Assembly: GCA_029253285.1 (NCBI GenBank)
Contig: JAQWZU010000180.1
Span: 1-39,954 of the forward strand
DNA: 39,954 bases
Source: Akkermansiaceae bacterium
GTDB taxonomy: Bacteria > Verrucomicrobiota > Verrucomicrobiia > Verrucomicrobiales > Akkermansiaceae
Direction of reading: 5' to 3'
Shown here: positions 1 to 39,954 of the stretch, one piece after another
How the letters are laid out: each line of letters opens with the position of its first letter
Position numbering within the stretch: the stretch's first letter is position 1
The notes under the pieces: generated by a model
Databases searched by the model: none
What the model was told of the DNA's origin: nothing
What the model saw: only the letters and a program-made list of their open reading frames with translations
Translations under genes and position numbers: made by a program

Positions 1-69
1 AAGTGAAACTCTTTAGCGCCGATGGTAGTGGGACGATAGGTCCTGTGAGAGTAGGTCGTCGCCAGGTAT
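1..69 (+). rRNA. rrf: 5S ribosomal RNA, 3' part
   Basis: The first 69 bases match the 3' half of bacterial 5S rRNA: the segment GTGAAACTCTTTAGCGCCGA, then GATGGTAGT, GTGAGAGTAGGTC and the closing GCCAGGTAT that would pair with the 5' end. The 5' half lies outside the window, so the exact 3' end is an estimate by comparison with the E. coli molecule. It implies that an rRNA operon ends here, and the terminator directly downstream fits that. Confidence 0.93.
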
Positions 70-70
70 A

Positions 71-107
71 AGCCCTCTTGCTTCTCACGAAGCAAGAGGG
101 CTCTTTT
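71..107 (+). terminator. Rho-independent terminator of the rRNA operon
   Basis: A perfect 14-bp stem (AGCCCTCTTGCTTC at 71-84 against GAAGCAAGAGGGCT at 89-102) closes a 4-base TCAC loop and is followed by CTTTTTA. It lies directly after the 5S sequence and is the strongest terminator in the window. Confidence 0.95.
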
Positions 108-109
108 TA

Positions 110-333
110 TGCCCAGAAGCGGGTGTCAGCCAATAGGAGTTTGACACATGCGTAGCCGAGAGCATTCTTTATAGGCTCTTAAGTGAATTGGGTCCTCCGA
201 TGACTCGAGTGAATACACACACAATAAATTAGGTGATCGAAAAGCCGCTGGTGTGTTTTTTGAAGGTTCTTTTAGGCGCCTCAACATTTAATCCCCGGTC
301 TTTCTTCCTGCAGCAATCCATTAGGAGGACCCA
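110..333 (+). other. Intergenic region, no gene seen
   Basis: About 220 bases between the rRNA terminator and the first protein gene. I see no convincing ORF. A perfect TTGACA is at 141-146, but the best -10-like sequence (TTATAG at 169-174) is about 22 bases away, too far for a standard promoter, so the promoter of the next gene is not fixed. A ribosome binding site lies at the right end. Confidence 0.5.
323..328 (+). promoter_or_regulatory. Shine-Dalgarno AGGAGG that favours a TTG start
   Basis: AGGAGG at 323-328 is a near-perfect Shine-Dalgarno sequence. It is 5 bases before a TTG at 334 and 35 bases before the first ATG (364). Spacing therefore favours the TTG, whereas the signal peptide looks more conventional from the ATG. 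Confidence 0.55.
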
Positions 334-3300
334 TTGGGGATTCTTTGTCTGCCAGATAACGCCATGATTCGTTCTACCCGATACCTTCTCCTAATCTTCT
401 CAATGATTGGAGCGCTGAGTGCTCAGGTCATTATTACTGAATTGAGCGCAATTTCGAATGACCGCGTGTTTCATCGGAATTCAGAAGGCGTCGCCCAACT
501 CAATAGCGGAGAGCAGTGGTGGGAGAATGATTTCGACACGACTTTTTGGAACGATGGAACGACTCCGATTGGTTTTGGGTATGGCGACATCGCGACGGAT
601 GTTTCGGCATCGGTTCGCGGTCGAACTCCGACTCTTTATCTCAGGCACTCCTTTAATCTCTCGGCGGGCCAGGCCTCATCGGGTCAAGCTCTTAGCTTGT
701 TGTTGGATTACGATGATTCCTTCATCGCTTACCTGAACGGCAAGGAAATTGCCCGGGCAGATGCCGCTGCTCCGGGATCTCCCCATTACGCAAGTCAGAT
801 TTCTTATAACTCAAATACCGCCAATGGAACGGGTTCCACTTTTTCGATTGGCGTTGCGAATCAGTATCTCACTGGAGGCGATAATGTTCTCGCAATTGAA
901 ATTCACAATGAGTCGATCGATTCAGGCGACCTCAAAGCCAAGGCCACACTCTCCACTCCCTCGACGACGTATGTCAATTCTGGTGATAGCTGCAAATGGT
1001 TTCCAGGAGTGATCTCTCCATCAGGAGGGATTTTCGATTCGGCGTTTGTTTCGAGTCAATCGACACTATTTGTTCCATGGGGCGCGCTCGATTTTGATGT
1101 TCTGTCCTGGCCAACGGGCGATGGCCCGGTGGGATATGAAACAAGCGGGTCCAACCCCTATGCCCTGGGCACCAATCTTTCGAGCATGCGCAATAACCAG
1201 ACAGGCTTGTATATGCGGACAACTTTCGAGCTCACTGCGGCCGAACTCGCTGCGATTACCACTCTGCAACTCGAGGTCGATTATGATGATGGCTTTATTG
1301 CTTATTTGAATGGGTATGAAGTGGCGAGGGGGAATCTTGGGAGTCCAGGTGATGTCATTCCCTATGATGCCACTACTTCAGGAAGTCATGGGGCGAGCAC
1401 TGATAATGGAGGGGCGTTTGGTCCTGATTTGCTCACGATTTCCAAAGAAAATCTTATTGTTGGGACCAATGTATTGGCTGGGCAGGTTCACAATAGCTCG
1501 AGTGGTAGTTCGGATCTCATCCTGCATATGGCCTTGAGGTCAACCGGAGCGGGTGGCTTCGAGTTTGTGGAGCCGGATGCCTTGTATTCCTATTTCATTG
1601 GAACTGCCGAACCATCAGGAGGAGCCACTGTTTCCAAGGTTGCCGATCTCGAATTCAGTGATTGGATTGAACTTCATAACCCTACCGGAGCGCCGGTAGA
1701 TATTTCCGGCTGGGGAATCAGCGACGATGCTTTGAATCCCGCAAAATCGATCTTTCCCGTGGGGATGTCTATCCCGGCCGGGGGGTATTTACTGGTTCTT
1801 GCTGATGAGCAGGATGAATTCAACGACGTTGCACAGTATTTTCATACCTCATTCCAGCTATCGAGCGATGGAGAGGACTTGGTGTTGACTGATTCATCGG
1901 GAGTGGTGCAATCGTCGATACCCGGTGGCTTTCCCAAGCAATATTCAAGACAATCCTACGGCTGGGATAGCGCCAACACGATTTGGGGATATTTCGATCA
2001 TCCAACCCCTGGAAAAGCCAACGGGGTGATGACTCTCAGCGAGCGAGTGGATTCTCCGGACTTCAGTCCTGAAGGTGGATTTCATGAGAGCACTGTGACT
2101 CTCACCCTCACGACAAATACACCTGGGGCTTCGATTCGCTACACGACTGATGGAAGCGAACCAACGGCGACGGCCGGGATTCTCTATGCGAGTCCACTCT
2201 CCCTCTCGACGATCAACAACAAGACCGGGCATGTTATCAAGGCGAGGGCATTCAAGCCTGGTTTGATCGATTCCAAACCAAAAATTCACACCTATTTAGT
2301 CGGACAAGATAGCCGTCTCAAAAATGTTCCCGCTTTGATTTTTACCGGAGATGAGAATGAAACCTTCTTTGGTGATCACGGGATCATGTCGATCAATGGC
2401 GGGAGTTACGTGAATAGTCAGTGGGTGGAAAACGGACCGACTTCTTACAATATCCCGATGAAACGTGGACCCGAGTATGAGCGGCCTCTTTTTGTGGAGC
2501 TCTATAAGCCCGATGGATCGCTGAGATTCCGGGAAGAGGCCGGGGTGCGGCTTTCTTCCAGTGGTTACTCCCGGCCTCGATTGATTTTAAGTAATACCGG
2601 GGCCTCTCCATGGACGAACAATCCGAGGGAGAAGCCGTCATTTAATCTCTACTTTAGGGATGATTATGGTGCGCCGAAGCTCGAGTCGAACTGGATTGAG
2701 CACGACTATAACAGGGCAACGTATTCCAAGCTTCCGGCTCACTTGATCGGCGGGCAATATCCGGTCAATGACTTTGGTCAACTCAGAATCAGAGCGGGGA
2801 AAAATGATATTGAAAATCCCTTTATCGTCGATGAAGCGGTGCGGAGGATGTTTGTGCAGATGGGACAAAAAGGGAGCGTGGGTCGAATCAATACGCTTTA
2901 TGTGAATGGCGAATATAAAGGTTTTTACAACATGTGTGAGCGTCTTCGTGAGCCATTTATGCAAGCTCATCATGGGGGAAATAAGGGTTGGGATGTTCGT
3001 CAGGTGAACGATTATCCTAATGGAGATGTCACCGCTTGGAACGAGATGATTGGCATTTTAGAACGAAGTGGCGGTGGAGATCTTAGTTTGTCAGATTGGC
3101 AGGAAGCATTGGGCCATCTTGATCCCGTCAATATGGCGGATTACTTTCTGATTAATATTTATGGAGCGACTTGGGATTGGCCGCAGAACAATTGGGTGGG
3201 TGCCAAAGAGCGGAGTTCGGAAGGGCGGTATCGCTTGTATGTTTGGGATGCCGAGGGCTCGTACCAAAATCAAGGGTACTTTAATGCGGTAAACTACAAT

Positions 3301-4896
3301 AGTATCGCGGACGATCTTTTGGCTCAGAGCGATACTCTTTCGCAGCTCTTCCAGCTTTTGATCAAGAGCCCCGAGTGGCGTCTTACTTTCGCGGATCGGA
3401 TTAACAAGCACATGTTCCATGATGGAGTTCTTGATCATCGTAATCAGGCGGACTCAACATTCCGCCAGCACCTTCTGGCATTGGAGGAAGATTATGAGCC
3501 CTTGTTGGATTTTGGTTTTGGGGAAAGTGTGAATCTTGGATTTTATGCAACTTGGTCCTCTCCGACGACGGGGCGGAGGCGTTATTTGTTGGGTGGTGAA
3601 GGGGCTCCTGCGCAAGGCGGGGATCGCACTGATTTCGCAGATAACGGTCTCTGGCCAAGCGTGGTTCCTCCGGAATTTAGTCAGCACGGGGGAGACCTTT
3701 CGGTTGGATTTCCGGTGACGATTTCAGCAAGCGGGGGAGCTCAGATTTATTATACCTTGGACGGAAGCGACCCTCGTGATTTGGGCGGAACCATTCAGTC
3801 GGGATTGAGCCCATATTCCAGTGCGCTGACATTTAGTCCGGGGAGAACCATGGTGAAAGCGCGTGCTTATGAAAGCGGGAGCTCTACCTGGAGTGCGCTG
3901 TCCGAAGTTGAATTTGTCGTCGACTTGGCTGTCCCCTCTGCGAGCAATCTTGTAATTTCAGAGTTTATGTATCACCCGGCAGCGCCAAGCGCCAGCGAGC
4001 TCGCGGCGGGGCATACCGATCAGGACGATTTCGAGTTCATCGAGATTATGAATACCAGTCCTACGGACACCATAGATTTGATCAACCTTTCCTTCACCGG
4101 AGGAGTGAGTTTTAATTTCGCGGGATCAGCGGTTACCGAATTGGCACCGGGGGAAAGAGCAATTGTGGTGTCCGACTCGTCGGCCTTTTTAGGGCGTTAC
4201 TCAGGTTTCGCTCATCCGGTGGCCGGGGAATACGGAGGGGGACTCTCCAATAGTTCCGAGACCGTTACTCTGAGTGTGAACGATCCGACGCCGACTGTTT
4301 TGCATTCCTTTACCTATGATGACGAGCCGCCGTGGCCGGATTGTGGTGATGGGTTGGGCTATTCGTTAGTGTTGGTTTCGCCAAACTCAAATCCAGATCA
4401 CACCGATCCCGTGAATTGGACTTGCTCGGAGGAATTTGGGGGAAGCTTGAATGGAAATGCATTGGATTTTGACTACGCGACCTGGGCCGACTTCAACTTC
4501 AGCAGCTCCCAGTTGTTGGATTTGAATATCGTTGGTTTTAGTCAGGATCCCGATGGCGATGGGCGGAATAATTATCTTGAGTTTGTCTTTGGAACGGCCC
4601 CCAACGTGCCTGATGTCGCGGAAGGAGGAATATCAATCGCACCAGTGGAAGTTGTGGGAGTCGATTACGTTTCTGTAGAGTTCACCCGGAGCGGATTTGC
4701 ATCGGGCGTGACCTACGCACTCGGAGCGTCGCCTGATCTCACAGGAGGAAGTTGGGCTCAAATTCCAGGAGGAGAGATCGAAGCTGCGGCGCCGGTCCTG
4801 CTCCCTGATGGACGGATTCGTGAATCCTGGCGGGTGACGACCCCTGTTTCCGATCTCTCGCAGCGCTATTTCCGACTGGAAATCAGCTCACCATAG
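334..4896 (+). CDS. Secreted CotH-kinase / lamin-tail-domain protein
   Basis: A 1520-residue exported multidomain protein. Residues 11-31 form a signal peptide (MIRSTRY, hydrophobic run, ALSAQ). Two related beta-rich modules follow (about 55-205 and 220-400), each with YDD.FIAYLNG and a later VHN or IHN; they resemble galactose-binding folds. Then come a lamin-tail domain (about 438-545; FSDWIELHNP), a chitobiase-C-terminal-like domain (about 593-655; YTTDGSEPT), a CotH-like domain (about 663-1043), a second chitobiase-like domain (about 1125-1193; YTLDGSDP) and a second lamin-tail domain (about 1203-1327). The C-terminus has a calcium-loop-like DPDGDGRNN near 1405 and ends in QRYFRLEISSP. 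In the CotH domain the expected WDxD appears as WDAE (D972, E974), so kinase activity is uncertain. Start is TTG 334 by its ribosome binding site or ATG 364 by the signal peptide. Role is unknown; extracellular polymer binding or surface-protein phosphorylation is inference. Confidence 0.85.
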   Translation: MGILCLPDNAMIRSTRYLLLIFSMIGALSAQVIITELSAISNDRVFHRNSEGVAQLNSGEQWWENDFDTTFWNDGTTPIGFGYGDIATDVSASVRGRTPTLYLRHSFNLSAGQASSGQALSLLLDYDDSFIAYLNGKEIARADAAAPGSPHYASQISYNSNTANGTGSTFSIGVANQYLTGGDNVLAIEIHNESIDSGDLKAKATLSTPSTTYVNSGDSCKWFPGVISPSGGIFDSAFVSSQSTLFVPWGALDFDVLSWPTGDGPVGYETSGSNPYALGTNLSSMRNNQTGLYMRTTFELTAAELAAITTLQLEVDYDDGFIAYLNGYEVARGNLGSPGDVIPYDATTSGSHGASTDNGGAFGPDLLTISKENLIVGTNVLAGQVHNSSSGSSDLILHMALRSTGAGGFEFVEPDALYSYFIGTAEPSGGATVSKVADLEFSDWIELHNPTGAPVDISGWGISDDALNPAKSIFPVGMSIPAGGYLLVLADEQDEFNDVAQYFHTSFQLSSDGEDLVLTDSSGVVQSSIPGGFPKQYSRQSYGWDSANTIWGYFDHPTPGKANGVMTLSERVDSPDFSPEGGFHESTVTLTLTTNTPGASIRYTTDGSEPTATAGILYASPLSLSTINNKTGHVIKARAFKPGLIDSKPKIHTYLVGQDSRLKNVPALIFTGDENETFFGDHGIMSINGGSYVNSQWVENGPTSYNIPMKRGPEYERPLFVELYKPDGSLRFREEAGVRLSSSGYSRPRLILSNTGASPWTNNPREKPSFNLYFRDDYGAPKLESNWIEHDYNRATYSKLPAHLIGGQYPVNDFGQLRIRAGKNDIENPFIVDEAVRRMFVQMGQKGSVGRINTLYVNGEYKGFYNMCERLREPFMQAHHGGNKGWDVRQVNDYPNGDVTAWNEMIGILERSGGGDLSLSDWQEALGHLDPVNMADYFLINIYGATWDWPQNNWVGAKERSSEGRYRLYVWDAEGSYQNQGYFNAVNYNSIADDLLAQSDTLSQLFQLLIKSPEWRLTFADRINKHMFHDGVLDHRNQADSTFRQHLLALEEDYEPLLDFGFGESVNLGFYATWSSPTTGRRRYLLGGEGAPAQGGDRTDFADNGLWPSVVPPEFSQHGGDLSVGFPVTISASGGAQIYYTLDGSDPRDLGGTIQSGLSPYSSALTFSPGRTMVKARAYESGSSTWSALSEVEFVVDLAVPSASNLVISEFMYHPAAPSASELAAGHTDQDDFEFIEIMNTSPTDTIDLINLSFTGGVSFNFAGSAVTELAPGERAIVVSDSSAFLGRYSGFAHPVAGEYGGGLSNSSETVTLSVNDPTPTVLHSFTYDDEPPWPDCGDGLGYSLVLVSPNSNPDHTDPVNWTCSEEFGGSLNGNALDFDYATWADFNFSSSQLLDLNIVGFSQDPDGDGRNNYLEFVFGTAPNVPDVAEGGISIAPVEVVGVDYVSVEFTRSGFASGVTYALGASPDLTGGSWAQIPGGEIEAAAPVLLPDGRIRESWRVTTPVSDLSQRYFRLEISSP

Positions 4897-4948
4897 AGTT
4901 GGGCACTTCCTTCTTGTCGCGTTCCGATCTACCAGCGAGTCTCTACGA

Positions 4949-6388
4949 ATGCAAATTTCGTTGAATCTTGGGACGCTTCTAGCAGCAGCCGACGTCAGCA
5001 CCGGTCGCTTGATCGGAACTCTTCTCGTCGCGATTGCTCTCATTCTGTTTCTCATTCTGAAATGGAGAGTTCAGGCATTCATTGCCCTTTTAGTTGCCAG
5101 TGTTTTTGTCGGGGTTGCTGCCGGGACGATGTCGATGACGGAAGTCGGCGGAACGATTGTGGACGGAATGGGCTCCAGTTTGGGGTTCATCGCCACGATC
5201 ATCGGATTGGGAGCGATTTTTGGCGCGATGATTGAGCACAGTGGCGGAGCGCAGAGTTTGGCAAATGGAACCCTCAAGTTCTTTGGCGAAAAACGGGCGA
5301 CGTGGGCCATGTTGGTGACGGGCTTCCTGATTTCGATTCCGGTCTTCCTTGATGTTGCCTTGGTGATTTTGGCACCAATTCTTTACGCGCTCTCCAGAAA
5401 GACTGGTAAGTCACTGACGAAGTTTGGGATGCCGCTGTTGGCTGGTATGGTTGTGACGCATTCGTTTGTGCCTCCGACCCCGGGGCCGACCTGGGTCGCT
5501 TATGAATTTGGCGTGCCGATTGGAACAGTCATTCTTTATAGTGTTTTAGTGGGGCTTCCTACCGCGATCATTGCCGGAATCTGGTTCGGAGATCGAATGG
5601 CCTCGAAAGTGCACATCGATCCGCCTGAGCTGGAAGTTGAAGAAGAAAGCAACCCTCCGTCCTTTGGGATGATTGCAGGGATCCTGTTGCTCCCGATTGT
5701 TTTGATCGTAGCAGGTTCATTGGTTGAGCAATCGGTGGGGTCGGGACTTGCAGAAGGACTTTCGAAGTCCGATCGCGGAGCCGCTTTGAAGGAACTCATG
5801 GCTGGTGCTCCGATTTGGCAACAAACGATCGCCTTTTTGGGGCACCCGGTTTTGTCGCTTCTTTTAGCGACCATTCTGACCTTGTGGCTGTTGGGAGCAA
5901 AGCGCGGAGCGACACGCGATCAGCTGATGGAAGTTTCGACACGGGCCTTGGGGCCTGCGGGGATTATCATTCTGATCACTGGTGCTGGTGGGGTTTTCAA
6001 AACAATGTTGGGGAAAACCGGAGTCGGCGATGCTCTTGCAAATACCCTTGATGGTCTGGGAGTTGGGCCGCTGATTCTGGCCTTCTTATTCTCGGCAATT
6101 TCTCGAATTGCCCAGGGGTCCGCGACGATGGCAATGGTGATGGCCGCGTCCTTGATGAGCCCAATTTTGGCCAAGATGGATCTTTCTGATGCCAAACTTT
6201 CTTTGATCGTTGTGGCCATTGCGAGTGGCGCGGCTGGGTTCTCGCATGTCAATGACAGCGGGTTCTGGATGGTGAGCCGCTACATGCGGATGACCGAAAA
6301 ACAAACCTTCCAAACCTGGAGTGCCGTTTCGACTGCTGTTGGCTTGGTGGGAGTGGGACTGGCTTCTCTCGTTTGGCTCTTCGTTTAG
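4949..6388 (+). CDS. gntP: Gluconate:H+ symporter, GntP family
   Basis: A 479-residue integral membrane protein with about 12 or more hydrophobic segments, the usual length for the GntP family. Recognisable family stretches are GLGAIFGAMIEHSGGAQ, FLISIPVFLDVALVILAPI and HSFVPPTPGPT in the first half, and ITGAGGVFK and ISRIAQGSATMAMV in the second. GntP proteins import gluconate or related sugar acids with protons across the inner membrane. The next gene is a gluconokinase whose start touches this stop codon, so the pair is almost certainly one operon for uptake and phosphorylation of gluconate. The start is ATG 4949; no clear ribosome binding site precedes it. The substrate could also be another hydroxy acid such as glycerate or idonate, but the kinase next door favours gluconate. 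Confidence 0.92.
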   Translation: MQISLNLGTLLAAADVSTGRLIGTLLVAIALILFLILKWRVQAFIALLVASVFVGVAAGTMSMTEVGGTIVDGMGSSLGFIATIIGLGAIFGAMIEHSGGAQSLANGTLKFFGEKRATWAMLVTGFLISIPVFLDVALVILAPILYALSRKTGKSLTKFGMPLLAGMVVTHSFVPPTPGPTWVAYEFGVPIGTVILYSVLVGLPTAIIAGIWFGDRMASKVHIDPPELEVEEESNPPSFGMIAGILLLPIVLIVAGSLVEQSVGSGLAEGLSKSDRGAALKELMAGAPIWQQTIAFLGHPVLSLLLATILTLWLLGAKRGATRDQLMEVSTRALGPAGIIILITGAGGVFKTMLGKTGVGDALANTLDGLGVGPLILAFLFSAISRIAQGSATMAMVMAASLMSPILAKMDLSDAKLSLIVVAIASGAAGFSHVNDSGFWMVSRYMRMTEKQTFQTWSAVSTAVGLVGVGLASLVWLFV

Positions 6389-6390
6389 TG

Positions 6391-6855
6391 ATGGTCATTG
6401 TTTTGATGGGAGTCAGCGGCTCGGGGAAATCCACCGTTGGCGAGTTGCTTGCTGAGAAAACCGGTGGGCAATTTTATGACGGGGATGATTTTCATCCTCC
6501 TGAGAATGTCACCAAGATGGCCTCTGGAGTCCCTCTCGATGATCAGGACCGCGAGGTTTGGCTGAAAAGTTTGGCCGAATTAATCACGGGTACGACAGGA
6601 GTGAACTTCATTGCGTGCTCGGCATTGAAGGAAAAATATCGCGACGTTTTGGCTGGGGCTGAGTTTGTCTTTCTTTCTGGTTCGCCGGAATTATTGGCTG
6701 AGAGATTGGCTTTGCGAACGAATCACTACATGCCCCCGGGATTGCTGCAGTCGCAATTAGAGACTCTTGAGGCCCCCGAGGGAGCGCTCACGCTTGATAT
6801 TTCCCGGCCGCCCGAGGCTCTGGCAGACGACATAATGAAGCGTTTTGATTTATAG
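6391..6855 (+). CDS. gntK: Gluconokinase
   Basis: Phosphorylates gluconate to 6-phosphogluconate with ATP in the cytoplasm, feeding the pentose phosphate or Entner-Doudoroff route. The 154-residue chain has the typical small-gluconokinase features: P-loop GVSGSGKST at residues 7-15, YDGDDFHPPENVTKM with the substrate-binding region, GVPLDDQDREVWL, ACSALKEKYRD, and the lid segment NHYMPPGLLQSQLETLE. The gntP stop is TAG at 6386-6388. ATG 6391 is chosen because homologues begin just before the P-loop strand; GTG 6388 (sharing a base with the stop) and an in-frame TTG at 6373 are possible alternatives. Either way the two genes abut or overlap, which implies translational coupling. Confidence 0.93.
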   Translation: MVIVLMGVSGSGKSTVGELLAEKTGGQFYDGDDFHPPENVTKMASGVPLDDQDREVWLKSLAELITGTTGVNFIACSALKEKYRDVLAGAEFVFLSGSPELLAERLALRTNHYMPPGLLQSQLETLEAPEGALTLDISRPPEALADDIMKRFDL

Positions 6856-6909
6856 ATTCTTTCTCTCCTGCAATATCGACCTTATTCACCACGTTTATTA
6901 CCTTCCGCT

Positions 6910-8307
6910 ATGAAAATTGTTCCCGTCATTATTCTCGCCGCACTGTCCTTGGTGGCCAAAGCCGCTGACAAGCCCAACTTCATCATCATCTTTACCGATG
7001 ATCAGGGCTATGGAGATCTGGGCTGCTTTGGTTCCACGAAAATCAAGACTCCTCACATCGATCGTTTGGCCAAGGAAGGACGTCGCTTCACCAATTTTAT
7101 GGTGGCCTCGCCGGTGTGCACCCCGTCACGGGCGGCTTTGCTGACCGGTTGTTATCCCAAGAGAATTGGAATGCACCAGCACGTCTTGTTTCCTTCTTCG
7201 ATAAAGGGACTGAACCCGACCGAGCACACCATTGCGGATCATCTCAAAGGACAAGGATACGCGACGGCTTGCTTTGGGAAATGGCATTTGGGGCATCATC
7301 CCGAGACTCTGCCGCAGAGCAATGGCTTCGATACCTATTTCGGGATTCCCTATTCCAACGACATGAATCATCCCGACAATAAAGGGAAGCCGAAGGGTGG
7401 ATGGGCTGGCATGGATGCGCTTTGGAAAGATCCTGAATCAACGCTCACCAAGTGGAAAACTCCGCTGATGGAGAATGAGAAAATCGTTGAGCTTCCGGTG
7501 GACCAGCGGACGGTGACTCGGCGTTATACCGACAAGTCGATCGAGTTCATCAAGACCAATGCCAAGGCTGATAAGCCCTTCTTTGTCTACCTGCCACACT
7601 CGATGCCACACATCCCACTTTATGTTCCGGAAGATGTACGTGATGCCAATCCTCTCAATGCTTACACGAATGTTATCGAGCACATCGACTCCGAGGTCGG
7701 TCGGATTGCCAAGCTTCTTCGTGAGTTGAAATTGTCGGAGAATACCTACCTTATTTTCACAACCGATAATGGACCGTGGCTTCCATTTAAACATCATGGT
7801 GGTTCAGCCGGACCTTTGCGTGATGGTAAGGGGTCGACTTTCGAAGGCGGTCAGCGTGTGCCTTGTGTGATGTGGGCTCCGGGGAGGATTCCGGCGGGCA
7901 CGACTTGTAATCAGCTTTGCGGAACGATTGATTTGCTGCCGACAATTGCCAACCTGACCAAGACTCCGCTTCCTTCTGACAAGAAAATCGACGGCCTCGA
8001 TATTTCAAAGTTACTTACTACGAATGACAAAACTCCGCGTAATGAATTTGTCTATTATACCTCACGAGGGGACATTCAGGGATTGCGTCAAGGGAAGCAT
8101 AAGTTGCTCGTGAAGGGGCCTCGAAACAAAAAGAGAAGTCCTAAGGCAAAGGCTGAGGTGATGCTCTTTGATCTTGAAGCAGATCTTGGGGAGAAAAATA
8201 ATCTCGCTGAATCGAAGCCTGAAGTGGTGGCTAAGTTGAAAGCGAGAATGCTTGAGTTAGATGCCCAGATTGCCAAAGAAGCTCGTCAACCTTGGTTCAA
8301 GGAGTAA
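6910..8307 (+). CDS. Secreted sulfatase (arylsulfatase A-like)
   Basis: A type I sulfatase of 465 residues with a signal peptide (MKIVPVIILAALSLVAKAA). The formylglycine motif CTPSRAALLTG starts at C70 and should be matured by a formylglycine-generating enzyme encoded elsewhere. Metal-binding aspartates D30 and D31 are in IFTDDQGYGDLG, and FGKWHLGH and TTDNGPW are further active-site motifs. It would hydrolyse sulfate esters, plausibly on sulfated polysaccharides, in the periplasm or outside the cell; the exact substrate cannot be read from sequence. The gene stands 54 bases after gntK and could be co-transcribed with it, but no functional link to gluconate is evident. It is unrelated in sequence detail to the sulfatase fragment found on the other strand just downstream. 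Confidence 0.93.
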   Translation: MKIVPVIILAALSLVAKAADKPNFIIIFTDDQGYGDLGCFGSTKIKTPHIDRLAKEGRRFTNFMVASPVCTPSRAALLTGCYPKRIGMHQHVLFPSSIKGLNPTEHTIADHLKGQGYATACFGKWHLGHHPETLPQSNGFDTYFGIPYSNDMNHPDNKGKPKGGWAGMDALWKDPESTLTKWKTPLMENEKIVELPVDQRTVTRRYTDKSIEFIKTNAKADKPFFVYLPHSMPHIPLYVPEDVRDANPLNAYTNVIEHIDSEVGRIAKLLRELKLSENTYLIFTTDNGPWLPFKHHGGSAGPLRDGKGSTFEGGQRVPCVMWAPGRIPAGTTCNQLCGTIDLLPTIANLTKTPLPSDKKIDGLDISKLLTTNDKTPRNEFVYYTSRGDIQGLRQGKHKLLVKGPRNKKRSPKAKAEVMLFDLEADLGEKNNLAESKPEVVAKLKARMLELDAQIAKEARQPWFKE

Positions 8308-8314
8308 GGCCTGA

Positions 8315-8430
8315 CGGGCTGTCCTCACACTCGGTGAGGGGAAGAGGGCGGTTCTCCAGACCTTGAGCCGCGAGGACTCGTAAACTTCGTTTGCTCGCAC
8401 AGTCAGACACCCGGAGAGGTGTCGAGTCCC
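8315..8430. repeat. Possible dispersed repeat with short hairpins
   Basis: Between the sulfatase and the DUF1080 gene lies a stretch that is not convincingly coding and contains small inverted repeats: CCTCAC...GTGAGG near 8323-8340 and GACACC...GGTGTC near 8406-8421. It interrupts the sulfatase remnant on the minus strand. I suspect a dispersed palindromic repeat, but only one copy is in the window, so this is a guess. Confidence 0.3.
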
Positions 8431-8531
8431 CACTTTCTGAGTTTGGCGGAGGCGATTTTCCAGTCGCCGGAGCGGAGGGCTCGGTCGGTTTTGAAGTGGA
8501 AGTAGAGTTGGTCGGGTCTGGAATCCGGGGC
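8403..8531 (-). pseudogene. Remnant of a sulfatase C-terminus
   Basis: The minus strand encodes 42 residues that read like the C-terminal part of a sulfatase: PDSRPDQLYFHF, DRALRSGDWKIASAKLRKW, then LDTSPGV and a stop. In intact PVC sulfatases this region continues as W-E-L-Y-D/N with a further ELNDLA-type stretch. Here the similarity ends after KW and the frame runs into the repeat-like sequence at 8315-8430. There is no start codon, active site or upstream part, and the terminator of the DUF1080 gene abuts its 5' side. It is best read as what is left of a sulfatase gene that once followed the DUF1080 gene. It does not match the C-terminus of the intact sulfatase at 6910-8307. Confidence 0.6.
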
Positions 8532-8534
8532 AAT

Positions 8535-8573
8535 AAAAACCCCGTGCCGGAAAAGGAGAGAACCAGCACGGGG
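8535..8573 (-). terminator. Terminator downstream of the DUF1080 gene
   Basis: On the plus strand CCCCGTGC (8540-8547) pairs with GCACGGGG (8566-8573), an 8-bp GC-rich stem. On the minus strand it is followed by TTTTTATT (from AAAAA at 8535-8539). It lies about 20 bases after the DUF1080 stop codon. Confidence 0.88.
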
Positions 8574-8592
8574 GAAATTGAGGGAAAAGTTT

Positions 8593-9279
8593 TTACTTCT
8601 TAATTTCGCGGATCTTGACGTTGCGGAATGATACGACGTTGCCGTGGTCCTGAAGGCAGATATGACCCTCGGTGGGCTTGCCGAAGTTTTTAAACTTTTT
8701 GAACTTGGAAGCAGCAACGCGCTTGTTCCAATCGTCCGAACCTTTGACGTATTCGACATACTTGGTGCCGTTCATCCACTGCACGCACTTCTCGGGAGTG
8801 ATGAGAATGCGGAGGGTATTCCACTCACCGGCGGGTTTGGCGGTATCCACTCCCTCGGCGGGCCTGTAGAGTTGGTAAAGCCATCCGGCTTTTTGCGGGT
8901 CGTGCCCCTTGACGTTGTCTTGGATCTGAATTTCCGCGCCGGTTTGCCAAGGTCTCTGTTCGGTTTCTTGAACATGGAACATGAGTCCGGAATTTCCGCC
9001 GGGAGAAATCTTGTAATCGACGGTGAATTCGAAGGCCTTGTATTGCTTCTTTGTGATGACGTCGCCGCCGCCTTTTTTGGTGAGGGTAAAAGCGCCGTCT
9101 TTGACGACCCAGGCGTCCTTGATGCCTTCCTTTTTGTAGTTACGGAAATGCTCCATTGTTTTGCCGTCAAATAGGAGAGTCCAGCCAGCTTTTTTCTCGG
9201 CGGTGGTCAGTTCGTTGGCTTTGTGATGGTCGGCCGCGAGCGGCAGGGTGAAGAAAAGAAGTGGTAGAAGTGCTTTCAT
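8593..9279 (-). CDS. DUF1080 (3-keto-disaccharide hydrolase-like) exported protein
   Basis: A 228-residue protein with a signal peptide (MKALLPLLFFTLPLAADHH) and one DUF1080 domain of concanavalin-like fold. Typical motifs are GWTLLFDGKTMEHF near residue 32, then WVVKDGAFTL, the DYKISPGGNSGLMFHVQE core, ETGAEIQI-like QTGAEIQIQD, and the end ICLQDHGNVVSFRNVKIREI. Members of this family occur in large numbers in PVC bacteria, and some cleave 3-keto-glycosides; others may only bind carbohydrate. It is probably periplasmic. Its start at 9279 is head to head with the HD hydrolase gene, so the short region 9280-9337 may carry both promoters. A strong terminator follows. The adjacent sulfatase remnant suggests that it once had a sulfatase partner, a common pairing in this phylum. 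Confidence 0.9.
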   Translation of the reverse strand: MKALLPLLFFTLPLAADHHKANELTTAEKKAGWTLLFDGKTMEHFRNYKKEGIKDAWVVKDGAFTLTKKGGGDVITKKQYKAFEFTVDYKISPGGNSGLMFHVQETEQRPWQTGAEIQIQDNVKGHDPQKAGWLYQLYRPAEGVDTAKPAGEWNTLRILITPEKCVQWMNGTKYVEYVKGSDDWNKRVAASKFKKFKNFGKPTEGHICLQDHGNVVSFRNVKIREIKK

Positions 9280-9337
9280 GTTATTCGATAGAGTTGAAAG
9301 TTACTCGCGAGAGGCCGTCAGCCTTTCGAATGAAGAG

Positions 9338-9976
9338 ATGAAAGAGGAAGAAAAATGGAGCTCGCAGTTCCGGGATTGGTTGTCGGTGCAGGAGGAAGGC
9401 GATCCCGCACATGACTTACAGCACATCGAGCGGGTTGTCTTGAATACCCGTCATTTGGCGAAGGAGGAAGGTCTCGGGCTGGAGATCTTGCTTCCTGCTG
9501 CTTGGTTGCATGATTGCGTCCATGTGGCGAAAGATTCGCTGAATCGCTCGAAAGCCTCGGTCATGGCGGCTGACCGTGCGGTGGAGTATTTAGAGGAGGT
9601 GGGCTATTCGGCGGAGTATTTCGAGGCGATTCATCATGCGATCGAGGCGCATAGCTTCTCGGCCGGAATCGAGACGCGAACTTTGGAAGCGCAAGTGCTG
9701 CAGGATGCGGACCGGTTGGATGCTCTCGGTGCGGTGGGCTTGAGCCGTTGCCTGATGCTGGGGGGGTATATGGGGTCGGAGCTGATGAGTCGGGTGGATC
9801 CTTTTTGCGAGTCGCGGGAGCCTGAGGACGCAAAGTTCGCCGTGGATCACCTTTATCGCAAGCTGCTCAAGCTGGAGAATACCATGAAGACAACGGCGGG
9901 TCGGGCTCTGGCAATAGAGCGGACGGACTTTTTGCGGGCATTTCTTGAACAATTGCGGCGTGAAGTTCCGTCTTGA
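9338..9976 (+). CDS. HD-domain phosphohydrolase, YedJ-like
   Basis: A 212-residue cytoplasmic protein of the HD superfamily, similar along its length to E. coli YedJ as I remember it. Metal-binding motifs are AHDLQHIERV (first His), WLHDCV (the HD pair), HHAIEAHSF and QDADRLDALGAVGLSR. Such proteins hydrolyse phosphomonoesters or nucleotides; the substrate is not known. ATG 9338 is chosen because it places SQFRDWL at the N-terminus as in YedJ and leaves 58 bases for a divergent promoter. Longer in-frame starts exist (ATG 9278 and GTG 9248), but they would overlap the start of the DUF1080 gene. The PQQ-like gene begins 31 bases downstream and is probably co-transcribed. Confidence 0.88.
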   Translation: MKEEEKWSSQFRDWLSVQEEGDPAHDLQHIERVVLNTRHLAKEEGLGLEILLPAAWLHDCVHVAKDSLNRSKASVMAADRAVEYLEEVGYSAEYFEAIHHAIEAHSFSAGIETRTLEAQVLQDADRLDALGAVGLSRCLMLGGYMGSELMSRVDPFCESREPEDAKFAVDHLYRKLLKLENTMKTTAGRALAIERTDFLRAFLEQLRREVPS

Positions 9977-10007
9977 AGGAGTGGCTGATGCTGACAGGAT
10001 TTTAGGA

Positions 10008-11300
10008 ATGCAGAAACGAGTGATGATTCTTGGGCTTCTGGCGGGGCTGGTTTCTCCGGCTTTGGCTGAATGGCGGCAATTTCGCGGGCCAACGAACGAC
10101 GGGATTTACCCAGTTCGGGAGGATGGAAAGCCTCATGGATTTCTCACTGAATTTGGAGAGGGGAAGAATGTTGTTTGGAAAACGCCCGTAACCGGCCGCG
10201 CCTGGTCGACTCCGGTGGTGCTCGGCGATCAGCTTTGGGTGACCAATGCCACCGAGGACGGAAAGAAGATGTCCGCGGTGTGTCTCGACAAGGAAACCGG
10301 GAAGAAAATTTATGACATTCTCCTTTTTGAAAATAGGGAGCCGGAACCTCTCAGTAATAAGGTAAATGGCTACGGTTCATGTTCGCCGTCGATTGATGAG
10401 GAGCGGGTATACATTCACTTCGGGAGCTACGGAACGACCGCGCTGGACCGTAAGACCGGGAAGGCAGTCTGGGAGCGTAAGGATTTGCCGTGTCAACATT
10501 TCCGTGGGCCGGGTTCCTCGGTGGTTCTTTATAAAGAGACGCTCATTCTCTCGATGGACGGAGTCGATGTGCAGTATCTCGTGGCCTTGAATAAGAGGAC
10601 GGGTAAGACCGTTTGGAAGACCGATCGCACCACTGATTTTGGCGACGTTGAAGAAGGCGGTAAGATTCGTGGCGATGGTGATTTTAGGAAGGCTTATACT
10701 ACGCCCAACTTTGTGACCGTAAATGGTGTTGTGCAATTGGTGAGTCCAGGAGCGAAGGCTTGCTACGGCTATAATGCGGATAGCGGCAAGGAATTGTGGA
10801 AGCTTACCTACAAAGGATTTTCGAATGCCGCGACGCCCGCCTTTATCGGGAATGAGATGGCGATTATTAATACCGGCTTCGGGAAGGCGCATCTTTTGGG
10901 CGTCCGTCTCGATGAAAAGTTGCAGGGTGATGTCACCAAGAGCCATATTGAGTGGGATATTTTTAAGCGTATGCCTAATCGTTCCTCGCCGCTAATTGTG
11001 GACGGGAAAATCTATGTCACGAACGAGACGGGAATCCTGAGTCGGATCGATGCCAAGAGCGGTGAGATTGAGAAGTACATCAGCCTAAAGGCCAAGTTTT
11101 CGGGTTCGGGTGTGTATGCCGACGGACTATTGTATTTCCCGAGTGAGGAAGGAAAAGTCGTCGTGGTGAGGCCGGGACCGGAGTTGGAGATCGTGGCGAC
11201 GAATGAATTTGAAGATGGCTTTATGGCCTCTCCGGCGCTCGACGGGAGTTCGATCTACCTGCGTTCCAAGTCACACGTTTACCGCGTCGGGAAAAAATAA
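10008..11300 (+). CDS. Exported PQQ-like beta-propeller repeat protein
   Basis: A 430-residue protein with a signal peptide (MQKRVMILGLLAGLVSPALA) followed by WRQFRGPTNDGIYP, the usual opening of PVC outer-membrane-assembly-like PQQ repeat proteins. Propeller blades show the repeated pattern of a strand followed by LDKETGK, LDRKTGKAVWE, LNKRTGKTVWKT, DSGKELW and DAKSGEIE. No quinoprotein active-site residues (for example a Cys-Cys pair) are visible, so I would not call it a PQQ dehydrogenase; a binding or scaffold role in the periplasm is more likely. Start ATG 10008 follows AGGA at 9995-9998 with good spacing; an upstream in-frame start at 9945 would spoil the signal peptide and overlap the HD gene. 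Confidence 0.87.
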   Translation: MQKRVMILGLLAGLVSPALAEWRQFRGPTNDGIYPVREDGKPHGFLTEFGEGKNVVWKTPVTGRAWSTPVVLGDQLWVTNATEDGKKMSAVCLDKETGKKIYDILLFENREPEPLSNKVNGYGSCSPSIDEERVYIHFGSYGTTALDRKTGKAVWERKDLPCQHFRGPGSSVVLYKETLILSMDGVDVQYLVALNKRTGKTVWKTDRTTDFGDVEEGGKIRGDGDFRKAYTTPNFVTVNGVVQLVSPGAKACYGYNADSGKELWKLTYKGFSNAATPAFIGNEMAIINTGFGKAHLLGVRLDEKLQGDVTKSHIEWDIFKRMPNRSSPLIVDGKIYVTNETGILSRIDAKSGEIEKYISLKAKFSGSGVYADGLLYFPSEEGKVVVVRPGPELEIVATNEFEDGFMASPALDGSSIYLRSKSHVYRVGKK

Positions 11301-11382
11301 GGCAGATTGCGCTACGGAGCGCTTCCGGCTTGCCATTTGTGGGACAGAATTCAGTCTCTGCTCCCAATCAGATTTCAAACCG

Positions 11383-12465
11383 ATGAGCGAATTTCACGTA
11401 GTCCCTGCCGATAAGCACGATGTCCTGGTCCAGGCGGCCTATGAAGCCCGAGGCTATGATGCCGACGAATCAGCCGTAGCGGCCGGAGTTTGTCAGGATG
11501 CGACCCGTCACGGGATCCGCACTCACAATGCCTTGAAGGCCCTGCACCTTGATCACCTCTTTGGTTCCGCGACCGGCGGATGTGTTCCCGGAGCGCAGGT
11601 CGAAGTTGTCAACGACCGCTTCAAGGCGAGCGAAGTTTGGAATGCCAACAAGAAGCTCGGCCAGGCCGTGGCGGTGGCGGCGATTGATCGCTGTATTGAA
11701 ATGGCAGACGAATACGGCGTTGGCCAGGTCTCCATCGATAACGCTTTCCACTACCTCTGGGGTGGCGGTTACGTCATGAAGGCTGCAGAGCGCGGCTACA
11801 TTGCTTATACCAACTGCACCTCGACTCTTGCTGAAGTGGTTCCTTTCTTCGGAAAATACCCCACTCTCGGCACCAATCCTCACTCGTGGGGATTCCCAAC
11901 GCAGGACGCCAATGGATTTCCAATTGTCATCGACTGGGCTACCTCCACCGTTGCGATGGGCCGCGTGCAGCAGCTCAAGCGCGAAGGAAAAGAACTCCCT
12001 CCGGGCGCGGCGGTTGACGCCGACGGAAATGAAACCCGGGATCCAAACAAGGTGGCCTCGCTTCTGCCCTTCGGTGCGCACAAGGGCTACGGAATGGCCT
12101 TGATTAACGAATTGGTCGGCGGATTTATTGGGGGCAGTATTCCCACCGAACGTGGCCGTGAAGGAGCGAAGACCACGTCTTGTTTCTACTTTCAGGTCAT
12201 TCACCCAGATGCGTGGTCCAGCGGATCATTTGTGGGAGGTGGTAACCAGTCATCCAATATGAAGTCCGTCATTGATGACATTCTCGGGCACGGCAACGAA
12301 AAGTGCCTTCTTCCCGGGCAGATCGAAGCGGGATTCCGTCAGCGCACCGAGAAAGCCGGTGGCTTGCTCTTCTCGCAGGCGGAATTGGCCGAAATGAAGG
12401 AGCTCGCCGATGAAGTCGGAATTTCGGGCTGGGAATTGGAAAACTTTGCCCCGGAAGAGGCGTAA
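11383..12465 (+). CDS. Malate/L-lactate dehydrogenase-family (Ldh2/YlbC/YiaK) oxidoreductase
   Basis: A 360-residue cytoplasmic NAD(P)-dependent dehydrogenase of the Ldh2 family, which is not related to classical malate dehydrogenases. Visible family features are DATRHGIRTHNALK near residue 40 (the basic substrate site), GQAVAVAAIDRCIEMA, the NAD-contacting GTNPHSWGFPT and IDWATSTVAMGRV, PFGAHKGYGMALINELVGG, and FVGGGNQSS near the C-terminus. Family members oxidise malate, lactate, sulfolactate, ureidoglycolate or 2,3-diketogulonate; the substrate here cannot be decided. Start ATG 11383 (MSEFHVVPADKH) is chosen because an in-frame upstream extension to 11203 would lie inside the PQQ gene. It is followed after 10 bases by the FmdB-like gene. 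Confidence 0.87.
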   Translation: MSEFHVVPADKHDVLVQAAYEARGYDADESAVAAGVCQDATRHGIRTHNALKALHLDHLFGSATGGCVPGAQVEVVNDRFKASEVWNANKKLGQAVAVAAIDRCIEMADEYGVGQVSIDNAFHYLWGGGYVMKAAERGYIAYTNCTSTLAEVVPFFGKYPTLGTNPHSWGFPTQDANGFPIVIDWATSTVAMGRVQQLKREGKELPPGAAVDADGNETRDPNKVASLLPFGAHKGYGMALINELVGGFIGGSIPTERGREGAKTTSCFYFQVIHPDAWSSGSFVGGGNQSSNMKSVIDDILGHGNEKCLLPGQIEAGFRQRTEKAGGLLFSQAELAEMKELADEVGISGWELENFAPEEA

Positions 12466-12475
12466 TCACTGAGCC

Positions 12476-12742
12476 ATGCCCAATTACGATTACAAGTGCC
12501 AGAAGTGCGATCATGTCTTTGAAGTCTTTCAGAGCATGAATGATGATAAGCTGACGGATTGCCCGCTAGAGGATTGCGACGGATCAGTAAAACGTCTTCT
12601 GGGCACCGGAGCGGGTCTTATTTTTAAAGGAACCGGCTTTTACCAGACCGATTATCGTTCTGATTCCTATAAGTCCGGCGAAAAGAAGGAGGCAGAAAAC
12701 AGCAGGCCCAAGGCTGATCCCAAGCCTGAGAAGAAGGCCTGA
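12476..12742 (+). CDS. FmdB-family zinc-ribbon protein
   Basis: An 88-residue small protein whose first half is a FmdB/CxxC_CxxC-SSSS zinc ribbon: MPNYDYKCQKCDHVFE with C8 and C11, then C29 and C34 in DCPLEDCDG as the second metal-binding pair. The motif FKGTGFYQTDYR is characteristic of the family. The second half is charged and rich in Lys, Pro and Ala, and probably disordered. The family name comes from a putative regulator of formamidase, but the role in most bacteria is unknown. It begins 10 bases after the dehydrogenase and is followed by a terminator. Confidence 0.9.
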   Translation: MPNYDYKCQKCDHVFEVFQSMNDDKLTDCPLEDCDGSVKRLLGTGAGLIFKGTGFYQTDYRSDSYKSGEKKEAENSRPKADPKPEKKA

Positions 12743-12755
12743 GCGTAGCGACTTG

Positions 12756-12775
12756 AACCCGGGTCCGGGTTTTTT
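12756..12775 (+). terminator. Terminator after the FmdB-like gene
   Basis: AACCCG (12756-12761) pairs with CGGGTT (12766-12771) around a GGTC tetraloop and is followed by TTTT. A second hairpin (TTGAACCGC, TT, GCGG, C, TTCAA) follows at 12774-12794. The stem begins 14 bases after the stop codon of the FmdB-like gene. Confidence 0.8.
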
Positions 12776-12841
12776 GAACCGCTTGCGGCTTCAATCGTGA
12801 TGTGAGCTTGTCAAGGCGCGGGGGATGGGCAACCTTCGTTT

Positions 12842-13489
12842 ATGAAGAAACTCTTCATTCTTTCTTCAGTCCTTCTCGTGGCTGGTCTCGGATACGGTGT
12901 CTATGGAAGTTTCCAGGGGCAGGATCTCTCGGATATTGGCGGCTATGATGAGACGGATCGCGAGCCTCGCCCTTCCGATGTCTCGATTATGATCGGGATG
13001 GCGGCCAGGCTTCGACAGTCTGTCGAAATCTCGGAACGTCAGATGAACACCTGGCTGGCGAATAACATCAAGGCCCGGCAGGAAGGTCAGCTTGCTGATC
13101 ATGTGAAACTCAAAGGAGTTTGGGTGCGCTTTGAAGAAACCGAAGGTGGCCGCGCCGAGATTATCATCGAGCGTGAAGTCGCCGGTCGTCCGCATACCGT
13201 ATCGATGTTCATCAGGGTGGAGCGAAAGAAAAAGGAAGACGGAACCTTCACCAACTATATTCACAAAGACGGCGGGGCCTTCTTGAACATCCTCGCGATC
13301 GGGGGGCGCTTCGGGCAGGTTCGTGTTCCGCAAGGATTTTTGCTCTTCACCCAGGACAGTTTTGGTTCCCTGAGCGATCTCTTCGAAACCGAAATCGGTT
13401 GGATCAAAAAAGAGATTATTAAGGAGGCCGCAGGCCGCGTGATTTTTGAAGACGGCAAAATGCGCATCGATTTTCCGATCAAGAAGTAG
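12842..13489 (+). CDS. Exported or membrane-anchored protein of unknown function
   Basis: I do not recognise this 215-residue protein. It begins with a signal peptide or N-terminal anchor (MKKLFILSSVLLVAGLGYGV) and continues with a charged, soluble region. The segment RQSVEISERQMNTWLANNIK resembles a short amphipathic helix; then there are strands such as GVWVRFEETEGGRAEIIIER, and a C-terminal half with ILAIGGRFGQVRVPQGFLL, LSDLFETEIGWIKKEI and the terminal VIFEDGKMRIDFPIKK. It may fold like a lipid- or ligand-binding beta sandwich, but that is only an impression. It stands alone between a terminator and the convergent alaS gene. Coding looks real from the strong bias of this frame and the coherent N- and C-termini. 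Confidence 0.75.
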   Translation: MKKLFILSSVLLVAGLGYGVYGSFQGQDLSDIGGYDETDREPRPSDVSIMIGMAARLRQSVEISERQMNTWLANNIKARQEGQLADHVKLKGVWVRFEETEGGRAEIIIEREVAGRPHTVSMFIRVERKKKEDGTFTNYIHKDGGAFLNILAIGGRFGQVRVPQGFLLFTQDSFGSLSDLFETEIGWIKKEIIKEAAGRVIFEDGKMRIDFPIKK

Positions 13490-13742
13490 CATCAGGCGGG
13501 AACGCCAGAGCCCTCAAATTGAATCCCGACGGATCAGTTTGAACATCAACAACCTCCAGAATTTACTGGCTACAAAACGGGGGCACTTCATTGCTAGTCG
13601 ATAAAAACCCTCACCAGCTTGATCTCACCGTTGGGCCTGCCGCTCCGTTGGCAATCTCCGGGATCTTTATGATTCAGGCGCGGATGCGGGCACTCTGACC
13701 TGGCGCAAAAAGGGTGCCGTTTTCTATATCGCCAAATTTCGG
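13490..13742. other. Convergent intergenic region with a weak terminator
   Basis: About 250 bases between the unknown exported gene and the 3' end of alaS. No convincing gene is visible. GGCGC (13702-13706) can pair with GTGCC (13714-13718), with one GU pair, before GTTTT, a weak plus-strand terminator candidate. One short frame reads GNLRDLYDSGADAGTLTW before a stop near alaS; it might be gene debris, but I cannot assign it. Confidence 0.45.
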
Positions 13743-16526
13743 CTACTTTAGTTTGGCTTCGGCGGCGGCCTGGAGCTTGTTAGCATTGTCTCTCTCTCCG
13801 GCGGCGCCTCGGGCCATGTCGGGTTTACCACCGCCTTTGCCGCCGGCGATGGGGGCAAGATCTTTGATGAGATTGCCGGCGCCGTGGCCGGCGTTGTTGC
13901 CGTCCTCTCCGCAGAGGGCGCCGAGGTGGAGTTTGTCCCCGTCGTCGACGATGAAGAAGGCGGCGTGAGTGAAGTGCACTTTCTTCAAGCCATTGAGGAG
14001 TTCTTGGAGCAGTGCGGCGGGGCCTTCGGTGCTGATGACGATGTTGCCGGTGAGGTTGGATTCGGCGAGCAAGGAATCAGCCATGCGGGCAGCGCCTGCG
14101 GCCTGGGCCTTTTTGACTTTTTTCTCGGCACCAATACTAGCCTCGCGGAGAGAAGCGAGGTGCTTCTGATAGCCCTGAATAGTGGAGTTGATTTGGTGGA
14201 AGTCTCCACCTTCGGTGAGGAGAGCGCCCATGATGCGGGGGAATTCAGCGTGCTCGACTGCATCCTGCCCGGCTTCGGTGAGCTTGACGTTGGCTTGACC
14301 GAGTTTAGTGCGGAGAGATTCTTCTTCGATGGTGGCTTTGCCGGCGAGTTCGCTGAGCCAGTTCCAGGCGGATTGGCCGCAGACGGCTTCGATGCGTCGC
14401 ACGCCGGAGGCGATGGCTCCTTCGGATTTGATTTTGAAGAGGCCGATGTCTTTGGTGTTGGTAACGTGGGTGCCACCGCAGAGTTCCATGGAGTAGCCGT
14501 CGAGGGTTTTGTCGCCGCCGCCGATTTGCACGACGCGAACGAGGTCGCCGTATTTGTCGCCGAAGAACTGCATGATGTCTTTATTGTCCTTCACCTCGGT
14601 GTGTGGGACTTCGATCCAAGAGACGAGGTCACCGGCTGAGATCGAGGCGTTGACCTTTTCTTCGATGGCGGTGATTTGCCCGGGGGTGACGGCTTTGGAG
14701 TTGAAGTCAAAGCGGAGCCGATCGGGCGAGACGCTGGAACCTTGTTGGGCGGCGTCCCGGGAGACGACTTCGTGAAGGGCCCAGTGGAGGAGGTGGGTGG
14801 CGGTGTGATGGGCCTCGATGGGGCCCCTTCTCGCTCTGTCGAGCTCGATGAATGCTGAACTTTGAACATCGAACGCTGAACTTTGAACGCCCGAGATGAT
14901 GTGGGCGGTAGCGGCTCCGATTTTTTGGGTGCCGGAAACGGGATGGCCGTTGAGGGTGCCGGTGTCGCCTTCCTGGCCGCCCATTTCGGTGAAGAAGACT
15001 GTCTTGTCGGTGATGATAAGGAGGGAGCCTTCTTGTTCGTGGACTTCGAGGATGGTGGCGTCGCAGCTGTCCTCGTCGAAGCCGACGAATTCGGTGACGG
15101 CATCGGTTGAGAGATCGAGGGCGCGGACAATGGTTTTCTTTTGGGCGCCGCGGGAAAGTTCACGCGCTTTTTCCATGAGCACCTCGACGGCTTTTTCGTC
15201 GAGCTCTAGTCCGCGCTCGCGACAGAGAAGTGCGGTGAGGTCGAGAGGGAAGCCGAAGGTGTCGTAGAGCTGGAAGGCGTCTTCGGACGGGAAGAGTTTT
15301 CCTTGAGCAGACTTTTCGAATTTCTCCATGCCCCGGTCCAGAGTCTTGTTGAAGGAGTTCTCTTCGGTGGCGAGGGTTTCTTTAACCACTCCGGCGCGGG
15401 TGCCGAGCTCGGGGAAGACTTTGCCGAATTCTGCGACGAGGGTGTCAACGAGTTCGGGGAGGAAGGGTTTGTCGCCGGTGAAGCCGAGGGCACGGCCGTA
15501 TTTGACGGCGCGGCGGAGGATACGGCGGAGGACGTAGTTTCGTCCGGTGTTGCCGGGCATGATGCTGTCAGCAATGGAGAAGCTGAGGGTCCGGATGTGG
15601 TCGGCGATGACGCGGAAGGCAATCGCTTGCTCGAGGGTGTCGGACTTTTCGTCTCCGGGGTAGATGTCGTGATACTTTTTGCCGCTGAGTTCTTCGAGTT
15701 TTCGGAAGATGGGCTGGAAGACGTCGGTGGCGTAGTTGGTGGGCTTCTCTGAGAAGTCGGTGAAGCCATTGGTGTTTTGAATGAGCGAGCAGACGCGCTC
15801 GAAGCCCATGCCGGTGTCGACGTGTTTGGCGGGGAGGTCGCGGAAGGTTCCGTCGGCCTCGGCATTGTATTGGATAAAGACGAGGTTCCAGATTTCGATG
15901 CAGAGATCGGAGTCCATGTTGACGAGCTTGCCGCCGGTGTCGCCATTGGGGGTCATGTCGACGTGGAGTTCGGAGCAAGGGCCGCAGGGGCCGGTTTCGC
16001 CCATCATCCAGAAGTTGTCTTTGACGTTGCCGTTGACGATGTGGACTTTGGGATCGAGCCCGGCTTTTTCGAAGAGAGCAGCCCAGAGGGCCCAGGCTTC
16101 TTGGTCGAATTCGGAGGGGTCGCCTTCGGAGGGAGCGTAGACGGTGGCGTAGAGGCGGTTGGCGGGGAGGCCCCATCGCTCGACTACGAGTTCCCAGGCC
16201 CAGGCGATGGCTTCAGGTTTGAAGTAGTCGCCGAAGGACCAGTTCCCGAGCATCTCGAATAGAGTGTGGTGGTAAGTGTCGTAGCCGACATCCTCGAGGT
16301 CGTTGTGCTTGCCACCGGCGCGGATGCACTTTTGGGTATCGGTAGCGCGGGGGGGATCGTAGGGGGCTTTTTCGGTGCCGAGGAAGTAGGGCACGAATTG
16401 GTTCATCCCGGCATTGGTGAAGAGGAGCCCGGGAGATTGCGGCAGGATGGATGCCGAGGGGACGATGGTATGTTCTTTTTCTTTAAAGAAATCGAGGAAG
16501 CTCTGCCGAATATCTGCCGATGTCAT
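13743..16526 (-). CDS. alaS: Alanyl-tRNA synthetase
   Basis: Attaches alanine to tRNA-Ala and edits mischarged Ser or Gly. The 927-residue chain has the full domain order: class II catalytic core (FLDFFKEKEHTIVPSAS, LFTNAGMNQF, RATDTQKCIRAGGKHNDLEDVG, HHTLFEMLGNWSFGDYFK), tRNA-recognition region with RRILRRAV, editing domain with the zinc and active-site motifs HTATHLLH (H574, H578) and CGGTH (C683, H687), and a C-terminal oligomerisation domain ending GGGKPDMARGAAGE. It is somewhat longer than the usual 870-880 residues. Part of the excess is a perfect seven-residue repeat (VQSSAFD, VQSSAF) at about 547-559, in the linker just before the editing motif, encoded by a DNA repeat listed separately. 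The gene is followed by the convergent unknown exported gene. Confidence 0.98.
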   Translation of the reverse strand: MTSADIRQSFLDFFKEKEHTIVPSASILPQSPGLLFTNAGMNQFVPYFLGTEKAPYDPPRATDTQKCIRAGGKHNDLEDVGYDTYHHTLFEMLGNWSFGDYFKPEAIAWAWELVVERWGLPANRLYATVYAPSEGDPSEFDQEAWALWAALFEKAGLDPKVHIVNGNVKDNFWMMGETGPCGPCSELHVDMTPNGDTGGKLVNMDSDLCIEIWNLVFIQYNAEADGTFRDLPAKHVDTGMGFERVCSLIQNTNGFTDFSEKPTNYATDVFQPIFRKLEELSGKKYHDIYPGDEKSDTLEQAIAFRVIADHIRTLSFSIADSIMPGNTGRNYVLRRILRRAVKYGRALGFTGDKPFLPELVDTLVAEFGKVFPELGTRAGVVKETLATEENSFNKTLDRGMEKFEKSAQGKLFPSEDAFQLYDTFGFPLDLTALLCRERGLELDEKAVEVLMEKARELSRGAQKKTIVRALDLSTDAVTEFVGFDEDSCDATILEVHEQEGSLLIITDKTVFFTEMGGQEGDTGTLNGHPVSGTQKIGAATAHIISGVQSSAFDVQSSAFIELDRARRGPIEAHHTATHLLHWALHEVVSRDAAQQGSSVSPDRLRFDFNSKAVTPGQITAIEEKVNASISAGDLVSWIEVPHTEVKDNKDIMQFFGDKYGDLVRVVQIGGGDKTLDGYSMELCGGTHVTNTKDIGLFKIKSEGAIASGVRRIEAVCGQSAWNWLSELAGKATIEEESLRTKLGQANVKLTEAGQDAVEHAEFPRIMGALLTEGGDFHQINSTIQGYQKHLASLREASIGAEKKVKKAQAAGAARMADSLLAESNLTGNIVISTEGPAALLQELLNGLKKVHFTHAAFFIVDDGDKLHLGALCGEDGNNAGHGAGNLIKDLAPIAGGKGGGKPDMARGAAGERDNANKLQAAAEAKLK
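14854..14888. repeat. Tandem 21-base repeat inside alaS
   Basis: GCTGAACTTTGAAC occurs at 14854-14867 and again at 14875-14888, separated by ATCGAAC, giving a 21-base period and so an in-frame seven-residue repeat in AlaRS. The sequence style (TTGAAC, ATCGAAC units) resembles dispersed intergenic repeats that I recall from verrucomicrobial genomes, but only this locus is visible here. Confidence 0.8.
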
Positions 16527-16604
16527 TGCGGGGCTCTTAGGACCACATTTTGACCGAAGATAGAAGTGTTAAGTGTCCTTGAGCGGCGATGGGGCTGTTT
16601 GATT

Positions 16605-16626
16605 GGCTCGGACTGAAGTCCAAGCC
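16605..16626 (-). terminator. Hairpin after the DUF6580-like gene, possible terminator
   Basis: Read on the minus strand, GGCTTGGAC and GTCCGAGCC form a 9-bp stem, including one GU pair, around TTCA, starting two bases after the stop codon at 16629. It lacks a T-run, so it could be a weak terminator or an mRNA 3' stabiliser between this gene and alaS. Confidence 0.4.
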
Positions 16627-16628
16627 CC

Positions 16629-17186
16629 TCAGGCTGTGGCAGGCTTTGCCCGGGGGAGGTTCGCTCTGACCGAGGCGGTGGCGAAGAGGAAGAGTCCGCT
16701 GAAGACTGCTTGGGAAATGAGGGCGTTGCGGAAGAACATCCAGGTGGGCTGGTATTGAGGAAGGCCGGACCAAAGAGCCTGAGTAAAGCCGCTCCACGAT
16801 TTGACGTAAAGTGGATCGAAGGCCCAGCTCAGGGTGTTGGTGAGGAGGTAGAAGACGATGGCAGAGGCCATTGAGCCCAGGAAGACCTTACCGGGCCCCG
16901 TATTTTTGAAATAGCGGGCGAGGAAGACCATGGCGGCGAATCCGGCGAGGGGGACGAGGAATTGTGCGCTCCAGCCATAGCCTTGCACCGCGCTGGTAAG
17001 AGGGTAGGTGAGGAACCACGCGATGGCGGGAAGAATGATGCCTCGGACTCCGAACAGGGCCATACCGCAGAAGAAGAGGGCTCCGAGAGGCTGGAGGCTT
17101 CCAAGGACCTCGGGGTTGAGAGAGCCGAGAATTCGGGCCATTCCCAGAACAATGACGAAAATAATTAACGGAAGCGCGCGCTGCAT
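16629..17186 (-). CDS. Integral membrane protein, DUF6580-like
   Basis: A 185-residue protein with about five to six hydrophobic segments, starting MQRALPLIIFVIVLGMARIL. The pattern LQPLGALFFCGMALFG, a middle YFKNTGPGKVFLGSMASAIVFYLLTN segment, and WMFFRNALISQAVFSGLFLF near the end fits the DUF6580 family of small putative transporters. The function is not known. It precedes alaS on the same strand with a 102-base gap containing a hairpin, and lies head to head with the large CotH gene, so its promoter should be in the 17187-17346 interval. The family call rests on my reading of the motif pattern, not on a search. Confidence 0.7.
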   Translation of the reverse strand: MQRALPLIIFVIVLGMARILGSLNPEVLGSLQPLGALFFCGMALFGVRGIILPAIAWFLTYPLTSAVQGYGWSAQFLVPLAGFAAMVFLARYFKNTGPGKVFLGSMASAIVFYLLTNTLSWAFDPLYVKSWSGFTQALWSGLPQYQPTWMFFRNALISQAVFSGLFLFATASVRANLPRAKPATA

Positions 17187-17266
17187 GGCCTTTAGACTAA
17201 GAGGTTTTAAAGAGATCTCAAGCTTTGGGATTGGTCCGGTCGACTGGTTAAAATTCGTCTAACAGC

Positions 17267-17294
17267 TTGTGACAAGGTGAATAAATGATATAGT
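17267..17294 (+). promoter_or_regulatory. Possible promoter for the large CotH gene
   Basis: TTGTGA (17267-17272) and TATAGT (17289-17294) are 16 bases apart and match a sigma70-type promoter moderately well. They lie about 50 bases before the chosen start codon in the divergent interval. The assignment is by eye. Confidence 0.35.
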
Positions 17295-17346
17295 GTCAAG
17301 GGTTTCGACGGAGGTAATCCTCGAGCTCTCACACAATGACCCTTTC

Positions 17347-20300
17347 ATGAAGTTAATTTTTGCTCCTTCGGCTCTCTTGTGCGCTCTCTTTTCCTTGGCT
17401 CACGCCGAGCAAATCGTCTTTTCCGAGGTGATGTATAACCCTCCGGCGGCTGGGTATGAATTTATTGAGGTGGAGAATCTGACGGCGACGCCTTTTGATA
17501 TCGCGCTGTGGGAAATGTCGAGCGGGGTGGATTTTACTTTCCCCGATTTCGATGCCGGAAGTTCCGCTGAGGCATTTTTGAAGGCTTTTGAGCGGATCAT
17601 TATTACCGAAACGGATGAGGCCACCTTCCGGGCGGCGTATTCCGTGCCGGCGAGTGTGCGGGTTTTCGGTCCTTGGACGGGCGGCCTTTCAAATGGCGGG
17701 GAGCGGATTACGCTGAGTAATAAGAACGGGGTGATCAAATGCACTCTGATGTATAATGACCGGGATGTCTGGCCTTTGGCGGCGGATGGAGGGGGTCACA
17801 GTCTTTATCTGACCGATACCAGTTACGCCATCGACGACCATCGCGTTTGGAGTTCGGCGAGTCCGACGCCCGGGTCATCGGGAGCGGTTGAGGCGGAAGA
17901 GGCCTTTCCTAATCCGGAGGTGAATCTGGCGACGGGAATTCCCTTCGTGAATTACGCTGATACGTGGGATTTTAATGATCAAAATTTGAATCTGGGAACG
18001 ACGTGGAAAGATCCAAACTACGACTACTCGGACGCTGGTTGGACTCTGGAAGGTGCGGGGGGGAATAACGGAGGGCTTTATGGATTTGAGACCTCCGCGC
18101 TTCCTGCTCCGGGTCTAAATACAGGCCTGCTCAATAGCGCGACGAACGACAATCACATCACCTATTATTTTCGAAAGGAATTCACTTATAATGGGACAAC
18201 CGCTGGAGCGACGGTAACGGTCGACGGGATTATCGATGACGGGGTGTATTTTTATCTGAATGGTATTCCAATAGGTGGAGCTGGCGTCTCGGCCGGGTCG
18301 GGTTGGAAAGATACGGCGAGTCGCACGGTGAGTAATGCCACAGAAGAACTGGGGATGGCAAATAACGATGGGTCTGGTCTCGTGACGGGAACAAACGTGA
18401 TTGCGGCCGAGGTTCACCAAACCAATGATTCCAGTTCCGATTGTGTCTTTGGCGCGCGTCTGAGCATCGCGGCCCCTTCCGCTCCGGGGATCGTGATCAA
18501 TGAGGTGGTTCCTTCGGCTTCCGGTTTTGTGGAATTCTACAACCCCACTGGCTCGACGGTGAACCTCAATGGATGGTATCTGAGTGACGAGCCGGGCAAT
18601 CTGACCAAGCACCAGATCTCAGGAATTTCGCCAATTGTTTCTTCGGGCCTGATGTCGGTGGGATTTACTTCGTCCAATCTGGCAGTCGCGGCAACTACGG
18701 TGGTTTATTTGACCGAGCCGGATGGCTCTACGATAGCCAATGCCATTTCGGCGGCAATTCCATTGGATGGTCGTTCGCTGGGTCGCAAGCCGGACGGGGC
18801 GGGCCCGTGGTTTCTGTTTACCCAACCAACCCAGAACGCTTCCAATGCCTCGGGTTCGAGTGAGGCCCAGGCCCGGATCAACGAGGTGAGCTATAATGCT
18901 GCGGGAACTGCCGAGTGGGTGGAGTTGTATAATCCTTCGGCGGCGAGTTTGAACCTAAACGGGCTTTTTCTGGCTAGCGAGGGTGACTTTTCTGACAAGC
19001 TTGCTCTGGGTGGCAGCATCGGTGGAAATGGAGTCCTTTCGGTAACGACTTCGTTTGATGCTTCGGGAGACGAGCTGACGCTTTTCCTGGTTGATGGCTC
19101 GAACAATGTCCTGGGAGCATCAGCTGTGCCCTATTCCGCGCCAAGATTTTATTCAGCAGCTTACCCGGATGGCTCGGGTGAGTTTTATGCCTCAACGACA
19201 GGGACTCAGAACGCCGCGAACAATCCGGATCGTGAGACAGCCATTGTGATTAATGAAATGATGGTTGATTCGCCGAGCAACCAACGAGACGGGGAATATC
19301 TTGAGCTCTACAACCGGGGTGGTAGTTTGGTGGATCTTTCAGGCTGGCAATTTTCGCATGGGGTGGACTTCACTTTCCCGGTGGGAACTACGTTGGCTCC
19401 GGGTGCTTATTTGGTGGTGGCTGCCAATTCCGGCTTCACCGCCTCGGCTCATCCAGGAGCCAATATTGTTGGGCAGTATGAAGGACAGCTGGCCAATGGC
19501 GGTGAGCTTGTGCGACTGGTCGATAGCTGGGGCAATCTCGCCGATGAAGTGCATTACAGTACGGGCGGACAGTGGCCGGCGTTGGCCGGTGGATTGGGAA
19601 GTAGCTTGGAATTAAAGCATCCCGACATGGATAATTCCAAGGCATCGGCCTGGGCGGATTCCGACGAATCCAACAAGTCGACTTTCGAAAGCTACTCACT
19701 GACCGAGCAATACCAGCAGTTGAGAACGAATGGCGGTGCGAGTGACTACGAAGAACTGCACATTCAGGCGGTGGGTGATGCTCATCTTGCATTTAAGAAT
19801 ATGTCACTCACTAAGGGTGGTGGAAATATTCTCCCCAACAATGGGGCGGTCGTGGTGACCGGTGAATTTGCGACGACAGGATGGCTTTGCCAGGGAACGC
19901 ATCATCAAAGCACGATGGTAGGGAATGAATTCCATCTGATTTCCAGTGGGCATGGGGATGTGAAGGCGAACCGTTGCGAGATCGATGTGACTCAGATTGC
20001 CGACAACGATATTCTGACGCTGACTTTTGATGCGCGTTGGGTTTCGGGCAAACCGACGGTGCTTTTCCAGACCTGGGATCGTTCGTTCGGAGAAGTGTTC
20101 CATCTTCCGATTCCCAAAAATCTGGGAACAGCAGGAGCGGCCAACTCGGCGGCGATTGGGGCGGCCAGACCAGTGGTGAGCGGCCTCATTCACAGCCCGG
20201 CGGTTCCGACCAGCAGCGATCCCGTTCGGGTGACTGCGGAGGTGAGTGGCGCGACGACGGTCAATTTACGCCACCGTCTGGACAATGCCTCGGGAAGTGG

Positions 20301-23300
20301 AACGTATCTCAACACGACGATGTTTGACGATGGCGTGACTGGTGGCGACGAGGTGGCTGGTGACGGAGTCTATAGTGCGACCTTGAGCAATTACCAAAGC
20401 GATAATTCGATCGTGCAGTTTTATGTCGAAGCGAGTTCAGCTGGAGGGACGACGATTTCTCCGCGACCTGCTCCGGAGAGTCCGGCGATGTGGGTGGTGG
20501 ACAATACCACTCAGCCGACAGACCTTCGGATGCAGCGGTTTGTGATTTCGGCCCGGGATGTCAGCGCCTCGGGTGGCTCGGGCGATTCGGCTACCTTCAA
20601 TTATAAATTCCCGCGTCTTTCGAATCATTACTTCAACACGACCTTTATCGATGATGACAAGCGCATCATTTATAATACGGAAATGCGCAAGAGCGGAAGT
20701 CCCTGGACCCGGTCATCCGGTTCCGATTTTTCCCGGATGAAATGGAAGCCGCCCGGCGACCGTCCTTTCCGCGGGTATGCCAAGCGGGCTGTTGATAATG
20801 ATGCCGGGGGTAGCCGGGCTTACCACAACCGGATCATTCGTTACTGGCTATATCTCTTTGGTCATGCGGCCAACGAGAACGAATTTGTCAGAGTGGTGAT
20901 CAATGGCGGAGGAGCTTCACTGCGGGAAGACGTGGAGCCCAACTCGACCGATTTTCTCAAGCGGAACTGGGAGGATGGTGAGAAAGGGGAACTGTATCGC
21001 ATTGACGACGACTGGTATATCCGGGATGACTGGGGACGTAATAACTCCAATGCAACCTGGCAGAACAAGGGGACGGGCGAACCGGAGCGTTACGCCGGGG
21101 AATGGATCAAGCGTTCGCGTGAGAATGAGTATGACTATTCTTCCTTCGTGAACTGGGTGGAGTCAGTGGGAAGCAACAACTTTACGAGACCTGAAATCGA
21201 GCGCATGGCTGACATCGACATGATGGCGGCGAATGGAGTGGTTCGTGGTTGGGTCGATGATTGGGACACCTTGACGCGAAACCGGGGAAAGAACGGTTAC
21301 TTTTTGCGTCGGGCTTCGGATGGAAAGTGGATGCTAATCCAATGGGATTCCGACAATACTTTCGGAAATTCAGGAGCGGCCTTCTTTGGTAATTTGGCCG
21401 GAGTGCGAAATTTCTTCGACAAACCATATGTCCGCCAGAGAGTGAATTATTACCTCGGTGAAATGATCGACAAATACACTGCCGGATCACCGCGACTGAC
21501 GGCGTGGATGTTGGCGGAGGAGAATGCCTCGAATTCGTTCAGCATTAACGAGGCGACCTACAATAACTTTAACGCCGCCCGGATTTCCCGGGCACAGTCC
21601 GAGATTGGATCGAGTAATCTTGCCGAGACCTTCGACGTCACGACTGGGAATGGCAGCAGCACCTCGACGTCGGCCGATACCATTACCTTGAACGGAACCA
21701 GCCCGGTGGCGGCTTTCACAATTCATGTTGTGGGCCAGCCTGATCTGGAGTGGGAATTCCAATCCCGAACGACCTGGACCTTGAGTGGGATCCAGCTCTT
21801 CCAGGGAGCCAATGTTCTCACCGTGCAGGCGGTCGATGCCAATGGTGTGGTTGTGGGAACGGAGAATTTCACGGTGAATAAATCGGGTAACGCTCTGCCC
21901 GTGGCGGTGCTGGATGCCGATCCGAGTTCCTTTAATCTCTCGGTGAATGATGCCTTTGAAATGGATGCCACGGGGAGTTTTGATCCGGAAGGAACGGCCC
22001 TGACCTTTGCGTGGGGAGTTTCGCCAGCTGCGGCTTTGACCAATCCCTCTCCTTCGAGCGTAGAGCTGACCTTCAGCACTCCGGGATTGTATGACCTGAC
22101 CCTCACCTTGACCGATGGCGATTCCGAACAGCGGGTGGTGACTCGTGAAATCGCGGTCTACCCCGAGTCGGGATGGTCGCCATTCAATGATGACGTGTTG
22201 AGTTCGAATTGGACACCGGAAAATATCGAAGTGCGTGATGGTGATTCACCGTCGGCTTCCTACAGCTTGCGTGATCTTCCCAATAATCTTCTCGTGAAAG
22301 TGGAGAGAGATGCCGCGCATCCTCTCACGATGAGTTCGCCGACGCATCCGATAATTTGGCGTGACCTGCCAGCCTCGGACGACTGGTCGTTCCACACCGA
22401 CCTTGTCTTGGATTCGGTTCAGCAGGGGGACTTCTATTCCGGGTTAATTTTCGAGTTGGTCGAGAATGGCGCGACTGTTCGTTATACCATCGGAATGGAG
22501 GACGGCGATTTTCTGAGAGTGAAGCGCGCGACAGGAGGGGGTTACGCTCAGCTTACCAGCATCAATTGGGACCAGGGCAGTGCCGTGATTCGAGGAAAGC
22601 GAATTGGAAATCAATTGATCTTCGAATACCGCTCCGAGCCGGGCGTGTGGGTGAACTTGTTGACTCGTGCGCTTTCGTCTCCTGCGACTGGAGTGAAGGG
22701 AGGGCTGTTTGCCGCGACCGATTCCTTGCAGGAAGTTCGTCTTGCCTTTGACTATGCTCTGATCGTCGATCCGTCGGTCATTAGCCCGACACTCGAGTAT
22801 CTCAAAATCACCGAGCTCATGTATCATCCAATCGAAGGATCGGCGCTTGAATTCATTGAGGTCCGCAACACGAGTGCGAATCCGTTGAGCATCGAGAATG
22901 TTTCGATTGCCGATGGCAGCCCTGTTGGGGCACTCAGCATTGGAGCTGTGACTTTGGCCCCGGGAGCCTATGGCTTGATTGTTGCTAACTCCTCGGAGTT
23001 TCAAAATATCTACGGCAACGGATCGAACATCGTGGGCGAGTGGGCCAGCGGAGCGCTCTCGAATGGTGGTGAGGAAATCATTCTCCGGGATCCGAGTGGG
23101 AATGTCATTCATCAGTTCGAATATGATGACGATGCTCCATGGGCGGTTGCCGCTGACGGTAACGGACCATCGCTGGAAATCATCGATGAAAATGGTGATC
23201 ATAGTGATCCGGCCAATTGGCGTGCATCCTCCGTTCTCGGTGGAAGCCCGGGATCTGCGGCTGCAGTTGATAGTGATGGCGACGGTCTTTCGAATCTTCG

Positions 23301-23622
23301 CGAGAGTGCTGCCGGAACAAACATTTTCAATCCAGATAGCGATAGCGATGGTGTGAGTGATGGAAACGAGGTGCTGTCCGGAACTGATTCGACTGATCCC
23401 GATTCCTGCTTCCAGCTGACCTCTGTTGAGGAAGCGGGGCCTTCCGAAGTGGTCAGAGTGGTTTGGAGTAGTGTTGCTGGGAAGGATTATGAACTTCAGC
23501 ATAGTGATAGACTCCTTGGCTGGGTGCCCTTGATGACGGTCACTGCGACTGGGAGTATCACCAGCTTCGAACATCCCACGGGAGCGTCCAGGAGCTTCTA
23601 TCGCGTGAAAGTTCTCCCGTAG
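17347..23622 (+). CDS. Giant secreted CotH-kinase / multi-lamin-tail-domain protein
   Basis: A 2091-residue exported protein. Signal peptide MKLIFAPSALLCALFSLAHA is followed by a lamin-tail domain (about 19-175; IVFSEVMYNP), a galactose-binding-like module (about 202-375; DDGVYFYLNG), three more lamin-tail domains (about 382-470, 508-600, 632-745; VINEV, ARINEVSYN, IVINEMMVD), a CotH-like domain (about 1072-1385) with the expected metal motif WDSD (D1334, D1336), a PKD domain (about 1518-1606; ATGSFDPEG), a concanavalin-like domain (about 1612-1808), a fifth lamin-tail domain (about 1818-1935; ITELMYHP) and type-3-thrombospondin-like calcium repeats (DSDGDGLSN, DSDSDGVSDGNE). It ends RSFYRVKVLP. 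CotH proteins of spores are protein kinases; here the role is unknown. ATG 17347 is chosen for the signal peptide; an in-frame GTG at 17293 is the alternative. It shares architecture with the protein at 334-4896. Confidence 0.87.
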   Translation: MKLIFAPSALLCALFSLAHAEQIVFSEVMYNPPAAGYEFIEVENLTATPFDIALWEMSSGVDFTFPDFDAGSSAEAFLKAFERIIITETDEATFRAAYSVPASVRVFGPWTGGLSNGGERITLSNKNGVIKCTLMYNDRDVWPLAADGGGHSLYLTDTSYAIDDHRVWSSASPTPGSSGAVEAEEAFPNPEVNLATGIPFVNYADTWDFNDQNLNLGTTWKDPNYDYSDAGWTLEGAGGNNGGLYGFETSALPAPGLNTGLLNSATNDNHITYYFRKEFTYNGTTAGATVTVDGIIDDGVYFYLNGIPIGGAGVSAGSGWKDTASRTVSNATEELGMANNDGSGLVTGTNVIAAEVHQTNDSSSDCVFGARLSIAAPSAPGIVINEVVPSASGFVEFYNPTGSTVNLNGWYLSDEPGNLTKHQISGISPIVSSGLMSVGFTSSNLAVAATTVVYLTEPDGSTIANAISAAIPLDGRSLGRKPDGAGPWFLFTQPTQNASNASGSSEAQARINEVSYNAAGTAEWVELYNPSAASLNLNGLFLASEGDFSDKLALGGSIGGNGVLSVTTSFDASGDELTLFLVDGSNNVLGASAVPYSAPRFYSAAYPDGSGEFYASTTGTQNAANNPDRETAIVINEMMVDSPSNQRDGEYLELYNRGGSLVDLSGWQFSHGVDFTFPVGTTLAPGAYLVVAANSGFTASAHPGANIVGQYEGQLANGGELVRLVDSWGNLADEVHYSTGGQWPALAGGLGSSLELKHPDMDNSKASAWADSDESNKSTFESYSLTEQYQQLRTNGGASDYEELHIQAVGDAHLAFKNMSLTKGGGNILPNNGAVVVTGEFATTGWLCQGTHHQSTMVGNEFHLISSGHGDVKANRCEIDVTQIADNDILTLTFDARWVSGKPTVLFQTWDRSFGEVFHLPIPKNLGTAGAANSAAIGAARPVVSGLIHSPAVPTSSDPVRVTAEVSGATTVNLRHRLDNASGSGTYLNTTMFDDGVTGGDEVAGDGVYSATLSNYQSDNSIVQFYVEASSAGGTTISPRPAPESPAMWVVDNTTQPTDLRMQRFVISARDVSASGGSGDSATFNYKFPRLSNHYFNTTFIDDDKRIIYNTEMRKSGSPWTRSSGSDFSRMKWKPPGDRPFRGYAKRAVDNDAGGSRAYHNRIIRYWLYLFGHAANENEFVRVVINGGGASLREDVEPNSTDFLKRNWEDGEKGELYRIDDDWYIRDDWGRNNSNATWQNKGTGEPERYAGEWIKRSRENEYDYSSFVNWVESVGSNNFTRPEIERMADIDMMAANGVVRGWVDDWDTLTRNRGKNGYFLRRASDGKWMLIQWDSDNTFGNSGAAFFGNLAGVRNFFDKPYVRQRVNYYLGEMIDKYTAGSPRLTAWMLAEENASNSFSINEATYNNFNAARISRAQSEIGSSNLAETFDVTTGNGSSTSTSADTITLNGTSPVAAFTIHVVGQPDLEWEFQSRTTWTLSGIQLFQGANVLTVQAVDANGVVVGTENFTVNKSGNALPVAVLDADPSSFNLSVNDAFEMDATGSFDPEGTALTFAWGVSPAAALTNPSPSSVELTFSTPGLYDLTLTLTDGDSEQRVVTREIAVYPESGWSPFNDDVLSSNWTPENIEVRDGDSPSASYSLRDLPNNLLVKVERDAAHPLTMSSPTHPIIWRDLPASDDWSFHTDLVLDSVQQGDFYSGLIFELVENGATVRYTIGMEDGDFLRVKRATGGGYAQLTSINWDQGSAVIRGKRIGNQLIFEYRSEPGVWVNLLTRALSSPATGVKGGLFAATDSLQEVRLAFDYALIVDPSVISPTLEYLKITELMYHPIEGSALEFIEVRNTSANPLSIENVSIADGSPVGALSIGAVTLAPGAYGLIVANSSEFQNIYGNGSNIVGEWASGALSNGGEEIILRDPSGNVIHQFEYDDDAPWAVAADGNGPSLEIIDENGDHSDPANWRASSVLGGSPGSAAAVDSDGDGLSNLRESAAGTNIFNPDSDSDGVSDGNEVLSGTDSTDPDSCFQLTSVEEAGPSEVVRVVWSSVAGKDYELQHSDRLLGWVPLMTVTATGSITSFEHPTGASRSFYRVKVLP

Positions 23623-23631
23623 TCAGACTCG

Positions 23632-24012
23632 ATGAGAGTGGTGTGCGGGGTGATTCTTTATCAGGGGAGGGTCTTGGCGTGCCAACGCCCAGTCGGCAAA
23701 CCGGAAGGGGGAAAGTGGGAGTTTCCCGGCGGAAAAGTGGAAGAAGGGGAAAGCGATCAAGTTGCTCTTTCCCGTGAGATTGAGGAGGAGCTGGCGATGT
23801 TAGTCTTTCCCGGATTGATGGTGAAAAGTGTCGTTCACGGAGAGATTGAGTTGTGGGCCTATCGATCTTGTTGGGACGGAGTTGAAATGAAATTGCGGGA
23901 GCATCAGGATGCCAAATGGATTATCCCCGCCGAGGGTGACATGCTCGATTGGGCTCCGGCAGATGTCGCGATTTGGAAAGAGGTCAGGAGGACTTGTTTT
24001 CCCACAGCTTAA
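23632..24012 (+). CDS. NUDIX hydrolase, MutT-like
   Basis: A 126-residue cytoplasmic hydrolase of nucleoside diphosphate derivatives. The Nudix box spans residues 34-56: G34, E40, R48-E49 and E52-E53 are in place, with Ala where the usual final Gly stands. The sequence GKPEGGKWEFPGGK and the C-terminal WAPADVAIWKEV match MutT-type proteins that clean 8-oxo-dGTP from the nucleotide pool; exact substrate is inferred. It starts 10 bases after the CotH gene and its last 29 bases overlap the 3' end of rnc on the other strand, so the two transcripts converge. Confidence 0.9.
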   Translation: MRVVCGVILYQGRVLACQRPVGKPEGGKWEFPGGKVEEGESDQVALSREIEEELAMLVFPGLMVKSVVHGEIELWAYRSCWDGVEMKLREHQDAKWIIPAEGDMLDWAPADVAIWKEVRRTCFPTA

Positions 24013-24673
24013 GCTGAAGGGCTTTGGTGGCGGCAGCGGTCTCGGCGGACTTCTTGCTGGGACCCTCGCCGGTGCCGAGTTCCTGGTTCATCCAGTTTAC
24101 CGAGGCGACAAAGGTCCGGGAATGAGGGGGGCCTTCTTCGCTGGTGATGTTGTAGTCGGGAGATTCGGGAGAAAGTTTCTGGAGAATTTCCTGAAGCTCG
24201 CCTTTGGAATTTCCCTGGGTGGTGTCGGGATCGAGTTGCTCGAATTCCGGCTCTAAAATTCGAAGGATGATTTCTCGGGCGGCAGCGAATCCGGCATCGA
24301 GATAAATGGCGCCGAAGAGTGACTCCATGGCGTCGGCGAGATTGGAGGCGCGCATTCGACCGCCGCTTCCTTCTTCCCCGTTGCTCATTTTGAGTTCCTT
24401 TCCGATTTCGAGGCGCACTGCGGTGGTGGCGAGTGCGGGTTTGGAAACGACGGAGGAACGAAGCTTGGTGAGAACTCCTTCCTGAAAGTCTGGGTGGCTT
24501 TGGTAGAGGTAGTCGGTGACCGCGAGTTCAAGAACGGCGTCGCCGAGGAATTCGAGCCGTTGGTTGTCGGGCGGAGCGGGGCGAATTTCCGACGAGAGGC
24601 TGGGGTGGGAAAGGGCGACCTCGAGGAGAGATGGGTCTTTGAAATGATATCCCAATCGCTCCTCGATACTCAT
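23984..24673 (-). CDS. rnc: Ribonuclease III
   Basis: Cleaves double-stranded RNA, including rRNA precursors. The 229-residue chain has the RNase III domain (MSIEERLGYHFKDPSLLEVALSHPS, signature QRLEFLGDAVLEL with E41 and D45, and SNLADAMESLFGAIYLD with the second acidic pair) and a C-terminal double-stranded RNA-binding domain (about 155-225; GELQEILQK and PSKKSAETAAATKALQ). ATG 24673 is chosen because homologues begin right at this helix; an in-frame upstream extension to 24931 would run into the divergent glcD gene and has no RNase III similarity. Its 3' end overlaps the NUDIX gene by 29 bases. Confidence 0.96.
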   Translation of the reverse strand: MSIEERLGYHFKDPSLLEVALSHPSLSSEIRPAPPDNQRLEFLGDAVLELAVTDYLYQSHPDFQEGVLTKLRSSVVSKPALATTAVRLEIGKELKMSNGEEGSGGRMRASNLADAMESLFGAIYLDAGFAAAREIILRILEPEFEQLDPDTTQGNSKGELQEILQKLSPESPDYNITSEEGPPHSRTFVASVNWMNQELGTGEGPSKKSAETAAATKALQLKLWENKSS

Positions 24674-24779
24674 GACGCGACGTAAGCTGCCTGATGTCGG
24701 GCGTTTCGAAAAGGCGGAAATGATTTTCGGCTTAAGAAGTGGAGCTTGAAATTTTGGAGAGTTGGCGTGAAAAGGTGGA

Positions 24780-26147
24780 GTGATCGAGGAACTGCGTGAT
24801 TTGTTGGGTGAGGGGAAGGTGAGCGCCATGGCGGAGGTGCTTAAGGAGCATGGCTGTGACCGGTGGAATTTTTCGCATCTGCCCGAGGTGGTGGTCTTTG
24901 CGGAATCGCGTGAGGATGTCGTGGCCGTCATGAAATTTGCTTACGCACGGGACATCCCGGTCACGACGCGGGGAGCCGGGGTGGGCTATGTCGGTGGCTG
25001 TGTCCCGCTGCATGGTGGAATTGCGCTCTCGGTGGCGCGAATGAATCGTATCACGTCTCTTGCCCCTGGTGACGGGGTCGTCGTGACCGAGCCGGGAGTG
25101 ATTACGGGAGATTTACAGGACGCGGTGAGGGAGTTGGGTTGGTATTACCCGCCTGATCCGGCGTCGCTGAGAGAATGCTCGATTGGCGGTAACCTGGCGA
25201 CCAATGCGGGTGGGCCGCGATGTTTGAAGTATGGGGTGACCAAGAACTATGTTCTCGGAGTTGAGGTGGTGATGGCCGACGGAGAGGTTCTTCGGGTGGG
25301 TGGGCGTTGTCACAAGAACAAGACCGGCTTTGATTTGCTTCACCTCTTTGTGGGAAGCGAGGGGATGCTGGGTGTCATCACCGAGGCGACCTTGCGGATC
25401 ATTCCCCATCCGCAGGATCGCGCGATGCTGACCGTGACCTTTGCCGATTTCACAAAAGCGGCCGAAGCGGTGCAGGCGATTTTGAATGCGGGGCATCTCC
25501 CTTCGGCGTTGGAAATCACAGATCAATTCACCCTGAAGGCAGCGCGGGCATACCTGGGGGAAGATTCGCTGCCGAAGGGCGATGCGCATCTCATTGTGGA
25601 GATCGATGGACGGCGGAAGGCGATTGTCAGTGAGTTGGAAGAGCTGGAGAATCTCCTGAGTGGAGTCGGAGCCTTCTCGATTGAGGCTCACGGTGATGAA
25701 GAAGCTTGCGAGAAGGTCTGGCAGCTGCGCCGGGATTTTTCTTATTCTCTCCGGGCGACGGGCCTGACCAAGCTGAACGAAGATATTGTGGTGCCGCGAT
25801 CCAAGCTGGTGGAGTTGGCGGACTTTGCGGCTGGTCTGCAGGAAGAGACCGGGATTCCGGTGGCTTGTTTCGGGCACGCCGGAGACGGGAACATTCACAC
25901 CAACCTGATGGTTGAGGATTACGATGACCCGGTGATTCGCGAGAAGGCAGATGGCGCTCTCGATATTCTCTTCACCTGGATTTTGGAGTCCGGCGGGGTC
26001 ATCACGGGCGAGCATGGCGTGGGATTGGCTAAGAAGCGCTGGATCAAAGATGCCCTGGGGACAGAGGGCTTTGAGGCCCATTTAAAGGTAAAAAGGGTCT
26101 TCGATCCGAAGGGCATATTGAACCCGGGGAAATTCTTGGATGATTGA
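24780..26147 (+). CDS. glcD: FAD-linked oxidase, glycolate oxidase subunit GlcD-like
   Basis: A 455-residue flavoprotein that oxidises a 2-hydroxy acid such as glycolate or D-lactate. The FAD-binding PCMH domain has TTRGAGVGYVGGCVPLHGG near residue 60, VTEPGVITGDLQ and YYPPDPAS, and SIGGNLATNAGGPRCLKYG; the C-terminal domain contains CFGHAGDGNIHTNL and the terminal GEHGVGLAKKRW and FDPKGILNPGKF. The gene begins with GTG at 24780; AGGTGG just upstream is very close to it. No GlcE or GlcF subunits follow, so it may act alone or with partners elsewhere. It lies 106 bases from rnc, divergently transcribed. D-lactate dehydrogenase is an equally possible activity. Confidence 0.9.
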   Translation: MIEELRDLLGEGKVSAMAEVLKEHGCDRWNFSHLPEVVVFAESREDVVAVMKFAYARDIPVTTRGAGVGYVGGCVPLHGGIALSVARMNRITSLAPGDGVVVTEPGVITGDLQDAVRELGWYYPPDPASLRECSIGGNLATNAGGPRCLKYGVTKNYVLGVEVVMADGEVLRVGGRCHKNKTGFDLLHLFVGSEGMLGVITEATLRIIPHPQDRAMLTVTFADFTKAAEAVQAILNAGHLPSALEITDQFTLKAARAYLGEDSLPKGDAHLIVEIDGRRKAIVSELEELENLLSGVGAFSIEAHGDEEACEKVWQLRRDFSYSLRATGLTKLNEDIVVPRSKLVELADFAAGLQEETGIPVACFGHAGDGNIHTNLMVEDYDDPVIREKADGALDILFTWILESGGVITGEHGVGLAKKRWIKDALGTEGFEAHLKVKRVFDPKGILNPGKFLDD

Positions 26148-26177
26148 TCGATGATTATGGGGTATGGTCGCCCTCGG

Positions 26178-26375
26178 ATGAAGAAATTGATGAAACGTCT
26201 CGTCGTTGTTGGTTCACTGGCTCTCGTGTTTGGGTCCCTGGGTTCGTGTATTCCGCTCGCAGCGGGGGCAGCGGGTGGCTATTTCATGCATAAAAAAGGA
26301 TACCGTCTTCAGTCTCCGGTGAAGAAAAGTGAAAAACCGGCTCCCCGGGCCGAGATGGTCGTTCCGGAGGGTTGA
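26178..26375 (+). CDS. Small putative lipoprotein
   Basis: A 65-residue protein of unknown function. MKKLMKRLVVVG begins a hydrophobic segment ending in SLGSC, a plausible lipobox, so the mature protein would carry lipid on the cysteine. A glycine- and alanine-rich stretch (LAAGAAGGYFMHKKGY) and a basic, proline-containing tail follow, similar to small glycine-zipper lipoproteins. ATG 26178 is chosen because the upstream in-frame ATG at 26151 would put extra residues before the basic n-region. It follows glcD by 30 bases. Confidence 0.65.
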   Translation: MKKLMKRLVVVGSLALVFGSLGSCIPLAAGAAGGYFMHKKGYRLQSPVKKSEKPAPRAEMVVPEG

Positions 26376-26420
26376 TTTACGTTGTGAGAGCAGGGGGATT
26401 GGTGTTGGTTCTTAATTGAG

Positions 26421-28424
26421 ATGGCGAGTTGGAATGACGACCGGCTTGAGTTGGCTCTTCGGGCCTCCCGGGAAGGGATATGGGATTGGGATTTGGAGAA
26501 TAATTCCATCTACTATTCCGGTCGCGTATTGAGGTTTTTGGGGTATCGACGCAAGGACGCTCCAAATCTTTTCGAAAAGCGGAAGGAGCTCATGGACGAA
26601 GCGTCGGTTGCCGAGATGGACGAGGCCTTGCGCCGGGTTTCTGAAGGAGGGGATGATTTGTTTTCCGCCGAGCCCCGCGTAAATACCCAGAAAGGTGGCT
26701 GGCGATGGTTTCGCCTGAGAGGGACGCCGGTGAGAAATGACGAGGGTAAGGTAGTGCGCATCGTGGGAAGCGCGATTGAGATTTCCAAGCGTAAGCAGGC
26801 GGAGAGGGAGCTGAAGGAGGAGCGTTATTTGATCCAGACACTCATGGATAGTATTCCGATGAATTTGTATTTCAAAGATGTGGAATCGCGCTTTGTGATG
26901 GCGAATCAAGCAACGGCCGAGAAAATGGGGTTTCCATCGTCGGACGAATTAATCGGGAAGAGCGATCGTGATTTCTTTCATGAGGATCATGCCCAGGTGG
27001 CCCGTGAGATGGAGCGGGAAATCATGAATACCGGGAAAGGTGTTTATGATCAGATTGAGCATGAAAAATGGGATGACCGGGAGGATACCTGGGTGACCAG
27101 TACTAAGCACGCTTGGTTGGATCGCAGCAGAAAGGTGAAAGGGACCTTTGGGGTGACCAATGATATTTCCGATCTGATGCGGGCCCGCAATGAACAGGAG
27201 AAAGTCGCCGGGAAGCTTCATCAACAGGGGTTGAAGATCGAAGAGGAACGTCAGCGGATGAGGCTGATCATCGATAGCGTTCCGATGAATGTTTACTTTA
27301 AAAACCGGGATTCGCAGTTCGTGATTGTGAATCAGTCGATGGCGGAGTGGGTGGGCGAAAGCCAGCCATCGGATCTCTATGAAAAAAGCGATCGCGACTA
27401 TTTTTCAGAGGAACACTGGAGTGGGGCGGAAGCAGATGAGAAAGCGATTATCGGAAGCGGAGAGGCGATGGTGGGGCTCGTGGAAAAGGAAACATGGAGT
27501 GGTAAAGAGGATACCTGGGTGATGACCTCGAAGTATCCCTGGCGTGATAATGAAGGAGCAGTGGTGGGAACCTTTGGAGTGTCGAGCGATGTGAGCGAGT
27601 TGATCAGCGCCCAGCGCGAGATGACGGAAATGGCGGAGTCACTTCAGACAAAGAACAAGGAAATGGAAGAAGAGCTGAATCTTGCCCGCGAGGTGCAGCA
27701 GGCCTTGATTCCCGACGAGCTTCCCTCGATGTTCGTTCAATCGGAAGAGGGAGAGGTTAATTTGAGTTTTAAACACCTGTATCGTCCGGCCTCTGAGTTG
27801 GCGGGGGATTTTTTCGAAGTGCTGCCTCTTGAGGATGATCGAATGGGGTTCATTGTCAGTGATGTCATGGGGCACGGCGTGCGCTCGGCCCTGGTGGTCT
27901 CGATGTTGCGAGGCTTGATTGAGCAACAGGCTGGTTCAGCCAGCGATACAGCGGAGTTTATGACGGGGTTGAATGATGGGTTAACGCATTTGCTCGAAGA
28001 GTCTGGTGTGGTGCTCTTTGCCACCGCGATATGCGGAGTGGTCGATTTGCGAAATGAGACCGTGCAAATAACCGTGGCAGGTCACCCAAACCCCATCGCG
28101 GTGTTCGAAGATGGAACCCGTCAACTGGCTCCTCCCGCGGAGGCTTCCGGTCCGGCCTTGGGCCTGGTGCCCGGGTTTGAGTATGGTTCGGTGACCGCGT
28201 CCCTGCAGGGCCTTCGGCGGATCATTTGTTTCACCGATGGCATCTTCGAGGTGATGAATGAGTGGAAGGAGGAATTTGGCATCGATCACATGATTGAAGT
28301 GATCGAGCGCGGAGGCCAGTTGGAGCGGGTTTTGGAGAATTTAGTGCAGGCAGCTGAAGAGTTTGCAAAGCAGGGAGTCTTCGACGATGACCTTTGTTTG
28401 TTGGGGATGGAGGTGAGGCGATGA
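26421..28424 (+). CDS. PAS-PAS-PAS-SpoIIE phosphatase (RsbU-like), copy 1
   Basis: A 667-residue cytoplasmic signalling protein with three PAS domains (about 8-120, 137-255 and 265-405) followed by a short helical linker (LAREVQQALIPDELPS) and a SpoIIE/PP2C phosphatase domain (about 440-660). The metal-binding aspartates are in ELAGDFFEV, VSDVMGHGVRSAL, CFTDGIFEV and VFDDDLCLL. Such proteins usually dephosphorylate an anti-anti-sigma factor and thereby switch on a sigma factor or another partner; no such partner gene is next to it. No membrane segments are seen, so input is probably a small ligand or redox state sensed in the cytoplasm. It overlaps the following paralogue by ATGA, which implies translational coupling. 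Confidence 0.9.
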   Translation: MASWNDDRLELALRASREGIWDWDLENNSIYYSGRVLRFLGYRRKDAPNLFEKRKELMDEASVAEMDEALRRVSEGGDDLFSAEPRVNTQKGGWRWFRLRGTPVRNDEGKVVRIVGSAIEISKRKQAERELKEERYLIQTLMDSIPMNLYFKDVESRFVMANQATAEKMGFPSSDELIGKSDRDFFHEDHAQVAREMEREIMNTGKGVYDQIEHEKWDDREDTWVTSTKHAWLDRSRKVKGTFGVTNDISDLMRARNEQEKVAGKLHQQGLKIEEERQRMRLIIDSVPMNVYFKNRDSQFVIVNQSMAEWVGESQPSDLYEKSDRDYFSEEHWSGAEADEKAIIGSGEAMVGLVEKETWSGKEDTWVMTSKYPWRDNEGAVVGTFGVSSDVSELISAQREMTEMAESLQTKNKEMEEELNLAREVQQALIPDELPSMFVQSEEGEVNLSFKHLYRPASELAGDFFEVLPLEDDRMGFIVSDVMGHGVRSALVVSMLRGLIEQQAGSASDTAEFMTGLNDGLTHLLEESGVVLFATAICGVVDLRNETVQITVAGHPNPIAVFEDGTRQLAPPAEASGPALGLVPGFEYGSVTASLQGLRRIICFTDGIFEVMNEWKEEFGIDHMIEVIERGGQLERVLENLVQAAEEFAKQGVFDDDLCLLGMEVRR

Positions 28425-30409
28425 ACGAATCAAGCGACCGTTTGGAGTTGGCTCTCAAGGCCTCGAATGAGGGGATTTGGGAGTGGGATTTGTTGAGTGG
28501 GACCATTTTTTATTCCAACCGGGTGTTGATGTTTTTGGGATATGGAGTCACCGGAGCCCCTAATTTTTTCAAGGATCCCGAAGAGCATGTGCATCCCGAG
28601 GATCTGAAAAAATTCATCAAGAAACGCGATCGGGTAATTTTGAAAAAAGGTCGCTTGTTCGCGATGGAGTCGAGGGTTCGGACCCGGAGCGGAGAGTGGA
28701 AATGGTTTCGGATGAGGGGGATTCCCGAACGGGATGATCAGGGTGCAGTTTTGAAAATGGTGGGAAGTCTGATTGATATTTCCAAGCGGAAGAATACCGA
28801 ACTGGCCCTGATGGAGGAGCGGGCGAGGATCGATCTCGTGCTGGAAAGTGTTCCAGTGAATGTATACTTTAAAGATCGGGAGTCACGATTTGTGCGGGCA
28901 AACAAGGCGACGGCCCTTCGGATGGGAGCGGGATCGGTTAAGGAGTTGGTTGGGAAGACCGACCATGACTTTTTCGAGAAGACGCATGCTGACGCTTCCC
29001 GGGCCAAGGAACTCGAGATCATGGAGACCGGTTCCGAGAAAGTGGAGGAGTTGGAGCATGAAGTCTGGGAGGACCGGGAGGATACCTGGGTGCTGGTGAC
29101 CAAGAAGGTGTGGCGCAATATGGAGGGTGAACTTCTGGGGACTTTTGGGGTCACCAACGATGTGACCGAGTTGATGAAAACGAGGGAGAACCTGGAACGC
29201 GTGGCGGAACAGTTGCAGATCGTGAATCAGGACATTGACGAGGAGCGTAATCTTTTACGACTGGTGATCGATAACATTCCGATGTTCGTTTATTTCAAGA
29301 ACTTGAAGTCCAATTTTGTTTTGGTGAACCAGGGAATGGCCGATCTTTGTGGGGAGAGCTCCCCCGATGACCTGGTTGGGAAGCATGACCGGGATTATTT
29401 CACCGAAGATTTGTTTATTGGGTCCCAGGGAGATGAAAAGAGGATCATGAAGTCGGGCGAGCCGATCGTGAATAAGCTCGAGGAAATTTCCTGGAAGGAC
29501 AATCACAAGACTTGGTCGATGTCGTCGAAATTTCCGTGGTATGATCCTGATGGAAATCTGATCGGAACATTCGGGGTTTCGGGGGACGTCACCGAGTTGG
29601 TGCAGACCCGAAATGATCTCGCCAAGATTGCTGGGGATTTGGCGAGGAAGAACGAGGCGATGGAGGAAGAACTGAGGCTGGCTCGTGAGATCCAGCAGGC
29701 GGGGGTCCCGAAGAGTCTACCGGAGATTGATGGCGGAGATTGGAAATTGAAATTCCAGCACATTTATCAACCGGCTACGGATCTGGCAGGTGACTTTCTG
29801 GAGGTCAGAAACCTGGGCGATGGTCGGGCGGGATTTTTGGTCTGCGATGTGATGGGGCACGGGGTGCGGGCTGCCCTGATTGTCTCGATGTTGCGGGGTT
29901 TGGTGGAAAAGCAGGGAAGGATTGCAGGGAGTCCGGGAGAATTTCTGGCCGGACTGAATGATGGCTTGTCCCATCTTCTTGAAAGGATTGGTCTGACCAT
30001 GTTTGCGACGGCTTCGTATGGTGTGGTGGATTCAAGGAAAGGCGAAGTGTGTCTGGCTTCGGCGGGTCATCCTTCGCCCATTGGGAAGATTTCCGGGAAG
30101 GTCGAGGTGCTCGAGTTTGCCAAGGGAGCCAAAGGGCCGGCTCTGGGAATGTTGCCGGGGATGCCCTACGGAGAAATGGTGCTTCCTCTGGTTGGTTTGG
30201 AAGCTTTGTGGTGTTTCACCGATGGGGTGTTTGAGGTGCGGAATGGCTCGGACGAGGAGTATGGGGTGGAGAGGATGAAGGAGATTTTGGCATCTGAATC
30301 CGGTTTCCGGATTGTCGACTTGGTCGAGGATGCACGGAAGTTTTCCGAGGGGAGAGGATTTGAAGATGATGTGTGCCTTTTGGAGTTGGAAGTCTCGCGC
30401 AAGGCTTGA
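28421..30409 (+). CDS. PAS-PAS-PAS-SpoIIE phosphatase (RsbU-like), copy 2
   Basis: A 662-residue paralogue of the preceding gene with the same architecture: three PAS domains, linker LAREIQQAGVPKSLPE and SpoIIE phosphatase domain. Metal motifs are DLAGDFLEV, VCDVMGHGVRAAL, CFTDGVFEV and FEDDVCLLELEV. The two proteins share many matching stretches (for example DRLELAL at the start and EEERxxMRL- or DEERNLLRL-type helices between PAS domains), so this is a tandem duplication, though clearly diverged. ATG 28421 is preceded by GGAGGTGAGG at 28410-28419 and overlaps the upstream stop as ATGA. pfkA follows 21 bases later. Two phosphatases with different PAS inputs could feed the same target; that is inference. 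Confidence 0.9.
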   Translation: MNESSDRLELALKASNEGIWEWDLLSGTIFYSNRVLMFLGYGVTGAPNFFKDPEEHVHPEDLKKFIKKRDRVILKKGRLFAMESRVRTRSGEWKWFRMRGIPERDDQGAVLKMVGSLIDISKRKNTELALMEERARIDLVLESVPVNVYFKDRESRFVRANKATALRMGAGSVKELVGKTDHDFFEKTHADASRAKELEIMETGSEKVEELEHEVWEDREDTWVLVTKKVWRNMEGELLGTFGVTNDVTELMKTRENLERVAEQLQIVNQDIDEERNLLRLVIDNIPMFVYFKNLKSNFVLVNQGMADLCGESSPDDLVGKHDRDYFTEDLFIGSQGDEKRIMKSGEPIVNKLEEISWKDNHKTWSMSSKFPWYDPDGNLIGTFGVSGDVTELVQTRNDLAKIAGDLARKNEAMEEELRLAREIQQAGVPKSLPEIDGGDWKLKFQHIYQPATDLAGDFLEVRNLGDGRAGFLVCDVMGHGVRAALIVSMLRGLVEKQGRIAGSPGEFLAGLNDGLSHLLERIGLTMFATASYGVVDSRKGEVCLASAGHPSPIGKISGKVEVLEFAKGAKGPALGMLPGMPYGEMVLPLVGLEALWCFTDGVFEVRNGSDEEYGVERMKEILASESGFRIVDLVEDARKFSEGRGFEDDVCLLELEVSRKA

Positions 30410-30430
30410 GCTTCCCGGTAGCTGTGCTAC

Positions 30431-31408
30431 ATGCATACCATCTTGAGCGAGCGAGTTGCAATTATGACCTCCGGCGGCGATGCCGCGGGGATGAATCCGG
30501 CGGTGAAATCGGCGGCCGAGTATTCCAAAAAATGCGGCATGGAGCCCTACCTCGTAGAGTGGGGATTGCGTGGGCTGATTGAAGGCTGGATCCACGCAGC
30601 AACACCAGAGCGTCTTTCGGGAATCCTGCATCGCGGAGGAACTGTTTTGGGCTCGTCGCGATCAAAGCGCTTTTTTGAATATCAATTCAGGAAGCAGGCT
30701 TTCGAAAATCTAGAAAAACTAGGGATTTCGAAATTGGTGGTGATCGGGGGAGACGGCTCGTTCAGCGCCTTGAATCAATTTCACGCAGACTTCGGTGTTC
30801 CTTTCGCTGGGATTCCCGCGACGATCGACAATGATATTCCCGGGACGGATTATTGTCTCGGGGTGGATACGGCCCTCAATATGATTCGTCAGAGCGTTGA
30901 TTGTATTCGAGACACCGCAGCATCATTTTCGAGGGCTTTTGTTGTCGAGACGATGGGGCGTCATTGCGGATATCTGGCGATGACAAGCGCGTTGGCGACC
31001 GGGGCGGAGATCTGTTTGGTCCCGGAAATTGAATACGATTTGGATTCCATCGCAGAAAAGATGCGTTTGGAGAAAGAACAAGGCCGTCGGTATCTTCTCG
31101 CGATCGTGGCGGAAGGGACGGGCATGGGCGAAAGTCTGACCCGGTGGATGAATGATGCGCTGGGCATGGACGCTCGCCTGACCGTCCTGGGACATGTGCA
31201 GCGGGGTGGATCTCCGACTGTATATGACCGGATCATGGCCTTTAAATTTGCGGTGGCGGCCATTGATGCCCTCTGTTCCGGGGAGTCCAACCAGGTGATT
31301 GTTTTCAAAGACGGGACTTTTGGAAATATTGCTATCAGTGAGATTGCCGACATCAAGCACCACGTTGATGCCAATTTGATCGAGCTTTGCGAGGGCTTGA
31401 GTCGCTAG
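30431..31408 (+). CDS. pfkA: ATP-dependent 6-phosphofructokinase
   Basis: Phosphorylates fructose 6-phosphate in glycolysis. The 325-residue enzyme has the group A PFK motifs: TSGGDAAGMN at the N-terminus, GGDGS at 106-110, PATIDNDIPGTD with catalytic D133, MGRHCGYLA, and LGHVQRGGSPTVYDR. The glycine in GGDGS (rather than GGDD) points to ATP as donor, not pyrophosphate; related PFKs may also accept sedoheptulose 7-phosphate. Start ATG 30431 is 21 bases after the phosphatase gene, so it may belong to the same transcript. A long hairpin follows before lepB. Confidence 0.93.
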   Translation: MHTILSERVAIMTSGGDAAGMNPAVKSAAEYSKKCGMEPYLVEWGLRGLIEGWIHAATPERLSGILHRGGTVLGSSRSKRFFEYQFRKQAFENLEKLGISKLVVIGGDGSFSALNQFHADFGVPFAGIPATIDNDIPGTDYCLGVDTALNMIRQSVDCIRDTAASFSRAFVVETMGRHCGYLAMTSALATGAEICLVPEIEYDLDSIAEKMRLEKEQGRRYLLAIVAEGTGMGESLTRWMNDALGMDARLTVLGHVQRGGSPTVYDRIMAFKFAVAAIDALCSGESNQVIVFKDGTFGNIAISEIADIKHHVDANLIELCEGLSR

Positions 31409-31422
31409 GGTTCCAAACGGGA

Positions 31423-31467
31423 GTTCATCTTGTAATCGCGGAAATGGGATGCCGTGATTAGATGAAC
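31423..31467 (+). promoter_or_regulatory. Long hairpin directly before the lepB start
   Basis: GTTCATC (31423-31429) pairs with GATGAAC (31461-31467), and TAATCGCGG (31433-31441) pairs with CCGTGATTA (31452-31460), with one GU pair; a 3-base bulge and a 10-base loop complete it. It lies between pfkA and lepB and ends 5 bases before the lepB ATG. There is no T-run, so it is more likely a translation-control or processing structure, or a repeat element, than a terminator. Confidence 0.6.
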
Positions 31468-31472
31468 CCTCT

Positions 31473-32162
31473 ATGAAAACACGTTTGTTGAAGTTGTGGC
31501 GGGAGTGGCGAAATACTGCTCTGTTTTTTGGATTGGTGATTGTTCCGGTGAAGTCCGTTCTTGCTGATCTCAATTGGGTGCCGACCGGGTCGATGAATCC
31601 GACCATTCTGGAGGGTGATTTGGTTTATGTCGATAAGGCGGCTTATGACTTACGCGTTCCGTTGACTTTGAAGAGAGTGGCAGAGTGGGCAAATCCGGAG
31701 CGGGGAGATGTCGTGGTGTTCTTTTCCCCAGATGATGAAACCCGGATGGTGAAGCGGGTGATTGGTCTTCCGGGCGACACCCTGGAATTGATCAACAACG
31801 TTCTCGTGATCAATGGTCGGTCCGTTGATTATGGTCCTCTTTCAAGTGAACAAAGCAAAGGCTTGGCTCCGCAATGGCAGGAACGGGCAAGATTTGCCGA
31901 GGAGGGTCTGGATGGCCGGAGGCATGCCGTGATGGCCTTGGCGGGAGTGGAGAATCCCAAACGTAGTTTTGCTCCGATTAAGATTCCCGAGGGAAGTTAT
32001 TTCATGATGGGCGACAACCGGGACAATAGTAGGGACTCCCGATTCTACGGAATTGTGAAGAGAGAACAAATCGTGGGAGAAGCCAAGCGCGTGCTGTTGT
32101 CCTTTGACCTGAACAACTGGCTCAAACCAAGGCTGTCCCGCTTTGGCGAGGCGCTTCAATAG
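31473..32162 (+). CDS. lepB: Signal peptidase I
   Basis: Cleaves signal peptides of exported proteins at the outer face of the cytoplasmic membrane. The 229-residue chain has one N-terminal hydrophobic segment (about 16-31) and the catalytic motifs: nucleophile S40 in PTGSMNPT, general base K94 in MVKRVIGLPGD, and GDNRDNSRDSRFYG near the C-terminus. One segment of about 35 residues between the conserved boxes is extra relative to minimal enzymes but common. Its last 7 bases overlap the end of ispA on the other strand. A long hairpin in the leader may affect its translation. Confidence 0.95.
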   Translation: MKTRLLKLWREWRNTALFFGLVIVPVKSVLADLNWVPTGSMNPTILEGDLVYVDKAAYDLRVPLTLKRVAEWANPERGDVVVFFSPDDETRMVKRVIGLPGDTLELINNVLVINGRSVDYGPLSSEQSKGLAPQWQERARFAEEGLDGRRHAVMALAGVENPKRSFAPIKIPEGSYFMMGDNRDNSRDSRFYGIVKREQIVGEAKRVLLSFDLNNWLKPRLSRFGEALQ

Positions 32163-33040
32163 TCGCGATCGAGGAGGTAGTGGGCGATCGCTTCAAGGCG
32201 AACCGCCTTCTTCCCGAAAGCCGAGAGAGCCGCGAGTGCCTTTTTAGTAAGGCGCGCGGCTTCTTTTTTGGATTTATCCAGACCAAGAATGGACGGGTAG
32301 GTGGCCTTATCGACGGCTTCGTCTTTGCCGGCCGTTTTTCCGAGTTGTTCGGTTGATTGAGTGACATCGAGAATGTCGTCGATGACCTGGAAGGCGAGAC
32401 CGAGATTGTATCCGAAGTCGGTGAGGGCTGCGAGCTGTCTCGGAGTGGCGTTGGCGGTCATGCCGCCGAGGCGGAGGGAGGTGGTGAGAAGCGCGGCGGT
32501 TTTGTTTTCGTGAATGCGAATCAGCTGCGCCTTGCTGAGATCCTTACCTTCGCCTTCGAGATCGAGCACCTGTCCTCCGATGAGTTTTTTGGATCCGCCA
32601 CAGGTCGAGAATTCGAGGAGAAGCTCTTTGAGGGAATAGCGTTTTGTTGGAGGGGTTTCGGCCAGGACAATGAAAGCCTCGGTGAGCAAGGCGTCGCCGG
32701 TGAGAACAGCCATGCCTTCGCCATAGACCTTGTGAGAGGTTGGTCGGCCACGGCGCAGGTCGTCGTCGTCCATCGAGGGAAGGTCGTCGTGCACAAGGGA
32801 ATAAGTGTGCATGATTTCCACCGCACAGGCCGGGCGGAGGGCGTTTTCGGCTTCACCGCCACAGGCTTCGGCGGCGGCGAGGGTGAGAATGGGACGGAGC
32901 CGCTTGCCGCCGGCGAATACGGAGTAGCGCATGGCCTGATGAATGGTCCGGGGGCGTTCGGTGCTACGAGGGAGAAAGGCGTTCAGCGAATCATCGATGA
33001 GGGATTGCTGGCTTTTAAGATAGGCTTTGAGGTCGGACAC
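32156..33040 (-). CDS. ispA: Polyprenyl synthetase (farnesyl/geranylgeranyl diphosphate synthase)
   Basis: Condenses isopentenyl diphosphate with allylic diphosphates to give C15 or C20 isoprenoid precursors. The 294-residue protein has FAGGKRLRP, the first aspartate-rich motif DDLPSMD (85-91) preceded by YSLVH, the GGQVLDL region, and the second aspartate motif in VIDDILDVT. DDDDLRRGRPT after the first motif is as in bacterial FPP synthases. Product chain length (FPP or GGPP) cannot be fixed by eye. It is transcribed toward lepB and away from the peroxiredoxin gene; the start is ATG at 33040, leaving 94 bases for divergent promoters. Confidence 0.93.
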   Translation of the reverse strand: MSDLKAYLKSQQSLIDDSLNAFLPRSTERPRTIHQAMRYSVFAGGKRLRPILTLAAAEACGGEAENALRPACAVEIMHTYSLVHDDLPSMDDDDLRRGRPTSHKVYGEGMAVLTGDALLTEAFIVLAETPPTKRYSLKELLLEFSTCGGSKKLIGGQVLDLEGEGKDLSKAQLIRIHENKTAALLTTSLRLGGMTANATPRQLAALTDFGYNLGLAFQVIDDILDVTQSTEQLGKTAGKDEAVDKATYPSILGLDKSKKEAARLTKKALAALSAFGKKAVRLEAIAHYLLDRDY

Positions 33041-33134
33041 GGGCTTGTTTTAGGAGGGGAATTGACGAAGGCCAAACTCTAAAGTCGATGGAATGACTGC
33101 TAGACGTTGGCGATTCTGGCCGTAGTTTCGATTC

Positions 33135-33641
33135 ATGAAACTCAAAAGCATCTTTGTATGGCTGGCTTCGGCGCTGGCTCTCTCGGCCGCTCCATTGAAG
33201 TCGGGAGACGGCCTTCCCAAGTTGGAGGGGAAAAATCAGGACGGGAAAGTGGTGAAACTGGAAGCGGGGAAAGACCACAAGTGGCTTTTGATTTTCACCT
33301 ACCCGAAAGCCCTGACCGGGGGATGAACCAGGCAGGTGTGCTCGGTGCGGGACGCATTCGATAAGTTGAAAAGCCACAAGGTCACGATTTTTGGTCTCTC
33401 CATGGACTCGGTGGAGAAGCAGAAGGAATTTTCCTCCAAGCATGAACTTCCCTACGATCTTATCGCTGATACCGATGGCAAGATCGCCAAGGCGCTGGGA
33501 GTGCCGCTCAAAATGGCCGGAAAATTCACGGCGCGTCAGGCTTATCTCTTCAAGGATGGTAGGCTTGTGTGGAAAGATGAAAATGGAGCCACCGCGACGC
33601 AGGGCGAGGATGTCCTGAAAGCTATTTCTTCTTCAGAGTAG
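33135..33641 (+). CDS. Exported selenocysteine peroxiredoxin (PrxQ/BCP type), TGA read as Sec
   Basis: Reading through the single in-frame TGA at 33324-33326 gives a 168-residue peroxiredoxin that reduces hydroperoxides. A signal peptide (MKLKSIFVWLASALALSAAP) is followed by LIFTYPKALTGG, then Sec64, then TRQVCSVRDAF. In PrxQ/BCP enzymes the peroxidatic cysteine stands exactly there (P-G-C-T-x-Q-x-C) and the resolving cysteine is five residues later, here C69. Downstream, FGLSMDSVEKQKEF, LPYDLIADTDGKIAKALGV and RQAYLFKDGRLVWK match the rest of the fold. Both sides of the TGA are in one frame with no other stop, so a frameshift is not needed. A stem-loop follows the TGA at 33335-33358. The alternative, a nonsense mutation or base error replacing Cys, is less likely because the codon falls on the catalytic residue. 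The last 20 bases overlap the convergent hydrolase gene. Confidence 0.85.
33335..33358 (+). promoter_or_regulatory. Candidate bacterial SECIS stem-loop
   Basis: Beginning 8 bases after the TGA, GGTGTGCTC (33335-33343) pairs with GGG and CGCATT (33349-33358), nine pairs including GU pairs, with one bulged A at 33352. The apical loop is GGTGC (33344-33348), 17 bases after the TGA. A loop starting with GGU resembles the E. coli fdhF element that binds SelB. Folding was done by hand. Confidence 0.65.
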
Positions 33642-34461
33642 GTTTGCCTTTGAGGTAACCGAGCGAGGTCAGGAAGCGATCAGTTTCGAGAACTGTTTCG
33701 TCGTATTTGGCCTTGTTGAAGAAGCCATGCGGCTCGCCGTCGTAGAGGTGGAGATCGCTGCGAACACCGAGGTCCTTCATGCGCTGTTTGTAATCTTCCG
33801 CAGTCGAGACTGGAATGAGGTTGTCCTTTGTGCCCAGGAAGGTGATGGTTGGCGGAGTCTCTTTTGAGAGATTGTGCAAGGGCGAGAAATCCTTCCAATA
33901 GGCTTTGACGCGATCGTGCCCGTAACCTTTGGGGCCGTTATCATAGACGGGATTGAAAAGAACGAGGGCATTGGGTCGGCAGCTCACCGAGCTGTCCTCT
34001 CCGGGTTCGTCGAACTTGGTATTGGTCCCGGTGGTGGCGGCGACGTGGCCTCCGGCGGAACCTCCTCCCGCAGCGAGTTTGTCGGGGTCGATTCCGAGTT
34101 CTTTCGCGTTGCTGCGAATCCATCGCACGGCGGATTTACCATCCTGTACACATTTGCGGGGATCGGTGCCGGCGTTTTTCTTGGTGCGGTAGTCTGCGCA
34201 GATTGCGACCATGCCGCGTGAGGCGAGGTAGCGGCTTTGCGGGTAGAATTGTGACGGACTGCCGCCATTCCATCCGCCGCCGAAGAAGAAGACGATGGCG
34301 GGGCGTTTGTCGGAAGCCTTATGACCTTCAGGATTAAAAATAAAGAGCGAGAGCTTTTTGTCGCCGACGGTTTTATAAACGACCTCCTTGTCGGGGGTGT
34401 CTTTCGCAGAGGCAGACGTGAGGACGAGGCAGGCAAGAAGAAGCCGGGGCAATTTGATCAT
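33622..34461 (-). CDS. Exported alpha/beta hydrolase, esterase/lipase-like
   Basis: A 279-residue serine hydrolase with a signal peptide (MIKLPRLLLACLVLTSASA). The nucleophile is S135 in GGGSAGGHVAA; probable acid and base are D213 (GTKDNLIP) and H245 (EPHGFFN). The oxyanion-hole segment, usually HGGGW in this family, reads FGGGW here. Members cleave carboxyl esters, and in PVC bacteria many act as acetyl- or feruloyl-xylan esterases; the substrate here is not known. ATG 34461 is chosen because the signal peptide begins there; an in-frame extension to 34680 lacks similarity. Its last 20 bases overlap the end of the selenocysteine peroxiredoxin gene. Confidence 0.88.
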   Translation of the reverse strand: MIKLPRLLLACLVLTSASAKDTPDKEVVYKTVGDKKLSLFIFNPEGHKASDKRPAIVFFFGGGWNGGSPSQFYPQSRYLASRGMVAICADYRTKKNAGTDPRKCVQDGKSAVRWIRSNAKELGIDPDKLAAGGGSAGGHVAATTGTNTKFDEPGEDSSVSCRPNALVLFNPVYDNGPKGYGHDRVKAYWKDFSPLHNLSKETPPTITFLGTKDNLIPVSTAEDYKQRMKDLGVRSDLHLYDGEPHGFFNKAKYDETVLETDRFLTSLGYLKGKPTLKKK

Positions 34462-34501
34462 GGGGAGAGGATACGGCGCGGAGGGGAAAAAACTAAGCTC
34501 T

Positions 34502-34532
34502 AAAAAACGCGCCCGGTTTCCCAAGGCGCGTT
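34502..34532 (-). terminator. Terminator after the 65-residue protein gene
   Basis: AACGCGCC (34506-34513) pairs with GGCGCGTT (34525-34532). On the minus strand the stem runs into TTTTTT (from AAAAAA at 34502-34507). It lies 27 bases after the stop codon of the small gene at 34559-34756 and separates it from the hydrolase gene. Confidence 0.82.
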
Positions 34533-34558
34533 TGTAAGTGAGGGGAATGGGACGAGAG

Positions 34559-34756
34559 CTATGGTCCTTCGACGCACACCATGGTGACGTCGAGTCCTTC
34601 GTCATCGCCTTCGCCGATTCCCTCCACGCGGACATCTTCGTCGGAAAGAAGGTCGATGAGGGTATCCTCAAGGCCTCCATCGACGAGGAGGTTGTTAAAT
34701 CGCTGGGCGACTTCTTCAGCGTTGTGGCCCGTAAATGTGATGGTGACTGAGTCCAT
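34559..34756 (-). CDS. Small acidic protein of unknown function
   Basis: A 65-residue acidic protein (MDSVTITFTGHNAEEVAQ..., ending VTMVCVEGP) that I do not recognise. The pattern of a beta strand, a helix (AEEVAQRFNNLLVDGG), another helical part (LEDTLIDLLSD) and a final strand suggests a compact alpha/beta fold. It is flanked on both sides by good minus-strand terminators (34502-34532 and 34856-34888), which supports a separate transcription unit. No signal peptide is seen, so it should be cytoplasmic. No adjacent gene suggests a role. Confidence 0.65.
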   Translation of the reverse strand: MDSVTITFTGHNAEEVAQRFNNLLVDGGLEDTLIDLLSDEDVRVEGIGEGDDEGLDVTMVCVEGP

Positions 34757-34855
34757 GCGCCCGATATAAAAGGCGATTTTGGATCGTGGAAAGAAACTTT
34801 TTAAGAAGTTTTTTCAGGTGGGAATCTCTTCAGTCTCTCAACTTTTAAATGGCAT

Positions 34856-34888
34856 AAAAAAACACGCTTCGGAATTCCGAAACGTGTT
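34856..34888 (-). terminator. Terminator after the giant cytochrome gene
   Basis: A long stem: AACACG (34861-34866) with CGTGTT (34883-34888), a single mismatch, then TTCGG/CCGAA around AATT. On the minus strand the T-run is TTTTTTT (from the A-run at 34856-34862). It starts about 30 bases after the stop codon of the gene at 34918-39405. Confidence 0.9.
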
Positions 34889-34917
34889 GAGAAAATTGAG
34901 ATATTTTTTCCGTTGGA

Positions 34918-37900
34918 TTAGCCGTTGGCAATCTTCATACGGAGAGTGGCCACACCGGTGATCGCGAGCACTCCGATCGCGACTAGGATTGCTGAAACAG
35001 GAAGGCCAATTCCGCCGGAAGGAACTTGTGCGAGAGGTCCGGAGGGGCCTGCTGCTTCTTTAATTTCAGGTTGAATCATGTCGCCTTGGGTCAGAGCTGG
35101 CTTGCCCAATTCCCCTCTCTGCGCGGCCACCATTTCTGGTGTGACGACAGGAGCGGAGTTGCCCCAGGAATTTCGAATGAAGGTAATGACGGAAGCGATG
35201 TTCTCGTCGGACTGTCCTGCTCCCATGGCAGGCATTGGAGCGGGGAAGTTGTATTCTTGTCCGGCTACGGTGATTGGGCCGGAGAGTCCACGGAGTTGAA
35301 TTCCAATCAGGTTTTCGGGAGGCCCGGTGACCCACTCTGAATTGGCAAGTGGAGGCCCAAGGTTGGGCACCCCCGCACCTGCGGGGCCGTGGCAGGCGAT
35401 GCAGAGGTTATACTGGGTTTTGCCGAGTTCCATTACTGCTGGGTCGATGGTGTTTTCTTCGCTCACGGTTTTTTCAGTGGGTGTTTGGTTTTGAGATTCG
35501 TCTTTGGGAGTCGTGCCGGACTTGGGATCGTCCGTTTTGGGCTCTTCGGTTTTGGTGTTTTTGGCAAGGGTCAAATTTCGAACCTCGTATGCAGGGGCCT
35601 TTTCATCGGATTCCTTGGTCAGAGTCAAGAGCCACGCGACAAGATCTCGAACTTCTTGTGGTTTGAGAATGGCCCCCATGGGTGGCATGGCAGAGGTTTG
35701 AGTGGGCCTTACTTTAAGGTCGGATTTCTGAATGCGCCAGCTTGTTTCTCCTTCCTTGAGATCGAAGTGGCTTTTTGTTTCCGCCAAAACGAGGCCTGCT
35801 TTGGTGGAACCATCGTGGAGGCTGAGGGTGGCGACGCCGAAACCAGGGGTGATTTGGGAGTTGGGGAGAATGATGGATTCGAGAAGTCCTTTGGCATTTT
35901 GGCGGAGGGCCACGCCCATCAGGTTGGGGCCTGCTTCGCCGCCTTCGGTGTGGCCGGACTCGTGACGGTGGCAGCGCATGCACTGGGCGGCTCCGTGGGA
36001 CTGGAAAATCTTGAAGCCGTTCTTGGCATTCCCTCCGGCAAGGGTTGGAGTCCATTGGGCGAGCGGATCTTTTCCGGCGAGGGACTTTTGGTAGTCGGTG
36101 AGGGCGGTTTTCATGACCGGCTCGGGTCGGGAGCGGACGGCTGCCAGGAGTTCGAAGGTGGAGGCGGGGTCGCCCTTTCCGGCGGCGAGCTGGGTCATGC
36201 CATCGCGCAAGAGGGGAATAGCGTGCTCGGCGGGGAGAGCGGAGGCGATATTCCAGGCGGTTTGGCGTCGGGTCATACTCTTGGAGAGCAAGGCTCCGCG
36301 CAGGGCGGCAACATTGGCGGCGGGATCACGGGTGGCGGCGAGCTCCAGGGCGGAGGTGGCGAGTTGGTCGTTGGAGGATTGGGCCGCTTCGTTTAGGATT
36401 TTGGCGAGTTCGGCGCTCGGAGACTCGGCGAGTAGCTTGAGTGCTCCGGCGCGGGTCTCGCCATCGACTTTTTCATTTCGGATGAGCCGAGTGAGGGTGC
36501 CGGAATCGAGTTTGTCGTGTGAGAGTTCGTATTTGAGAGCCAAGCCGAGTGTTTTGGCGAGAACAGGGGTGTCGGACTGCAGGAGGAGGTGCAGGTTTTT
36601 GGCGAGGGCGTTTCTGAACTCGTCGGGCTCGCGGGGAGAGACCGGCGAATGTTTTCCGATGGACTGGTCGACGACGTGGGGCTTGGTCCACACTGAGATG
36701 AGTCGCATCGCTTCGAGGCGTTCGGCCCGGTCGTTCTTCTGATGAGAGGCGAATTTGATGAGGCGGAGGAGGTTCTTCTCGTGGCCGAGGCGATAGGCGC
36801 TGTGAAGGAGTCGGCGAATCATCATGCGGCTCAGGGGACGGCCGGGATTCTTGGAATCGGCGTTGTAGTCATCGAGGAGCGCGGCGAGAGCAGCCCGCAC
36901 GCTGAAGAGTTCGGTGTCGTTGATGGCGCGGATGGCTTCGTTGGAGACGTGGAGGTCGGGGTCGGCAATAAAGCGCACGATTTCGGGATTCCGTAAACGG
37001 CGGAGGGCGATGACTGCGGCGCGGCGCACGGCGGCCGAGGCATGGGAGGCGAGAGAGATGATTTCTTTGGGCGTGGCGTTTCCGGTCAGCCCCATGATTC
37101 CGGCGTGGCGGAGGTAGGGGTCGCGGTCGTTATTTTCCTCGAGGAGGGCGACGAGGTGGCTGGTGCCGTCGGGGGCGGGCTTGCGACCAAGGGCGATGGC
37201 GGCGAGGGCGCGGACCCGGAGGCTGGGATCTTGGAGGAGAGGGAGGAGCGGCGAGCCGTCGGTGAGCGTGGATTCTCCAAGAGCTTGGGCGGCTTGCCCG
37301 CGGACGATGAGGTCGGCATTTTTGAGAGCCCGGATGAGGAAGTTGCTTGCCGGTTCGCTCTTCTCCTTGCGAGCGAGTATTCCCAGTCCCCAGATGCCGT
37401 GAAGTCGTTCGGTGGGATTGAGCCGTTGGTTGGCGGCGGAAATGAAGATAGGCAAAGCGTCCTCCCGACCTGCCAGATGGTATTGAGCGCGGAGGCGAAG
37501 GCGAAAGTCCGGGTGGGTGAGAAGTTTTGCGAGATCGTCGGAGCTCTTTTCGGAGATTCCGGAGGCGATGATTTTTGCGACTTCATCGCCGGTGTTGGAT
37601 TGCTCCATGGTGTAGATCCGTCCGGCCTTGTGTGATTCCCATCCAGAGATGAAATCACTCACATAGAGCTTTCCATCATAGCCCCATTCCACGTCGGTGA
37701 CGGCGGCGCCCCAGCTGAATTTGCCAAATTGGTCGAGGGCGAATCCGGCGCCTTTTCGCTTGATGCCGAAGTGCCAGATTCCGGAGGAGGCTGCTCCGCC
37801 GCGATAGTCGCAGATGAGGAACTGGTCGCGGCTTTTGAGTTGGTATCCGGTGCCGGGATAATAGGCCAGGCCGGAAGGGCCCGAGGTAAGATTGGCGATA

Positions 37901-39405
37901 GGCGGAACGATGTGAGCGGGTTGGTCGGGGAAGTGGGGCTCCCACATTTTCTCCTGCATCCATTGGTTGATGGGACGGTCCGGGACGCCGGCAGTTTTGT
38001 GGAAGGAATGAAGGACCTGATGGCCCATGCGCCAGCCGGAGTCGGCTCCGTCCATCATAAAGACGACACGCGCGCGATCGCCTTGGTCGGAATTGTTATC
38101 GACGGTGATGGCGGTGCCGTATTGGTCAAAGGCAATTTCCTTGGGGTTGCGGAGGCCGAAGTGGACCACCTCAAAGTTGGAGCCGTCGGGGTCGAAGCGG
38201 AAGATGGCACCTTGATTGGGGTATTTGTATTCGCGGCCTTCCCGGGTGGTGAAGTTGAAGCCACGGTCGCCGATGGTGGCATAAATGCGGCCATCGGGTC
38301 CGAGAGCGAAGCCGTTGAGATCATGGCCGGAGAAAGAGACGCGGACCCCCATGCCATTCTGGATGACCTCGCGCTCGTCCGAGATGAGGTCGCCGTCTTT
38401 GTCGGTGAGTGTCCAGATATTGGGAATGCAGGCGAAATAGATGGTGCCTTCGAAGGCCATGATGCCAGCGGCGGTTCCGTCGAGGATTTCGTTGAAGCCC
38501 TCGGCGAAGACTTTGGATTCATCGGCCACTCCGTCTCCGTCGGTGTCAACAAGGACGCGCACTTTTTCGGAAAATTTGGTGAGATCGGCGACAGGCTTTT
38601 TGTGGTCCCACTTCCTGTGCATCGCAATCCGGTCATCGGTGGTCTGCGCGGCAATATCGTCCATGAGCCAATAGAGATGCCTGCGGTTATCCTCGACACT
38701 CGTCCCGAAGCGGTGGGTTTCGGCGACAAAGACGCGGCCTTGTTCATCGACGGAGAGAGCGGTGGGCGAGTAGACGCCGGAGGAGACGTTGTCGGCGAAG
38801 ATTTTAACCTCGGTGCCGTCGGGAACGGAGAGACCGGGAATGGCATCGGAGGAAATGAGCCCGTCTTTATCGGCATTGCCACCACCGGAGGTCCGGGGAA
38901 ATTTAGGTTCGGCGAGATCAGTGAAGAGGATGTGATCGGCATTGATGACACCCCAGCCCCCGCGTTCGGTATCGATGATGCGGAGTTGAGCCGTTTTCCC
39001 TTTGAGTCCAGAGACGTCCCAAATCGTGGGGCGCATCGTGAGGTCGTTTTGTCCGGTGGCTTCTTGGGTGATTTTGCCGTCCACTAAGAGCTGGACGGCT
39101 GTTTTGCCGGGGTGCTCGCCTCCTGAGACGAGGAGAGCGATGTTGGGGAGCTGAATTTTGAATTCGGGGGAGGTCAGTGAGCCGGTTGAGGCGTCGCCTT
39201 GGTGAGCTGAGCTGACGTAGTAGAGGTTGGCATATTTTTTGACGGTGCCATTCATGCCGGTCGGGCTGGACGAGGTGGGGGACTTGCCAAAAGCGGCGCC
39301 CTCGACTTTCCATTCGCCGAAGCCATCCGATTCGAAGGCATCGAACAAAATTTCAGCAGCATGGAGGGAGCCCGAAAGGGCGAGAAGAGTGGTCAGAATG
39401 CGCAT
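34918..39405 (-). CDS. PVC-type membrane-bound dehydrogenase with HEAT repeats and two cytochrome c sites
   Basis: A 1495-residue exported protein. After the signal peptide (MRILTTLLALSGSLHAA), an N-terminal galactose-binding-like domain (about 20-170; SGGEHPGKTAVQLLVDGK, GGWGVINADHI) resembles the C-terminal module of levanases. A dehydrogenase-like beta-propeller follows (about 195-605; GPDGRIYATIGDRGFN, GLRNPKEIAFD, VTDVEWGYDGKLYVSDF), then HEAT-like repeats (about 620-1100), a first heme site CMRCH (1142-1146), a second cytochrome c domain with CIACH (1335-1339) and a C-terminal membrane anchor (about 1465-1487). A low-complexity linker rich in Thr, Lys and Pro precedes the second heme domain. 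Such proteins are hallmarks of Planctomycetota and Verrucomicrobiota; they are thought to oxidise carbohydrates or related substrates and pass electrons onward. Substrate is unknown. A terminator follows. Confidence 0.9.
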   Translation of the reverse strand: MRILTTLLALSGSLHAAEILFDAFESDGFGEWKVEGAAFGKSPTSSSPTGMNGTVKKYANLYYVSSAHQGDASTGSLTSPEFKIQLPNIALLVSGGEHPGKTAVQLLVDGKITQEATGQNDLTMRPTIWDVSGLKGKTAQLRIIDTERGGWGVINADHILFTDLAEPKFPRTSGGGNADKDGLISSDAIPGLSVPDGTEVKIFADNVSSGVYSPTALSVDEQGRVFVAETHRFGTSVEDNRRHLYWLMDDIAAQTTDDRIAMHRKWDHKKPVADLTKFSEKVRVLVDTDGDGVADESKVFAEGFNEILDGTAAGIMAFEGTIYFACIPNIWTLTDKDGDLISDEREVIQNGMGVRVSFSGHDLNGFALGPDGRIYATIGDRGFNFTTREGREYKYPNQGAIFRFDPDGSNFEVVHFGLRNPKEIAFDQYGTAITVDNNSDQGDRARVVFMMDGADSGWRMGHQVLHSFHKTAGVPDRPINQWMQEKMWEPHFPDQPAHIVPPIANLTSGPSGLAYYPGTGYQLKSRDQFLICDYRGGAASSGIWHFGIKRKGAGFALDQFGKFSWGAAVTDVEWGYDGKLYVSDFISGWESHKAGRIYTMEQSNTGDEVAKIIASGISEKSSDDLAKLLTHPDFRLRLRAQYHLAGREDALPIFISAANQRLNPTERLHGIWGLGILARKEKSEPASNFLIRALKNADLIVRGQAAQALGESTLTDGSPLLPLLQDPSLRVRALAAIALGRKPAPDGTSHLVALLEENNDRDPYLRHAGIMGLTGNATPKEIISLASHASAAVRRAAVIALRRLRNPEIVRFIADPDLHVSNEAIRAINDTELFSVRAALAALLDDYNADSKNPGRPLSRMMIRRLLHSAYRLGHEKNLLRLIKFASHQKNDRAERLEAMRLISVWTKPHVVDQSIGKHSPVSPREPDEFRNALAKNLHLLLQSDTPVLAKTLGLALKYELSHDKLDSGTLTRLIRNEKVDGETRAGALKLLAESPSAELAKILNEAAQSSNDQLATSALELAATRDPAANVAALRGALLSKSMTRRQTAWNIASALPAEHAIPLLRDGMTQLAAGKGDPASTFELLAAVRSRPEPVMKTALTDYQKSLAGKDPLAQWTPTLAGGNAKNGFKIFQSHGAAQCMRCHRHESGHTEGGEAGPNLMGVALRQNAKGLLESIILPNSQITPGFGVATLSLHDGSTKAGLVLAETKSHFDLKEGETSWRIQKSDLKVRPTQTSAMPPMGAILKPQEVRDLVAWLLTLTKESDEKAPAYEVRNLTLAKNTKTEEPKTDDPKSGTTPKDESQNQTPTEKTVSEENTIDPAVMELGKTQYNLCIACHGPAGAGVPNLGPPLANSEWVTGPPENLIGIQLRGLSGPITVAGQEYNFPAPMPAMGAGQSDENIASVITFIRNSWGNSAPVVTPEMVAAQRGELGKPALTQGDMIQPEIKEAAGPSGPLAQVPSGGIGLPVSAILVAIGVLAITGVATLRMKIANG

Positions 39406-39522
39406 GATGGTCGGAAAAAGTGATGCTCGAAGTGGCTGCTGATGCCGTTATCCATCGGGCGGGGCAGGGGTTTGGGCAAATAGAAAAAACTTTTCGAGCG
39501 GAAATTTGTCTGTGAAATGAAA

Positions 39523-39553
39523 AATGGATCCAGGTGGAGTCCTTGAATCCATT
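39523..39553 (-). promoter_or_regulatory. Hairpin with T-run upstream of the cytochrome gene
   Basis: AATGGAT (39523-39529) pairs with ATCCATT (39547-39553), continued by CAGG/CCTTG after one mismatch. On the minus strand it is followed by a short T-run. It lies about 120 bases before the cytochrome start in a 259-base gap that otherwise shows no gene. It could be a leader attenuator or a terminator of transcription entering from outside. Confidence 0.35.
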
Positions 39554-39664
39554 GAAGTTCTTGGAAGAGGATGTCGGGGCCGATCCTTCGATTGATGAGC
39601 CGGCTTTCCTTTAAGAGATTTTTTTTGAATCCGTATTTCAATTTCAGGCGAAAACCCTACTGAG

Positions 39665-39954
39665 ATGAAAAAAACACTCAAAAGACTACCTCTTGTTCTC
39701 GCCCCCTTGATTCTCATCTCGGGTGATCTTCGTGCCGCTGATCCTGCGGAAGCTAAAACGATTGGCCGGATTGTCCGTGAGCGGCCGGATCTGTCCAATT
39801 TTCTCCAGCTTCTTGAGAAGACCGAAGTTGGGTCACAGTTGTCGGAGCGCACAAATATCCGGCGCACGATTTTTGCGCCTACTGATGCGGCTTTCGCCGA
39901 ACTTCCAAAAGACTCTCTTAAGACCCTCCTTGCGCCGCGCAACGACGACCGGCT
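39665..39954 (+). CDS. Exported fasciclin (FAS1) domain protein, 3' end outside window
   Basis: The last 290 bases open a reading frame starting at ATG 39665 that runs off the window. MKKTLKRLPLVLAPLILISG begins a signal peptide ending near ADPAEA. Then DLSNFLQLLEKTEV and the signature TIFAPTDAAFAELP followed by LKTLLAP match a FAS1 domain, an extracellular adhesion or ligand-binding fold. The protein is incomplete, so domain number is unknown. It is divergent from the giant cytochrome gene across a 259-base gap. Confidence 0.85.
   Translation, partial: MKKTLKRLPLVLAPLILISGDLRAADPAEAKTIGRIVRERPDLSNFLQLLEKTEVGSQLSERTNIRRTIFAPTDAAFAELPKDSLKTLLAPRNDDR

Follow-up and report, generated by a model that had tools for sequence, protein, structure and literature searches.

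Bacterial peroxiredoxins with selenocysteine (Sec) in the active site are already on record. In the accessible part of PMC9312934, a Sec peroxiredoxin ("Prx") with the motif TxxU is listed as COG1225 (Bcp; example WP_011365628.1); Prx is listed as PF00578, again with TxxU, in the accessible portion of PMC13188914, and the available section of an ocean survey (PMC2398784) gives for Prx with TxxU the figure 253, which we take as the number of sequences. Proteins with a UxxC motif, namely "Thiol:disulfide interchange protein" and "Prx-like thiol:disulfide oxidoreductase", are listed in the same parts of these catalogues (PMC9312934, PMC13188914). As far as the accessible text of PMC13188914 goes, the Prx family has its experimental reference in a Sec peroxiredoxin from Eubacterium acidaminophilum, and planctomycete selenoproteins are described in the available part of PMC4807772. 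As the accessible part of PMC9312934 lists a Sec form of BCP, the gene described here joins an already listed Sec-BCP family, of which it is a well-supported further member; the exported selenium relay discussed below is the bolder reading.

A word search for "verrucomicrob" gave no hit in the main texts of PMC2398784, PMC13188914, PMC1794560, PMC5029168, PMC9402790, PMC9312934 and PMC5330540. Literature searches combining selenoprotein or SECIS with Verrucomicrobi, PrxQ with selenocysteine, and DsbD with selenocysteine and periplasm yielded nothing on the present system, as judged by title or the beginning of the abstract. A verrucomicrobial or exported Sec-PrxQ was likewise the subject of no paper found by title or abstract start, in a search that most subscription papers lie outside.

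The window (the whole stretch of DNA analysed, 39,954 nucleotides) corresponds to contig C53 of an assembly of 4.31 Mb (224 contigs, 96.7% completeness). The following features are relevant here:

33135..33641, plus strand: Sec-PrxQ gene, 168 codons and a TAG stop, with TGA read as selenocysteine (domain match, orthologues)
33135..33191, plus strand: N-terminal extension, residues 1-19, resembling a type I signal peptide, no lipobox (inspection, start of the PrxQ profile match, N-termini of orthologues)
33324..33326, plus strand: in-frame TGA for the predicted Sec64, the peroxidatic residue of PxxxTxxU (aligns with Cys in Cys-containing relatives)
33339..33341, plus strand: codon of Cys69, the presumed resolving Cys at +5
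32156..33040, minus strand: polyprenyl synthetase gene, the divergent neighbour and a marker of the orthologous locus (adjacent in the loci of the genus)

The gene starts with the ATG at 33135, has TGA (33324-33326) as codon 64 and ends with the TAG at 33639-33641 without any further in-frame stop. The preliminary description of this DNA had claimed that the TGA occupies the peroxidatic position of a PrxQ/BCP-type peroxiredoxin, that the frame is open on both sides of it and that a Cys follows five residues later, and all this is borne out: the single TGA in 168 codons lies in the active site PKALTGG-U-TRQV-C (i.e., P-x-x-x-T-x-x-U with Cys69 at +5 from U64), and a resolving Cys at +5 is a feature of PrxQ/BCP proteins. 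When the product is read with Sec, the AhpC-TSA match spans the TGA (residues 24-141, 91.5 bits, cut-off 26), and Redoxin is matched with 66.6 bits. No equivalog cut-off was reached among the NCBIfam profiles. The best equivalog was the PrxQ profile NF006960, with 93.9 bits against a cut-off of 140, and the gene is therefore named at the PrxQ-like level only; since this match begins at residue 20, residues 1-19 are regarded as an N-terminal extension. The AlphaFold2 model (33 sequences) has a mean pLDDT of 88.2 and a pTM of 0.84, but its N-terminus is modelled less confidently (pLDDT <50 at residues 1-3 and 12-16). Yeast Dot5 (2a4v, TMq 0.77), BcpB, BCP and Bcp1 (two chains) take the first five places among the fold matches of the model in the PDB, followed by other peroxiredoxin classes, and the profile search agrees.

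The Cys-containing PrxQ/BCP proteins (NF006960; PDB 2a4v, 3drn, 5iiz) thus share their fold with the window gene, and the aligned Cys relatives share the Cys at +5, but the window gene has Sec for the peroxidatic Cys and scores below the NF006960 cut-off. PrxU (NF040737), presumably identical with the E. acidaminophilum reference enzyme, is a peroxiredoxin as well, with Sec in the reference enzyme, but the PrxU profile is longer (233 positions) and reaches 33.7 bits against a cut-off of 270. With the listed Sec Prx (COG1225, PF00578) the window gene has the Pfam family, Sec at the peroxidatic position and PxxxTxxU in common, whereas it differs in the N-terminal export signal (recognized by inspection), in T-G-G-U and in the host group; Cys relatives have T-P-G where the window gene has T-G-G before U.

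In favour of a pseudogene or a sequencing or assembly error, in which a former Cys codon became a stop, a TGA in place of TGC or TGT needs only one base change, and Cys orthologues exist. Peroxiredoxins were searched for (P0001 search) in 97 genomes, own genome included. At least 35 of the 97 have a TGA inside a peroxiredoxin match, and an active-site TGA was seen in at least one fetched locus of each of these 35. Seventy peroxiredoxin loci were fetched, of which 69 were readable with the active site located (L069 was left out of the groups, and L041 is shortened at a run of N). They comprise 24 Sec loci with Cys at +5 (group A), 18 Cys loci and 27 other Sec loci without Cys at +5. In the column in question, the TGA is conserved among the orthologues, and Cys occurs in other relatives. 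A Cys at +5 is present in 24/24 group-A Sec rows and in 17/18 Cys rows. The Sec peroxiredoxins L067, L070, L078, L079, L080 and L081, which belong to other subgroups, have a Cys at +4 from Sec rather than at +5 (UTAEC, UTKQC, UIKQC, UTKEC).

The group-A locus (L021-L042) is found in 22 of the 27 genomes of the genus, with TGA in 21 of the 22 and TGT (Cys) in one (L026 of genome G010), and the polyprenyl synthetase gene adjoins all 22 of these loci, as against none of the eight other loci examined (within their short flanks). Three further group-A rows with TGA come from outside the genus. All 24 group-A Sec rows are free of in-frame TAA and TAG codons, and this, together with the recurrence of the TGA in 21/22 loci of the genus, argues against chance or a sequencing error. 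A second disruption in relatives, which the preliminary description had named as a warning sign, is thus absent from the orthologues. One paralogue, L069 (G005:C118), does have a TAG directly before its TGA, at a place where its relatives have Trp, i.e., a case of decay or an assembly error.

Both parts of the reading frame appear to be under purifying selection, as dN/dS was below 0.3 before the TGA (43 codons) as well as after it (up to 99 codons) in 9 of 9 hand-chosen pairs of group-A genes. This also bears on another reading, that the UGA terminates translation and that the C-terminal ORF is what counts. The TGA indeed hides the frame: under table 11, only a 101-aa ORF (33336-33641, from a GTG at 33336) remains in it, just as had been predicted for automatic annotation, and translation of any Sec gene can be expected to end at its UGA in some cases. 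Nevertheless, such a product would be devoid of the peroxidatic residue and of the first part of the fold, and the selection on the codons upstream of the TGA would have no place in this reading, which we regard as very improbable.

Directly downstream of the TGA, a short hairpin can be drawn:

33344-33348 paired with 33354-33358, loop 33349-33353, plus strand: SECIS-like hairpin GGTGC-gggac-GCATT (pairing and covariation across Sec rows)

Counted from the first base after the TGA, positions 18-22 pair with 28-32 around the loop GGGAC, and outer pairs (33342-33343 with 33360-33361) are possible around a bulged base. Position and size presumably agree with those of bacterial SECIS elements. All five core pairs are present in 23 of the 24 group-A Sec rows (L075 is the one Sec row without the stem) versus 0 of the 18 Cys rows. 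When the Sec rows are aligned (23 of them distinct), pairing holds in 96.5% of cells compared to 87.5% after shuffling, and the covariation score is 0.236 compared to 0.063; neither value was reached by any of 500 shuffles. Changes on both sides occur in three stem pairs (reached by 7/500 shuffles), e.g. G-C has become A-T in L039 and L049, while L043 and L049 have T-A for two G-T pairs; the number of further pair types in the Sec rows is unexceptional (reached by 62/500). Stems slid along the alignment score lower on every measure, except for pair types at -2 (equal), and the Cys rows are paired at the shuffled level (24.4% vs 26.4%). As a single sequence, the stretch behind the TGA of the window gene folded no better than shuffles (z of -0.80 for 27 nt and +0.30 for 52 nt), and these folds do not count towards the evidence. 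A hairpin kept with compensatory changes, a TGA shared within and beyond the genus and selection on both sides of it leave the pseudogene or error reading extremely improbable. A gene that standard annotation would split has in this way been recovered by conservation and covariation.

A covariance model (R1) run against the own genome returned the locus itself with 74 bits (one of the training rows of the model) and three other matches (E of 2.15, 4.39 and 7.67); the best of these, L093, has no TGA at the expected place and was rejected.

An in-frame TGA alone does not tell which residue is inserted, and UGA might be read as another amino acid (general recoding, e.g. UGA as Trp). The complete set of genes for Sec, the search for which had been proposed as a check, is present in the genome, each above its curated cut-off: tRNA-Sec (54 bits, Rfam cut-off 47; called by ARAGORN as tRNA-SeC with the anticodon tca), selA (490.6 bits, cut-off 267.9), selB (274.6 bits, cut-off 242.25; a frame of 647 aa in which the beta-barrel and winged-helix domains of SelB are recognized) and selD (373.5 bits, cut-off 125). 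The same cut-offs were exceeded in 14 control genomes by tRNA-Sec in five, selB in two, selA in one and selD in two cases, so the controls are not fully clean. The selD gene has an in-frame TGA of its own at SSCGGU-ASK, three residues before a Lys, a position that presumably fits the known catalytic one. Seven other TGA sites in the genome, as looked for in selD, DsbD and thioredoxin-fold families, coincide with active-site Cys/Sec positions, and seven other frames scanned in the window are open under table 11. All three observations speak against general recoding, which is hardly credible here.

The frame, the position of the TGA, the machinery, the conservation and the covariation of the hairpin can be read directly from the DNA. 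We consider it very probable that the product of the gene is an exported peroxiredoxin of the PrxQ/BCP type with selenocysteine as its peroxidatic residue, with UGA64 decoded with the help of the downstream hairpin; that Sec is actually inserted, and the protein exported and active as a peroxidase, is what we infer from these data. UGA64 would be decoded by tRNA-Sec and SelB, aided by the short hairpin directly 3' of it. Once exported, Sec64 would attack a hydroperoxide, Cys69 would resolve the product as a selenenylsulfide, and a thiol (or selenol) reductant of the envelope would re-reduce the latter.

The preliminary description had further stated that selenoproteins are rarely reported from this phylum. 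The Sec trait, though, is not rare in the group: selA exceeds the cut-off in 53 of the 97 genomes. Among the matches listed, selA is present in 33 of the 35 genomes with a TGA-containing peroxiredoxin versus 20 of the 62 others (Fisher's test, one-sided, p = 6.7e-10, counts that ignore kinship), and outside the genus in 10/10 versus 18/60 (p = 3.3e-5, with the same disregard of kinship). No selA match was obtained for two genomes with a TGA-containing peroxiredoxin, G001 (86% complete) and G022 (72% complete). In the wider phylum (387 genomes, drawn evenly), 162 have a match to the A4 alignment with an E value of 1e-25 or less, and five rows among the matches listed have TGA, i.e., the window gene, its own paralogue, and one row each in G036, G048 and G153 (a putative site in G153). 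Since TGA rows are so few among these matches, the group-A Sec form looks restricted to the genus together with a small number of relatives, whereas elsewhere Cys (no stop) appears to be the rule.

In the tree (rooted at the midpoint; rows L024, L025 and L030 begin at another Met, and the protein alignment has corrected starts), the Sec label needs at least four changes overall. The Cys orthologue of G010 (L026:1495-1995, minus strand) branches within the Sec clade, where the surrounding forks are starred, and its hairpin is lost. Because of this nesting, a change from Sec to Cys within the genus is the simplest reading. G010 retains selA, a TGA in its second peroxiredoxin (L056) and a further TGA within its DsbD match. 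The exchange of Sec for Cys along with the loss of the hairpin may serve as a natural experiment on SECIS upkeep.

The window gene is accompanied in its genome by other predicted exported selenoproteins, as TGA is present in 6 of 18 AhpC-TSA match rows (the window gene, a lipoprotein paralogue and four TlpA/ResA-like proteins) as well as in DsbD:

L126:542-2764, minus strand (G000:C66): the only DsbD_TM match of the genome, in whose CxxC an in-frame TGA takes the place of the first Cys
L052:567-1082, minus strand (G000:C75): the other Sec peroxiredoxin of this genome, which its lipobox marks as a lipoprotein; it has DTFWU, and position +5 is occupied by Lys and not by Cys
L161:1444-2490, minus strand; L162:172-1149; L166:1450-2139, minus strand; L171:1429-2130: exported-looking TlpA/ResA-like proteins with UGPC or UPPC

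All seven are predicted redox selenoproteins with an export-type N-terminus by inspection, a partial set, as the search covered these families only. The DsbD frame stops under table 11 after VDYTADW, but the stop is a TGA, beyond which the frame continues with U-LTC-K and completes a thioredoxin domain; read through, the protein has 740 residues with DsbD_N, DsbD_TM and Thioredoxin_7. The nearest NCBIfam model is seleno_TsoB (NF045694), a rhodanese/DsbD fusion-like selenoprotein, but with 167.7 bits the Sec-DsbD lies far below its cut-off of 805 and is set apart by the domains just named. The C-terminal part of DsbD was matched in 92 of the 97 genomes and contains a TGA in 32 of them (24/24 matched genomes of the genus and eight others); selA is present in 30 of these 32 versus 23 of the 65 others. 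The site was confirmed by position in 25 of 27 fetched loci, a check without L148 and L150 (motif unmatched) and the unfetched G046, G073, G076, G079 and G088. A hairpin downstream of the DsbD TGA has 93.7% of cells paired compared to 91.0% after shuffling (reached by 1/500) and one covarying pair (T-A to C-G) in six distinct rows (0/500). Its counts of covarying pairs and of pair types do not exceed the shuffles, hence it is less supported than that of the peroxiredoxin. In L052, a perfect hairpin (CGCTGC-aggct-GCAGCG) follows the TGA; the loop is ggtct instead in 15 of the 27 Sec rows outside group A. L161 and L162 have the hairpin sequence GAGCGGTCGCTC after the TGA in common. The four TlpA/ResA-like proteins share PF00578 and UxxC with the Prx-like thiol:disulfide oxidoreductase (UxxC/UxxU) listed in the accessible parts of PMC9312934 and PMC13188914, a likeness by description only.

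The occurrence of TGA at UxxC in DsbD and in four TlpA/thioredoxin-like proteins suggests a selenium-based envelope relay. More weakly, we infer that the electrons for Sec-PrxQ may come via the DsbD of this genome, a predicted Sec (UxxC) carrier. The preliminary description had called an exported Sec-PrxQ unusual, for its reductant must act outside the cytoplasm; to the question of this reductant, the predicted Sec DsbD provides a candidate answer. We tentatively propose that the relay might be genus-wide, with a Sec DsbD passing electrons through the membrane to Sec-containing proteins of the TlpA/thioredoxin-like type as well as to both exported Sec peroxiredoxins (the soluble one, which has a resolving Cys, and the lipoprotein, which has no Cys at +5), so that selenium would be used mainly in outer thiol chemistry. 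If true, this would be a testable answer to the question of how exported Sec peroxiredoxins are reduced. The gene itself points to a little-studied lineage that employs Sec in the thiol chemistry of exported proteins, including DsbD, the electron conduit of the membrane. Cys is found in the cytoplasmic-looking peroxiredoxin L157 and thioredoxin L175; it is also found in the exported-looking thioredoxin-like L174, and Sec is for this reason not a strict mark of export.

The same proteins allow for a different role of the Sec peroxiredoxin, that of an envelope thiol oxidant or sensor which passes oxidation on to partners and is not mainly a peroxide detoxifier. Relay partners may exist, since UxxC is present in DsbD and in four other exported-looking thioredoxin-fold proteins. 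On the other hand, the peroxidase motif PxxxTxxU and the Cys at +5 are kept; we consider the putative oxidant or sensor role unlikely and favour the peroxidase.

In the neighbourhood of the peroxiredoxin gene, an alpha/beta hydrolase gene adjoins it, and beyond this lies the gene (34918-39405 of the window, minus strand) of a 1495-aa protein with DUF7133, HEAT repeats and a cytochrome c domain. Elsewhere in the window (26421-30409), there are two similar, adjoining PAS-SpoIIE phosphatase genes, which overlap by ~30 bases, provided that the TTG assigned to the second gene is its true start.
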